A stretch of DNA of 50,105 bases from Ruminococcus sp. (GTDB lineage: Bacteria > Bacillota > Clostridia > Oscillospirales > Ruminococcaceae), in assembly GCA_017542475.1 (NCBI GenBank), contig JAFXXD010000017.1:1-50105 (forward strand), given 5' to 3'. The number at the start of each line of letters is the position of its first letter. Positions within the stretch are counted from its first letter, which is position 1. Position numbers and translations under genes: made by a program. Below are positions 1 to 50,105 of the stretch, in pieces. The notes below the pieces were generated by a model. It did not search any database. It saw nothing but the letters and a program-made list of their open reading frames with translations, and was not told where the DNA came from.

Positions 1-192
1 TGTAGGGACGACCTACAGCCTGCATATAGCATTGCCTGCCAAATCATAGATTTGGGGCACTGCTTAATCGGTCGTCCGCAAATAATCTGTACCAATTACC
101 GTTAACTTTAATACGGACGCGCAATGCGCGTCCCTACATCGGTCGATTGAACGTATTCGTGTAGGGGCGGGCGGATGATATCCGCCCCTGCA
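1..192. repeat. Cluster of three short hairpin repeats (TGTAGGG family)
   Basis: Three units of an intergenic hairpin family. At 1-80, arms GGGACGACC (5-13) and GGTCGTCC (70-77) enclose about 56 nt. At 114-138, CGGACGCGC pairs with GCGCGTCC and the unit ends in CTACA. At 160-192, GGGCGGAT pairs with ATCCGCCC. The outer edge TGTAGGG or its complement is constant while the stem varies and stays self-complementary. The same family recurs at 21.4, 22.3, 30.6-30.8, 32.1, 40.8 and 41.2 kb. Confidence 0.8.
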
Positions 193-223
193 TTCAATCT
201 CACTTTACCACTTTACTGCGTTC

Positions 224-396
224 AAGATATCAAGATATCAACATATTATTGATTGGTAAGGCTCGCGGGAAAAGACCCGCGGTCTGTACAGGTAAACGAG
301 CTTGCGAGTGACCGCGTGAACCGCCTGCGCAGGCTCCGCGCCGAGTGACCGCGTGAATCGCCTTCGCGGACACCGCGCCAAGATATCAAGATATCA
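224..396. repeat. Intergenic direct repeats
   Basis: The 17-mer AAGATATCAAGATATCA is present at 224-240 and again at 380-396. Between them lie two adjacent 37-bp copies (306-342 and 343-379) that match at 32 of 37 positions and begin GAGTGACCGCGTGAA. A GC hairpin (CGCGGG/CCCGCG) lies near 264-282. I see no credible gene here. Confidence 0.7.
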
Positions 397-422
397 TCTG
401 TGTGGACATAATATCTTGACGC

Positions 423-456
423 AAAAAAGGGATAATGTAAAAGCACATCATCCCTT
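423..456 (-). terminator. Rho-independent terminator of the ABC transporter operon
   Basis: On the minus strand, a 12-bp stem (427-438 with 445-456, one mismatch) is followed by a run of six T. It overlaps the stop codon of the permease gene. Confidence 0.8.
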
Positions 457-1375
457 ATCTTTTCCACCTCAGCAGGTGGTTCTGCAGTTTGTTGAACAGG
501 AAGGTCACGGCGATGACAACTATGCCGATGACGAGGAGTCCTGTTATCGTGCGGGTGTAGTCTCCGAAGTCGGAGTAATACTTCACGTAGTAGCCCATTC
601 CGTCGCGGGCGCCTATCATCTCAGCCGATGTGAGGAGTATGAACGACACGCTCAGTCCCTGATTGCAGCCGAGGAATATCTGCTGCAATGACGCAGGCAG
701 TATCACGCGGAACAGCATTTCGGGCTTGCTGACGTTGAGCACCTTTGCCGAGTCGATTATCTTCTTGTCCACGCCGAGCACACCGCTCATCGTACCTGCA
801 AACACAGGCCAGAAGGTCGCGAGGAAGATAACGAACACCGACACCGACTTGAAGGTCGGGAGGAGCGCGATACCGTAGGGGATATACACTATCGGAGGTA
901 TCGAGCTGAAAAACTTGGTTATGTAGGTCGCGGCACTGCCTATGCGTGCGCTCCAGCCGATGAAAAGTCCGAGCGGAACAGCCACGATGACAGCTATCAG
1001 GAAGCCCTTTATCGTCGTACCGAGCGAGCTCTCGATGTTGGTGACTATCGTCGCCTTGTCCTCCGCGAACTGGTGTATCACCTTCCCGGGAGCGGGGAAG
1101 AGCAGGTCGTTGAGGATATTGAACTTCGCAGTTGCGAGCGACCATATCCCGAGCACAACGAATATGAAGCCTGCGATGTCCACCACAAGCTTCAGGCTTT
1201 CCTCCTTCTTGACGAAGGACGATATGATGAGCACCACAGCCTCAGCCGCCACGGCAAACGCTATGAGCGAGCCCGTGTACACGTCCTTGGTGGACTTGTC
1301 GGGCAGGAGCTGTATCAGCAGCAGTGCGATGAAGAGCAGATGTACCACTCTGAGGTAACGCTTTCCGATCGTCAC
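455..1375 (-). CDS. ABC transporter permease, SsuC/TauC type
   Basis: Inner-membrane channel subunit of an importer of the nitrate/sulfonate/taurine family (BPD_transp_1 fold), 306 residues, the usual length. Several hydrophobic helices are visible. The cytoplasmic EAA loop lies around IIDSAKVLNVSKPEMLFRV and would contact the ATPase encoded just upstream. It starts at GTG (1375) behind GAGG, overlapping the ATPase stop, so the genes are probably translationally coupled. Third and last gene of the operon, followed by a terminator. The substrate cannot be read from the sequence: sulfonates are the family default, while the cysteine-rich binding protein and the divergent cysteine desulfurase fit a sulfur-related substrate only by inference. 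Confidence 0.88.
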   Translation of the reverse strand: MTIGKRYLRVVHLLFIALLLIQLLPDKSTKDVYTGSLIAFAVAAEAVVLIISSFVKKEESLKLVVDIAGFIFVVLGIWSLATAKFNILNDLLFPAPGKVIHQFAEDKATIVTNIESSLGTTIKGFLIAVIVAVPLGLFIGWSARIGSAATYITKFFSSIPPIVYIPYGIALLPTFKSVSVFVIFLATFWPVFAGTMSGVLGVDKKIIDSAKVLNVSKPEMLFRVILPASLQQIFLGCNQGLSVSFILLTSAEMIGARDGMGYYVKYYSDFGDYTRTITGLLVIGIVVIAVTFLFNKLQNHLLRWKR

Positions 1376-2190
1376 AGTACCACCTCATCTCCGCCGATAC
1401 GCTCGGCAATGTCTGTATTGAGGAGGGAGAGAAGTCTGTTGCGGAATCTGCCGTACTCCTGCGTACCCACGAGCTCTGCGCGGTTTCTCGGGCGCTCAAA
1501 CGGAACGTTTACCACCTCATTCACCGTGCCGGGGTGAGCCGTGAGGACAACTATCTTATCCGAGAGCAGTATAGCCTCGTCAATGTCGTGGGTAACGAAA
1601 ACAACGGTCTTGCGCTCCTCGGAGCCGTCGCCCTCCCAGAGCGAGAGCAGGAGCTCCTGAAGGATAATGCGGTTCTTGGGGTCTATCGCGCTGAAGGGCT
1701 CATCCATAAGGAGTATCTCCGTGTCCATAGCGAGAGCCCTTGCGATAGCCGCACGCTGCTGCATACCGCCCGAGAGCTGCGAGGGGTACTTGCTGCCCGC
1801 ATCGGAAAGTCCCACCTTCGTGAGGAATTCGTCCGCTATCCTCGAACGCTCGCGGCGCTTTATATCGTGGTGAGTCTGCTTTATGCCGAACTCTATGTTC
1901 TTCTTTGTGGTCATCCACGGGAAGAGGGAATAGTGCTGGAAGACCACTCCCCTCTCCGAGCCCGTACCGTGGAGCTCCTTGCCGTCTATCTGCACCGAGC
2001 CGCCTGCGGGGGCGTAAAGCCCCTCAAGCACGCTCAGCAGTGTGGACTTGCCGCAGCCGCTCGCACCGATAACGCTCACGAACTCTCCTCTGCCCACGCC
2101 GAAGGAAACGTCGTGGAGAGCGTTGAAGCTGCGCTTGTTGTCGATGTAGTTGACGGTCAGACCATTTATCTCGATCTTATTCGTAGTCAT
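1372..2190 (-). CDS. ABC transporter ATP-binding protein, SsuB/TauB type
   Basis: ATPase subunit of the importer, 272 residues. Walker A is GASGCGKST, the signature is LSGGMQQR and Walker B is ILLMDEP followed by the D-loop SAID; a switch His follows in FVTHD. All catalytic elements are intact. ATG at 2190 is preferred because AAAGGAG lies 7 nt upstream; a TTG one codon earlier sits too close to it. The start overlaps the end of the binding-protein gene by 14 nt and the stop overlaps the permease start. It powers uptake through the permease encoded next to it. Confidence 0.9.
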   Translation of the reverse strand: MTTNKIEINGLTVNYIDNKRSFNALHDVSFGVGRGEFVSVIGASGCGKSTLLSVLEGLYAPAGGSVQIDGKELHGTGSERGVVFQHYSLFPWMTTKKNIEFGIKQTHHDIKRRERSRIADEFLTKVGLSDAGSKYPSQLSGGMQQRAAIARALAMDTEILLMDEPFSAIDPKNRIILQELLLSLWEGDGSEERKTVVFVTHDIDEAILLSDKIVVLTAHPGTVNEVVNVPFERPRNRAELVGTQEYGRFRNRLLSLLNTDIAERIGGDEVVL

Positions 2191-3364
2191 CAAAATGCTC
2201 CTTTAACGAATCGTATATGTCATCGGAGCCCTCAGCGAGTATGCTGTCGAGCGCCTTCTTGTAGATGTCTGTGTTGTAGTGAGGCTCGATGTCGAAGTCG
2301 TCGGTGTAGCCGAGCTCAACGATAGTCTCCTTCAGTGTGACTGTACCCTTCTTGTCGGGGTCGGGGCTTGAAACGCTGTATCCGCCGTAGACCTCGGTGT
2401 CGATGAAGTCCTCGTCGATGTCGATGTACTTCTTGACGTCCTTGATGGTCTTGTCGTGGTCTGTCTGAGTGAAGTGGTACGCCTTGATGAAAGCACGCTC
2501 TATAGCGGTGTAGGTGTTGGGGTTCTCATCGAGAGCAGCTGTCCTTGCGACCTGACGGCAGCAGGGCTGGTTCTTCAGAGCCTCCTCGTGAGCGCAGTAG
2601 TAAACGACCTTGTAGCCCTGCGACTTAGCGAGCGAAGCATAGGGCGAGTAAACGGAAGCCGCGTCGATGGAGCTGTTGAGAAGAGCAGCATATGCGTCCT
2701 TCTGGCTGTCGAAGTAGACGATGTTGACCTTGTCGTCGCCCTCGCCGATCTCGATGTGCGCATTTTTCAGAAGTATCTGGAGCTCCGCGTCCTGTACGCT
2801 GTTCTTGACTGAGGCGACATTCCTGCCCTTGAGGACCTCCACGCCTGCCTCGTCCTTGTCAGCGAATTCGGACTTTATCACGTAGCCGTGACCGTTCGTC
2901 ATAGCTCCGCCGAAAACGGATATCTCGTGTCCCTGACTCTCGAATGTCAGAGTGGGGACCGAACCGATGAAGGCTACGTCAAGCTTTTCGGATTCAAGTC
3001 CGTTGACGAGCTCAGCCGCGCTCGAGAACTGTGTGAGCGTAACGTTGAGCCCCTCCTCCTTGAAGTAGCCCTCCTCGGACGCTACGAACGCGAGCAGATG
3101 CGCCGTAGAATTGAGATAGCCAATGTTGATGTCTGTCTTTTCGGGCTTGCCGAGAGCCTCAGCCGCGTCATCTCCGCAGCAGTCGGCGGGCTCGGAGCAG
3201 CAGTCGTCCTTGCCTGAGCAGCAGTCCTTGGTCTCGTCCGTGGGGCTCTGCGCGTAGGTAGCAACGCTGTCGCTGCTGTCGGATGTGTTATTGTTGAACG
3301 CGCCGCAGCCTGTGAGCAGCGAAGCAGCCGCGAGTATGGAAATTATCTTAGTCCTGTTATTCAT
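2177..3364 (-). CDS. ABC transporter substrate-binding lipoprotein with Cys-pair-rich tether
   Basis: 395-residue binding protein of the SsuA/TauA/NMT1-like superfamily. The signal peptide ends in the lipobox LLTGC, so it is likely anchored to the outer face of the membrane. The mature domain begins near TDINIGYLNSTAHLLAF, typical of the family. Two oddities: a linker at residues about 47-64 holds three CC pairs in an acidic context (DCCSGKDDCCSEPADCCGD), and a further CC pair occurs in NQPCCRQ. Such clustered cysteines are unusual in an extracellular tether and could bind a metal or exchange thiols; this is inference. First full gene of the operon, preceded by a 20-codon upstream ORF and an operator-like dyad. 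Ligand not determinable. Confidence 0.85.
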   Translation of the reverse strand: MNNRTKIISILAAASLLTGCGAFNNNTSDSSDSVATYAQSPTDETKDCCSGKDDCCSEPADCCGDDAAEALGKPEKTDINIGYLNSTAHLLAFVASEEGYFKEEGLNVTLTQFSSAAELVNGLESEKLDVAFIGSVPTLTFESQGHEISVFGGAMTNGHGYVIKSEFADKDEAGVEVLKGRNVASVKNSVQDAELQILLKNAHIEIGEGDDKVNIVYFDSQKDAYAALLNSSIDAASVYSPYASLAKSQGYKVVYYCAHEEALKNQPCCRQVARTAALDENPNTYTAIERAFIKAYHFTQTDHDKTIKDVKKYIDIDEDFIDTEVYGGYSVSSPDPDKKGTVTLKETIVELGYTDDFDIEPHYNTDIYKKALDSILAEGSDDIYDSLKEHFDDYE

Positions 3365-3399
3365 TTTAAATCAGCCTTTCGTATTTATCAGTAGAGTTT

Positions 3400-3462
3400 T
3401 TATCGTGTGAGTGCGGAACATCGCATTCGTTCCGACCAGCTGATCCTTCTTGTATTTGTCAT
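3400..3462 (-). CDS. Putative 20-residue leader peptide of the ABC operon
   Basis: Small ORF too short for routine gene calls: ATG at 3462 with GGAG 8 nt upstream, TAA at 3400. The product is MTNTRRISWSERMRCSALTR. It lies between the predicted promoter and the binding-protein gene, 35 nt before the latter's start, where a regulatory leader would be expected. It is basic, with one Trp and one Cys. Whether it is translated or controls the operon is unknown. Confidence 0.45.
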   Translation of the reverse strand: MTNTRRISWSERMRCSALTR

Positions 3463-3493
3463 TATCATCACTCCTGTGTTTTTCTATGCTCTA

Positions 3494-3522
3494 ATCATAC
3501 CATACCCGTAGGTATTTGTCCA
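3494..3522 (-). promoter_or_regulatory. Promoter of the ABC operon with internal dyad operator
   Basis: On the minus strand, TGGACA (3517-3522) is separated by 17 nt from TATGAT (3494-3499). The spacer contains the inverted repeat ATACC-CGTA-GGTAT (3502-3515), so a repressor bound there would block RNA polymerase. The regulator is unknown; Rrf2-type proteins are one possibility. Confidence 0.6.
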
Positions 3523-3634
3523 ATACTCATACTCTATGGTGACTTATAGGCACAGGCTATCACCGAAGCCGATATTCCGTGCGTTATTATATAAAGGTAT
3601 AGCTGCGCCGCTTTAACATTTTTCTTCCAAAAGC

Positions 3635-3663
3635 TTGACAAGTGTAAAGTTTAGTGTTATAAT
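3635..3663 (+). promoter_or_regulatory. Sigma-A promoter of the cysteine desulfurase operon
   Basis: Perfect consensus TTGACA (3635-3640), 17-nt spacer, TATAAT (3658-3663). The leader to the start codon is about 40 nt and contains the palindrome GATTAATC near 3678-3685. Confidence 0.85.
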
Positions 3664-3709
3664 ATACAAAGTCGATAGGATTAATCTATATCATACACGG
3701 AGGAATACA

Positions 3710-4900
3710 ATGGAAAAAAGATTCATATATGCCGATAATGCCGCGACTACCGCGGTCTCCGAGGAAGTCCTCGCGGCTATGCTCCCCTACTTCCGCGAGG
3801 GCTACGGCAACGCCTCGAGCATCTATAAGCTCGGACGTGACGCTCAGCGTGCCGTCGAGGACGCGCGTGACAAGGTCGCGAAGGCTCTCGGAGCAGACCC
3901 ACGCGAGATATTCTTCACAAGCTGCGGCTCGGAGTCCGATAACTGGGCGATAAAGGGCACTGCGGAGCTTATGGCAAAGAAGGGCAAGAAGCACATCATC
4001 ACCTCGGTCATCGAGCACCACGCAGTGCTCCACACGACGGAATACCTCGAAAAGCACGGGTATGAGGTGACATACGTACCCGTCAGCGACAAGGGTCTGA
4101 TAGACCCCGAGGACATCAAGAATGCTATCCGCGAGGACACTGCCCTCGTGACGATAATGTACGCGAACAACGAGATAGGCACGATACAGCCCATCGACGA
4201 GATAGCTGCTATATGCCGCGAAAAGAAAGTGCTCTTCCACACGGACGCCGTACAGGCTGTCGGTCACGTTGACATCGACGTCCACAGGCAGGGCATTGAT
4301 ATGCTCTCGCTCTCGGGACACAAAATTCACGCTCAGAAGGGAATCGGCGTGCTCTACGTCCGCAAGGGCATTGCTCTGCCGAATCTGATACACGGCGGCG
4401 GTCAGGAGCGCGGCAGGCGTGCGGGCACGGAAAATGTCCCCGCAATAGTCGGTCTCGGAGTCGCCATTGAAGCCGCCACCCGCGATATCGCGGCGAAAAA
4501 CGCGGTGATAACTCCCCGCAGGAACAGGCTCATAGACGGCATACTGAAGCTCCCCTACACCCGCCTCAACGGCGACAGGGACAAGCGTCTCGCGGGCAAC
4601 CTCAACATCTCTATCGAGGGCATAGAGGGCGAATCACTGCTGCTTATGCTCGATATGAACGGCATATGCGCTTCGTCTGGCTCAGCCTGCACATCGGGCT
4701 CGCTCGACCCGTCACACGTACTGCTCTCGCTCGGACTGGAGCACGCGGTAGCGCACGGCTCGATGAGGCTTTCCATTGAGGAGGATGTAACAGACGAGGA
4801 CATTGACTATATTCTCGAAGTTGTCCCCAAGGTGGTAGAGCGCCTGCGTGCTATGTCACCCGTGTGGGAAAAGATGATGAAGGGTCAGAAATACGAATAA
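3710..4900 (+). CDS. Cysteine desulfurase, NifS/IscS type
   Basis: PLP enzyme that takes sulfur from cysteine as a persulfide for Fe-S cluster assembly, 396 residues. Visible features: N-terminal [11 protein letters not shown]-binding Lys in [11 protein letters not shown], and the active-site loop SSGSACTSG with the catalytic Cys, a long loop typical of the IscS/NifS class. The start at 3710 has GGAGG at the right distance; the frame is open 25 codons further upstream, but that part covers the promoter. The scaffold gene follows after 12 nt, so both form one operon with a consensus promoter. It diverges from the ABC importer, which may supply sulfur (inference). Housekeeping ISC-like pair rather than nitrogen fixation, since no nif genes are present here. 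Confidence 0.93.
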
Positions 4901-4912
4901 AGGAGAATTGCT

Positions 4913-5329
4913 ATGTTATACAGTGAAAAAGTGCTCGACCATTTTTCAAATCCGCGCAATGTCGGTGAGATAGAGGACGCGGACGGAGTCGGTGAGATAG
5001 GCAATGCCAAGTGCGGCGACATTATGAAGATGTACCTGAAAATCGACGACAACATCATTACGGACGCCAAATTCAAGACCTTCGGCTGCGGAGCGGCAGT
5101 CGCAACCTCGTCGATGGCTACCGAGCTCATCAAGGGCAAGTCCATAGACGACGCGCTCAAGCTCACGAATCAGGCGGTGGTAGAGGCTCTCGACGGACTT
5201 CCCGCGGTCAAGATACACTGCTCCGTGCTCGCAGAGCAGGCAGTGCGCTCGGCTCTGTCGGACTACTACACCCGTCAGGGAATTGACCCCGTGCCGATAG
5301 TCGGCGAGATAAAGGAGCCCGAGGAATAA
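4913..5329 (+). CDS. Fe-S cluster scaffold protein, IscU/NifU N-terminal type
   Basis: 138-residue scaffold on which the desulfurase upstream builds Fe-S clusters. It starts MLYSEKVLDHFSNPRNVG, the hallmark of the family. The three ligand cysteines are in NAKCGD, TFGCGAA and KIHCS. There is no C-terminal NfuA-like or ferredoxin domain, so it is the simple IscU/NifU-N form. AAAGGAG precedes the start. It ends the operon and is followed by a strong terminator. Confidence 0.93.
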   Translation: MLYSEKVLDHFSNPRNVGEIEDADGVGEIGNAKCGDIMKMYLKIDDNIITDAKFKTFGCGAAVATSSMATELIKGKSIDDALKLTNQAVVEALDGLPAVKIHCSVLAEQAVRSALSDYYTRQGIDPVPIVGEIKEPEE

Positions 5330-5345
5330 AGCCCATATACAAAGC

Positions 5346-5376
5346 GCTCCCGATACAGCTGTATCGGGAGCTTTTT
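5346..5376 (+). terminator. Terminator of the nifS-iscU operon
   Basis: Perfect 13-bp inverted repeat GCTCCCGATACAG/CTGTATCGGGAGC without a loop spacer, followed by TTTTT. Confidence 0.88.
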
Positions 5377-5422
5377 CATCAGTCAGCGCTGTTCGTATCA
5401 AGGTATCTGCCTGCACACAGCG

Positions 5423-5452
5423 AAAAAAGGCTCTCCTTATCGGAGAGCCTTT
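5423..5452 (-). terminator. Terminator of scaE
   Basis: On the minus strand, an 11-bp stem (AAAGGCTCTCC at 5426-5436 with 5442-5452) is followed by a T run. It lies 30 nt past the scaE stop codon. Confidence 0.85.
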
Positions 5453-5482
5453 GATTATTCATTAAGAATGGTGACTAATTAA

Positions 5483-6490
5483 TTAGTCTTCCTTCTTTCT
5501 GAGAGCGAATGCTGTAGCAACAGCAGCAGCAAGACCAGCTACTGCAAGAGCAGCACCTGTGCCGGATACACCGGTCTGAGGATTCTTTGTTGTGCCTGTA
5601 GCAGCCTTAGATGTTGTACCTGTACCGCTTGTTGTAGAACCGCTTGTTGTAGAGCCGGTTGCTGTAGAGGATGCAGCAGAAGTTGTAGCAGACGCAGTTG
5701 TTGTAGCCTCAGTTGTTGTAGATTCTGTTGTTGTAGCCTCTGTAGTTGTAGACTCTGTTGTTGTCTCACCACCAGCGATAGCGATGTAAGCATCAACGCT
5801 CTTGTCGATATCAGCAAGTGCGGGGCACTTCTCAACGTCAGCAGCAGCAGCAGCAAAGTTGTTGTTTACTGTTGTGTTGTAGATACCTCTTGTGAATGTG
5901 TAGCCCTGCATAAGCTTGGAAGCCTCTGTATCGTCGCAGCTGCAGAAGAGATCCTCAGCGTTGTCGCTGGATCTGTACATAATGTCGATCGGGAAAACGT
6001 CGCCAGCCTTAGCTGTAGCGGGAACCTTTACTGTGAATGTCCACATAACGCCGTCCTTACCAACGTCCTTAGAACCAGCTGTTGCAGCGAAGAAACCGTT
6101 GTTGCCAGCGATTGTCTTATCGTAAACAGGAACGTCCTTAGCAAGCTTCTTTGTAGCGTCGCCGCCCTCTACGAGGGGATCGCCGCCGTCGTCTACGATC
6201 TCAAGAGTAGAAACGAATACGTGGAAACCTGTAGAAGCATACTTGTCCTCAGCACCCTTAACGTTAAGAGTACACTCAACTTCCTTACCGGCGATGGACT
6301 CGTCGAATACCTTACCGCCGTCAGAACCGTCTACAGAGATGAATACTGTAGGCTTGATCTCGGAAGCGTCGATCTGATCCTGTGAGAAACCGTTTGTCTC
6401 ATCAGCGAATGCAGCCATAGAAGATGCAGAAGCAGCAACTGCTGCGATAGCAAGAGCAGAGAAAGCTCTCTTTAAAGAATTGTTCTTCAT
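5483..6490 (-). CDS. scaE: ScaE: cell-wall-anchored single-cohesin scaffoldin
   Basis: Surface anchor of the cellulosome, 335 residues: signal peptide (1-29), one cohesin (about 44-238), Thr/Ser/Ala-rich stalk (242-300), sorting signal NPQTG (303-307), hydrophobic segment and RKKED tail. The cohesin resembles the R. flavefaciens ScaE cohesin as I know it (KGAEDKYASTGFH, KDGVMWTFTVKVP, AKAGDVFPIDI, KLMQGYTFTRGI), which binds the X-dockerins of ScaB and CttA. The sorting motif is NPQTG rather than LPXTG. Last gene of the sca cluster, after cttA, as in R. flavefaciens. RBS GAAAGGAA precedes the ATG. I infer that it holds both ScaB and CttA at the surface here too. Confidence 0.9.
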   Translation of the reverse strand: MKNNSLKRAFSALAIAAVAASASSMAAFADETNGFSQDQIDASEIKPTVFISVDGSDGGKVFDESIAGKEVECTLNVKGAEDKYASTGFHVFVSTLEIVDDGGDPLVEGGDATKKLAKDVPVYDKTIAGNNGFFAATAGSKDVGKDGVMWTFTVKVPATAKAGDVFPIDIMYRSSDNAEDLFCSCDDTEASKLMQGYTFTRGIYNTTVNNNFAAAAADVEKCPALADIDKSVDAYIAIAGGETTTESTTTEATTTESTTTEATTTASATTSAASSTATGSTTSGSTTSGTGTTSKAATGTTKNPQTGVSGTGAALAVAGLAAAVATAFALRKKED

Positions 6491-6526
6491 TTTGATTATT
6501 CCTTTCAGATAATAATTTTATATGTC

Positions 6527-6553
6527 AGCCCGCCGCCGCTCAGGCGGCAGGCT
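6527..6553 (-). other. GC-rich hairpin in the cttA-scaE intergenic region
   Basis: Stem AGCC-GCCGCC with GGCGGC-GGCT, one mismatch, 5-nt loop, between cttA and scaE. No T run follows on the minus strand, so it may be an mRNA-stability or processing hairpin rather than a full terminator. Confidence 0.55.
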
Positions 6554-6589
6554 TAACAATGCATTGGATTAGATAAATGTGCGGGATAA

Positions 6590-8914
6590 TTATTCCTCAG
6601 TAGTTGAGCTGCTTGAGTAAAGCACGCTATCCCATGTTGCTCTGTCGGGGTTACCGCCTGTAGAGGTCTTGCCGTAGAGCTTGAGGATGAAGGAAGCATC
6701 ATTGGACATGATCTTTCTTGCGGGCTTCTGGATGTAGAAGTTATCCTCAGCCTTCTCGTTGTTTACGTCGCAGAGGAATGCAGCGAACTCGTCGAGATTC
6801 TTGTCATAGCCCTCTCTTGCAACCTTCTGGTTGTTCTCGTCGTAAGTAGCGATCTGGTTGCTTGTGGAGAAGATCTCCTCGTCAGCCTTTGCGCCTGTGG
6901 ACATCTTGGAGTACCATACGAGTACGAGTGAAGCGTCCTTAGAATCAGCCATGAAGTTGAGGTCGCCGTCGCCCTTAACGCCAACGTAGCAGATAACGTT
7001 TGCCTCAGAGCCGTCCACGTTCTTGAGAACGTCGCCGCTCTTAGCTACGACCTTGCCTTCAACCTCGATGTCTTCTGTTGCATAAAGAGCGATATCGTGT
7101 GAGAACTTGTACTCACCCTTCTTGAATACGCTTGAAGGTGTCTGTGTACCGAAGTCAACCTTATCAGTGATGTTGTAGCCCTTGCCCTTTGAAAGAACAG
7201 TCTCTGCAACGATCTCCTTCTCGCCCTTCTCGTTCTCAGCCTCGCCGTAAGAGATCTCTACTTCGTCGATGCTTACGTAGATGGACTCGATCTGATCCTT
7301 GTTGAACTTCTCATCAATGTTGAGGTAGAAGCCTGTCTTCGCTGTTACATAGTAGTTAGCATCAGTCTTTACAACCTTTGTAGTTGTTGTTTCAGAAGAA
7401 GTTGTTTCTGTAGCTGTAGTTGTGTCTGTAGTTGTGTCTGTAGTTGTGTCTGTAGTTGTGGAAGTTGTTTCCGAAGTAGTTGTTGTTGTTTCTGTAGATG
7501 TAGAAGTTGTAGATGTTGTGGAAGTTGTAGTTGTTGTTTCAACCTCGAGAACTCTCTTGAACTTTACATCAACAGAGCCTGTGCCAGCCTTTACGCCTGA
7601 GTAATCAGCTGTAACGTCAACAGTCTTGTAGCCGTCTGTTACGTTGAGGCCGTATGTCTCAAGGATGTAAGCCTTAGCGTCCTCAAGCTCCTTATCCTCG
7701 AACTTAGCACTGAATGTAGCTGTGCCGGCGCTGAGCTGAGCTGTGATATCGTAGAGAGCATCAGCGAATGCGCCGAGCTGACCTGTTGTGATATCAAGTG
7801 AGTAAGAAGAATTCTTGCCGATCTGGTTTACGATCTTGTCGTAGATGTTGTTTACGAGCTCCTTCTCAGCAGCCTCAGAAGCGGTCGAGGGGATCTCCTT
7901 GTTGAGTCTGTTCTCAACTCTCTGACCGAATCTGCTTGCCTTAGCAGCAGCGAGAGCCTCAGCAAATGTGCCGTACTCCTTCTTCTCGGTTGTCTTGTTG
8001 AGAGCCTTGTCAGACCATGTCTTAACTCTGTTGAGCTGCTTCTTGTAGTAAGCAAGAGCGTCAGCGACCTCAGCCTTGCAGTCAGCGATCTTCTCAGACT
8101 CTGTAGCTTCAAAAGCCTCGTCGATAGCCTTGTTAGCGTCCTTCTCGAGAGCATCGAGCTGCTCAAGACCGTAGTCAGCTATGGCTGTACCCTTGTACTG
8201 CTTCAGCTTGTCAGACGTAAATGTTACATCAGCGCTTACCTTTGTATCATTCTTAAGTGATTCAGCGTTGATAACAACTGTGAACTGACCAGCGATAGTT
8301 ACATCGCTGAATGTATCGTCTGTAGCGATCTCAACGCCGTACTTAGCAGCGAGGTCGTTAAGAACTTCACCGATCGTCTTCTTGCTTCCCTCTGTGAACT
8401 CGGGAACGATGTCTGTAACGTTGCATGTAAGAGTAATGTTGCCCTTATCATCGATAACGTAATTTACATCACCAACGTGCTTGATGATCTTGTTTGTGAT
8501 GTCCTGATAGTTGCCGGCACGCTTTGCTGCCTCTGAGAGAGCACTCTGGATGCTGAACGAGCCGCTCTTCTTGTCAACGCCGATAAGCTTTGTGTAAACG
8601 AGGCTGTTCCAGTCGGAATCCTTGGTAACGGTGAATTTGCCGTCGCCTAATGTCTCGTAAACGTCTGCGAGCTTATCCTCGCCTACCATGTAGTCGTCGC
8701 TGTCATCAACGCCCGCGCCGGGAGTGATGTAAGTAAGACCGTTCTCACCCTCGAGTGTGATAGAGTTGCTTGATTCTGTTGCAGCGTCGTTTGCAACAAC
8801 TGCGAGAGCTGCGTTGTCAACACTTGCAGCATTTGCAACTGTCAGGCACTGAGTAAGAGCGAGCGGAGCAGCAGCTGCTACAGCGAAAGCTCTCTTGAAT
8901 AATGAGTTCTTCAT
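6590..8914 (-). CDS. cttA: CttA-like cellulose-attachment protein with X-dockerin
   Basis: 774-residue secreted protein in the cttA position between scaB and scaE. Order: signal peptide (1-29), module A (about 100-235), helical segment (about 240-310), module B (about 315-453), Thr-rich linker (459-512), X module (518-646), dockerin (647-755). The two modules look like diverged copies: SEAA..., ITNKIIKHVG / IYDKIVNQIG, then KYGVEIATDD / TYGLNVTDGY before a closing beta segment. This fits the two carbohydrate-binding modules of R. flavefaciens CttA by position, but sequence alone does not prove binding. The X-dockerin begins GVKGDGDLN and would dock on ScaE. ATG 8914 is chosen because GAGAGG lies 9 nt upstream. 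Two minus-strand promoters precede it. Confidence 0.82.
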   Translation of the reverse strand: MKNSLFKRAFAVAAAAPLALTQCLTVANAASVDNAALAVVANDAATESSNSITLEGENGLTYITPGAGVDDSDDYMVGEDKLADVYETLGDGKFTVTKDSDWNSLVYTKLIGVDKKSGSFSIQSALSEAAKRAGNYQDITNKIIKHVGDVNYVIDDKGNITLTCNVTDIVPEFTEGSKKTIGEVLNDLAAKYGVEIATDDTFSDVTIAGQFTVVINAESLKNDTKVSADVTFTSDKLKQYKGTAIADYGLEQLDALEKDANKAIDEAFEATESEKIADCKAEVADALAYYKKQLNRVKTWSDKALNKTTEKKEYGTFAEALAAAKASRFGQRVENRLNKEIPSTASEAAEKELVNNIYDKIVNQIGKNSSYSLDITTGQLGAFADALYDITAQLSAGTATFSAKFEDKELEDAKAYILETYGLNVTDGYKTVDVTADYSGVKAGTGSVDVKFKRVLEVETTTTTSTTSTTSTSTETTTTTSETTSTTTDTTTDTTTDTTTATETTSSETTTTKVVKTDANYYVTAKTGFYLNIDEKFNKDQIESIYVSIDEVEISYGEAENEKGEKEIVAETVLSKGKGYNITDKVDFGTQTPSSVFKKGEYKFSHDIALYATEDIEVEGKVVAKSGDVLKNVDGSEANVICYVGVKGDGDLNFMADSKDASLVLVWYSKMSTGAKADEEIFSTSNQIATYDENNQKVAREGYDKNLDEFAAFLCDVNNEKAEDNFYIQKPARKIMSNDASFILKLYGKTSTGGNPDRATWDSVLYSSSSTTEE

Positions 8915-9041
8915 TGTTCTATACCTCTCTAACATATTTTGTCTGAACCCGTCTGCCTTTCATCCGAAGCCGACGTTTCAGCTATCATTTTCGGCGAATA
9001 CAGGCAATTAGCCTATAATCCTCCCGAAAATTCATAACTAC

Positions 9042-9070
9042 ATTTTATCACACTCTCCCGAATAAGTCAA
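9042..9070 (-). promoter_or_regulatory. Proximal cttA promoter
   Basis: On the minus strand, TTGACT (9065-9070), 17-nt spacer, TAAAAT (9042-9047), about 120 nt upstream of the cttA start. Confidence 0.6.
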
Positions 9071-9314
9071 GAAAAACAACGTATTTTTCCAAAAAATAAT
9101 TGACGATTAATTATCACCATTTTTGTACGTATTTCACAATCAGTAAAACCTATAAGCGGCTATTTTATCAAGAATTCGCCTATCTGTAATATTTCCCGCT
9201 TATATTACTGACTATCAACGTCAAATGAAACAACTCTGCTTGTCAAAAGTGTGTGATTTTGAGTATCTTCGCTGAGTATTGCCTTTTACGCTGTCTCCCG
9301 TGCGGTCATATACT

Positions 9315-9343
9315 ATTATAATCAGTGCGGTTCGTAAAGTCAA
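9315..9343 (-). promoter_or_regulatory. Distal cttA promoter
   Basis: On the minus strand, TTGACT (9338-9343), 17-nt spacer, TATAAT (9315-9320), just past the scaB terminator. It would give a leader of almost 400 nt. The rest of the 8915-9412 gap is AT-rich and holds no gene I can see. Confidence 0.65.
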
Positions 9344-9357
9344 TATGGAATATAAGG

Positions 9358-9391
9358 AAAAAAACAAGTCGGACACGAGGTCCGACTTGTT
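9358..9391 (-). terminator. Terminator of scaB
   Basis: On the minus strand, a 12-bp perfect stem (AACAAGTCGGAC at 9363-9374 with 9380-9391) is followed by seven T. It separates the scaC-scaA-scaB transcript from cttA. Confidence 0.9.
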
Positions 9392-9412
9392 GTAGTTGTT
9401 TTGATAGGTGAC

Positions 9413-12400
9413 TTACTCAGTTATAAGGAAATCACGGATCTTTTCTTCTCTGCCCGATACAGCATCGTTCCATGCCGCCTGACGGTCTGTGCCGCCCGAA
9501 GACATAATCGAGTAGTATCTAAGGATCGAGCTTGCGTCCTTAGCGTCGATCACACGTCCGCTCTTGGTTGTCTTCCAGTTGTCTTCGTCGTAAACGTCCT
9601 TATCAACGTCTGCGAGGAATGCGCCAAACTGGTCGAGGTCAAGCTCGGGATGATCGGTGATGATCTTGTTCGATTCAGGATTGATCATAATATCGTCAGA
9701 GCTTACGGTTGCTTCCTTAACGGAAACCTTGGAGTAGAATGCGAGAGCATTTGATGCGTCCTTAGCGTCAGCCTTGTTATCAAGGTTGGAGTCACCCTTT
9801 ACGCCGATGTAAACCTTGAATGTTACAGGGTTACCGTCTGCGAACTCGAGCGGCTTGCCGCCGTAGAATGCGTCAACGTTGTAAGTGAAGTCTGTCTGCT
9901 CTTCGTTGTAAGCTGCCATAGGATTATCCTCGCCGCTTACCTTCTCCTTGAAGCTGAGTGCGGACTCGTCGAATGTGATCTCTTCTGTAGTGCCGTCAGA
10001 CATTACAACTGTGAGCTTTGTAGCCGTAACGTGACCCTTATTGAAGGATCTGCCGTCGTGGTTGAAGTAGAATCCGTCGATAGCTGTACCCTCAACAATT
10101 ACGTACTTAGCCGCATCAGGAAGTGTTGTGACTGTACCTGTTGAAGTGGTCTCTGTACCGGTCTCGCTTGCTGTTGTAGTCTCTGTGTCGGTAGCTGTCT
10201 CAGATGCAGATGTTGTATCAGTGTCTGTATCTGTAGCAGATGCCGTCTCAGAAGCTGTTGTTGCTGTATCCTCGCCTGTTGTCGTAGTATCAGCAACAGA
10301 TGATGTTACAGGCTTAACTATGATAGCACCGTCGAGGCAGAGGATGTAATTTGTTATATCCTCACCGTTGGAGTTGGACGCATTGAAGAAGTCCTTAGTC
10401 CATGTTACGGGATACTCGCCTGCTTCTGTTCCCTCGGAAACTGTGTAAGTGAGGTTGAATACTACCGCACCGTTTGCAGCAGCCATTTCAGCGCCCTTAG
10501 CATTTGCGAATGCGAACTCGAATGTTGAAGTGTTGGCAACAACGTCAGAGCCGTAAGCGTCAGAGTTGGATACTGCGCTGTAAGCGATAGGAGTCTTAGC
10601 TGTTACGCCGAACTGTGCACCGCCTACCGCGAGGTTTACTGCGTTGGGATCAAGAACGAGTACAGGAACTGTAACTGTCTGACCTGCCTCAGCCTCTACT
10701 CTCTGGATCTGCCAGATGACAGCGCCGTCGGGAGCAGTAACAACGGGTGTTGTAGTTGTAGCTTCAGTTGTAGCTGTTGTTGTAGCTTCGCTTGAAGTTG
10801 TAGTCTCGGGAACCTTTACGAGGATAGCACCATCAAGGCAAACAATGTGCTTTGTGATGTCAAGACCGTTCGTATCGGAAGCATTGAGCTCGCCGATAAC
10901 TACGGGGTACTTGTCGCCGTCCTTAGCCGTGTCGGGAACCTTGTACTTGAGTGTGATTACCTTTGCACCGCTTGCAGCTGCAATGCCCTGTCCCTTGGGA
11001 TGAGCGAATGCGAATCTGTTAGCGTCGCCGTTTACGCCTGACTGGATGTCAGCGCTGTATGCCGCAGAACCTGTGCCGCTCTGGAGAGCTGCATCACAGC
11101 TGATGATGAACTGTGCTCCGCCGACCTCAAGCTTTGTATCGTTGGGATCGAGCACGAGAACGTCAACGTCAACCTCTTCACCGGGAGCAGCTGTTACAGT
11201 CTGAGCCTGCCATACGATAGCGCCCTCAGCAACTGTAAGAGTTGTTTCTGTCTCGGATGCAGTTGTGGTTTCTGTGGCTGTTGCTGTTGTTGTTTCGCCT
11301 GTTGTAGTTGTTGTGTCCTCAACAACTATGATAGCACCGTCGAGGCATACAACAAAGCTTGAAATGTCTTCGCCGTTGGAGTTGGACGCATTGAAGAAGT
11401 CCTTAGTCCATGTTACGGGATACTCGCCTGCAGCTGTTCCCTCGGGAACTGTGTAGGTGAGGTTGAATACTACTGCGTTGTTTGCAGCAGCTGTCTCAGC
11501 ACCCTTAGCATTTGCGAATGCGAACTCGAATGTTGACTTGTTAGCAACGATATCGGAAGCATAAGCGTCAGATTTAGCGGATACTGAATCGTAAGCGATG
11601 GGAGCCTTGGCTGTTACGCCGAACTGTGCACCGCCTACAGCGAGCTTAGCGTCGTTGGGATCGAGAACAAGTACAGGAACTGTAACTGTCTCGCCTGCCT
11701 TAGCCTCTACTCTCTGGATCTGCCAGATAACAGCACCCTCGGGAGCTGTTACAGGGAGAACCTGCTCAGTAACACTTGCAGTTGTTGTGCTTGTGTCAGC
11801 AGCAGTTGTAGATGTGTCAGCAGCAGTTGTAGATGTATCAGCTGATGTTGTAGAATCGCTCTCACTTGTTGTAGATGTGAGCTCATCAACGATGATCTTA
11901 CCGTCAACGAGTGTAACATCAGCAGTGATGTCGTTTCCGTTTGTATCGCTGATGAATGCGTTGGACCACTCAACAGGGTACTCGCCTGCTGCTGTGCCCT
12001 CGGGAACTGTGTATGTGAGCTTGAGAACGGAAGAACCGCTTGCAGCCTCAACGCCTGCGCCCTTAGCTTCAGCAAATGCAAACTCGTTTGTATCCTTGTT
12101 GAATGTAAGCTCAGCCTTATAGCCGTCGGAACCTGTAGCAGTTGAGAATGCGATAGGAGTCTTGGCTGTGATGTTGAACTGAGCACCGCCGACAGCAAGA
12201 TTCTCTTCGCCTGCATCAACAAGAACGTCGAGCTCTACTGTTTCGCCGGGAACGGCATGCTTCTCGGGAATTGTCCAAGTAACCTTGCCTTCTGTGAGGT
12301 CGTCATCTACGATGACAGCACCGTCGATGAGTGTAACTTTTGCAGTGATGTCGTTTCCGTCTGTATCGGAGATGTAGATATCTCCTGCCCAGGTTACGTC

Positions 12401-14854
12401 GTACGTACCGGGAGCTGTACCTGCGGGAACGTCAAATGTAAGAACCATTACGCTGTCGCCGTCAGCAGCAGCAACGCCTGCGCCCTTGCCTTCGCCGAAC
12501 GCAAACTCGTTCTTATTGTTTACGATGTCAGACTTATAAGCGTCAGAGCCGCTTACAGAGCTGAGCTGTACAGTCTTTGCATTGATGTTGAACTGAGCAC
12601 CTGCAACAGCAAGAGCCTCGCTGTCGGGATCGCTTACCTTCACGTTGAGGGTAGCAGTCTTGCCAGCCTGAGCGTGAACAGTGGGGATCTCCCATGAGAT
12701 GCCGCCTTCGCTTGAAACAACGATAGCACCGTCAGTAAGAGTTACCTTATCTGTGATGTCATTGCCGTTTGTGTCGCTTACGAATGCGTCAGACCACTTA
12801 ACAGGGTATGTGCCGCTTGCACCTGCGGGAACCTTATAAGAGATGGTGAGAACAACTGCGCCGTCAGCAGCAGCTGTAGCAGCACCCTTGCCCTCAGCGA
12901 ATGCGAACTCGTTGGTTGCGTCATTCTTCTGGATGCCAGCCTTATAAGCAGCAGATGTATCGCTTACGCCTGCAAATGTGATACCCGAAGCGGGTGTGAT
13001 CTTGAACTGAGCACCTGCAACAGCGAGGTCAGAAGTGCCGTTTACGACAACGTTCATCTTGACTGTCTCGCCTGCATTAGCCTTGACTGTAGGTATCTTC
13101 CACTCTACCTTGCCGTCAGCGGGAGCTGCTGTTGTAACAACTGCAGTAGTTGTTGAGCTGTCAGCAGGAGCTGCTGTAGTATCAGCAGTAGTGGTAATTG
13201 TTGTTGTTGTTGTCGTGTCATCGCCGCCGAGAACTACGATCTTACCGGACTGGATGTTAGCGTCGAACTCGATAGCCTCATAGCCGTTTTCAACTACGTG
13301 GAATCTGTCGGGCTGCCACTCGTATGTTCCGGGAGCAGCATCAGCGGGGATAGAGATAGCGTATCTTGCTACGGGCTCATCCGTATTGATAGTCTGCGGG
13401 TCGCCTGAATCGAGGCAGTCGCAGTACCATGTACCGTCTATCTCGGTGTACTCGGGGCTTGTTGCTACAGCCTTGCACTTTGTGTTCTTCATTGTAGCAG
13501 TAGCGCCTGAGATGGGGAGATTAGCATCGTCAACTCTTGCTACGAACTGAGCTACCTTGCGGTTGCTTGTGTTTGTGCAGTAGAGACCGATGTTAACTGT
13601 CTGACCGGGTTCAGCTGTTACGTCCTCGGGCTTGATGATGAAGCCCTCGTCAACGCTTGCAGGCTTTGTGCCCGTAGCGGGAGCAGTAGTTGTCTCACCT
13701 GAAGGAGCAGTAGTTGTCTCGCCGCTTCCTGTAACAGTGAGCTTACCTGTCTTGAGAGTAGCATCAAACTCGACGCCGTTGTAGCCGTCCTCAACTACGT
13801 GGAATCTGTCGAGCTTCCACTCGTAGGTTCCGGGAGTAGCATTGGAAGGAACAGTGATATCAAACTTGGCAACAGCCTTGCTTGTATCGATCTCCTGAGG
13901 CTCACCCGAATCGAGAGTATCGCAGTACCATGTACCGTTGAGCTCGCTGTACTCGGGCTTTGTAGCTATAGCAGAGCATCTTAAGGATGTCATTGTAGCT
14001 GTTGCGCCGCTGATAGGAAGGTTAGCATTGATTACCTGTGCTACGAACTGAGCAGCCTTGCGGTTGCTGCCGTTCTCACACATAATGTTAACTGATACAG
14101 TATCGCCTGCTGCAACCGTAGCGTCTGCGGGAGTGATGATAAACTTGCTGTCTACCTCGAACTCACCCTCGTGAGGAACGCTTACTGTAGTAACAGAGGG
14201 AGCTGTTGTTTCGTTTGAAGGAGCCTGTGTGGTTGTGTTTGTGGGAGCTGTGGTCTCGCCCTCTCCAAGGATATGGATAACACCGGGCTTGATCGTAGCG
14301 TCAAACTCAACGCCGTTATAACCGTCCTCTACAACGTGGAAATGCGAGAGATTATATTCATAATCTCCAGCCTTAGCATTTGAGGGGACTGAGAGTGTGA
14401 ATGCGATGACTGCCTTGTCGGAAGCGAGCGACATAGGCTCACCCGAATCAAGTGTATCGCAGTAGTATCTTCCGTTAAGTTTATTAAAGGTAAAAGCGCC
14501 GTCTACAGCCTTGCAGCGAAGATCAGCCTCAGCAACGTCTGCTGTTATACCCTGCGGGAGATCGGAATCATCGAGACCTACTACAAGAGTACCGACCTTG
14601 TGCGAGCCGGCATCTGCGAAGATCTTGACCTTGACACTTTCACCCGCGTTAACAGAAACCTCTTCAGGAGTTACAACGAAGTCAGCCTGAGCAGTTTTAT
14701 TGACAGCAACGTCCGCAACTTCTCCTATACTAACGTTAGGCTGCACAGCAGATACTCTGCCGGCAGCACTAACATTAAAGGAAGAAGCAAATGCACTTGT
14801 CATGAGCGAAGCGCTCATTGCGAAGGACGTAACTGCCGCAAGCAGTTTCTTCAT
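9413..14854 (-). CDS. scaB: ScaB: nine-cohesin scaffoldin with C-terminal X-dockerin
   Basis: Main scaffoldin, 1813 residues. After the signal peptide come cohesins at about 57-196, 235-374, 402-541 (first kind) and 581-714, 717-850, 853-990, 1040-1178, 1211-1347, 1377-1514 (second kind), then an X module (1584-1686) and dockerin (1687-1790). The first three share WYCDTLDSGEP and RFHVVEDGYNG with the ScaA cohesin; the last six share VGGAQF, FAFAxAKGA and WTKDFF/WSxAF-like motifs. In R. flavefaciens the ScaA-like group binds enzyme-type dockerins and the other group binds ScaA; the same division is inferred here. Thr-rich linkers of about 20-65 residues separate most modules, but cohesins 4, 5 and 6 abut directly. 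The X-dockerin would attach the assembly to ScaE. It lies 56 nt after scaA with RBS GAAAGGAAA. Confidence 0.92.
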   Translation of the reverse strand: MKKLLAAVTSFAMSASLMTSAFASSFNVSAAGRVSAVQPNVSIGEVADVAVNKTAQADFVVTPEEVSVNAGESVKVKIFADAGSHKVGTLVVGLDDSDLPQGITADVAEADLRCKAVDGAFTFNKLNGRYYCDTLDSGEPMSLASDKAVIAFTLSVPSNAKAGDYEYNLSHFHVVEDGYNGVEFDATIKPGVIHILGEGETTAPTNTTTQAPSNETTAPSVTTVSVPHEGEFEVDSKFIITPADATVAAGDTVSVNIMCENGSNRKAAQFVAQVINANLPISGATATMTSLRCSAIATKPEYSELNGTWYCDTLDSGEPQEIDTSKAVAKFDITVPSNATPGTYEWKLDRFHVVEDGYNGVEFDATLKTGKLTVTGSGETTTAPSGETTTAPATGTKPASVDEGFIIKPEDVTAEPGQTVNIGLYCTNTSNRKVAQFVARVDDANLPISGATATMKNTKCKAVATSPEYTEIDGTWYCDCLDSGDPQTINTDEPVARYAISIPADAAPGTYEWQPDRFHVVENGYEAIEFDANIQSGKIVVLGGDDTTTTTTITTTADTTAAPADSSTTTAVVTTAAPADGKVEWKIPTVKANAGETVKMNVVVNGTSDLAVAGAQFKITPASGITFAGVSDTSAAYKAGIQKNDATNEFAFAEGKGAATAAADGAVVLTISYKVPAGASGTYPVKWSDAFVSDTNGNDITDKVTLTDGAIVVSSEGGISWEIPTVHAQAGKTATLNVKVSDPDSEALAVAGAQFNINAKTVQLSSVSGSDAYKSDIVNNKNEFAFGEGKGAGVAAADGDSVMVLTFDVPAGTAPGTYDVTWAGDIYISDTDGNDITAKVTLIDGAVIVDDDLTEGKVTWTIPEKHAVPGETVELDVLVDAGEENLAVGGAQFNITAKTPIAFSTATGSDGYKAELTFNKDTNEFAFAEAKGAGVEAASGSSVLKLTYTVPEGTAAGEYPVEWSNAFISDTNGNDITADVTLVDGKIIVDELTSTTSESDSTTSADTSTTAADTSTTAADTSTTTASVTEQVLPVTAPEGAVIWQIQRVEAKAGETVTVPVLVLDPNDAKLAVGGAQFGVTAKAPIAYDSVSAKSDAYASDIVANKSTFEFAFANAKGAETAAANNAVVFNLTYTVPEGTAAGEYPVTWTKDFFNASNSNGEDISSFVVCLDGAIIVVEDTTTTTGETTTATATETTTASETETTLTVAEGAIVWQAQTVTAAPGEEVDVDVLVLDPNDTKLEVGGAQFIISCDAALQSGTGSAAYSADIQSGVNGDANRFAFAHPKGQGIAAASGAKVITLKYKVPDTAKDGDKYPVVIGELNASDTNGLDITKHIVCLDGAILVKVPETTTSSEATTTATTEATTTTPVVTAPDGAVIWQIQRVEAEAGQTVTVPVLVLDPNAVNLAVGGAQFGVTAKTPIAYSAVSNSDAYGSDVVANTSTFEFAFANAKGAEMAAANGAVVFNLTYTVSEGTEAGEYPVTWTKDFFNASNSNGEDITNYILCLDGAIIVKPVTSSVADTTTTGEDTATTASETASATDTDTDTTSASETATDTETTTASETGTETTSTGTVTTLPDAAKYVIVEGTAIDGFYFNHDGRSFNKGHVTATKLTVVMSDGTTEEITFDESALSFKEKVSGEDNPMAAYNEEQTDFTYNVDAFYGGKPLEFADGNPVTFKVYIGVKGDSNLDNKADAKDASNALAFYSKVSVKEATVSSDDIMINPESNKIITDHPELDLDQFGAFLADVDKDVYDEDNWKTTKSGRVIDAKDASSILRYYSIMSSGGTDRQAAWNDAVSGREEKIRDFLITE

Positions 14855-14910
14855 TTGTGCATTTCCTTTCCGAGCATTTGCTCTATTTTATTGTTTTTTC
14901 AGCGGACTGA

Positions 14911-16584
14911 TCACTTAAGATCAGCTGCTGTACAACCCTTAGAAATGTCTACAAGGTGAACAATGCTCTTGATGATAGCATCGGAGTCGTTAGCGTCAAG
15001 ACCCTCGCCGCCCTTAGCGTCGCAGCAGTCAGCGTTAACCTTACCCTGATCCTTCATATCGTAAGAAGAAGCGTCGTTGAGGTACTTGTTGAGAACAACT
15101 ACGTCAGCGATGTTAACCTTACCGTCGCAGTTTGTATCACCGTAAACAACGCCGGCAGGTGTTGTTGCTGTTGTGTCAGCAGCTGTAGCTGTTGTTGTAG
15201 CTGTTGTGTCTGCAGCTGTAGCTGTTGTTGTGGGCTGAGTTGTTGTTGTGCCTTCCTCGGAAGCAGTTGTTGAACCGCCGCCTGTAACCTCGAGCTTACC
15301 TGTCTGGAGGTTAGCATCGAACTCAACGCCGTTGTAGCCGTCTTCAACTACGTGGAATCTGTCGAGCTTCCACTCGTATGTTCCGGGTGTAGCGTCAGCA
15401 GGAACTGTGATAGCGAACTTAGCAACTGCCTTGGAGGTATCGATCTCCTGAGGCTCACCTGAATCGAGAGTATCGCAGTACCATGTACCGTTGATCTCGT
15501 TGTACTCAGGCTTTGTAGAGATAGCTGAGCATCTTACAGTTGACATTGTGGATGTAGCGCCCTTGATAGGAAGGTTAGCGTCGATAACCTGTGCAACGAA
15601 CTGAGCTGCCTTACGGTTGCTGCCGTTCTCGCAGATGATGTCAACGTTAACTGTGCCGCCAGCCTCAACTGTAGCATCCTTGGGCTTGATGATGAACTTC
15701 TCATCAACCTCATCGCTTGTCGATGAACCGCCGCCCTGGGTTGTTGTAGCAGCCTGAGTTGTTGTAGCAGCTGTTGTTGTAGCAGCTGTTGTTGTAGCAG
15801 CTGTTGTGCCCGAGCCCGAGCCCTCGATAGTGATGTCGAGGCTCTTGAGTGTGAGCTTGCTGTTGGAATCAGTCATCTTGCCGGCAGCTGTCTCGATCAT
15901 GCATGCTCTGTTGTCAGGATAATCTGCATCGGGAGCATACTTACAGAAGTCGATAGTATATGTGCCTGCGGGTGTACCCTTAGCGAACACTACATCCCAT
16001 ACACATACGGGATATGAATCAGACTTGTCGCCCGACCATGAATATGTGCCGCTTGTAGGACCTGTGTAAGCGATAGAGCCGAAAGCGTTGTCTGTACCTG
16101 CGGACTTGGAGTTGAGCTCTGCGAATTCCTGACCCTTAACTGTTGCCGAGAAGTAATCTCCGTCCTCGTCGTCGTTAACGATCTTGCCTGCAAAGCCAAC
16201 GAGTGTCTTTGTGCTGCCGCTGCTTCCTGCAAGAGTGAAGCTCTGAGCAGAAGCAAAGTAATCAGAACCAGCCTTGTGCTTAACAAACTTTACATAAGAA
16301 TTGGAAGCATCTCCGTCAGAGGACTTAACTGTGAACTGAGCGGAAAGTGTCTGTGAGTCATTTGTATCCTCTACGAGGAAGAGACCTACAGGGATTGTAA
16401 CCTCGCCTGCTGAAATAGCGTCAGCAGAGATCGTTGAACTTACCTCTTTGCCGTTAACATCAAGGAAAGTACGGAGCTCAAAGCCCTTTGTAGCGTCAGC
16501 AGCACCTGTTGCAAAAGGAACAGCCGAGCTTACCATCGATGCAGCCATAGCAAGTGAAGCAGCTGCAGAAATAAGTTTCTTCAT
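14911..16584 (-). CDS. scaA: ScaA: small scaffoldin with cohesin-like module, cohesin and dockerin
   Basis: 557-residue scaffoldin: signal peptide (1-28), N-terminal module (about 33-255) that I read as a divergent or enlarged cohesin, Thr/Ala/Gln linker, canonical cohesin (about 294-433), Thr/Ala linker, dockerin (480-550) beginning VVYGDTNCDGKVNIADVV. The second cohesin is nearly identical to ScaB cohesin 2. By analogy with R. flavefaciens, its dockerin binds the second-kind cohesins of ScaB and its cohesins hold enzymes. It sits between scaC and scaB and is probably co-transcribed with them (110-nt and 56-nt gaps, no clear terminator). RBS GAAAGGAAT precedes the ATG. The role of the N-terminal module is the uncertain part. 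Confidence 0.87.
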   Translation of the reverse strand: MKKLISAAASLAMAASMVSSAVPFATGAADATKGFELRTFLDVNGKEVSSTISADAISAGEVTIPVGLFLVEDTNDSQTLSAQFTVKSSDGDASNSYVKFVKHKAGSDYFASAQSFTLAGSSGSTKTLVGFAGKIVNDDEDGDYFSATVKGQEFAELNSKSAGTDNAFGSIAYTGPTSGTYSWSGDKSDSYPVCVWDVVFAKGTPAGTYTIDFCKYAPDADYPDNRACMIETAAGKMTDSNSKLTLKSLDITIEGSGSGTTAATTTAATTTAATTTQAATTTQGGGSSTSDEVDEKFIIKPKDATVEAGGTVNVDIICENGSNRKAAQFVAQVIDANLPIKGATSTMSTVRCSAISTKPEYNEINGTWYCDTLDSGEPQEIDTSKAVAKFAITVPADATPGTYEWKLDRFHVVEDGYNGVEFDANLQTGKLEVTGGGSTTASEEGTTTTQPTTTATAADTTATTTATAADTTATTPAGVVYGDTNCDGKVNIADVVVLNKYLNDASSYDMKDQGKVNADCCDAKGGEGLDANDSDAIIKSIVHLVDISKGCTAADLK

Positions 16585-16694
16585 TTGTAATAATTCCTTT
16601 CTTTAGGTTTTTACGCCTATTAATAACTTATGATTTGGGTTTGTATTCCTTTGTAAGGGGGACAAATCAGATAATCTTCGGATAATCGTATCGC

Positions 16695-17579
16695 TTAAAG
16701 AGAGCTTATAGCACCTGCGTCAAGCTTCTGGATCATAAGAGCGTCATTAGCAGTGATGCCTGCTGCGCCGTCAACGTCGCCGTTGACCTTACCCTGAGGC
16801 TTGAGGTCGTACTTGTCCTTGTTAGCGATAGACTGGAGAATAGCTACTGCATCAGCGATCGTAACCTTGCCGTCTACGTTAGCGTCGCCCTTGAGTGTTA
16901 CTTCAAGAGTGCTGCCGCCCTGTGTAGTGGTCGCAGCCTGAGTTGTTGTATCAGCCTGAGTAGTCACTGTAGTAGTTGCAGTGGTACCCTGACCGATCGT
17001 TACGCTGCCGGCATTAGCCTTGACATTGAAGTTGACCTTAACGCCATCTTTAAGGTAACCGCAGTCGAAAGCGTCGTTCTTCACGCCCGAACCAGAATAT
17101 GTCTCACGGTCAGTAGGAACGATGGAGATCTCGGAAACTGTTCCGTCAGCTACACCGCTTGCAACGGTACCGCTGATAGTACAGAATGTACCCTCACCCT
17201 TCAGCCACTTGGACGAATCATCAACAGATGTCGACCATGCTACGCTGATAAGCCCCTCTTGTGAATAGTCGCCGAAATTCGGAAGCATTGACGATGATGA
17301 ATCGCCGCTTACGCTCCCTGCCAGCGCACCTGCCTTAATGTCGGTGATTGTGAGAACCTTCGGATCGTACTTGATAGCAAAGTTGCAGCACTGGAGACCA
17401 GTACTCGGGATGTCAGACAGTGACACATCCACTGAAAATGCCCCTCCTGCCTCCGCGTTAGTCTTGCTGGCGGAAATCTGCACTGTTTCGTCAGCCGCAA
17501 CAGCGGGAGCGATTGAGCAAACTGAAAGTGAAAGCATCGCTGCAGCCATAGCTCCGATGACTATCTTTTTTGTCTTCAT
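16695..17579 (-). CDS. scaC: ScaC: adaptor scaffoldin with one cohesin and a dockerin
   Basis: 294-residue secreted adaptor. Signal peptide (1-29), cohesin (about 31-196, with GLQCCNFAIKYDPKVL as in type I-like cohesins), Thr/Gln linker, dockerin (231-294; GDANVDGKVTIADAVAILQ and a second loop GAAGITANDALMIQ). In R. flavefaciens ScaC is the adaptor that docks on ScaA and swaps in another set of enzymes. Its dockerin closely resembles that of the GH5 cellulase at 32.3 kb, so both probably use the same cohesin sites (inference). ATG 17579 is chosen over one 7 codons earlier because the intervening bases are the AAGGAGG ribosome site. First gene of the sca cluster. Confidence 0.87.
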   Translation of the reverse strand: MKTKKIVIGAMAAAMLSLSVCSIAPAVAADETVQISASKTNAEAGGAFSVDVSLSDIPSTGLQCCNFAIKYDPKVLTITDIKAGALAGSVSGDSSSSMLPNFGDYSQEGLISVAWSTSVDDSSKWLKGEGTFCTISGTVASGVADGTVSEISIVPTDRETYSGSGVKNDAFDCGYLKDGVKVNFNVKANAGSVTIGQGTTATTTVTTQADTTTQAATTTQGGSTLEVTLKGDANVDGKVTIADAVAILQSIANKDKYDLKPQGKVNGDVDGAAGITANDALMIQKLDAGAISSL

Positions 17580-18012
17580 GATTTTTTCCTCCTTCTTCAT
17601 TAATGTTATATAACAAAGGAACAGGTGCCCCTTTTATTATATCGTGTCTTAGAGTGCAGCCTTTTGCTGCTGTCTGCGGGAACCGCGACATGAACAAACA
17701 CAGTCCTGCGCGCGAAAAAGCTGTCCGTACAGCCTGCGGAGTATGTACACACCGCACACGGTGAGCGGACGATCACGCCGCAGTGATCAATCGTAAGACG
17801 CATCACACTGCCGTGACGGGATGTCAATCCCAAAATCCATATTTATTCACGATTTCATTATATAACAGGTCAGAAAAAAAGTAAATAGGTTTATTCCGTT
17901 TTTGGTATTTTATATAAACATTCCACCTGTTTTTTGCACGGTTTGCACAATCGGAAATTTGTCTGATTTCTCCCGCGAAAACGTCTTTATGAACAGAATG
18001 TGAACAAATTTA
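17580..18012. other. scaC upstream region
   Basis: About 430 bp without a gene. It holds the scaC ribosome site, a small inverted repeat GATCAC/GTGATC (17771-17788), a second pair around 17758-17816 and an AT-rich stretch after 17860. A TTGACA exists on the minus strand at 17822-17827, but I find no well-placed -10 box, so the scaC promoter is not settled. Confidence 0.4.
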
Positions 18013-19284
18013 TTATTTGTCCAGCTTCTGAAATTCAGCAGGCATACTCTCGTTAATTATATCATTAAGTATGTCCCAGCTGAAGCTCGTATAGGTGCCC
18101 TGAGGTATCGCGTAGGGCACTCCGTGCACCGCCGCAAGCTCGGGGGTGTATTTGCTGTAGGGATAGACCGCCAGATTTGCGAAATCAGGCGATTCGTAGT
18201 GGATAATATTCGGGATAGCTCCCACATTTTCGAGCGTTATCTCGCCCGTCTCGCCGTCCATTACGATGTCAAAATCAGGCATCTCGCCGACGAGGTTGAA
18301 GTTATCGGTCTGACAGCAGATGAAGTTGCCCATCGAGTAGTAAACGAAGCCCTTTGTGCCGTCATCGCGCGTTATCCATTCCATAGTCTCCGCGGTGTGG
18401 GTGTGACAGCCGAGTATCACGTCCGCGCCCCAGTTGACCATCTTGTTCGCGAGGTCTATGCGGTCCTGCGAGACCTCGTGAGTGTCCTCGACTCCCCAGT
18501 GAGCCGAAACTATGACAACGTCCGCCATTTCCTTGGCTTCCTTTATCTGACGCTCGATGACGTCCTCCTCCGCGTTCATCACAACGCGCAGAGGGCAGCC
18601 TGCGGGGAACTCGAAGCCGTTGATATGCTCTGCATACGCAAGGAAGGCTATCTTCACGCCGTTCACCTCGCGGATGCGTATATCGTTTGCGTCCTCCTCG
18701 TTGAGATAGGCGCCGAGCACAGTGAGGTCGTTCTCCTTCGCCTTGTCGTTCCAGAAGTTGATGGACTCCTCGAGAGCTTCTGCTCCGAAATCGAGCAGGT
18801 GGTTGTTAGCCATTGTGAAAACGTCGAAACCAAGGTCGATCACCGCATCTGCGACCTCGGGAGGCGAATTGAACAGGAGAGCGCCGCCGTTAGCGCCGCG
18901 TATCTCGTTGCTCTGGCTGATTATCGTCTCCTGATTGAGTATGGCGACGTCAGCGTCCTCCACGATGTACTTCACGTTCTTGTAGAGCGGCTTGAAATCG
19001 AACCTTTCGCCGGGTCCTGCTAGTTTTTCCGCATTCTTGTACACCGAGTAGTGGATGAGGTTGTCACCCGCTGCCACAACGTGTACACGCTTGTCCTCGG
19101 GGACAGGCTCTGTCGTGGGCTCTTCGGTCGGAGCCTCGGTAGTTGTCTGCGGAGCACTGCTTTCGCGCGAGCTTCCGTCTGCTCCCGAGCCGCCTACCAC
19201 CTTCGTGGCACAGCTGACACCCGACACAAGAATGACCGCCAGAACTGCTATCGCAGCTGCGGCACGACCTTTTCTCAACTTCAT
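18013..19284 (-). CDS. CapA-family (PGA_cap) metallophosphatase-like lipoprotein
   Basis: 423-residue exported protein of the CapA/PgsA family (PGA_cap). The family is related to calcineurin-like phosphatases and is linked to poly-gamma-glutamate capsule in Bacillus. Visible motifs: AAGDNLIH, AILNQETI, ANNHLLDFG, SAHWGVEDT and ILGCHTHT, the expected metal-site segments. The N-terminus is basic and hydrophobic and ends in VSGVSC, an imperfect lipobox, followed by a Ser/Thr/Glu-rich linker. No pgs/cap partners are nearby, so capsule synthesis is not supported here; such orphan homologues are common in gut Bacillota with unknown substrate. Monocistronic with its own promoter. Confidence 0.85.
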   Translation of the reverse strand: MKLRKGRAAAAIAVLAVILVSGVSCATKVVGGSGADGSSRESSAPQTTTEAPTEEPTTEPVPEDKRVHVVAAGDNLIHYSVYKNAEKLAGPGERFDFKPLYKNVKYIVEDADVAILNQETIISQSNEIRGANGGALLFNSPPEVADAVIDLGFDVFTMANNHLLDFGAEALEESINFWNDKAKENDLTVLGAYLNEEDANDIRIREVNGVKIAFLAYAEHINGFEFPAGCPLRVVMNAEEDVIERQIKEAKEMADVVIVSAHWGVEDTHEVSQDRIDLANKMVNWGADVILGCHTHTAETMEWITRDDGTKGFVYYSMGNFICCQTDNFNLVGEMPDFDIVMDGETGEITLENVGAIPNIIHYESPDFANLAVYPYSKYTPELAAVHGVPYAIPQGTYTSFSWDILNDIINESMPAEFQKLDK

Positions 19285-19328
19285 CTTAATCGTCCCTTTC
19301 AGCGCGGGAGGTACACTTCCGCGACTAT

Positions 19329-19357
19329 ATTATATCACATTGTTTTTCCAATTGCAA
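19329..19357 (-). promoter_or_regulatory. Promoter of the CapA-family gene
   Basis: On the minus strand, TTGCAA (19352-19357), 17-nt spacer, TATAAT (19329-19334). About 20 nt further upstream lies the inverted repeat GACTGTA-TAAT-TACAGTC (19376-19393), a possible operator. Confidence 0.6.
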
Positions 19358-19504
19358 TTACTAATTGTATGATTAGACTGTATAATTACAGTCAGTTTTA
19401 TTTGGTAATTAATTGGATTAAGGCTGATTTTCGCCTATTTATAGCCATTTTATCAGCTGACAAATCGTGTTCCAAGCCTTCTTTGTCAGTTTTAACGAAT
19501 TTTT

Positions 19505-20509
19505 CTAACTATTTTTGTTCATTCTGCTATTCTGTAATTCTATGAACTCGTTTGCGAGGCTCTCAGCCTCCGCATATGACGAGAGCTGATAGCACCTTCC
19601 GCGGAATTTTGCCGAGCCGTAAAAACCGTTCATATACCACGACGCGTGCTTGCGCGCCTCGTGCATAGCAAGCTCCTCGCACTTGGGGCTGAGCTCCAGC
19701 ATCAGGCGTATGTGCTCGAGCATCACCCGCATACACTCCTCCACCGTCGGCGGGACGTACCCGCGCCCCTCTATCGCTGCCTCTATTTCCCCGAAGATGA
19801 ACGGGTTTCCGTAGCTTCCCCGCCCTATCATCACGAGGTCGCAGCCCGTCTCCTCGTACATCCGCAGGCACGAAGCCGCGTCCGTGACGTCGCCGTTGCC
19901 GATGACGGGTATGCTCACCGCCTGCTTTACATCGCGGATAACGCCGATATCAGCGCTCCCGCTGTAGAACTGGTCTCGGGTGCGCCCGTGGACGGCTATC
20001 GCTGCCGCTCCCGACGCTTCGAGAGCCTTTGCCATCTCCGCAGCGTTGACCGTGTCCGCCGACCAGCCGCTGCGTATCTTCACTGTAACGGGGACTTCTC
20101 CCGCCGCCTTAACGGCAGCCTCGGTGATGTCCGCAGCAAGCCTTATATCCTTCATCAGCGCCGAGCCTGCTCCCGTGCCGACTACCTTCGGAACAGGGCA
20201 GCCCATATTTATGTCGATGATGTCGGGCTTGAAGCCGAGCACTATCTTGACCGCCTCCGCCATAAAGTCGGGCTCGCTGCCGAAGAGCTGCACCGCCATG
20301 GGACGCTCGCCGTTCGTGACCGTGCATAGCTCCGCGGTCTTGCGGTCGCTGTAGCATATCCCCTTCGCGGACACCATCTCGCTGACCGTGTACGCCGCTC
20401 CGAAGCGCTTGCACATCAGGCGGTAGGCTCTGTCGGCTACTCCCGCCATCGGAGCGAGCGCGGCAGTCCTCTTTATCTCAACGCCGCCTATTTTTACCGT
20501 ATCAGCCAT
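19505..20509 (-). CDS. dusB: tRNA-dihydrouridine synthase
   Basis: FMN-dependent enzyme that reduces specific uridines in tRNA D-loops, 334 residues, the usual length. Diagnostic segments: LAPMAGVADRAYR, QLFGSEP, INMGCPVPKVVGTGAGSALM with the catalytic Cys, VKIRSGW, VHGRTRDQFY, GNGDV and GRGSYGNPFIF. These fit the DusB group of Bacillota. It overlaps the end of the GtrA-family gene by 8 nt and is read from the same promoter. Cytoplasmic; no anomaly seen. Confidence 0.93.
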   Translation of the reverse strand: MADTVKIGGVEIKRTAALAPMAGVADRAYRLMCKRFGAAYTVSEMVSAKGICYSDRKTAELCTVTNGERPMAVQLFGSEPDFMAEAVKIVLGFKPDIIDINMGCPVPKVVGTGAGSALMKDIRLAADITEAAVKAAGEVPVTVKIRSGWSADTVNAAEMAKALEASGAAAIAVHGRTRDQFYSGSADIGVIRDVKQAVSIPVIGNGDVTDAASCLRMYEETGCDLVMIGRGSYGNPFIFGEIEAAIEGRGYVPPTVEECMRVMLEHIRLMLELSPKCEELAMHEARKHASWYMNGFYGSAKFRGRCYQLSSYAEAESLANEFIELQNSRMNKNS

Positions 20510-21017
20510 TGGCTTCCTCTGTAGGCGCTGCCTCGGGCTCGCCCTTCTTCTTGCGGAACACGAACACCTTGCTGATGACGTAGTTGAGTATCAGCACGAG
20601 CACGTTCGCGAACACCTTGACAGCCCAGTAGTTCAGTCCGAGCCACGCAAAGCCCAGTCTCATAACTACCCACTCCACCGCGAGAGTAAATACTCGTCCG
20701 CCGTAGAACTTGCCGCCCTCGACGATAAGAGCCTTCGCGCCCTTTACGGTCGAGTCGAACACCCACACTCTGTTGGTGAGGTAGGCGAACGTCACTGCGC
20801 ACACCCACGAGAAGACGGTGCTGATATCGCTGACGGCATCTGCGCCGAAGCCGCCCCACTTCTCGAGCACCCACTTCGCGAAGCCCGCCGCCACAAAGCT
20901 GACAACGGTGGTAAGTCCGCCGAAGAACAGGTAGAGCCACTTGTCCTCGTAGTTTAAATACAGGTCACGTATCGGCTTCGGGAAAACCGACACTATCTTT
21001 CTGATAAGCTTTTTCAT
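20502..21017 (-). CDS. GtrA-family membrane protein
   Basis: 171-residue protein with four hydrophobic segments. It matches the GtrA family (LYLFFGGLTTVVSF; second half ALNYVISKVFVF-like), small membrane proteins that help move lipid-linked sugars across the membrane or partner glycosyltransferases. A basic segment ends the hydrophobic core and an acidic, Ala/Pro-rich tail follows. RBS AAGGAAG lies before the ATG. Co-transcribed with dusB, with no functional link evident. No glycosyltransferase adjoins it, so the carried sugar is unknown. Confidence 0.85.
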   Translation of the reverse strand: MKKLIRKIVSVFPKPIRDLYLNYEDKWLYLFFGGLTTVVSFVAAGFAKWVLEKWGGFGADAVSDISTVFSWVCAVTFAYLTNRVWVFDSTVKGAKALIVEGGKFYGGRVFTLAVEWVVMRLGFAWLGLNYWAVKVFANVLVLILNYVISKVFVFRKKKGEPEAAPTEEANG

Positions 21018-21049
21018 TCTATGCTTCCTTTCAAATGCGATACTCTATA

Positions 21050-21078
21050 ATAATACCAGTATTTGCCGAATTTTTCAA
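21050..21078 (-). promoter_or_regulatory. Promoter of gtrA-dusB
   Basis: On the minus strand, TTGAAA (21073-21078), 17-nt spacer, TATTAT (21050-21055), about 30 nt before the GtrA-family start. Confidence 0.5.
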
Positions 21079-21118
21079 GTGCTTTTCAAAAAATTAACAA
21101 TAATTGACGTATCAACGC

Positions 21119-21162
21119 AAAAAAGGAAAGCTGCCGCAGGTATTCCCACGGCAGCTTTCCTT
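21119..21162 (-). terminator. Terminator downstream of spoIIID
   Basis: A 14-bp stem (AAGGAAAGCTGCCG at 21123-21136 with 21149-21162) and a T run on the minus strand. It would end transcripts coming from spoIIID, about 550 nt upstream. Confidence 0.75.
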
Positions 21163-21369
21163 ATCTGAAAAGGTGTGTTTATAAAACGCTCGGAGGTATA
21201 TTGAGCGCTGAAACGGTTGTTGGCTATATGTAAATCTCTCTGTTCTGTGACTTCATTATAGCCCATTCCCGCAGCAAATGCAATAACAGGCGGGTCAAAG
21301 TTTGAATACAAGTCAGTATACAGCGGTTACAGAATCACTACAACGGTGACAGAATGTGCAAATAACTAT

Positions 21370-21508
21370 TGTAGGGACGCGCATTGCGCGTCCGCAATCA
21401 CGTAAACGGCGGTCGATATGGGATTTTCGGACGACCAATGGTCGTCCCTACACAGTGTTATTTCATACCGCTGCGGTAAATGTCGGGCGGCGGAACGCCG
21501 CCCCTACA
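21370..21508. repeat. Cluster of three TGTAGGG-family hairpin repeats
   Basis: Units at 21370-21395 (GACGCGC/GCGCGTC), 21428-21452 (GACGACC/GGTCGTC, inverted) and 21484-21508 (GGCGGCG/CGCCGCC, inverted). Stems differ in sequence but stay perfectly paired with a 2-3 nt centre. The rest of 21163-21716 shows no gene. Confidence 0.85.
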
Positions 21509-21716
21509 ATCTGAGCTCTGAGTTCTTTTCCCCGCTGTAATAATTTTCTTTGTCGCCTTTTGACGGTTTCTGCATAGAATAGAAGTAAACAGCCGTGTGA
21601 CAGCTGCCGCTCCGGAGTGGCTGACGTCAGTGATGCATCGGTGCTGCCCGTGGACAGCTCCCGAGGGATATGCGCTGTCAGACGTCTGTTTTCATATATA
21701 TGCAGAGGGGATACGT

Positions 21717-21992
21717 TCAGTATCCCCTCCTGTGCTTTGCTATTTCCCTGTATTTTTCACGCGTGGCAAGTCCTCCGCGGATATGCCGCTCCTGCTTGTT
21801 TACCTCGAGAACGTCCCTGACGAGCGCGTACAGCTCGGGGTCTTCCTTTTTCAGCCGCTCGCTGACGTCCTTGTGCACCGTGCTCTTGGATATGCCGAAC
21901 TGCTTCGCAGCGGCGCGGACGGTCGTCCTGTTGTCGAGTATGTACCGTCCGAGTGTGACTGCCCGCTGAGCGGGTGGTATTTTCAAGTGCAT
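21717..21992 (-). CDS. spoIIID: Stage III sporulation transcriptional regulator SpoIIID
   Basis: 91-residue DNA-binding regulator of the mother cell during sporulation. It matches Bacillus SpoIIID along its length: helix-turn-helix AAKQFGISKSTVHKDVSERL and the tail KQERHIRGGLATREKY (RHLRGGEATKLKY in B. subtilis). The start is ambiguous. AAGGAG sits only 2 nt before ATG 21992 but 8 nt before a TTG at 21986, and the TTG start would give an N-terminus of the same length as in B. subtilis. Upstream, GCATATA and GAATAGAC loosely resemble a sigma-E promoter. Its presence indicates a real endospore programme. Confidence 0.93.
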   Translation of the reverse strand: MHLKIPPAQRAVTLGRYILDNRTTVRAAAKQFGISKSTVHKDVSERLKKEDPELYALVRDVLEVNKQERHIRGGLATREKYREIAKHRRGY

Positions 21993-22095
21993 CACTCCTT
22001 CGTCTATTCTGCGGACAATAATATATATGCAGGATAAACGAAGAAAATGTGTTCATTGCAGCTCGGACAGGCGGACGCTCCCTACAGCCGAAAGC

Positions 22096-22278
22096 TCAGT
22101 TCTGGTGACGGACAACTCCGTATTCGTCATCGAGGCGGTAGTACGGGCAGGCGTAGTTCGTGCCCTGTATGAAGCGTCCCATTTCGTCCTCGTCGAGGTC
22201 TACCATACATACGTAGCAGTCGCAGTCCTCGTCGTAGACGTAGTTGGTGCAGGTCTCGCAGTTTGTTGCAGTTTTCAT
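22096..22278 (-). CDS. Small Cys-rich protein, DUF6472-like
   Basis: 60-residue protein with six cysteines, starting MKTATNCETCTNYVYDED and ending in an ACPYYR segment. The CxxC ... C ... C pattern and the LDEDEMGRF stretch match small zinc-binding-like proteins of Clostridia (DUF6472 as I recall it). The start is set by AAAAGGAGG 6-7 nt upstream; an earlier in-frame ATG lacks one. A TGTAGGG-family hairpin lies just upstream, in what should be the 5' leader. Function unknown. Confidence 0.75.
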   Translation of the reverse strand: MKTATNCETCTNYVYDEDCDCYVCMVDLDEDEMGRFIQGTNYACPYYRLDDEYGVVRHQN

Positions 22279-22297
22279 ATGTATCCTCCTTTTCGTG

Positions 22298-22323
22298 CGG
22301 GGCGATGTGGGCATCGCCCCCTA
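22298..22323. repeat. TGTAGGG-family hairpin repeat upstream of the DUF6472-like gene
   Basis: GGGGCGATG/CATCGCCCC with a short centre and CTAC at the outer edge, directly upstream of the ribosome site of the small Cys-rich gene. A degenerate relative is at about 22070-22086. Confidence 0.75.
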
Positions 22324-22329
22324 CTTCAG

Positions 22330-22445
22330 TCCTGTTGTAAATGCGTAATGCGTAATTTCGGTGTCCCTTCGGGACATATCAAAACTGTGTTTTCGTGTGC
22401 CGACAGCATTAATTCCGAATCCCGAATTCCGAATTCCGAATTTCA
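22330..22445. repeat. Interspersed element fused to the 3' end of gerC
   Basis: Low-complexity element: ATGCGTA repeated near 22340-22356, a TGTCCC-TTC-GGGACA hairpin near 22361-22375, and tandem AATTCCG units near 22412-22441. The tandem units are translated as the last residues of the short GerC (RNSEFGIRN), so the element appears to have inserted at or replaced the gene's 3' end. Confidence 0.6.
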
Positions 22446-22966
22446 CTTGTCCCGACAAAGCCCTCACGCGAGAGCACGGGCACCTCCGCACGCCTGTCGC
22501 CGCTGAGCAGCCCGCCGAGCACGGTCACGATGTCGCACCTGCCAAGGAGCTCCTGTGCCTGCGCGACCTTCACCGCTCCCTCAAGCTCCTCGGGCTTCCT
22601 CGCCGCGAGGAGTGCCGCACCGTCACCGACAGGACAGGCGACTATGCACGACGGCGACACCTTCCACTCACTGAGCATAAAATCGAGCGTTGCGGCGCTG
22701 TCACAGCCGTCGAGGACTATCAGCTCCGTGTAGCCCGTGAATATTTTGTGTCCGCCCGCGAGCTCCGCCGCCGTGCGTGCCGCCTCGGGCGAATCTGCGG
22801 CGACTGTCACGGGCTCGTCCTCCTCCGAGAAGAAGGCGAGTGTGACCGTGTCCCTGCCGATGACCGCCGCGCGGAGGTAGCTCTTGTCGCTGACATTGCC
22901 GTCCGAGGCGCAGCCCGTGAGAAGTCCTGCCGTGAGCAGTAAGGGTGCGAATCTAAGCCTTTTCAT
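22409..22966 (-). CDS. Ger(x)C-family germination lipoprotein, C-terminally truncated
   Basis: Third component of the GerA-type germinant receptor. 185 residues, against roughly 370-400 for the family. Signal peptide and lipobox LLTGC are intact. The visible part corresponds to the N-terminal domain (AAVIGRD..., TGYTELIVLDG, DFMLSEWKVSPSCIVACP). The last about 10 residues come from AATTCCG tandem repeats, not from GerC-like sequence, and no C-terminal remainder exists downstream. It overlaps the permease gene by 14 nt, so it is translated with the operon. Either it is an insertion-truncated gene or this lineage uses a short GerC. Confidence 0.75.
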   Translation of the reverse strand: MKRLRFAPLLLTAGLLTGCASDGNVSDKSYLRAAVIGRDTVTLAFFSEEDEPVTVAADSPEAARTAAELAGGHKIFTGYTELIVLDGCDSAATLDFMLSEWKVSPSCIVACPVGDGAALLAARKPEELEGAVKVAQAQELLGRCDIVTVLGGLLSGDRRAEVPVLSREGFVGTSEIRNSEFGIRN

Positions 22967-23963
22967 GCTTCCGTATACCTCCCTTGATGAGTGCTTCCGC
23001 GGGCACGATCAGCAGTACCGCAAGTCCCGACGCCGCGTATATTCCCGTGCTCTCCGACGGCGAGCCGATGAGTGCTCCGACCGCGACCATCACCGCAAGT
23101 GCAAGCGTGCATCTGAACCGCCGCAAGCACGGGAAGGTCCGCGCGGCGAGGTACTCCGCCGCCGAAGCCTGCACCGCGACCGTGTACACCGCGAACACCG
23201 CAAATACTGTCAGAAAGAGCGAGTCCGTGCGCTGAACGGGGAAGGGCTGCGAGAGCTGAGCCGCCGATGCTACAGGGAGATCAAGGACGTCCATTATCCC
23301 GCCCGTCACCATCACCGCCGTGAACAGCACCACGAACGAGAGCACAGCCTTGCACGTGAAATATAGCGCGGCGGCATCCGTCCTGTCGCTGTCGGTGAAG
23401 CCGAGCAGTACAACGAAGCTCCCGAGCCCGCCGCTTGCCGCGAATCCGCGTATCAGCTCGCGCGGGAGGTCACTGCCCGCGGGTCGGAGGATATTGCTCA
23501 TATCCGACTGTATCCCCGCGCTGACGACAACTATCGCCACGCAGAATGCTCCGAGCCCCGCCGCTATCACCGCCGACCGTGCGAGTGCCTTTATCCCCGA
23601 AGATGACACGTACACGCACACCGCCGCGATGAGTCCGCCCGTGAGAAGTCTGCCCCATATCCCCGAGCCCTCGTAGGGAATGTAGATGACGGAGCTCGTC
23701 TGCCACAGCATTGCGAAGAGACTCCCGCCCCAAATCAGCACGTAGGCGAGAAGTGCAATGCGTACCGCTCTGCCGCAGTCGGCGAGGGTGCGTCCGCTGT
23801 CGTAAAGTCTCGCGAGCGGGAGCGCGAGAAAGAGCTGTATGAGGCTGCCCGCCGCGAATCCGACCGCCGTCATCACGCATATCCTGCCGTGCAGACAGAA
23901 GAGCGCGAAGGCGTCCCCGATGAGCATTATCGCCGCGAGCTGTGACTTACTTATCCTGTTCAT
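22953..23963 (-). CDS. GerAB/GerKB-family spore germination permease
   Basis: 336-residue membrane protein of the endospore germination permease branch of the APC superfamily. About ten hydrophobic segments are visible, with the N-terminal ISKSQLAAIMLIGDAF typical of GerB proteins. In Bacillus the B subunit binds the germinant in the spore inner membrane. It overlaps the A-subunit gene by 17 nt and the C-subunit gene by 14 nt, forming a compact ABC receptor operon. Slightly shorter than the usual about 360 residues. Germinant unknown. Confidence 0.88.
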   Translation of the reverse strand: MNRISKSQLAAIMLIGDAFALFCLHGRICVMTAVGFAAGSLIQLFLALPLARLYDSGRTLADCGRAVRIALLAYVLIWGGSLFAMLWQTSSVIYIPYEGSGIWGRLLTGGLIAAVCVYVSSSGIKALARSAVIAAGLGAFCVAIVVVSAGIQSDMSNILRPAGSDLPRELIRGFAASGGLGSFVVLLGFTDSDRTDAAALYFTCKAVLSFVVLFTAVMVTGGIMDVLDLPVASAAQLSQPFPVQRTDSLFLTVFAVFAVYTVAVQASAAEYLAARTFPCLRRFRCTLALAVMVAVGALIGSPSESTGIYAASGLAVLLIVPAEALIKGGIRKHEKA

Positions 23964-25413
23964 GGTAAGCCTCCACTGTGAAGCCGCGGCGGAGCATTCT
24001 CCGCATACCGAGCCGCACTGCCGTGTCGCCCGTGCCAGCCGCCGAAAAAGGCGACAGCGGAGCTGTGAACGGGAAGCCGTAGTCCTCGGTCGCGCAGACG
24101 TTGGTCAGCACCGCGCACGCGAGCAGGCTTATCCCGAATACGCCCATTATCCCGCCCGCCACGAGGAATGCGAGCCTCAGCACCGTCACCTGCGGTGCAA
24201 GGTCGGGGACGACCAGTCCGCCGAGGACTGCGAGCGCCGTCATCGTGAGGAGCGGCGTGCTCACCAGCCCCGATTTCACGGCGGCGTCACCGATGATAAG
24301 TCCGCTGATTATGCTCACCGCGCCGCCGACGGGCTTGGGCAGGCGTATCCCTGCCTCGCGTATCATCTCGTACATCAGCAGGACTATCAGCGCCTCCGCC
24401 AGTATCGGGAGCGGCGCGTCCTTTTCCGCGTCCGCAAGGAGCATAAGAAGCGTGCTGTTGAGGAGCTCGGGGTGGTGCATAACTATCGCGGTGTACACGG
24501 CGGGGAGCAGTACCGCAATGAGAAATGCCGCGTACCTCAGCCACCTGCCGAATACCGCGTAGTACGGCTTGTAGGCGTAATCGTCGAGGGTGTGGAAGCT
24601 CTCGCAGAGCAGGCGCGGCACGGTTATCGCATACGGCACACCGTCCACGAGAACGGCTGCCCTGCCCTCTATCAGCTTCGAGCACAGCACATCGGGGCGC
24701 TCGGTCACGCCCGCGGAGCTGAACAGCTCGAAGCTCCGCTTTTCAAGAAACGGACGGATATAGCCCGTTGAGAGCACGGATTCGAGATTTATCCCGTCGA
24801 GCGAGCGGCGTATGCGGTCGAGCAGGCGCTCGGGCACGCGGTCGCGCATATAGCACAGGCAGATGTCCGTGCGGCTGCGCTCGCCTTTGACCATCAGCTC
24901 CATCACGAGCTCGGGCGACTTCAGCCTCCGCCTTATCAGTGACATATTCGTGCGGACGGTCTCGGTGAAGCCCTCGTGGCTGCCCATAATGTTGCCCTCG
25001 CCCGACGGCTCCTGTATCCCGCGTGAGGCATAACCCTGCACTCCGAATGCGAGGGCGCAGTCGGCTCCGTCCGCGATGAGCACCGCAAAGCCCGAATTGA
25101 GCAGGCGGAAGAGGGTGTCGTAGTCGCGGACCTCGGGACGGTCGGTCGAAAGCAGGAGATTCGTCTGTATATGGCGGAAGAGCTCGGCGGCACTCCCCTG
25201 CGGAGCTATGCCCGTCACGGGAGTCAGTATCATCTCGGCGGCGGTCTGCGACGAGACCATGCCCTCGCAGCAAATCAGCGCGCAGTCTATCCCGCCTGTC
25301 GTGAACTCGTTGATGAGGACGTCCGACGAGCCGCCCGAGAGCTCCTTTATCATTGCGATGTTGTCGCGCAGCCCCGAGCGTATCGGGAGCTTTTCGCGTT
25401 CCTTTCGTGTCAT
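23947..25413 (-). CDS. GerA-family spore germination protein, A subunit
   Basis: 488-residue A subunit of a germinant receptor. Soluble N-terminal part with SSDVLINEF, GFAVLIADGADCALAFGVQGY, SRGIQEPSGEGNIMGSHEGFTETVRTN (family form ..EP..E..VRGPREGF.E), and IRRRLKSPELV, then a membrane part beginning YAYKPYYAVFGRWLRYAAF. The family's RGPR-like motif reads MGSH here, a divergence at a usually conserved site. First gene of the gerA-B-C operon. ATG 25413 has GAGGTG upstream, and the sporulation-type -10 CATAATA lies just before it. Acts in the spore inner membrane. Confidence 0.88.
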   Translation of the reverse strand: MTRKEREKLPIRSGLRDNIAMIKELSGGSSDVLINEFTTGGIDCALICCEGMVSSQTAAEMILTPVTGIAPQGSAAELFRHIQTNLLLSTDRPEVRDYDTLFRLLNSGFAVLIADGADCALAFGVQGYASRGIQEPSGEGNIMGSHEGFTETVRTNMSLIRRRLKSPELVMELMVKGERSRTDICLCYMRDRVPERLLDRIRRSLDGINLESVLSTGYIRPFLEKRSFELFSSAGVTERPDVLCSKLIEGRAAVLVDGVPYAITVPRLLCESFHTLDDYAYKPYYAVFGRWLRYAAFLIAVLLPAVYTAIVMHHPELLNSTLLMLLADAEKDAPLPILAEALIVLLMYEMIREAGIRLPKPVGGAVSIISGLIIGDAAVKSGLVSTPLLTMTALAVLGGLVVPDLAPQVTVLRLAFLVAGGIMGVFGISLLACAVLTNVCATEDYGFPFTAPLSPFSAAGTGDTAVRLGMRRMLRRGFTVEAYHEQDK

Positions 25414-25429
25414 TTTCTCACCTCGGGGA

Positions 25430-25436
25430 TATTATG
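25430..25436 (-). promoter_or_regulatory. Sporulation-type -10 element before the germination operon
   Basis: On the minus strand CATAATA, which fits the sigma-F/G -10 pattern CATWHTA, 16 nt before the gerA-type start codon. The -35 region (TGATA, 18 nt upstream) fits only weakly. Confidence 0.4.
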
Positions 25437-25463
25437 CCCCAAGGAAGCGGAAATTATCACGCA

Positions 25464-25523
25464 TTATGTTACAAGCGCGGCGATCGCAATTTCATTTTTC
25501 TTTATCTCAGCAAGTTCATTCAT
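25464..25523 (-). CDS. 19-residue ORF overlapping the upstream gene (possible remnant)
   Basis: ATG at 25523 overlaps the stop of the upstream gene (ATGA) and has GGAGGTGC before it. The product is MNELAEIKKNEIAIAALVT. It resembles the first residues of phage-type Rha/ORF6N regulators (MNEL...I...EI), so it may be the stump of a longer gene that was deleted. It could also be only a chance ORF. Confidence 0.35.
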   Translation of the reverse strand: MNELAEIKKNEIAIAALVT

Positions 25524-25825
25524 AGCGCACCTCCTATGAGTATATCAAGCTGCTGACGATATTCCTTCACCTTCTGAGCGATATACTCGTTCATAGCGGC
25601 AATATCGGGTTTCTGACCCTTATTACGTGCGATCTGACAGAACGCTATCGACTTTTTGAGACGAATGCACTCTATCTTCTTTTCAAAAACCTTGTTTATC
25701 AGTTCGCCGAATTCGCGGATATAGGCGCGGCGGTACTGCAGCGCTTCCTTTTTCAGCTGGTCGCGCTGCAACAACAGAGCTTCATATTCGGGATAATCAC
25801 CAACGGCAATATGTACTATCTCCAT
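25520..25825 (-). CDS. Conserved coiled-coil protein of unknown function
   Basis: 101 residues, mostly charged and helical (YEALLLQRDQLKKEALQYRR, INKVFEKKIECIRLKKSIAF), probably cytoplasmic. I recall similar small clostridial proteins, often upstream of other short ORFs, but no function. ATG 25825 is chosen for GAGGTG 8 nt upstream; the frame is open further upstream without a ribosome site. It lies 97 nt after the EAL-domain gene, and a 19-residue ORF overlaps its stop. Confidence 0.65.
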   Translation of the reverse strand: MEIVHIAVGDYPEYEALLLQRDQLKKEALQYRRAYIREFGELINKVFEKKIECIRLKKSIAFCQIARNKGQKPDIAAMNEYIAQKVKEYRQQLDILIGGAL

Positions 25826-25922
25826 CAGCTTATCACCTCGAAACCCTTCATTTTCCAAGCGGCAAGTGCTAAAAAACGTCATTACCTTTTTTAGCATATC
25901 GTCATACCGCTCCCTGCCGATG

Positions 25923-28049
25923 TCAGCCGTTTGTCTGACGAGACATCTTCTCCGCGTATTCACTCTTGGGCATAGGCTTTGCGTAGTAAAAGCCCTGTAT
26001 CATATCGCAGCCCTGCTCGGCAAGGAAGTCCACCTGCGACTTCTCCTCGACGCCCTCAGCGACCGTACGCATATTGAGGTTCTTGGCGAGCTTTATCGCC
26101 TCCGCGACAACTATCTCGCCTCTGTCGCCAGAGCCTTCACCGCGGAAGAAATCGGCGTCGAGCTTCAGGGCGTCGAGCGGCATATCCTTCAGCGAATTCA
26201 GCGAGGAATAGCCTGCTCCGAAGTCGTCCATCGAGACCGCGAAGCCGTACTCCTTGAGTTTCTTTATCGTGCTTATCATCGCGTTCTTGTCGTCGAAGAA
26301 TGCGCTCTCGGTGAGCTCTATCTCAAGCAGCTCACGAGGACAGTCATACCTGTCCACCATATCCCTTATCTGCTCGGCGAGGTCGTTCTCGACGAAATGT
26401 GCTCTCGACACATTCACGGAAACAGGTACGCACCCGTACCCCGCTTCGAGCCACGATTTCTGGTCACGCGCGACATGGGATATCATATAGTGGTCTATCT
26501 CGGTGATGAAGCCGTTCTTTTCAAATATGGGAATGAAGCGTCCCGGGGTGACGAAGCCGTACTCGGGAGAGTTCCACCTTATCAATGCTTCTGCTCCGCG
26601 GAGCGTATTCGTCCTCGGGTCAAACTTCGGCTGGTAGTAGACCTCGAATTCCTCGTTGTTCAGTGCGCTCCACTGCTTTTCGCGGACTGTGTCGTCCCAG
26701 CGCTGTGCTTCAAGCAGACTGCTGTCGAATATGCGTACCCCCGACTTCTCGGTTTTCCCGAGGGTAGCTCTTGCCGAGCAGGCGTTGTTGTATGCCTGCT
26801 CTATGCTGAAATCCTTGCGGCGTACTATCCTGCCGTCCTGCTCCTTCTGCGGAAGGACTGTGTCCGCGCCTGCCTGAAATTCAAAGCTGTGCCCCTGACC
26901 AAGTCCATGAAGACGCATTATCATTCCTCGGAGCCTTGCTGCAAGAGCCGCGTCGTTGTCATAGTGCAGCAGGAGAGCAAAATTAGACATTGTCGCGTGT
27001 GCGCACATCTCATTCTTCCTCATCTCCGCCAACAGTACCCTGTCTATATCTGCAAGGAGCACCTCTCCGTCGGCGAGCGAATGACAGAGGCAGTAGTTCC
27101 TGTAATTCCTGAACACGAGATTCACGACTGCGAAGCTCTCGCGCTTTGTGAATATACTGCGCACCTTGTCCTCGCCGTTTCTCACGAACCATATCCAGTT
27201 GTGTCCCTCAGTGACCGGGTCGCGGTAGAAGAGATTTACGACTCTCCTGTAGTTGACAGCTGTACGTATAATATATATAGTCATAACCAGCGCGATGATA
27301 AAAATGACAGTTATTACAGCCGTTATCAGCTCACAGGCGAGGATATTGTCCCTCATATTGAAGCCGAGGTAGGCTCTGCCGATGAACTGCTGCTCGCCGC
27401 CGTTGATGTCTGCGGATATCCACAGCGGAAGCTGTATGCTTTCGATTTGCATAACGGCGGGAAGAAGGGAGCGCTCTGTGTCCGGTGAAGCTTCATCGGT
27501 GAACGACACGTATACGCCGTTGATAATGCTGTATTCTTCGCTTTCGGAAATGGTCTCCCTTTCCGACATCATTGCCAGCGATATCGCCCACTTGAAGATG
27601 CTCTTCCATTTGAATCCGAGCGTGCCGTCCTCCTTCGGATAAAAGAAGCCCGCCTCGGAATCCTGATAGACCATATACTCCTCAGCGCCGTTTGACATCT
27701 TGATGACGCCGCTGTTGGTACCGCAGGTGTTTCTGCCATTTTCATATATCACCGCTCCCGACTTGTCGGTCACGACGAAAGCTGTGTCCCCCGACCTGAT
27801 AAGCTCCATTATGCTCTCGTCATCACTTCCGTATTCGTACATCTTCGCAACACTTTCGACCTGCGAGTAGCCCTCCGCGAACTTGGATTCAAAAATGTAC
27901 TCCAGTACAAAGCCCGACATATAGACCACGAGCACGTTGAAAAAAACGAGCAGTGCAAATAACAGCGCAACGGGGCCCCACGCTGTAGTGTTCCGCACTT
28001 TTTTGTAGAGCCTGACATTCTTCTTGTTTCCGTTCTTTATCTGTGACAT
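25923..28049 (-). CDS. Membrane-bound c-di-GMP phosphodiesterase (degenerate GGDEF plus EAL)
   Basis: 708 residues. One membrane helix near residues 26-52, an extracytoplasmic sensor region, and a second helix near 240-265. A GGDEF-like domain follows that starts at YRDPVTEGHN but lacks the GGDEF signature. The C-terminal EAL domain spans roughly 435-700. EAL residues look intact: YYQPKFD, the EAL in GAEALIRW, VNVSR, EIELTES, MDDFGAGYSSL, LKLD, TVAEGVE. It should hydrolyse c-di-GMP in response to an external cue; the GGDEF part is at most regulatory. Own promoter, TTGATT-17-TATAAT. Confidence 0.9.
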   Translation of the reverse strand: MSQIKNGNKKNVRLYKKVRNTTAWGPVALLFALLVFFNVLVVYMSGFVLEYIFESKFAEGYSQVESVAKMYEYGSDDESIMELIRSGDTAFVVTDKSGAVIYENGRNTCGTNSGVIKMSNGAEEYMVYQDSEAGFFYPKEDGTLGFKWKSIFKWAISLAMMSERETISESEEYSIINGVYVSFTDEASPDTERSLLPAVMQIESIQLPLWISADINGGEQQFIGRAYLGFNMRDNILACELITAVITVIFIIALVMTIYIIRTAVNYRRVVNLFYRDPVTEGHNWIWFVRNGEDKVRSIFTKRESFAVVNLVFRNYRNYCLCHSLADGEVLLADIDRVLLAEMRKNEMCAHATMSNFALLLHYDNDAALAARLRGMIMRLHGLGQGHSFEFQAGADTVLPQKEQDGRIVRRKDFSIEQAYNNACSARATLGKTEKSGVRIFDSSLLEAQRWDDTVREKQWSALNNEEFEVYYQPKFDPRTNTLRGAEALIRWNSPEYGFVTPGRFIPIFEKNGFITEIDHYMISHVARDQKSWLEAGYGCVPVSVNVSRAHFVENDLAEQIRDMVDRYDCPRELLEIELTESAFFDDKNAMISTIKKLKEYGFAVSMDDFGAGYSSLNSLKDMPLDALKLDADFFRGEGSGDRGEIVVAEAIKLAKNLNMRTVAEGVEEKSQVDFLAEQGCDMIQGFYYAKPMPKSEYAEKMSRQTNG

Positions 28050-28082
28050 TATCCTGCCCCCTCCGGATCTGTCGTTTTTCCC

Positions 28083-28111
28083 ATTATATCATATAATCGG
28101 GCTCGAATCAA
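28083..28111 (-). promoter_or_regulatory. Promoter of the EAL-domain gene
   Basis: On the minus strand, TTGATT (28106-28111), 17-nt spacer, TATAAT (28083-28088). Confidence 0.6.
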
Positions 28112-28135
28112 GATGAAGGCAGAGCAAAAAGGCAA

Positions 28136-28168
28136 CAAAAAAATTCTCCCTCCAATTGAAGGGAGAAT
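28136..28168 (-). terminator. Terminator of the PhoB/PhoR operon
   Basis: Stem ATTCTCCCT (28143-28151) with AGGGAGAAT (28160-28168), then a T run on the minus strand. Confidence 0.82.
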
Positions 28169-28201
28169 ACCGTAAATCAGTTCTTGGCTCTGAGTTCTAA
28201 A

Positions 28202-29881
28202 TCAGCCCTTACGCTTCCCGATAGGCAGCTCGACCGTGAACGTTGTGCCCTTGCCGACCGTGCTTTCGGCGCGTACCGTTCCGCCGTGATAGCTCACGCC
28301 GTGCTTGACTATCGACAGTCCCAGACCCGTTCCCTTTATCTTGCGCGAGCGGCTCTTGTCCACGCGGTAGAAGCGCTCGAAAATGCGCCCGAGGTGCTTT
28401 TCGGGAATGCCAGCGCCCGTGTCGCTGACGGTGATTATAGCCTTCATCGGGATATGCGACACCTTCACCGTGAAGCTCCCGCCCTCGTTGTTGTACTTGA
28501 TGGCGTTGTCGCAGAGGTTGTATATCACCTCGCCGAGAATGGTGCGGCTGCCGAAAACGGTGACGTGGTCGCCCGTGAGCTCCGCGGTGACATTTTTCTC
28601 CTCGGCACTGAGCTTCAGCCGCGATATCACATCGGCGGCGAGGCCGTAGAGGTCGACCTCCTCGTCCTGCCTCGGAGCAGTGCCCTCGTCGAGCTTCGAG
28701 AGCGAAACTATGTCGTTGATGAGCACGATGAGCCTGTCAGCCTCGCTGCGTATGTCATTGCTGAGTGAGCTTACGTCCTCGGGCTTGACCATTCCGCCCG
28801 CGAGCATATCCGATATGCCGTAGATGGTGGTGAGCGGCGTTTTCAGCTCGTGCGATACATTCGACGTGAACTCGCGGCGCATAGTCTCAAGCTGCTGCTG
28901 CTCGGTGACGTCGAGCACGAACACGACTATACCGTTTACGGTGTCGTGGCTGTTGGCGGGCGATGCGATGACCTTGCGCTCGCCGCCGTCGGTGCTGATG
29001 AGGCACTCCGCACGCCTGCCGCCCATGGCGTCCTGTATACAGCGGCGGAACTGCTCTGTGCGGCAGAGCGAGAACACGGTGTGGTCGTTCTCGTTTTTCT
29101 CCGCTCCGAGCAGAGTATAGGCGCTGGAATTGCTCGTGAGGATGTTCGACTTCTGGTCGGCTACGATAAGTCCCTCGCTCATACTCTCGGTGATGAGGCT
29201 GAACTGCTCGCGGCTCTGCTTCAGCTCCACCATCTGCTTGTTGACCCTGCCGTTCTGCTTGCGGAGCTTTTTCAGCAGGGGAGCGAGCTCCTTGTAGCTC
29301 TTCTCGGTCTTGGGGTGGTCGAGGTCGATGTTGTTTATCGGGCGGACGATATGCCGCGAGATTATGCTTGCCGACGCCAGTGAGAACAGCGCAAGAGCCG
29401 TCAGCATCACCGCGAGCGGCTGGAGATTTTTCAGCAGCAGCGCGGGGAACGAGCTCTGCACGTCGGAAACGCGTATAACAGAGCCGTCCGAGAGACGGTG
29501 CGCGTGGTTGATAGTCTTTGTCATCAGCGTGTCGGAGTAGCGCTCGGATTCGCCCTCACCGGCACGCATAGCCTCCCCGACCTCCTGCCTGTCGGAGTGG
29601 TCATCGAGGCTGTCGGGGTCCTTCGCCGAGTCGAAGATTACGCGTCCGCTCTTGGTTATCCACGTCACGCGCAGGTCACCGAAATCGGTAGCGTTGAGAT
29701 ATTTCCCGCCGCTCTGCTCGACCGCCGATGATATCATCGTACAGCTCCGCCGCAGGTTGTCGGCAGTGCTCTCGGCGCCGTACCTGTACGATATGCCCGT
29801 GAGCAGGATTATCGCCGCAGTCACCGCAAGGAACGACACGGTTATGATACTGAGGAAAATTTTTTTAGTCACTGCCGTCAC
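28202..29881 (-). CDS. Sensor histidine kinase, PhoR type
   Basis: 559 residues. N-terminal helix, extracytoplasmic sensor, second helix near 155-178, linker, PAS-like domain around QSREQFSLITESMSEGLIVAD, HisKA with the phosphorylated His in SNVSHELKTPLTT, and HATPase with CDNAIKYN, VSDTGAGIP and GTGLGLSIVKH. Domain order and motifs match PhoR, which senses phosphate limitation in Bacteria, but no pst/pho genes are in the window, so the signal is not shown. It starts at GTG 29881, or more likely the GTG at 29872, which has TAGGTGA 6 nt upstream. It overlaps the response regulator gene by 17 nt. Confidence 0.9.
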   Translation of the reverse strand: MTAVTKKIFLSIITVSFLAVTAAIILLTGISYRYGAESTADNLRRSCTMISSAVEQSGGKYLNATDFGDLRVTWITKSGRVIFDSAKDPDSLDDHSDRQEVGEAMRAGEGESERYSDTLMTKTINHAHRLSDGSVIRVSDVQSSFPALLLKNLQPLAVMLTALALFSLASASIISRHIVRPINNIDLDHPKTEKSYKELAPLLKKLRKQNGRVNKQMVELKQSREQFSLITESMSEGLIVADQKSNILTSNSSAYTLLGAEKNENDHTVFSLCRTEQFRRCIQDAMGGRRAECLISTDGGERKVIASPANSHDTVNGIVVFVLDVTEQQQLETMRREFTSNVSHELKTPLTTIYGISDMLAGGMVKPEDVSSLSNDIRSEADRLIVLINDIVSLSKLDEGTAPRQDEEVDLYGLAADVISRLKLSAEEKNVTAELTGDHVTVFGSRTILGEVIYNLCDNAIKYNNEGGSFTVKVSHIPMKAIITVSDTGAGIPEKHLGRIFERFYRVDKSRSRKIKGTGLGLSIVKHGVSYHGGTVRAESTVGKGTTFTVELPIGKRKG

Positions 29882-30536
29882 CTACCCTGTAGCCCACTCC
29901 GCGGACCGTCTCTATGATACTGCCGCTGTCGCCGAGCTTCGAGCGGAGCGTCCGCACGTGCACATCGACGGTACGGCTCTCGCCCGTGAAGTCATAGCCC
30001 CACACTCTGCTGAGGAGCTCGTCGCGCGTGATGACCTTGCCCTTTTCCTTCATCAACGCCGCAAGGAGCTCGTACTCCTTCAGCGTAAGGACGAGCCTTT
30101 CCTCCCCGCGGAGCACCTCGTGCCGCGACGGTATCAGCGTGATATCGCCAGCGGTGAGTTTGTTTTCCGCGCCGCGCGTCCGTCGGAGCAGAGCGTTGAT
30201 ACGCGATATAAGCTCCATTGCGCCGAAGGGCTTGGTGATGTAGTCGTCCGCGCCGCTGTCGAGACCCGTCACCTTGTCGAATTCGGTCGTCTTGGCGGTG
30301 AGCAGTATTATCGGCAGCCCGCTTGCAGAGCTGTCCGCGCGGAGCTTTTTCAGTATGGACAAGCCGTCCTCCTCGGGAAGCATAATATCAAGGAGAAGGA
30401 GGTCGGGTATCCTCTCTTTCATCGCAGTATAAAATGCGGACGGAGCATCAAAGCCCTCCGCCTCAAAGCCCGAGCTGCGGAGCGCGTACAGCACGAAATT
30501 GCGTATGCCGTCGTCGTCCTCGAGCAGATATATCAT
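29865..30536 (-). CDS. Response regulator, PhoB/OmpR family
   Basis: 223 residues. Receiver domain with acidic pocket EDDD, phosphorylated Asp in LLLLDIMLP, then LLTAK and ADDYITKPF. C-terminal winged helix with LTLKEYELL, RDELLSRVWGYD and SRTVDVHVRTLRSKL, as in PhoB. ATG 30536 has CGGAGGTG upstream; the upstream open frame runs through hairpin repeats and is not coding. Translationally coupled to the kinase. Probable partner and target genes: Pho regulon (inference from the family). Confidence 0.92.
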   Translation of the reverse strand: MIYLLEDDDGIRNFVLYALRSSGFEAEGFDAPSAFYTAMKERIPDLLLLDIMLPEEDGLSILKKLRADSSASGLPIILLTAKTTEFDKVTGLDSGADDYITKPFGAMELISRINALLRRTRGAENKLTAGDITLIPSRHEVLRGEERLVLTLKEYELLAALMKEKGKVITRDELLSRVWGYDFTGESRTVDVHVRTLRSKLGDSGSIIETVRGVGYRVGDGSD

Positions 30537-30572
30537 AGCAGTCACCTCCGGACAGTCGTTATTATAATATAT

Positions 30573-30601
30573 AGTATAAGCGATTTGCGTAAAAAATGCA
30601 A
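30573..30601 (-). promoter_or_regulatory. Candidate promoter of the PhoB/PhoR operon
   Basis: On the minus strand, TTGCAT (30596-30601), 17-nt spacer, TATACT (30573-30578), in an AT-rich stretch that allows other choices. Confidence 0.35.
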
Positions 30602-30621
30602 GACGTTGGTCAGAACTCAGC

Positions 30622-30839
30622 TGTAGGGGACGCCGCCCTCGGCGTCCCGTTTCGTATTTTAGGGACGGCGTCCTCGACGTCCCGAGAACATACCGCCAAA
30701 CCAACGGCAACTTTTTGTAGGGGAGCCCTTTGGGCGTCCGCGGATACACGAGGAACGTCGGACGTGCAATGCGCGTCCCTACGATTTGGTTCAGGTGGCT
30801 TGTCGGTATGTTGGCGGGCGGCGGAACGCCGCCCCTACA
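30622..30839. repeat. Cluster of five TGTAGGG-family hairpin repeats
   Basis: Units at 30622-30649, 30661-30684, 30716-30740, 30759-30783 and 30815-30839, filling the gap between the PhoB-type gene and the corA promoter. Stems include GACGCC/GGCGTC, GGGACG/CGTCCC and GGCGGCG/CGCCGCC. Orientation changes within the cluster. Confidence 0.85.
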
Positions 30840-30868
30840 GAGAATTGAAAAAAATCGGGAAAAAGGTA

Positions 30869-30897
30869 TTGTAAACGCGAGCGATATGTGGTATAAT
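30869..30897 (+). promoter_or_regulatory. Promoter of the corA leader
   Basis: TTGTAA (30869-30874), 17-nt spacer, TATAAT (30892-30897) with an extended TGG before the -10. Transcription would begin near 30904, 23 nt before the leader ORF. Confidence 0.75.
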
Positions 30898-30926
30898 ATA
30901 TGTACTTTGATTTTGGAGGTGCATTT

Positions 30927-31016
30927 ATGAGTTCCGACCCTTATGGGAATTGCAACGATTATTCCATACTGCGAAGAGCCGTATACGCGCTTCCGTTTTT
31001 ATGTCCGCACGCCTGA
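30927..31016 (+). CDS. corA leader peptide, 29 residues
   Basis: Small ORF with a strong ribosome site (GGAGGT, 6 nt spacing) between a good promoter and corA. The product begins MSSDPYGNCNDYSIL, continues RRAVYALP and ends FLCPHA; TGA at 31014-31016. Codons for I-L-R contain ATACTGCGAA (30966-30975), an exact copy of the bases before the corA ribosome site. Translation of this ORF could therefore set which RNA hairpin forms downstream. No homology is claimed; the regulatory design is analogous to the mgtL and corL leaders of enterobacteria. Confidence 0.65.
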   Translation: MSSDPYGNCNDYSILRRAVYALPFLCPHA

Positions 31017-31075
31017 TCTCCCGCGTCCGACAGCACGGCAGCAGAGCATCTTCGCAGTAAATACTGCGAAAGGAG
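30966..31075 (+). promoter_or_regulatory. Mutually exclusive hairpin switch in the corA leader
   Basis: Three segments: 1, ATACTGCGAA (30966-30975, inside the leader ORF); 2, TTCGCAGTA (31051-31059); 3, ATACTGCGAA (31061-31070). Segment 2 can pair with 1 or with 3. Segment 3 abuts AGGAG (31071-31075), so pairing 2:3 would occlude the ribosome site region and pairing 1:2 would free it. Ribosome position on the leader would decide. Confidence 0.6.
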
Positions 31076-31102
31076 ATGCGCCCGCAAGGGTGCCGATGCG
31101 AT

Positions 31103-32029
31103 ATGATAAACTACTATAGCTCCGATAACGGCAGGCTCGACCAGATCGACGCGCTCGAGAGCGGCTGCTGGGTATCGGTGATCGACCCGACGCCGCAGGA
31201 GATAAAAATGCTCATCGACGATTTCGGGCTGGACAGCGGCTTCGTGAAGTCGTCGCTCGATGAGGAGGAGTCGTCGCGTATAGAGCGCGAAGACGACCAA
31301 ACCCTCATCATCATTGATACGCCCGTCGCCTCAACCGAGGACGACGAGACAAAGGTGTTCTACACAATGCCTATAGGCATAATCATCACAGAGGAGAACG
31401 TGTTCACTATCTCGCTGCACGCCACGCAGGTCATTGACGAGGCGGTGCGCGGTACGATACGCAACCTCCGCCCCACGTTCAAGACACGCTTTGTATTGCA
31501 GCTCCTGCTGAGGATAGCGGCGCTGTTCCTGTATTACCTGAAGCAGATAGATAAGCTGTCATCGGCTGCCGAGCAGCAGCTCCACGACGCGATGAAGAAC
31601 GAGCTCCTTATGCAGCTGCTTGCGCTGGAGAAGTCCCTCGTATACTTCTCTACCTCGCTGAAAGCCAATGAGGCGACAATCGAGAAGATATTCCGCGGAC
31701 GCGTCATCAAGCTCTACGACGAGGATCAGGACCTGCTCGAGGACGTGCTCATCGAGATGAAGCAGGCGATCGAGATGTCCAGTATCTACACGGGGATCCT
31801 TTCGAGTATGATGGACGGCTTCTCGTCGGTAATATCGAACAATCTGAACATCGTGATGTGGCGCCTGACCATAGTCACCATTTTAATGGAGATACCGAAC
31901 ATCATCTTCGCGCTGTACGGTATCAACACGGTAGACCTTCCGCTGCCGTTCACGTGGTTCCCGATATCGCTGGCGGTATTCCTGACAGCGGTCGCGGCGT
32001 TCGTTCTGCTGAAATGGAAGAAGAAATAG
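31103..32029 (+). CDS. corA: CorA-family divalent cation channel
   Basis: 308-residue magnesium/cobalt channel subunit of the CorA superfamily. Acidic, helical N-terminal domain, long stalk helix, two C-terminal transmembrane segments (NIVMWRLTIVTILMEIPNIIFALYG and FPISLAVFLTAVAAFVLL as two halves) and a KWKKK tail. The pore motif normally YGMN is YGIN here, followed by TVDLPLP instead of the common MPEL loop. The start is uncertain: ATG 31103 is preferred on domain grounds, but its ribosome site is poor, and the ATG at 31076 touches AGGAG. Controlled by a leader ORF and switch (see those entries). Confidence 0.88.
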   Translation: MINYYSSDNGRLDQIDALESGCWVSVIDPTPQEIKMLIDDFGLDSGFVKSSLDEEESSRIEREDDQTLIIIDTPVASTEDDETKVFYTMPIGIIITEENVFTISLHATQVIDEAVRGTIRNLRPTFKTRFVLQLLLRIAALFLYYLKQIDKLSSAAEQQLHDAMKNELLMQLLALEKSLVYFSTSLKANEATIEKIFRGRVIKLYDEDQDLLEDVLIEMKQAIEMSSIYTGILSSMMDGFSSVISNNLNIVMWRLTIVTILMEIPNIIFALYGINTVDLPLPFTWFPISLAVFLTAVAAFVLLKWKKK

Positions 32030-32036
32030 CAACTGT

Positions 32037-32065
32037 AAGGGGACTGCCTGCGGGCAGCCCTTTTT
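32037..32065 (+). terminator. Terminator of corA
   Basis: Stem CTGCC/GGCAG extended by GGG/CCC around a small bulge, followed by TTTTT. Confidence 0.75.
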
Positions 32066-32080
32066 GTATGCTGCGATAAA

Positions 32081-32107
32081 TGTAGGGGCGTACAGTGTGC
32101 GCCCGCC
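32081..32107. repeat. TGTAGGG-family hairpin repeat
   Basis: TGTAGGGGCGTAC with GTGCGCCCGCC; arms GGGCGTAC/GTGCGCCC with one mismatch, immediately after the corA terminator. Confidence 0.7.
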
Positions 32108-32220
32108 GACATACTGATAAAACTCCTGACACGATTTATAGGGAACGCCGCTCACACGAGCTCTTCGCAGACCCCTGCACATCCGAAATGGTATAATCAC
32201 TGAAATAATGCACTTTTCTG

Positions 32221-32249
32221 TTGACATTTCGCCTATCAGATGTTAAAAT
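32221..32249 (+). promoter_or_regulatory. Promoter of the GH5 cellulase gene
   Basis: TTGACA (32221-32226), 17-nt spacer, TAAAAT (32244-32249), extended by TGT before the -10. Confidence 0.75.
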
Positions 32250-32307
32250 GAAACTGATAGGACGTCACAAAAAAATATCTCGGCGTCCACGAGAGGGGAA
32301 ATATCCT

Positions 32308-34317
32308 ATGAAGAATGTATTCAAGGCACTGACTGCCGTTGCCTCGGCGGGCGCGCTGACCGTTTCAGGCGCCGCTTCGAGCTTTCAGGCAGCCCTGTCA
32401 TCGCCTGCCGTCACTGCTTCGGCTGTCGATGACTGCAACGACGACTGGCTCCATGCCGAGGGCAGCCGTCTGTACGACATGAACGGCAACGAGGTTTGGC
32501 TCACGGGCGCGAACTGGTTCGGCTTCAACTGCGGAGAGAATGTTCCGCACTACCTGTGGAGCGCCGACGCAGACGACTGTCTCACCGAGATAGCGGACCG
32601 CGGCATCAATATTATCCGATTCCCTATCTCCACCGAGCTCATTGTCTCGTGGATGAACGGCACACCCAACGAGGTAGGCAGCTTCTCATGCAACACCGAC
32701 CCGTCATTCACCATCAACGCGGACTTCTGCTCCGAGGACGGCAAAACTCCCGTGGACAGTATGCAGGTGTTCGACATTATGATGAGAAAGTGCAAGGAGC
32801 ACGGTATCAAGGCTTTCATTGATATCCACAGTCCCGACGCCAACAACTCGGGTCACAACTACAACCTCTGGTACGGCAAGGCTGGAGTTACCACCGATGT
32901 GTGGATAGACTCGCTGGTATGGCTCGCCGACAAGTACAAGAACGACGATACGCTCATCGGCTACGACCTCAAGAACGAGCCTCACGGCAAGGGTCAGGAG
33001 GGCAAGGACGCCGCCAAGTGGGACGGCTCGACCGACGAGAACAACTGGGCTTACGCGGCTACAAAGTGCGCTGAGGCTATCCTCGACGTCAACCCGCACG
33101 CGCTTATCCTCGTCGAGGGCGTTGAGCAGTCAATGAGCGGCGCTATGGAGGGCGACTACTGGGGTATGCCCGACAGACGCGACAACTCTCCTTACATAGG
33201 CGCATGGTGGGGCGGCAACTTCCGCGGCGCAAGAGAGTATCCCATCAAGCCCAAGCAGGGCACATCTCAGATAGTTTACTCACCCCACGACTACGGTCCG
33301 TCTGTTTATGCGCAGACATGGTTCGATAAGGACTTCACCGAGCAGACGCTCCTCGACGACTACTGGTACGACACATGGGCTTACATCAACGCCGAGGATA
33401 TCGGTCCCGAGCTCATCGGCGAGTGGGGCGGTCATATGGAGGGCGACAACCTCAAGTGGATGACGCTTCTCCGCGACTATATGATAAAGCACCACATCAA
33501 CCACACCTTCTGGTGCCTCAACACAAACTCGGGCGATACGGGCGGACTCTGGGACAGCCTCGGCTTCACAGCAGGTTCGGGAACAACTATCGCTTGGAAC
33601 GAGCCCAAGTACAAGCTCTTCGAGGAGGCTCTCTGGCAGACAGCTTCGTCGGGCAAGTACATCGGTCTCGACCATCAGGTAGCGCTCGGCAAGAACGGTA
33701 TCTCGCTCAACGACTTCTACAGCAGCTACGCCAACACAGAGGGAAGCAACCTCGACGGCGGCAAGAAGGGCAGCGGTACTCCCGTGACAGCTGAGAAATC
33801 AAGCACCACCACGACTTCCTCAACTACAGCAGCAACAACAACGACAACTACAAGCAATGCTGATATGGTAAAATGTGAGCACTGCGGCAAGGAGATACTC
33901 AAATCCGAAGCTATCTACGGACCTCTCGGCTTCCCTGTATGTCAGGAATGCTACGAGAACGGCGTTTACATCGGTACAGTAGCTCCGCCTCCTACTTATA
34001 CGACCACAACCACTACTACCAACACTACGACTACTACCGTGATCGTCAGTAGCAGCAGCACTGCTTCTGAGCCTGATATTAATAGTGATGTTCTTTACGG
34101 GGATGCTAATCTTGATACGAAAGTATCGGTCGCGGACGCGGTAGCGATCCTCCAGTTCATCGCTAACGGCGACAAGTTCAAGCTCAGCGATGAAGCAAGA
34201 ATGAACGCTGACTGCTACGCTCCCGGCGACGGCATAACTGCTATGGACGCTCTCGCGATACAGCAGCTCGATGCAAAGATCCTCGGAGGACTTCCCGTGA
34301 ATCCGAGCATAGCATAA
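32308..34317 (+). CDS. Cellulosomal GH5 endoglucanase with four-Cys insert and dockerin
   Basis: 669-residue secreted cellulase. Signal peptide (1-38), GH5 domain (about 44-448) with acid/base Glu224 in YDLKNEPHG and nucleophile Glu372 in LIGEWGG, plus SPHDYGP and WWGGN. Then a Thr-rich linker, a small module with CEHCGK and CQECYE (Cys 523, 526, 545, 548), a second Thr-rich linker and a dockerin (598-660). The catalytic residues are intact, so it should cut beta-1,4-glucans. The dockerin is close to that of ScaC and should dock on ScaA/ScaB cohesins of the first kind. ATG 32308 follows GAGGGG; upstream frame lies in the promoter. The four-Cys module is unusual in a secreted cellulase. The start of the dockerin uses more AT-rich codons than the catalytic domain. 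Confidence 0.9.
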   Translation: MKNVFKALTAVASAGALTVSGAASSFQAALSSPAVTASAVDDCNDDWLHAEGSRLYDMNGNEVWLTGANWFGFNCGENVPHYLWSADADDCLTEIADRGINIIRFPISTELIVSWMNGTPNEVGSFSCNTDPSFTINADFCSEDGKTPVDSMQVFDIMMRKCKEHGIKAFIDIHSPDANNSGHNYNLWYGKAGVTTDVWIDSLVWLADKYKNDDTLIGYDLKNEPHGKGQEGKDAAKWDGSTDENNWAYAATKCAEAILDVNPHALILVEGVEQSMSGAMEGDYWGMPDRRDNSPYIGAWWGGNFRGAREYPIKPKQGTSQIVYSPHDYGPSVYAQTWFDKDFTEQTLLDDYWYDTWAYINAEDIGPELIGEWGGHMEGDNLKWMTLLRDYMIKHHINHTFWCLNTNSGDTGGLWDSLGFTAGSGTTIAWNEPKYKLFEEALWQTASSGKYIGLDHQVALGKNGISLNDFYSSYANTEGSNLDGGKKGSGTPVTAEKSSTTTTSSTTAATTTTTTSNADMVKCEHCGKEILKSEAIYGPLGFPVCQECYENGVYIGTVAPPPTYTTTTTTTNTTTTTVIVSSSSTASEPDINSDVLYGDANLDTKVSVADAVAILQFIANGDKFKLSDEARMNADCYAPGDGITAMDALAIQQLDAKILGGLPVNPSIA

Positions 34318-34327
34318 TAGTATAGCA

Positions 34328-34361
34328 AGACACCCGAGGCGGAGGCTTCGGGTGTCTTTTT
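34328..34361 (+). terminator. Terminator of the GH5 gene
   Basis: 10-bp stem AGACACCCGA/TCGGGTGTCT followed by TTTTT. Confidence 0.88.
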
Positions 34362-34379
34362 ACACTTGTTTTTTAATGA

Positions 34380-34403
34380 TAAACGATAAATAATTATCGT
34401 TTA
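34380..34403. promoter_or_regulatory. Distal operator of the DUF2975/HTH operon
   Basis: Perfect inverted repeat with arms TAAACGATAA and TTATCGTTTA around ATAA. It shares the TATCGT/ACGATA core with the second dyad at 34459-34477. Confidence 0.65.
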
Positions 34404-34458
34404 TTTTGCACAAGAGCGGTATATTTTGGATATCGCATTTATATGCAAACATACAATA

Positions 34459-34477
34459 TTTATCGTAAAACGATAAA
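34459..34477. promoter_or_regulatory. Proximal operator of the DUF2975/HTH operon
   Basis: TTTATCGT-AAA-ACGATAAA, ending 6 nt before the -35 box. Same core as the distal dyad; likely bound by the HTH protein of the operon (inference). Confidence 0.65.
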
Positions 34478-34483
34478 TAACCA

Positions 34484-34512
34484 TTGACAAACGTTAATAT
34501 CCGTGGTATTAT
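34484..34512 (+). promoter_or_regulatory. Promoter of the DUF2975/HTH operon
   Basis: TTGACA (34484-34489), 17-nt spacer, TATTAT (34507-34512). Confidence 0.8.
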
Positions 34513-34567
34513 ATGCTCAACGGAGGGAACAACAAATCCCTCCACCGATAAAAAGGAGGAAATTATT

Positions 34568-35257
34568 ATGAAAAACTCAAACATGAAAGCTATCAACGGT
34601 ATAGGCAAGGCTTGCAGCATTATCAGCAGGATAGCAATGATATTCTGTATCATCGGCTCGGTATTCTGCCTCATCGGTATCGGAGCAGTCGCCGCGATCC
34701 CGACGGATAAGATAAACCTCTCGGGCAATGCGGACGCGACGATAACGGTTTCAGTGGACGACCTCGATATGAGCGGAATGAAATTCAATATCAACGGCGA
34801 TAAGAACGGCTTCTCTATCGACAGCACGACCGACAACATCTCCATCGACGACGACAAGGTAGACTTCGACGGCGTGTGGTCGATGAACATCGACAACGTT
34901 TCATCGGACGACGAATCCACCACCTTCAAGCTCAGCGGCGACTTCTCGGATTTCGACAAATCCGCTGTAAAGCGCAAGATGATATTCAGCATAATCGAGG
35001 CGTTCGTTTCCGTAACCGCAACGGCTGTAATGCTCTTCTTCGCAGGCAGACTCTTCAAGGCTCTCTCTAAGTGCGAGACTCCCTTCACTGAGGACATCGT
35101 CAAGAAGACAAAGTTCCTCGGCTGGGCATTCGTGGTATACGCAGTAGTTATCGGTGTCAGCCTTCCCGTGGTCATCTCCGCACTCGCTATCCTGATGCTT
35201 GCATACGTGTTCGCTTACGGCGCACAGCTTCAGAAAGAGTCCGACGAGACATTATAA
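34568..35257 (+). CDS. DUF2975-like membrane protein
   Basis: 229 residues. One hydrophobic segment near residues 20-45, an extracytoplasmic acidic, Ser/Asp-rich region with repeated DDxD-like stretches (about 60-135), then three more hydrophobic segments. The pattern and its coupling to a small XRE regulator match the DUF2975 family of Bacillota. Function unknown. ATG 34568 follows AAGGAGG. The HTH gene starts 13 nt after its stop. Two operator-like dyads sit upstream of the promoter. Confidence 0.72.
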   Translation: MKNSNMKAINGIGKACSIISRIAMIFCIIGSVFCLIGIGAVAAIPTDKINLSGNADATITVSVDDLDMSGMKFNINGDKNGFSIDSTTDNISIDDDKVDFDGVWSMNIDNVSSDDESTTFKLSGDFSDFDKSAVKRKMIFSIIEAFVSVTATAVMLFFAGRLFKALSKCETPFTEDIVKKTKFLGWAFVVYAVVIGVSLPVVISALAILMLAYVFAYGAQLQKESDETL

Positions 35258-35270
35258 GGAGGTGCGGTAT

Positions 35271-35504
35271 ATGTCGATAATCCTCAGACTTGACCGCGTC
35301 ATGGCGGACAGGAAAATGAGCCTCAACGAGCTGAGCGAGCGCGTCGGCGTGAGCAACGTCAACCTCTCAAAGCTCAAAACAGGCAAGGTCAGCGCGATAC
35401 GCTTCTCCACACTCGAGGCGATATGCAAGACTCTCAGCTGTCAGCCGGGCGACCTGCTCGAATTCATTGATGACGGCGGCAGGGAGCCTCCCGCTCAACA
35501 GTAA
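35271..35504 (+). CDS. XRE/Cro-type HTH regulator
   Basis: 77-residue single-domain helix-turn-helix protein of the YozG-like group: MADRKMSLNELSERVGVSNVNLSKLKTG with the recognition helix, then LEAICKTLSCQPGDLLEF. Such regulators pair with DUF2975-type membrane proteins in many Bacillota. The start has AAGGAGGTG upstream. Likely autoregulates through the ACGATA/TATCGT dyads at 34380-34477 (inference). Confidence 0.85.
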   Translation: MSIILRLDRVMADRKMSLNELSERVGVSNVNLSKLKTGKVSAIRFSTLEAICKTLSCQPGDLLEFIDDGGREPPAQQ

Positions 35505-35513
35505 TACACCAAA

Positions 35514-35541
35514 AATCGAGACACCTTACGGTGTCTTGATT
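35514..35541 (+). terminator. Possible terminator after the HTH gene
   Basis: 12-bp stem AATCGAGACACC/GGTGTCTTGATT (one G-T pair) with a TTAC loop. No T run follows on the plus strand, so it may be weak. Confidence 0.5.
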
Positions 35542-35629
35542 GCTTAAGGGCACAGAAACTCGAAAACCTGTAACATTTTCGCATCTTGTACGTCTAACCT
35601 GTGTAAAACAAATCCACACGGAGGTCAAT

Positions 35630-36580
35630 ATGAAAAAAGCACTTAAAGTCACAGGCAGAATAATGCTCGGACTCCTTGTCCTGCTCGCGGTATTTATGCT
35701 GGTAATGTTCGTTTATCACAGGGTAATGCTCAAAAAGGAAAAGCCGCTCCTCGAACCGCTCGGGCAGACGGTAGAGGTCGACGGTCACAATATGAGCGTC
35801 TATACCGATGGCGAGGGCGCGCACACTATCGTTATTATGTCGGGCTCGGGAATGGTCTCGCCGATACTTGATTACAGCCCGCTCTACAGACGTCTGAGCG
35901 ACACGTACAGGATAGCCGTTATCGAAAAATTCGGCTACGGCTTCAGCGATGTAGTGGACGGCGAGCGCGATTTCGATACCATTCTCCGACAGGACAGAGA
36001 GGCTCTCGAAAAGGCTGGTGTTGAAGCTCCGTATATACTCTGCCCTCACTCGATGTCAGGCATCGAGGCTATCCTCTGGGCACAGAAATACCCCGACGAG
36101 GTCAAGGCGATAGTCGGACTGGATATGAGCACTCCGAAGGCTTACACTGAAGAGGAGCTTGCAGACGATGGCAAAGCGATGATAACTTTTTATACCTGCC
36201 TCAGAGAATCGGGACTCGGACGTCTTGTACTGACCGACAGCAGCGTCTCTCATTCGCTTTCTCAGCACGAGAAGGACATTTACAAGGCTATCGCATTCAC
36301 GAAGTTCGCAAACAAGAACGTTGCAAACGAGGGCACACACCTCGCCTCCGCTATCGACGAGATAAACAGCGCTCCGAAGCCCGATGTGCCTGCTCTGCTC
36401 TTCCTTTCCGACGGCAAGGAAACAGGCGGTCAGAAGTGGATAGACGCGATGAACGACTACGCAGACGGGCTTGCAAAAGCGAAGGTCGTGCCTCTCGGCT
36501 GCGGTCATAACGTCGCCGAAGAAGCTCCCGAAGAAATCGAGAAGGAAATGAGAGAGTTTATCGAGGCTCTCGGACAATAA
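35630..36580 (+). CDS. Membrane-anchored alpha/beta hydrolase
   Basis: 316 residues. N-terminal transmembrane anchor (about 10-30), then an alpha/beta hydrolase fold: TIVIMSGSGMVSP (oxyanion region), EKFGYGFSD, nucleophile elbow PHSMSGIEA with Ser, and the C-terminal His in GCGHNVAEEAP. The elbow is HSMSG, i.e. His in place of the first Gly of GxSxG, as in many esterase-like members. Substrate unknown. Start at 35630 with GGAGGT upstream. Flanked by terminators, so probably monocistronic; no link to the HTH gene upstream is evident. Confidence 0.83.
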   Translation: MKKALKVTGRIMLGLLVLLAVFMLVMFVYHRVMLKKEKPLLEPLGQTVEVDGHNMSVYTDGEGAHTIVIMSGSGMVSPILDYSPLYRRLSDTYRIAVIEKFGYGFSDVVDGERDFDTILRQDREALEKAGVEAPYILCPHSMSGIEAILWAQKYPDEVKAIVGLDMSTPKAYTEEELADDGKAMITFYTCLRESGLGRLVLTDSSVSHSLSQHEKDIYKAIAFTKFANKNVANEGTHLASAIDEINSAPKPDVPALLFLSDGKETGGQKWIDAMNDYADGLAKAKVVPLGCGHNVAEEAPEEIEKEMREFIEALGQ

Positions 36581-36585
36581 CAACG

Positions 36586-36625
36586 AAAAGGGACACCTGT
36601 GGGGAGGTGCCCCTTTTTCTTTTTT
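36586..36625. terminator. Bidirectional terminator between hydrolase and glycan genes
   Basis: AAAAGGG/CCCTTTT and CACCT/AGGTG stem with T runs on the plus strand and an A run at the left edge, serving both converging genes. Confidence 0.82.
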
Positions 36626-36635
36626 TATTTCAGTC

Positions 36636-37706
36636 TCAGAGCCGCTGATACAGGTCGATCAGCTTTTTTCCTTCTGCTTCCCAGTTGTAGAGCTTCTCGA
36701 CATATCTTCTTCCTCTTCTTCCCATTTCCTGCCCGAGCGAGCGATCACTCAGAAGTCTGGCAATTGCGGATGATACTGCCCTATTGTCGTAGGGTGGAAC
36801 GCAAATACCCGCTTTTGTACGCTCCGCTATCTTCTTCCACTTGGGGAAATCAGAGCATATAAACGGTATTCCCGCTGCCATATACTCATACATCTTTATG
36901 GGCTGGGAATTAATGTAATTCTTTGCAGGCTTAAGCATACACAGTCCCGCAACAGCTTTCCCGTAAAGTGCGTTAACACCTGCTCTGTCCAGCCTTCCAA
37001 CGTACTCGACCTCGCCGCTGCCTTTTTTCATTCTGAGCTGCTCGTGATCTCCCGCAATAATGAGCGTTCCTCTGACATCCCGCATTGCTTCGGTCATTAT
37101 CTTTTCGCCCCGCAGCTCGTCAATACCGCCCGCGTAGCAAACGACGGCTCCACGTTCGCCGAACGGTTCGGTATGGAATACGATATCGTCAAGCTTGGGG
37201 TAATTGTTTATTGCGGCTACCGTTTTTGCGCGTCCTCTGAAGCGCTCTGCGATATAGGGTGTCGCCGTGACAACAGCCGCAAAGCGGCTCACAGCATAGG
37301 TCTCATATCTCCTGTAAAGCTCCGATACGAGCCTTCTCAGCGGAGCGGGGATATAGCTCTTATCAAGTATCTGGGCAGGGACGTCCTCGTGGCTGTCAAA
37401 TATCACCTTTTTTCCCATTTTTGCAAGCTTCACTCCATACGGAAGCAGCTCGGGGTCGTGAAGGTGGTAGACATCACAGTCCAGCGACAGCGCCTTTCTG
37501 TACACCTTTTTTGTGAAGCCGACTATCCTGTTGAGCCTTCCGCTCGGCTCACCGCAGCCTATCACTCTTACTCCCGAATCGAGTCTGCTCTCTCCGCGGG
37601 CAGTCAGATAGACCCTTTCATACGCTACTGCAAGTGTCTGACACTCCTTGAGAAATATCCTGTCATCATTCGACTGATGAGCACTGGTCATATGACAAAT
37701 CTTCAT
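36636..37706 (-). CDS. Glycosyltransferase family 4 protein
   Basis: 356 residues with the GT-B fold of family GT4. N-terminal MKICHMTSAHQSNDDRIF, CDVYHLHDPELLPYG and ATPYIAERF, and the C-terminal donor-binding part with GDHEQLR, EYVGRLDR and QPIKMYEYMAAGIPFICSDFPKWK (the E-x7-E region). Probably adds a sugar to a surface glycan using a nucleotide sugar. Last of three closely spaced minus-strand genes; base composition clearly lower in GC than the neighbours. Confidence 0.88.
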   Translation of the reverse strand: MKICHMTSAHQSNDDRIFLKECQTLAVAYERVYLTARGESRLDSGVRVIGCGEPSGRLNRIVGFTKKVYRKALSLDCDVYHLHDPELLPYGVKLAKMGKKVIFDSHEDVPAQILDKSYIPAPLRRLVSELYRRYETYAVSRFAAVVTATPYIAERFRGRAKTVAAINNYPKLDDIVFHTEPFGERGAVVCYAGGIDELRGEKIMTEAMRDVRGTLIIAGDHEQLRMKKGSGEVEYVGRLDRAGVNALYGKAVAGLCMLKPAKNYINSQPIKMYEYMAAGIPFICSDFPKWKKIAERTKAGICVPPYDNRAVSSAIARLLSDRSLGQEMGRRGRRYVEKLYNWEAEGKKLIDLYQRL

Positions 37707-37725
37707 ACTGTCTCCGTTTCCTTTA

Positions 37726-38664
37726 TCAGTTTTTGTAGCCGAGCAGCTTCTTGAGCCGCGGCTTTATCAGGTCAAAAATATCATTAAGCAGCGACTGTCT
37801 TGTGACGTGGTAGTTTATCACCTGTTCTCCCCCGAACTGACGGAAGAAATTTTCGATACCCTCGATCATTGAGCCCTCAAAATCAAAGCTTGAAGAAACT
37901 CCCGCGGCAAATTCTATCGCACGGAGCAAAAGCAGATTCATTGAGCCGTCGCTCTTGAAATCGGGATCCTGTCCGCCCAGAAGATAATAGCACACCCTTT
38001 CGTCATAGACAAGAAAGGCTGCGGAATGTGGTATACCCGCATCATCCCTCGCGATCAGCAGCCTGCCGCAGCCCCCGGATACGGCACATCTTATAATATT
38101 CATCGTCAGCTCATCGCCGTAGGGCATTTTTCGGTTCTGTCTCTCATACGTCTTATGTATCAGCGAAAGGAGTGCATCGTAATCCTCAGACGGATCATCT
38201 ACCGTCAGATTACGGCTCGAAGCCTTCAGATTCTTTCTTACGGTTTTCCCGATAACGCTGTCTATATGCTCTTTTCTCAGATCGGTAAGCCTGTACGAAA
38301 AAGTCGGCTCGATCCTGAAGCCCTTCCATCTGAACGGCAGAACATAGCTGTTTGAGCAGTCCAGTGTGATGCTTATATTTCTGACCTTCGGCAGTCGGGA
38401 TACAATTTCGTTTATGATATCCTTCTGCCTGTGAAGGTGAGAATTTCCCTTTTCAAAAGCCCGCAGACTCTCGTCCATCCATATCCCCATTGTCTGCGTA
38501 TACGGCGGATTACAGAGCTTTTTTCCCTTTTTTGCGTATGCAAATCTCGCAACGACGTTATTCCCGTCTCTGACAGTAATCTCGTCCCATGCTCCGTTTG
38601 CAACGGTATCAAGCCACCATTTCTCTTCAAATACACTGTTTGTATAGCGTTTATTATCGTCCAT
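37726..38664 (-). CDS. FemAB/GNAT-like acyltransferase of a glycan cassette
   Basis: 312 residues. It has a BioF2/FemAB-like acyltransferase pattern: FEEKWWLDTV at the start, LPFRWKGFRIEPTFSYRLTDL, IGKTVRKNLKASSR, and the second-half segment RLLIARDDAGIPHSAAFLVYDERVCYYLLGG. Such proteins transfer acyl or aminoacyl groups in polysaccharide or peptidoglycan pathways. It overlaps the deacetylase-like gene by 11 nt and is followed by the GT4 gene after 19 nt. Exact substrate unknown. Confidence 0.75.
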   Translation of the reverse strand: MDDNKRYTNSVFEEKWWLDTVANGAWDEITVRDGNNVVARFAYAKKGKKLCNPPYTQTMGIWMDESLRAFEKGNSHLHRQKDIINEIVSRLPKVRNISITLDCSNSYVLPFRWKGFRIEPTFSYRLTDLRKEHIDSVIGKTVRKNLKASSRNLTVDDPSEDYDALLSLIHKTYERQNRKMPYGDELTMNIIRCAVSGGCGRLLIARDDAGIPHSAAFLVYDERVCYYLLGGQDPDFKSDGSMNLLLLRAIEFAAGVSSSFDFEGSMIEGIENFFRQFGGEQVINYHVTRQSLLNDIFDLIKPRLKKLLGYKN

Positions 38665-39469
38665 TGTTCTCCTCTAATTCCCGTATAGCGTCACCATAAG
38701 AAATAAAAGTGTCCTTCTCGGAGCTGTTTATCGTATTCACAAGCCATATGTACCAGTCGCGGATATCTGTATAGGCGTTATTGAACTGATTGTCGTGAAA
38801 CAAAACAGAAACATACTCCACACCGCTTTTTCTGCATTGCTCCAGTATCTCAAGCGTCCTGTGCTTCGCAGCTTCATACGACTGCGGAAGATATCCGTCC
38901 ATAATGGTCAGCGGGAATTCCCACATTCTTTCCACCTTATACGGTGCCTTGACTGTATAGCCCTTTTCCTTGTCAAATTCCGTACTGTCAAACGCATAGC
39001 CGCATTTCTCCTCAAAAGCAAAGGTATTCTCATCGAAGCGAACGTAATGCATTCTTATCCCGCACGGTCCAAAACCCATAAGCCTTCCGAATCGTCTGTA
39101 TTCGGTGTTTATCAGCTTCAGGTCTCGGTATTCTATCCCGTGCACGCCTGTGTCGAATCCGCGGTCATGGACTTTTTTTATCATTGCTTTCGCTTCATCG
39201 GGATAATACGACATACCAAGCCCCTGATTCATACCGAAAAAGAACACCGAGGGTACGCCGTTGGCTCTGTCAAAGCGCATCAGCTCGTCTATGCAGTTTC
39301 TCCTTCTGCTGAAGCAGGAGAGTAGCCTCAGTCCACATTCCCTGAGAGTTATCTGTTTCCGAAGAAAAAGCAGAAGCGAACGTAGACACAATTTCGGATA
39401 GATAAGGTCTCTGAACCAGTGGTCTCTGCCGTATAAATGGTCCACATCATGCGATACGATTATTTTCAT
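38654..39469 (-). CDS. Polysaccharide deacetylase-like (WbmS-type) protein
   Basis: 271 residues of the NodB-like fold. N-terminal IVSHDVDHLYG carries the metal-binding Asp pattern, FDTGVHGIEY the motif-2 His region, and VLFHDNQF a third motif. This type is common in surface-polysaccharide clusters and may act as deacetylase or a related hydrolase; catalytic sufficiency is not certain, since motif 2 is GVHG rather than H-x3-H. First of three overlapping genes. A cloverleaf-like element lies 40-150 nt upstream. Confidence 0.75.
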   Translation of the reverse strand: MKIIVSHDVDHLYGRDHWFRDLIYPKLCLRSLLLFLRKQITLRECGLRLLSCFSRRRNCIDELMRFDRANGVPSVFFFGMNQGLGMSYYPDEAKAMIKKVHDRGFDTGVHGIEYRDLKLINTEYRRFGRLMGFGPCGIRMHYVRFDENTFAFEEKCGYAFDSTEFDKEKGYTVKAPYKVERMWEFPLTIMDGYLPQSYEAAKHRTLEILEQCRKSGVEYVSVLFHDNQFNNAYTDIRDWYIWLVNTINSSEKDTFISYGDAIRELEENNGR

Positions 39470-39509
39470 AAAAACCTCTGATAATGGCGGGAGTTCATAT
39501 TACACTATT

Positions 39510-39617
39510 TAATTAATGTGATGCGCAAATTCCATATATTATCAAAGAATTTGCGCACCCCGAACGAAGTTCGGGGCAATAACCGCCTAACGGCGGTTAT
39601 TGAGTACACATTAATTA
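39510..39617. other. Cloverleaf-like element of four nested stems
   Basis: Outer stem AATTAATGTG (39511-39520) with CACATTAATT (39607-39616). Inside, three hairpins lie end to end. Hairpin 1: TGCGCAAATTC (39522-39532) with GAATTTGCGCA (39547-39557). Hairpin 2: CCCCGAAC (39558-39565) with GTTCGGGG (39569-39576), GAA loop. Hairpin 3: CAATAACCGCC (39577-39587) with GGCGGTTATTG (39592-39602). All stems are perfect. It could be a folded RNA or a small mobile element. Confidence 0.75.
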
Positions 39618-39675
39618 TACTCCTTAAAGAATACAAAATCAAGGAAAAACGACGAAAAAAGTTCCGCATCTGACA

Positions 39676-40053
39676 TTACATCACCGTCGTCGCCTTAGGT
39701 GTCTCGCCGTCGCGGAGCTGCTCGAGTATATGGTGGAGCTCTATCAGCTCGGGGACGAGCTCGTCCCGCCCGTTCTCGGCGTAGTAGCTTATCCGCGTGC
39801 AGATACGGTCAACCTCCGAGAGGCGGTCGCTTCTGATGAGGACGGAGGCAATTATGCGGAAGCTCTCCCAGTCCTGCTCCAGCGCCTTAGCTTCGGCGAC
39901 AGCCTCGCCCGACGCGCCGCCCTCGTAGAGCTCTGCCACCCTGTCTGCGGCGGAGATGAGCCTGCCGCACCGCACATTCACCCACACGCCCGATACAATG
40001 CTTGCGAGAAGGAGCAAGCCAAGTATCGCGGCGCTTATCTTAACCCTTGTCAC
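39676..40053 (-). CDS. DUF4363-family protein
   Basis: 125 residues: one N-terminal membrane segment (about 6-25), then a helical domain with VAELYEGG, LEQDWESFRI, VDRICTRISYYAENG and ELIELHHILEQL, which match DUF4363. The family is usually next to DUF421 in spore formers, as here, where the genes overlap by 14 nt. Probably works with the DUF421 protein at the membrane. Function unknown. Transcribed from a sporulation-type promoter. Confidence 0.82.
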   Translation of the reverse strand: MTRVKISAAILGLLLLASIVSGVWVNVRCGRLISAADRVAELYEGGASGEAVAEAKALEQDWESFRIIASVLIRSDRLSEVDRICTRISYYAENGRDELVPELIELHHILEQLRDGETPKATTVM

Positions 40054-40756
40054 AGTCCCCGCCTCCCTGTATGATGATAGGTCTGCCGCCTTTCTTCGGC
40101 GAGATAAAGCAGCTCCCCGAGCTGTCGGCGGTCATTATGAAGATGTCCTCGACCCGCAGCCCGCACCGCTTTGCTGTCCGCTCCGCGTAGCCGCTGTCGA
40201 AGCCGAGCGAACGCAGAGCCGTCCCCATAATTATCCCGTCGGAGACAACGACCAGCGGCGGGTCGCTATCCTCCGCCCGCACACCGAGGTCGGAGCGCGT
40301 GGGAGTGTCCGCAGACGGCTTCCTCATCACGGACATACTGCCCGTCGTCTCGACAACGGCGTACTGCACCTCCGCGAGGTCGAAGATATCGCTCCCGCGG
40401 AGAGCCATCATCAGGTCGTCGACGGAGAAGCGCAGGTCGCGCATAGCCTTACGGTCGATTTTGCCGCCCTTGATGACTATTTTCGGGCTGCCAGAGATTA
40501 AACGCCTCACCGTCGGAAAGCGCAGGCACAGCCACGACACCGCCACCTCGAAGCAGACGAGGGCGAGTATCGGCGTGATGCCGACGATGACGGGGATATT
40601 GACGTCCTCTATCGGGAGGGTCGCGATGTTCGAGACAAGGATAGTGATGACGAGCTCGGAGGGCTGCAGCTCCCCGAGCTGACGCTTTCCCATGAGCCGC
40701 ACCGCGAAGATGACGAGCACATACAAAATAAGCGAACGTATCAGAATTACCGACAT
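40040..40756 (-). CDS. DUF421-family (YetF-like) membrane protein
   Basis: 238 residues. Three N-terminal hydrophobic segments with the hallmark RLMGKRQLGELQPSELVITILVSN (as two parts), then the soluble domain with SGSPKIVIKGGKIDRKAMRDLRFSVDDLMMALR (as parts), EVQYAVVETTGSMSV. DUF421 proteins such as YetF and YrbG/YcaP-like members act in the spore or cell membrane; B. subtilis YetF/YdfS support a germination or pressure response. The promoter upstream reads ACATA-17 nt-CATACTA, which fits sigma F/G. Paired with DUF4363. Confidence 0.88.
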   Translation of the reverse strand: MSVILIRSLILYVLVIFAVRLMGKRQLGELQPSELVITILVSNIATLPIEDVNIPVIVGITPILALVCFEVAVSWLCLRFPTVRRLISGSPKIVIKGGKIDRKAMRDLRFSVDDLMMALRGSDIFDLAEVQYAVVETTGSMSVMRKPSADTPTRSDLGVRAEDSDPPLVVVSDGIIMGTALRSLGFDSGYAERTAKRCGLRVEDIFIMTADSSGSCFISPKKGGRPIIIQGGGDCDKG

Positions 40757-40776
40757 TTCAACAGCTCCTTCGGGAT

Positions 40777-40805
40777 TAGTATGACTCGCTTTGCTAAAAA
40801 TATGT
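40777..40805 (-). promoter_or_regulatory. Sigma-F/G-type promoter of DUF421-DUF4363
   Basis: On the minus strand, ACATA (40801-40805), 17-nt spacer, CATACTA (40777-40783). The bases around it (CATATTTTT...GCGAGTCATACTA) closely match the promoter of the PdaA-like gene at 42.8 kb. Confidence 0.65.
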
Positions 40806-40823
40806 ATATTTGCATTTATTTAA

Positions 40824-40899
40824 CGGGCTGTCGATGACGCCAGCCCCTACATAAGCAGGTTCAACGAGCCTGTGTAGGGGGCGGCGTCCTCGACGTCCC
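40824..40899. repeat. Two TGTAGGG-family hairpin repeats
   Basis: Units at 40824-40851 (GGGCTG/CAGCCC, ending in CTACA) and 40873-40899 (GGGACG-type, TGTAGGGG to CGTCCC), in opposite orientation between the two divergent sporulation promoters. Confidence 0.75.
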
Positions 40900-40909
40900 A
40901 TAAATATTT

Positions 40910-40938
40910 GAATAATACTGTTTTTACGGTGCATACTA
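40910..40938 (+). promoter_or_regulatory. Sigma-F/G-type promoter of the DUF1540 gene
   Basis: GAATA (40910-40914), 17-nt spacer, CATACTA (40932-40938). Fits GHATR / CATWHTA. Confidence 0.65.
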
Positions 40939-40980
40939 CCCTTAGCTGTAAAGCTAATTCTTATCAAGGAGGCTTGTATC

Positions 40981-41163
40981 ATGGATAACAAGCATAAGAA
41001 CGACTGTATCAAATGTTCCGTATCGCAGTGTCAGCACAATATGGTGACCGAGAACTACTGCTCGCTCGATTCCATTTCCGTCGGCACTCACGAGGAGAAC
41101 CCCACCGTTCCCGAGTGCACCGACTGCAACAGCTTCGTAAAGCGTACAGGCTGCTGCGACTGA
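40981..41163 (+). CDS. DUF1540 small Cys-rich protein
   Basis: 60 residues with eight cysteines: CIKCSVSQCQHN, ENYCSLDSISVGTHE, PECTDCNSF, GCCD. The CSV...C..N ... C...I.V pattern matches DUF1540, a probable zinc-binding or spore-associated family found in spore formers. AAGGAGG precedes the ATG. The sporulation-type promoter 43 nt upstream supports forespore expression. Function unknown. Confidence 0.85.
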   Translation: MDNKHKNDCIKCSVSQCQHNMVTENYCSLDSISVGTHEENPTVPECTDCNSFVKRTGCCD

Positions 41164-41181
41164 CAAACCGTCAGAAACTAA

Positions 41182-41248
41182 CGGGTCGATGTAGGCATCG
41201 ACCCCTACATATCCCCGACCTGCAGGGGCGGATGCCCACATCCGCCCG
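41182..41248. repeat. Two TGTAGGG-family hairpin repeats
   Basis: Units at 41182-41209 (GGGTCGAT/ATCGACCC, ends CTACA) and 41221-41248 (GGGCGGAT/ATCCGCCC, begins TGCAGGGG). Confidence 0.8.
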
Positions 41249-41342
41249 CTTTTTCCGTGAGTGCCCCGACCTGTCACATTGGTGAACATAGACAAATCCA
41301 ACAGCCGTTTACAGTCAAATCGGGAAAATTTATCCTGCGCTC

Positions 41343-41371
41343 TTGCAATGGCGGCAGTTTTATTGTATAAT
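41343..41371 (+). promoter_or_regulatory. Promoter of ireB
   Basis: TTGCAA (41343-41348), 17-nt spacer, TATAAT (41366-41371). Confidence 0.7.
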
Positions 41372-41420
41372 AGTATTAAGCTTCTACCGAAGTAATTATT
41401 CCCAACAGGAGGCTGATGAT

Positions 41421-41666
41421 ATGTTCGACAAAACTATGACATTTTCCGTTAACGAAGACAAGGAAGCGGAACTCAAGAAAAATCTCACCATTATTTATGA
41501 CGCTCTCGTGCAGAAGGGCTACAATCCCGTTAATCAGATCGTAGGCTATATCCTCTCCGAGGACCCCACCTACATAACCACATACAACAACGCAAGAAAC
41601 CTTATCCGTCACATCGACAGAGACGAGCTTCTTCAGGTGCTTGTAAGGTCTTACCTTCAGGCATAA
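41421..41666 (+). CDS. ireB: IreB-family regulatory phosphoprotein (UPF0297)
   Basis: 81 residues matching IreB/UPF0297: KGYNPVNQIVGYILSEDPTYITTYNNARNLIR and DELLQVLVRSYLQ (quoted in family order). In Enterococcus IreB is phosphorylated on N-terminal Thr by the kinase IreK and tunes cell-envelope stress responses; here Thr5 and Thr7 occur in MFDKTMTF. AGGAGG lies before ATG 41421. In most Bacillota ireB is followed by ruvX; here it stands alone with its own promoter and terminator. Confidence 0.92.
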   Translation: MFDKTMTFSVNEDKEAELKKNLTIIYDALVQKGYNPVNQIVGYILSEDPTYITTYNNARNLIRHIDRDELLQVLVRSYLQA

Positions 41667-41728
41667 GGCGAACACGCCGAGGCTCCTGCGGACAAGCAGG
41701 GCTGAGCGTGCGGCATAACAAAAATAAA

Positions 41729-41765
41729 CGGCAGCTTGGAGAGCTACTCCAAACTGCCGCTTTTC
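41729..41765 (+). terminator. Terminator of ireB
   Basis: 13-position stem CGGCAGCTTGGAG/CTCCAAACTGCCG with one mismatch, then CTTTT. Confidence 0.8.
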
Positions 41766-41770
41766 ATTTC

Positions 41771-41832
41771 CCCCTCGGGACTTAGCCTAAATCAGCCCGA
41801 GGGTTCACCCCTCACCGTGCACTTGCACGGTA
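41771..41832. other. Two tandem GC-rich stem-loops
   Basis: CCCTCGGG/CCCGAGGG (about 41772-41803, 16-nt loop) followed by ACCGTGCA/TGCACGGT (41815-41832, 2-nt centre). They lie downstream of the convergent SDR gene. Possibly part of its 3' end or a repeat. Confidence 0.6.
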
Positions 41833-41898
41833 ATCCCTCTTCTTATCATTTTTCTGTGTATGGTATATGCTTCTATTCTCAATTCCGCCGCTTTGTTT

Positions 41899-42651
41899 TT
41901 ATCGCTGACGGTAGTCGCTGTCCTGCGTTTCAGCCTTAGCCACAGCCTCCTCAAGCGAGAGTCCCGCGAACTCCTGAGCCGAGAATATACGTCCCGACTT
42001 CCTGTCATCCGCGAACGCTCCGACGAGTACGCCCGGGATAGCGCTCTCGGGTGCGTTGGGAGCCTTTGGTCCGCCGAGGTCGGTCCTGCACCAGCCTGGG
42101 TCTGTAAGATTGAGCATGACGTCTGTGCCCTCGTACATCTTCCCGAGGTCGTGCGTGACCTTGTTCAGCGCGGCTTTAGCCGCAGAATAGCCTGCCTGTT
42201 CGGGCTCGAGGTCGATACCGCTCGTGGTATTGACTATCCTGCCGAAGCCTCTCTCTGCCATTTTCGGCAGGAAGTGGTAGCATATCAGCATAGGGGCAAC
42301 GGTATTGATACGGAAGCTTATATCGTAGTCCGTATACGGTGTCGCGAGATAATCCGTTCTGTAAGCTATCTGCAAGCCCGCATTGTTGAGGACGATGTCC
42401 ACCTGCGTACCCCTTGCGTCTATCTCGGCGAGCATGAGTTGCACTGAATCGGGCTCGGAAAGCTCTGCGGAAACAGCATAAGCCTCTACTCCCAGCGCCT
42501 TGACCTCCGCGAGCACCTTTTCGCAGTGTGCCGCGTCTCTGCTGTGGAGAATGAGATTTGCACCCTGCTCCGCCATAAACTTAGCCGAAAGGTAGCCGAT
42601 CCCTCTGCTCGCGCCTGTGATGAGCACCCATCTGCCTTTGACGTTAACCAT
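41899..42651 (-). CDS. Short-chain dehydrogenase/reductase
   Basis: 250 residues. Classical SDR: cofactor site TGASRGIGYLSAK, NNAG (VLNNAGLQ), catalytic Ser in NTTSGID and YxxxK as YSAAK, then PGWCRTDLGG. All catalytic residues are present, so it is an active NAD(P)-dependent oxidoreductase. HSRD after the second strand favours NADPH (inference). Start ATG 42651 with AGGAGG 8 nt upstream. Monocistronic; substrate unknown. Confidence 0.9.
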   Translation of the reverse strand: MVNVKGRWVLITGASRGIGYLSAKFMAEQGANLILHSRDAAHCEKVLAEVKALGVEAYAVSAELSEPDSVQLMLAEIDARGTQVDIVLNNAGLQIAYRTDYLATPYTDYDISFRINTVAPMLICYHFLPKMAERGFGRIVNTTSGIDLEPEQAGYSAAKAALNKVTHDLGKMYEGTDVMLNLTDPGWCRTDLGGPKAPNAPESAIPGVLVGAFADDRKSGRIFSAQEFAGLSLEEAVAKAETQDSDYRQR

Positions 42652-42824
42652 AAGCAATACCTCCTTTATACCCTAAGGCAATTTATACGATGATTATACC
42701 ATATGCTAATGCAGATTGCAATATCAGGATTTCTTTTTCTTTGCAATCGTATCAAAAATTTTGCACTATATTTTTTAAACTTTGTTAACTATTTATCATT
42801 CTGCGTTTTACCCGATTTTACATA

Positions 42825-42853
42825 TCATATTTTTCAGCCCGCGAGTCATACTA
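42825..42853 (+). promoter_or_regulatory. Sigma-F/G-type promoter of the PdaA-like gene
   Basis: TCATA (42825-42829), 17-nt spacer, CATACTA (42847-42853), about 45 nt before the start codon. Near-copy of the DUF421 promoter. Confidence 0.68.
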
Positions 42854-42898
42854 CATTTGCAGAGGAACTCTGCAAAACATCAAAGGATATAAACGCTT

Positions 42899-43639
42899 AT
42901 GAAAAGAATAGCTCCGACTGCGGCGGCGCTCCTTACTGCGGCGATAGTGCCGACGGTATCGGTCTGCGCCGCGGACTGCACAAGGATAGGCTACGGGCAG
43001 GGCACGTCGGTGGACGCGCTCAACCGTCCGACCGACGCCTTACAGTTCAACGACCGATACGGCGACCTTGATGCCTTCGCCCTGTCGGCGGACGATAAAC
43101 GAATAATCATCACCTTCGATCAGGGCTATGAAAACGGCTATACCTCAAGGATACTCGACACACTGAAGGAAAAGGACGTCCACGCGCTATTCTTCCTCAC
43201 GGGCGACTACGCCAAGCGCGAGGAAGCGCTCGTCAAGCGGATGATAGCGGAGGGACACACCCTCGGCAACCACGGTATGACCCACGCGAGCCTCCCCACT
43301 CTCTCCGAGGAGGGAGCGCGAGAGGAGATAATGTCACTCCACAATTACGTCCTCAACAACTACGGCTACGAGATGCAGTATTTCCGCTGTCCGTGCGGCG
43401 AATACTCCGAGCAGGCGCTTGAGACCGTGCAGAAATGCGGCTACAAGACGGTGTTCTGGAGCTACGCCTATGTGGACTGGAAGACCGACGCCCAGCCCTC
43501 GGCAGCTGAGGCTAAGGAGAAGCTGACCAAGTCGGCTCACGGCGGAGAGATACTCCTCCTCCACTCGGTATCGGCTACCAATGCCGAGATACTCGGCGAT
43601 GTGATAGATTCATTCCGTGCACAGGGCTACAAGGTATAA
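42899..43639 (+). CDS. pdaA: PdaA-like polysaccharide deacetylase (spore cortex)
   Basis: 246 residues. Signal peptide (1-24), then a NodB-fold domain closely following B. subtilis PdaA: TFDQGYENGYT (N in place of Q in PdaA), NHGMTHAS (H-x3-H), VFWSYAYVDWKTD and LLLHSVSATNAE. PdaA makes the muramic delta-lactam that marks spore cortex for lysis on germination. The motif RPPRG reads RCPCG here, so the usual Arg is lost and two Cys gained. The sporulation-type promoter agrees with sigma-G control of pdaA in Bacillus. Starts at ATG with AAAGGAT upstream. Confidence 0.88.
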   Translation: MKRIAPTAAALLTAAIVPTVSVCAADCTRIGYGQGTSVDALNRPTDALQFNDRYGDLDAFALSADDKRIIITFDQGYENGYTSRILDTLKEKDVHALFFLTGDYAKREEALVKRMIAEGHTLGNHGMTHASLPTLSEEGAREEIMSLHNYVLNNYGYEMQYFRCPCGEYSEQALETVQKCGYKTVFWSYAYVDWKTDAQPSAAEAKEKLTKSAHGGEILLLHSVSATNAEILGDVIDSFRAQGYKV

Positions 43640-43642
43640 CGC

Positions 43643-43676
43643 AAAACGCCGAAGAGGCTTGTCCTCTTCGGCGTTT
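43643..43676 (+). terminator. Terminator of the PdaA-like gene
   Basis: 14-bp stem AAACGCCGAAGAGG/CCTCTTCGGCGTTT with a CTTGT loop. An A run on the left edge could also stop minus-strand transcripts. Confidence 0.8.
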
Positions 43677-43813
43677 CTGCATACTAATCTCATCCGTTAT
43701 AAATCCCCGTATTTTCCTTTACTGCTATGTTCTGCGGCATACCCCCATACGCCGTCAGGCAGTCTCTTTTTGCGGGTCTGTACCCGCATCCCTCATATCA
43801 TCTGGCAGACGAG

Positions 43814-44386
43814 TCAGCTTTCGTCTCCGAATATAACTTCCATGCCCTTCTCCATTTCGGATTTGAGCCATGCGCTCCTGTAAGCCATTACCATAACGAA
43901 CATAGCCTTCGAGAGCTTATCCTCGTCGGAGGTGACACCGCTCTCGCACTCGCTCAGCTCGCGCTCAATAAGAGCCCTCACCTCGTCGGGAGCGAAGATG
44001 TTCTCGTCCTCCGCGTTGAATATCATCTTACATAAGAGGTCAAAGAGCAGTATCTCGTCGATGATGTCGTCTGCGGTGTCCTCGACGTCGCCGTTGATGT
44101 ACGCCATAAGGTTGACGATACTCTCGAGCTTCATCGTGCCACGGAGCATATTTATCAGCAGTATGCGGAGCACCTGCTGCTCATCGTACTTCTTGCCCTT
44201 GGTGGACGAGACCCAGCCGCGCTTAATCCAGTTCTGTATAGTCGAGCCTTCAAGTCCCGTCAGCTTCGACAGCTGTGAGAGCGTAAGACCGCCCGTTGCC
44301 TCGAGTACGGGAGAAATAAGCGAGAACGCTGAATTTCTTGCCTGCTCGGTATATTTTATGGTAGTACCGGGGATAAGCCGCTTCAT
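43814..44386 (-). CDS. DUF1836 family HTH protein
   Basis: 190 residues. N-terminal MerR-like helix-turn-helix: GGLTLSQLSKLTGLEGSTIQNWIKRGWVSSTKGKKYDEQQVLRI (in parts), then an all-helical domain with LESIVNLMAYINGD, as in DUF1836. Likely a transcription regulator. ATG 44386 is preferred (GGAGG 12 nt upstream); GTG and TTG codons before it are too close. It diverges from the large acidic protein gene and shares about 310 bp with it, including two dyads. Confidence 0.78.
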   Translation of the reverse strand: MKRLIPGTTIKYTEQARNSAFSLISPVLEATGGLTLSQLSKLTGLEGSTIQNWIKRGWVSSTKGKKYDEQQVLRILLINMLRGTMKLESIVNLMAYINGDVEDTADDIIDEILLFDLLCKMIFNAEDENIFAPDEVRALIERELSECESGVTSDEDKLSKAMFVMVMAYRSAWLKSEMEKGMEVIFGDES

Positions 44387-44418
44387 AGGTTTCACCAACC
44401 TCCAACAAAGATATAATG

Positions 44419-44447
44419 ATTATATCACAGGTTCATCTGAACCGCAA
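44419..44447 (-). promoter_or_regulatory. DUF1836 promoter overlapped by a perfect dyad
   Basis: On the minus strand, TTGCGG (44442-44447), 17-nt spacer, TATAAT (44419-44424). The dyad GGTTCA-TC-TGAACC (44430-44443) covers most of the spacer and touches the -35, a likely repressor site. Confidence 0.5.
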
Positions 44448-44548
44448 GCGCCGTCATTTGATGTTTCGGCGTGTTTTATCGGATTTTTTTGAATTTATCA
44501 TTATTTTTCTTGCTTTTCCATACTTTCTTTCATTTTATCGCCAAACGG

Positions 44549-44629
44549 TTACATTTGTAACAAAATTAAATACAAATGTAATACAAATGCCCCTGCTGTG
44601 TTGACTTTGCAGAGTTTTTATGATAGTAT
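44549..44629 (+). promoter_or_regulatory. Upstream dyad and promoter of the 733-residue membrane protein gene
   Basis: 11-bp inverted repeat TTACATTTGTA (44549-44559) with TACAAATGTAA (44571-44581), then TTGACT (44601-44606), 17-nt spacer, TAGTAT (44624-44629). The -10 is weak but well placed. Confidence 0.55.
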
Positions 44630-44697
44630 AAGTACAGACAGAATTTGTCAGATTATCCGCACAGAGAAAAACTTTCGACTTAACAGGAGGGTAAATT

Positions 44698-46899
44698 ATG
44701 GCTGATATGAATGAATTCAACGCTAACGCCGGCGACGTCGTTTCAGGTGTTGAAGTTGTAAAGAAGAGCAAGACAGGTCTCATCGTGGGCGGTCTTGCGG
44801 TACTCACAGCAGGAGCCGTTGCAGTTGTCACAGGCGGAGGCATCGCCGCCTACTGCTTATCCGACTTCGTGAAGAATCAGGTGAAGCTCCGCGTTTCAAG
44901 CCCCGAGAGCTACTACGCCTGGGTCTACGAGAAGAACGCGGATGCCGCCGCTAAGCAGATATCCACTGCTTATGCAAAGAGCCTCGACAAGATAGAGGCA
45001 GGTCAGAAGACGAGCCTTTCGCTCAGATACGACCTCACAGACGAAGCAAGGGACTTCTTCATCGACGAGCTCGACCTCGACAGGACCTCCAGAGACGAGG
45101 AGCGCGGCGTTGTTGAGAACCTGAAGAATATCACTATCGGCGCTGACGGAAGCTCCAAGGACTCGCTCCTCTCGGGCAAGGGCTACATCGACTGGAACGA
45201 CGACAGGCTCGTAACTGCCGATCTGGCTATTGACAACTCTACTATGGACTACTTCGTCCGTATCCCCGAGCTCACCGACAAGTGGCTCGCCGTTGAGGCT
45301 GAGAAGCTCATCGAGGAGAACTCCTACGGCGATTCCGAGCAGGAGGTCATCGACGCCTACAAGAAGGCGGCTCAGGACCCGCGCTCGGTCATCTCTCCCG
45401 AGGAGATAGAGGAGCTCGCAGACCGCTACATCAAGGTGTGGAACGAGTCCGTGGGCGACGTCAAGCTCGAAAAGAAGCAGACCGTCACCATCAACGACAT
45501 AGATATGAACTACACGGTAGTTTCCGTTGAGCTCACACAGCAGAAGTTCATCGAAATAGGCGAGAAAATGCTGAATACAGCCAAGGACGACGAGCTCCTC
45601 AAGGAGATAGTCGTTGACCGCCTCCACCAGATGGACGCTGACGAGTACGCAGAGGCAATAGATGACGCTATCGAGGAACTCAAGGACGACACTGTTGATA
45701 CCGAGACTATCCTCACGCTTGATACCTACATCGACGCCAAGGGCGTTATCCGCGGCTTCGGTGCAACGACCAACAACGAAAACGAGGAATTCCTCGCAGT
45801 TATCGGCAAGAAGGACAGCAAGGTGCGCGGTACCTGCTATCTCTACGACGGAAGCGAAGAGCCCGAGTTCACTGCCACTCTCACGGCTGAGGAGTCCAAC
45901 AAGAAGTACAGCGGCACCCTCGACTTCGTTATCGACGAGGACGAGTCATGGTCGCTCGACTTCAACGACTTCGAGATAGTTGACGAGGATTACGGCTACT
46001 TCAACGCAACCACAGTCCTCAACATCAAGGACTACGACGACGAGTTCTCTATCCCGCTCGACTTCTCCACAGACGGCCACAAGCAGGCTGTTGCGGGCGA
46101 TATCGTTATCGACGGCACAAACTACGGTACTCTCACCCTTGCGCTCGGTCTTGAAACAGGCGCAGAGCCTACCCTCCCCTCGAAGGACGGAGCCTGCCTC
46201 ATCACCTCCGAGAACACCGACGAGTTCTGGCGCGACTATGTAACTCAGGACGAGATGGAGAAGTTCCTCACCGACCTCTTCAAGAAGCTCGGAATCAACG
46301 ACAAGAACGCTTCCGACTACGCAGCAGACTGCGCAGAGGATATGTACTACGACTGGGACAGCTACTACGACGACTACGACGATGACGACTTCGACTGGGA
46401 CGACGACGATTGGGACTACGACATCGCCGAAGGTCCGTCAGTTGAGGACGGTCAGGCATACCTTATGGTATACGACAAGGAAATGGACAACTGCTTCTAC
46501 GGCAGCGGCTATGACTACCTCTCCTACGGCGCTAAGTTCGCGGACATCAAGGGCGACGGCACATATACGGTAAGCGTTTCCGCTGATACTCCCGAGTTCA
46601 GGGAGCACTCAACAGCACTCCCCGACGGAATATCTCTCCTTATGCTCGGCTGTGAGGGCACAAAGGGAGCTGAAAATGCAAAGATAGAGATAGTTTCCCT
46701 TGATATAGACGGCAAGACCTACACGGTAAGCAAGGACCTCACCGTCGAGACAGAAGACGATTACTTCGCGGCTCTGCTGTACGGCGGTGATATGTTCAGC
46801 CTTGGCGAGGAGGACGGCTACACTCAGGGTGCAGACCTCTCGGACGTTAAGACATGGAAGACTATCACTCTCACCTTCAAGCTCACAGGTATGAAATAA
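44698..46899 (+). CDS. Large acidic membrane-anchored protein of unknown function
   Basis: 733 residues that I do not recognise. Short N-terminal cytoplasmic part, one transmembrane segment (about 26-51, TGLIVGGLAVLTAGAVAVV), then a large extracytoplasmic region with many Asp/Glu. Visible repeats of structure: YYAWVYEKNADAAAKQISTAY-like helix near 75-95, alternating helices and beta strands, and a stretch of almost pure Asp, Tyr and Trp (about 551-576). The last about 140 residues read as beta-rich (VEDGQAYLMVYDKE, KTYTVS). No signal cleavage site, so it stays anchored. GGAGG before the start. Possibly a surface sensor or scaffold. Confidence 0.6.
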   Translation: MADMNEFNANAGDVVSGVEVVKKSKTGLIVGGLAVLTAGAVAVVTGGGIAAYCLSDFVKNQVKLRVSSPESYYAWVYEKNADAAAKQISTAYAKSLDKIEAGQKTSLSLRYDLTDEARDFFIDELDLDRTSRDEERGVVENLKNITIGADGSSKDSLLSGKGYIDWNDDRLVTADLAIDNSTMDYFVRIPELTDKWLAVEAEKLIEENSYGDSEQEVIDAYKKAAQDPRSVISPEEIEELADRYIKVWNESVGDVKLEKKQTVTINDIDMNYTVVSVELTQQKFIEIGEKMLNTAKDDELLKEIVVDRLHQMDADEYAEAIDDAIEELKDDTVDTETILTLDTYIDAKGVIRGFGATTNNENEEFLAVIGKKDSKVRGTCYLYDGSEEPEFTATLTAEESNKKYSGTLDFVIDEDESWSLDFNDFEIVDEDYGYFNATTVLNIKDYDDEFSIPLDFSTDGHKQAVAGDIVIDGTNYGTLTLALGLETGAEPTLPSKDGACLITSENTDEFWRDYVTQDEMEKFLTDLFKKLGINDKNASDYAADCAEDMYYDWDSYYDDYDDDDFDWDDDDWDYDIAEGPSVEDGQAYLMVYDKEMDNCFYGSGYDYLSYGAKFADIKGDGTYTVSVSADTPEFREHSTALPDGISLLMLGCEGTKGAENAKIEIVSLDIDGKTYTVSKDLTVETEDDYFAALLYGGDMFSLGEEDGYTQGADLSDVKTWKTITLTFKLTGMK

Positions 46900-46912
46900 G
46901 ACCAAAAACATT

Positions 46913-46938
46913 AACGGCGGGTATAATCCCGCCGTTTT
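46913..46938 (+). terminator. Terminator after the large acidic protein gene
   Basis: 9-bp stem AACGGCGGG/CCCGCCGTT, loop TATAAT, T run following. Confidence 0.85.
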
Positions 46939-47055
46939 ATTTCCCGATTTTTCCAGTATTTCAGCTCCTTTTCACGAAAGCATCATAAATGAGAGATAAA
47001 ATATCAGTATAGATTAACACTGAGATCCTCACATTTCATATAAACCACCCTAACA

Positions 47056-47096
47056 GGCAACGGCGGTCAGATATACTGACCGCCGTTGCCATTTTT
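47056..47096 (+). terminator. 15-bp hairpin upstream of the sigma factor gene
   Basis: GGCAACGGCGGTCAG (47056-47070) with CTGACCGCCGTTGCC (47076-47090), then ATTTTT. Its 3' flank (GCCATTTTTAGTGAACC) resembles that of the hairpin at 48280-48314 after the operon, so they look like copies. Confidence 0.7.
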
Positions 47097-47148
47097 AGTG
47101 AACCTTTTCCGCACTCGCGGCAATATGTATACGGAAGGAGGCAACGCT

Positions 47149-47691
47149 ATGACACAACTGCAATTTGAGAAGCTTATTCAGCTTCACGGAGATTCGATAT
47201 ACGGCTTCTGCTGCCACCTCACGGGAAAGGCTTCCGAAGCAGAAGACCTGTACCACGACTCGGTGATGAAGGCTTTCTCAAAACTCAGAAAGATCAGCTG
47301 CGAAGGTGACGACGACAGCGCATACCTCTCCGCGCGGAATTACATCATCGGAATAGCAGTTAAGCTCGCGCGGAGCTCGTCTCGCAGGCTCTCTGACAGA
47401 AGCCGAGTCGAACAGGACGAGAACGAGGTGTATCTCTCGAAGGCAGGAAGCTCCGAAAACATCGCGCTCGACACCGAACGAAGAGAACTGAATTCGCAGA
47501 TACGGCTGACTGTCGGAGCTCTGCCCGAGAAGCTGCGGACGGTGACATATATGTTCTACTTCGCAGATATGAGCATTAACGACATAGGCAAAACGCTCCG
47601 CATACCGATCGGCACTGTAAAGAGCCGACTCAGCCGCAGCCGCGATATCATCAAAAAAGAACTGGAGGCAAAAGGTTATGAGAATTACTGA
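47149..47691 (+). CDS. ECF-type RNA polymerase sigma factor
   Basis: 180 residues. Region 2 (FEKLIQLHGDSIYGFCCHLTGKASEAEDLYHDSVMKAF, in parts) and region 4 (LPEKLRTVTYMFYFADMSINDIGKTLRIPIGTVKSRLSRSRD, in parts) of ECF sigma factors; no region 3, as expected. ATG 47149 follows GGAGG. It overlaps the next gene by 14 nt, a membrane protein that fits an anti-sigma factor. TGAACC near 47099 may be the -35 of an autoregulated promoter (inference). Signal and regulon unknown. Confidence 0.87.
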   Translation: MTQLQFEKLIQLHGDSIYGFCCHLTGKASEAEDLYHDSVMKAFSKLRKISCEGDDDSAYLSARNYIIGIAVKLARSSSRRLSDRSRVEQDENEVYLSKAGSSENIALDTERRELNSQIRLTVGALPEKLRTVTYMFYFADMSINDIGKTLRIPIGTVKSRLSRSRDIIKKELEAKGYENY

Positions 47692-48277
47692 CGAAGCGAT
47701 CAGAACAGCATTGAAGACATCAGGAGGCTCGCACGAAAAAGCAGACCTCAGGCTATTCAGCGAATTTTCCGATTATCACCCCAAGCGAACGCGTATCACC
47801 TACGCGGCGGCAATAGGTATCCCCGCAGCTGCGCTCCTCCTCGGCGCGGGGATATATACCGTCCATAACGGCGGATATTTCAGCGACTTGAAGAACGGCT
47901 TCGGCACGGTAACGTCCACGCAGTACGAGAACGCCACGGACGAGATATCCGTTTCAGCTACAGCCGAAGGCAGTGTGATAAAGCTTACGCTCGTTATCCC
48001 CAAGCTTATGCTGCAGGCTCCCGACAGCTTCCCCTACAGCGAATTCGACGTTATGCGAGTGAGCAGCTGCACGGTGAAATGCGGCGGCAAGAAGGTGAAA
48101 GTCGCAGATATGCCCTACTCCGAGCGCACTCAGAACGGCGCGGAGCTCGAGATACTGCTCGACAGCGAGCTTCCCGCAGGCAAGGAGGTCACTGTCACGA
48201 TAACCTCATTCGAGGGCGGCAAAAAGGCTGACCAGCCCTTGCCAATACACGGAAACTGGAATGTTACTGTTGAATAA
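47678..48277 (+). CDS. Putative membrane anti-sigma factor
   Basis: 199 residues. Short cytoplasmic N-terminus with charged helices (EAIRTALKT..., KADLRLFSEFSDYHPKR), one transmembrane segment (about 41-58), then an extracytoplasmic beta-rich domain with VSATAEGSVIKLTLVIPKL and a Cys pair (SCTVKC). It overlaps the sigma gene (translational coupling) and has the layout of anti-sigma factors, but no named domain such as DUF4179 is certain. Probably holds the sigma factor at the membrane until a signal acts on the outer domain. Confidence 0.65.
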   Translation: MRITDEAIRTALKTSGGSHEKADLRLFSEFSDYHPKRTRITYAAAIGIPAAALLLGAGIYTVHNGGYFSDLKNGFGTVTSTQYENATDEISVSATAEGSVIKLTLVIPKLMLQAPDSFPYSEFDVMRVSSCTVKCGGKKVKVADMPYSERTQNGAELEILLDSELPAGKEVTVTITSFEGGKKADQPLPIHGNWNVTVE

Positions 48278-48314
48278 AACATCGGCGGTCTGAAGAGACC
48301 GCCGATGCCATTTT
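48276..48314. terminator. Bidirectional terminator after the sigma/anti-sigma operon
   Basis: 12-bp stem CATCGGCGGTCT/AGACCGCCGATG with a GAAG loop, TTTT to the right and AAAA to the left, so it can serve both the anti-sigma gene and the converging membrane protein gene. Its 3' flank is like the hairpin before the operon. Confidence 0.78.
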
Positions 48315-48354
48315 CAGTGAGGCTTTTATACGTTATCTCCGTGCTGGAGCCGCT

Positions 48355-49911
48355 TTATTCTTCGTCCTTCAGCAGGTGATAGTCAAGCGAGCTGATGGGC
48401 ACGAAATCCTTCATAGCATAGCCATCGCTGTCGAAGCCGTAATAATCGCCCATAAATCCGAAATAGGAGAAGGTCTCGTCCCCGACACATATATCGTCAA
48501 AGGTCGCGACATTCGACATATCATCGTGGACATAGCGGGGATAGGGGTAGTCAATGACGAGAATATTAGCAGCCTTCCCCTCCTCTATCTGTTCGCGGAT
48601 AAAGCTGTATCTCAGGTATGAGACAGCGCAGTTCGTCACAGTGACATTGAGGATAAAGGCGGTCAGGCAAACAGTCGCTGACAGGCAGACGATATTCAGC
48701 GGCTTGGACACCGCCAGCCTTGCATCGAGAGCTGAAAACAGCAGGTCGCCGCCGAGGAGTATCCAGAAAATGTAGTTCTCCATAAAGCAGCGCGGAGTAC
48801 ACGGACTGATAAACATAAAGGGACCCGTCAGCAGCACGGTGCTCAGAAGGAAAATGTAGAGTCTGATACGCTTGCTGTCGTCGAAGAACAGGCGGATAAA
48901 GTAAGCGAGCGCGACGACGTACAGGAAGGTGAATGCCGTTTCAAAGCCGCGTATCTTCATAGCGGGCTCGAGGAAGGCGAGGTCTGAATAGACAGAGCAG
49001 AACACGGAATATACCGCATAGAGGACAACTATCACAAGGCATATCGGCGCATACTTGCTTTTCGGGCGTCTGCTGCAATAGAGAAGGATAACGGACAACG
49101 CTATAACGATATTGATGACCCAGAACGGCTTGATATAATTGGGGATAACGAATCGGAGGGTATTCATAAACAGGTCGGAAAAATCGAACTCAAAGCGCCT
49201 GTTCCCGAAATCGTCATTGCCCTCGGAAATGCTTGAATAGACCTTATTTGAAAAGACGAGACAGACCGCTGCGACCGCAGAAACCAAATACAAAAGAGGA
49301 GCCGCAAAGAGCTTTTTCCTCCTGACCCAAAGCAGTACCACAACGGCGGCTCCGAGGATAACGTCATATATAGCCACGTGCTCCACACTGAGTCCCGCGG
49401 CAAGAGTGGCAGCGGGGAAGAGTATAAAGCAGTACGGCTTGAAGCTCTTCTCTGAGAAGAGAACATCAAATACAATTTTGAGATACAGGAGAATGAGCAC
49501 CGCAGTAAAAACGTAATTCGTAAATCCTGATATCCAGCATATAGTCTCGCAGTAGGTGCTCGAAGGGATGAGGATGATCGCAGAAAGCGAAAACGGAAGG
49601 GCATAGGCGATGTGCTTTTTATCAAAGCCAATGACCTTGGCAAGCAGAAAAACGAGCAGCGCCAGAACTGCGAAAACGAAGATATATCTGACAACGGGGT
49701 ACTTCACGATGATCAGCGTGACAAAATTGGAGAAGTACCTGCCATTGGGATAGCGGAAGGAAGACAATGCTTCATAATTGCTGATAGAATACCACAGGTA
49801 ATCGTCCCCGTTCATAAATAATGAGAGCGAAGACATCAACGAGTAGATCAATACAATTATGCCTGAAATAACGAAAACCGACCGCTGCGCAGTCTTTGGA
49901 GCATTATCCAT
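48355..49911 (-). CDS. Polytopic membrane protein, DUF6056-like (GT-C type)
   Basis: 518 residues with about 11-12 hydrophobic segments. The first outer loop contains NGDDYLWYSIS and RYPNGRYFSN, the pattern of DUF6056 proteins, which have the layout of GT-C glycosyltransferases with an acidic catalytic loop. Likely transfers a sugar from a lipid-linked donor to a surface polymer; substrate unknown. The C-terminal about 90 residues are soluble, with GDETFSYFGFMGDYYGFDSD. Start ATG 49911 with AGGAGG upstream. It lies just after the rRNA operon and probably has its own promoter. Confidence 0.7.
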   Translation of the reverse strand: MDNAPKTAQRSVFVISGIIVLIYSLMSSLSLFMNGDDYLWYSISNYEALSSFRYPNGRYFSNFVTLIIVKYPVVRYIFVFAVLALLVFLLAKVIGFDKKHIAYALPFSLSAIILIPSSTYCETICWISGFTNYVFTAVLILLYLKIVFDVLFSEKSFKPYCFILFPAATLAAGLSVEHVAIYDVILGAAVVVLLWVRRKKLFAAPLLYLVSAVAAVCLVFSNKVYSSISEGNDDFGNRRFEFDFSDLFMNTLRFVIPNYIKPFWVINIVIALSVILLYCSRRPKSKYAPICLVIVVLYAVYSVFCSVYSDLAFLEPAMKIRGFETAFTFLYVVALAYFIRLFFDDSKRIRLYIFLLSTVLLTGPFMFISPCTPRCFMENYIFWILLGGDLLFSALDARLAVSKPLNIVCLSATVCLTAFILNVTVTNCAVSYLRYSFIREQIEEGKAANILVIDYPYPRYVHDDMSNVATFDDICVGDETFSYFGFMGDYYGFDSDGYAMKDFVPISSLDYHLLKDEE

Positions 49912-49929
49912 AAAAAATCCTCCTATAAC

Positions 49930-49954
49930 AAAAACTCCACCTATAAGGTGGAGT
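49930..49954 (-). terminator. Terminator of the rRNA operon
   Basis: 8-bp stem ACTCCACC/GGTGGAGT with a TATAA loop and a T run on the minus strand, 11 nt past the 5S end. Confidence 0.82.
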
Positions 49955-49964
49955 CTATTGATTA

Positions 49965-50081
<117 letters not shown>

Positions 50082-50105
50082 TCTTAAAAACTGAACAAAG
50101 CTCAA

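Follow-up and report, generated by a model that had tools for sequence, protein, structure and literature searches.

The corA gene in the 50,105-nt stretch of Ruminococcus sp. DNA analyzed here (the window) is preceded by a leader that is probably a translational attenuator driven by a short leader peptide, in which low Mg2+ would cause ribosomes to drop off or pause at an early Asp-Pro pair and would thereby turn corA on. The comparison of upstream regions of related corA genes showed support for the leader open reading frame (ORF), for the position of its Asp/Glu-Pro pair, for two predicted and mutually exclusive helices in the commonest Ruminococcus layout, and for a predicted hairpin between the corA Shine-Dalgarno (SD) sequence and the start codon.

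Layout of the corA leader in the window

A sequence-only reading of this DNA had described a corA leader with a promoter, a 29-codon ORF with a strong ribosome site, and three segments, ATACTGCGAA, TTCGCAGTA and ATACTGCGAA, that can pair in two ways. The leader is present in the sequence as described; the promoter-like site and the ORF with its ribosome site (GGAGG at 30915-30919) were found, and the three segments were given correctly. The features of the leader, with the evidence used to assign each, are as follows.

30869..30897, + strand: promoter-like site of the sigma-70 type, TTGTAA-17-TATAAT with an extended -10, matching the consensus at 10/12 positions
30915..30921, + strand: SD sequence of the leader ORF, GGAGGTG; GGAGG occurs in most genus leaders
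30927..31016, + strand: leader ORF of 29 codons, MSSDPYGNCNDYSILRRAVYALPFLCPHA, from translation; its N-terminus is conserved before corA
30936..30941, + strand: codons 4-5 (Asp-Pro), the proposed site of ribosome drop-off or pausing, from the conservation of [DE]P at residues 4-5
30967..30977, + strand: segment 1, TACTGCGAAGA, within the ORF, predicted to pair with segment 2 (three-segment score; covariation of the corresponding helix in the commonest layout of the genus)
31016..31021, + strand: anti-SD sequence ATCTCC at the ORF stop, invariant in 10/10 nearest leaders
31049..31059, + strand: segment 2, TCTTCGCAGTA, common to both predicted helices (three-segment score; covariation of the equivalent columns)
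31063..31070, + strand: segment 3, ACTGCGAA, extending into the corA SD (three-segment score; the equivalent helix covaries modestly)
31068..31075, + strand: corA SD sequence, GAAAGGAG; AAGGAG is invariant in 50/50 aligned genus leaders
31078..31093, + strand: predicted hairpin GCGCCC-GCAA-GGGTGC between the corA SD and start codon (p 0.03 in the window)
31103..32029, + strand: corA, a divalent-cation transporter of the CorA family (PF01544 over the cut-off; start codon conserved in relatives)

In the promoter-like site (30869-30897), TG precedes the second hexamer, and a TATAAT-like sequence was similarly placed in relatives as judged by eye. The leader ORF (MSSDPYGN...) stops 86 nt upstream of corA. 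In an alignment with the 10 nearest leaders, the ORF start, the segments and the SD were all kept.

Conservation and spread of the leader peptide

Upstream corA regions were collected from 60 relatives, from the order, the class and other classes of the phylum, and from named records, mostly of Ruminococcus. The genus set comprised the same-genus relatives together with the named-record loci, mostly Ruminococcus; the class-level sample was a part of the matches (30 loci plus 40 regions), and the sample from other classes consisted of 20 regions, one per family, out of 114 genomes with a match. Regions that were duplicates by their last 120 nt, or shorter than 120 nt, were excluded before counting. 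From each region, the best-SD ORF was chosen blind to any peptide motif, to avoid motif-based selection.

Within the genus, a best-SD leader ORF was found in 86/89 distinct regions, and Asp-Pro occupied residues 4-5 in 84 of the 86 and residues 3-4 in the remaining 2. Other genera of the order and class yielded such an ORF in 88/111 distinct regions, 49 of which carried [DE]P at residues 4-5 (43 DP and 6 EP). Mononucleotide shuffles gave [DE]P at these residues in 6/1325 cases, and at every other residue up to 19 the [DE]P count was 2 or fewer in the genus and order/class sets alike. The search for the peptide upstream of orthologous corA genes, proposed with the sequence-only reading, thus found a conserved N-terminus, and the leader spread far beyond Ruminococcus into the order, the class and the other classes sampled.

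For these other classes, 17/20 regions had a leader ORF, with [DE]P at residue 4 in 4 and at residue 3 in 3 (MDGDPGSS, MDGDPSKQ, MEADPKYH, MEGDPGSI, MDDPSQLY, MDDPRLCM and MDDPDADL) and with Asp or Glu as residue 2 in 12 of the 17; acidic starts lacking that proline were also seen (MDSDGDSS and MDDAGGSH). By a hand tally over all families examined, [DE]P fell within residues 2-5 in 26/65 and was absent from these residues in 39/65 (e.g., f30, f48, f49, f58, f62 and f65). Several ORFs missing [DE]P at residues 4-5 nevertheless have acidic or Pro-rich starts, namely MVPERLCG, MVPGRLCS, MDSGPEHS and MECDTGNS (L043, L228, L185 and L198, respectively) and MDTSPLRR, MDSYPSIL, MSPRPEPD and MDSGPSNG (L205, L212, L225 and L256, respectively); these are possible variants of the motif.

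Among 59 motif-selected rows from outside the genus, the acidic residue of the motif swaps between Asp and Glu, with GAC, GAT, GAA and GAG all in use, and the Pro is encoded by CCT, CCG, CCA or CCC. Because Asp swaps to Glu and the codons vary synonymously, the constraint acts on the peptide. The remainder of the peptide is freer: genus leader ORFs range from 10 to 33 codons (except in L113 and the mis-started L075). The widely conserved feature of the peptide is Asp4-Pro5; of those that had been singled out as possible sensors of ribosome stability, the PYG start has its Gly7 conserved only within the genus, and the LPFLCPHA end is variable even in the nearest relatives.

Codon 7 (30945-30947 in the window) is GGG in 80/82 genus rows, the other 2 (L075 and L146) being wrongly started. 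In leaders from outside the genus, residues 7-8 are often encoded by AGT and CGA. Both patterns could reflect slow codons or a constraint on the nucleotides. Two records titled Alistipes (L095 and L108) carry the leader and a Ruminococcus-like corA (81% and 76% identity, respectively), and these titles are probably wrong.

Two predicted, mutually exclusive helices at the corA ribosome-binding site

The three segments offer two pairings, 1:2 or 2:3, the second of which runs into the corA SD; the two helices exclude each other because both use segment 2. For the window leader, the three-segment score was 14.4 against a mean of 8.0 for dinucleotide shuffles, with 0/60 shuffles reaching the observed value. 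The lowest-energy fold contained the 2:3 hairpin enclosed by a further helix in which ATCTCC (31016-31021) pairs with GGAGAT at the SD (31072-31077). As a whole, the leader was not unusually stable on folding (z = -1.65, with 13/200 shuffles as good).

Covariation was assessed in the genus, where 81 leaders were usable after L075, L146 and L113 had been left out for a wrong, merged or overlong ORF. The alignment took the 53 of these 81 leaders that have a length of 80-112 and the commonest layout, reduced to 50 by duplicate removal, and spanned codon 8 to just beyond the corA SD; the resulting counts omit 28 genus leaders of other layouts, the window's clade among them. In these 50 leaders, helix 1:2 was paired in 82% of cells and helix 2:3, which includes a short GCTC-GAGC helix at the SD, in 80.8%. 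Double-changed cells numbered 62 for helix 1:2, as compared to 25.1 +/- 3.7 in shuffled alignments and 5-37 in slid versions, and 29 for helix 2:3, as compared to 10.9 +/- 3.4 and 2-16, respectively; the helices were drawn by eye from the same sequences, which favors them over the slid versions.

Because the aligned leaders are related, events were also counted on a tree of corA coding sequences, covering 46/50 leaders (4 had no coding sequence) and 12 slid controls displaced by 1-6 columns either way. Pairs of helix 1:2 were kept through double change on 17 branches (0-3 in slid controls), and those of helix 2:3 on 6 branches (0-4 in slid controls). On this comparative evidence, the predicted helix 1:2 is well supported and the predicted helix 2:3, in which the SD constrains the 3' side, is modestly supported. 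In the commonest layout of the genus, both show covariation over columns that they share, the outcome of the segment covariation check suggested by the earlier reading, and the mutually exclusive pairings that it had put forward are conserved before orthologous corA genes.

Other measures were less clear. The number of pairs with any double change was not clearly above chance for helix 1:2 (9 vs 7.8, with 99/500 shuffles as high) and not clearly outstanding for helix 2:3 (7 vs 4.3, with 5/500 shuffles as high), and the number of further pair types was equaled in 90/500 and 185/500 shuffles for 1:2 and 2:3, respectively. RNAalifold recovered 4 pairs of helix 2:3 and 0 of helix 1:2, and in an extended helix 1:2 the last two pairs were mostly unpaired. 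A three-segment stem test reached p<=0.05 in 51/81 genus leaders versus 12/55 leaders from outside the genus. A duplex test that was set aside for its design, the segment-3 window having taken in the local segment 2, gave no advantage to the genus, with p<=0.05 for both helices in 9/81 genus leaders and 22/55 others.

The window's own clade has a different, longer layout, in which the segments and the anti-SD sequence are nearly invariant in 10/10 leaders. Such near-invariance fits pairing without proving it; these sequences are too conserved to covary. Equilibrium folding, run once with the ORF masked and once unmasked, left SD accessibility unchanged on balance and so showed no switching: changes greater than 0.3 were upward in 9 and downward in 9 of 84 genus leaders, and upward in 8 and downward in 6 of 59 others.

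A predicted hairpin that may bridge the distance from the Shine-Dalgarno sequence to the start codon

In 69/81 genus leaders, over 14 nt separate the corA SD from the start codon, and in the other 12 the SD is within 14 nt of it. A hairpin was predicted between the SD and the start in all 69 leaders with the wider gap under a lax cut (below -2 kcal/mol), and 57 of the 69 had p<=0.05 against mononucleotide shuffles. The hairpin sequences vary between species, and the distance left outside the hairpin was 5-16 nt in 61 of the 69 leaders; in the window, the hairpin at 31078-31093 would cut the SD-start spacing from 27 nt to an effective 11. On a plain reading of these predictions, the hairpin seems to bring the distant SD to the corA start codon, and the assignment of GAAAGGAG as the corA SD is supported because the hairpin bridges its distance to the start.

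Genomic setting and novelty

A leader pattern searched in 40 genus genomes gave 27 matches in 26 genomes, and the reversed pattern gave 0. For 25 of the 27, the match lay at most 200 nt upstream of a placed CorA gene; corA was unplaced for the other 2 (G511 and G513). The window leader itself was missed by the pattern, being one base of spacing off. The genome from which the window derives has a second gene with a CorA domain (L235, G000:C4:6669-7418) with a short 5' region, in which no acidic-Pro leader was found by eye.

In Bacillota, Mg2+ transporter genes are controlled by Mg2+ through the M-box, which binds Mg2+ directly. The identification of the window leader as an M-box (RF00380) was rejected, as a covariance-model search that gave matches in the controls Bacillus subtilis and Lactococcus lactis found none in the window and none in 30/30 genus genomes. 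The Mg2+ transporter MgtE was present in 4/30 genus genomes. Judging by these 30 genomes, the genus seems to manage Mg2+ import without the riboswitch usual in Bacillota; the leader described here may serve as Mg2+ control of import in Ruminococcus, perhaps beside others, and may thus answer how this genus controls Mg2+ import with the M-box in 0/30 and MgtE in 4/30 genomes.

No Rfam family matched the leader, the search returning only two chance-level matches at E 6.7 and 9.1. Similarly, no report of a Bacillota leader of such a kind was present among the matches listed in open-licence literature, and corA goes unmentioned in the available portions of PMC8632094 and PMC11109978. These outcomes are consistent with the claim, made on first inspection of the sequence, that no equivalent had been described.

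Comparison with known leader peptides

Mg2+ sensing through ribosome destabilization is described, in the available portions of the literature, for a few enterobacterial leaders. In E. coli MgtL, the leader of mgtA, low Mg2+ leads to ribosome drop-off within a peptide starting with EPDP after the initiator (Glu2, Pro3 and Asp4), and mgtA is turned on (PMC11282234). In MgtQ of Salmonella, Asp2 and Glu5 cause translation to abort, and the mgtB ribosome-binding site becomes free as a stem rearranges (PMC8092293). Features in common with both are a short ORF that has its own SD and lies immediately before a Mg2+ transporter gene, and acidic residues and/or prolines in the first codons, represented in the window by Asp4-Pro5 with one acidic residue. 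As with MgtQ, the commonest genus layout has two predicted exclusive folds, one of which closes the ribosome-binding site, an assignment for which two shuffle measures and equilibrium folding were unsupportive.

As described for E. coli and Salmonella, MgtL resembles the corA leader in having an acidic/Pro motif at residues 2-5 with Asp at residue 4, and resembles the proposed corA switch in that leader translation represses and drop-off at low Mg2+ induces. The output differs, being Rho-dependent termination for MgtL, whereas the evident target of the corA leader is the SD; the window peptide, moreover, has Ser2-Ser3 where MgtL, as reported, has Glu2-Pro3. MgtQ, the mgtB leader of Salmonella mgtCBRU, is by its description also a very short ORF that encodes acidic residues early and precedes the gene of a Mg2+ transporter. 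In it, aborted translation, as would be the case for corA, allows an alternative stem to free the ribosome-binding site, and control is translational. Unlike the corA leader, which is a 5' leader with Asp4-Pro5, MgtQ is reported to sit between mgtC and mgtB and to have Asp2 and Glu5. Its target is MgtB, an ATP-using transporter outside the CorA family.

The corA genes of Gammaproteobacteria have leaders of their own. Translation of CorL is reported to be inversely related to corA (PMC11552253), and a corA motif has 325 gammaproteobacterial examples (PMC6429828). These share with the Ruminococcus leader the target gene and, by their descriptions, a leader ORF in front of corA together with two exclusive RNA folds; the same descriptions set them apart by the lack of an acidic-Pro start. 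Additionally, CorL is described as Rho-dependent and as less rich in Pro and acidic residues than MgtL (PMC11552253), and the corA motif is reported, in the available portions of its source, from Gammaproteobacteria and metagenomes only (PMC6429828). On the strength of the shared features, the Ruminococcus leader probably works like MgtL and MgtQ; we claim no membership by descent.

Proposed mechanism and alternative explanations

In the proposed mechanism, ribosomes would initiate on the leader ORF and reach Asp4-Pro5 with a nascent chain only a few residues long. With enough Mg2+, a stable ribosome would translate onward and cover segment 1, upon which segment 2 would pair with segment 3, and helix 2:3 together with the short anti-SD helix would close the corA SD, giving low CorA synthesis. 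When Mg2+ is short, the ribosome would drop off or pause at Asp-Pro, leaving segment 1 free to capture segment 2 in helix 1:2; the corA SD would then lie open and, moved close to the start codon by the small hairpin, would allow corA to be translated. The earlier interpretation, in which translation of the peptide decides whether corA is translated, is thus partly supported, in that the leader ORF and the exclusive pairings are conserved, while the peptide end to which it had also pointed is not.

By analogy with MgtL and MgtQ, Mg2+ or ribosome destabilization would be the signal, drop-off or pausing at Asp-Pro would be the sensing step, and we infer that full translation of the leader corresponds to the OFF state. 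This direction is supported by the overlapping ORFs of leaders L037, L061 and L063, by the analogy, and by the requirement that an importer should rise at low Mg2+. In these three leaders, all of one family, the ORF extends beyond the corA start in another frame, and such overrunning ORFs fit an inhibitory effect of full translation. For 17/84 genus leaders, whose ORF ends 4-20 nt upstream of the corA SD, and for L113, whose ORF ends beyond it, a model in which the ribosome just sits on segment 1 is too simple.

The identity of the signal is the part of the mechanism on which the foremost alternative bears. The same switch could respond to another input, with Asp-Pro reading the state of the translation machinery (EF-P, ABC-F proteins, antibiotics or ribosome health) and Mg2+ acting indirectly or being irrelevant, a reading that we regard as unlikely while giving it some weight. 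Near its start, the Ruminococcus peptide carries a single Pro and a single acidic residue, fewer than MgtL, and with only this one acidic residue it would be a weaker signal than MgtL; in E. coli, DPEE is reported as the minimum for a clear EttA effect (PMC11282234). In B. subtilis, an artificial Asp-Pro repeat is described as stalling ribosomes that lack EF-P, and YfmR overexpression as relieving this stalling (PMC11381351). Against a general translational input, corA is downstream at every placeable match of the leader pattern (25/27), which points to Mg2+ or another divalent metal as the signal, and MgtL and MgtQ, with like residues, are reported to precede Mg2+ transporter genes as well.

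The sign of the effect could also be the reverse, if leader translation opened the corA start and fed ribosomes to it, raising corA when translation is good. ORFs that end 11-15 nt before the corA start in some leaders from outside the genus (L055, L056, L062, L157-L159, L169, L170, L173, L175 and L223) would suit such positive coupling or a coupled reinitiation, but the out-of-frame overlapping ORFs of L037, L061 and L063 cannot couple simply, genus ORFs are free in length (10-33 codons) and mostly stop far from the corA start, and an importer so controlled would fall when Mg2+ is short. We therefore consider positive coupling improbable.

A metal-binding riboswitch with an incidental ORF has very little probability in our assessment. 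A candidate riboswitch has been proposed for gammaproteobacterial corA (PMC6429828, in its available portions), and two alternative helices exist in the predicted structure of the Ruminococcus leader. However, conservation reaches furthest for a peptide motif with Asp/Glu and Pro-codon swaps, not for an RNA core, no Rfam family was matched, and the three-segment layout falls from 51/81 leaders in the genus to 12/55 outside it, whereas the peptide start persists. Least credible of all, and close to negligible, is that MSSDPYGN mirrors an RNA element (a CCC-UUAU-GGG mini-hairpin or pairing elsewhere) instead of a peptide, given that the GGG codon for Gly7, which could suggest it in 80/82 genus rows (the other two wrongly started), is mostly lost outside the genus, where Asp/Glu-Pro is retained with varied codons in the 59 motif-selected rows.

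With attenuation through the leader peptide as the preferred reading, the wider question is whether corA is controlled across Bacillota by a nascent-peptide Mg2+ sensor of the form M-x-x-D/E-P or M-D-D-P, either ancestral or evolved repeatedly, with the peptide kept and the output changing; we judge the chances of this to be about even. If true, the outputs would be exclusive hairpins on the SD in Ruminococcus and ORFs over the corA SD or start in others, and MgtL and MgtQ of enterobacteria would be a local instance of a general bacterial way to read Mg2+ through ribosome stability. Leaders whose like motif occupies the same residues, before corA in 26/65 examined families of another phylum, would make ribosome-based Mg2+ sensing a general principle. 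The interest of the leader is high because of this breadth and the match to the MgtL position, and the comparison supplies many natural variants for testing, including Asp/Glu swaps, DDP and DGDP starts and different outputs.

Additional features of the window

Upstream of the leader, GC-rich palindromic stretches occur at 30620-30850 (e.g., an inverted repeat at 30627-30648) and resemble, by eye, dispersed intergenic repeats. At the window end, a 5S rRNA gene lies on the minus strand at 49965-50081 (Rfam RF00001, 91.9 bits, gathering score).
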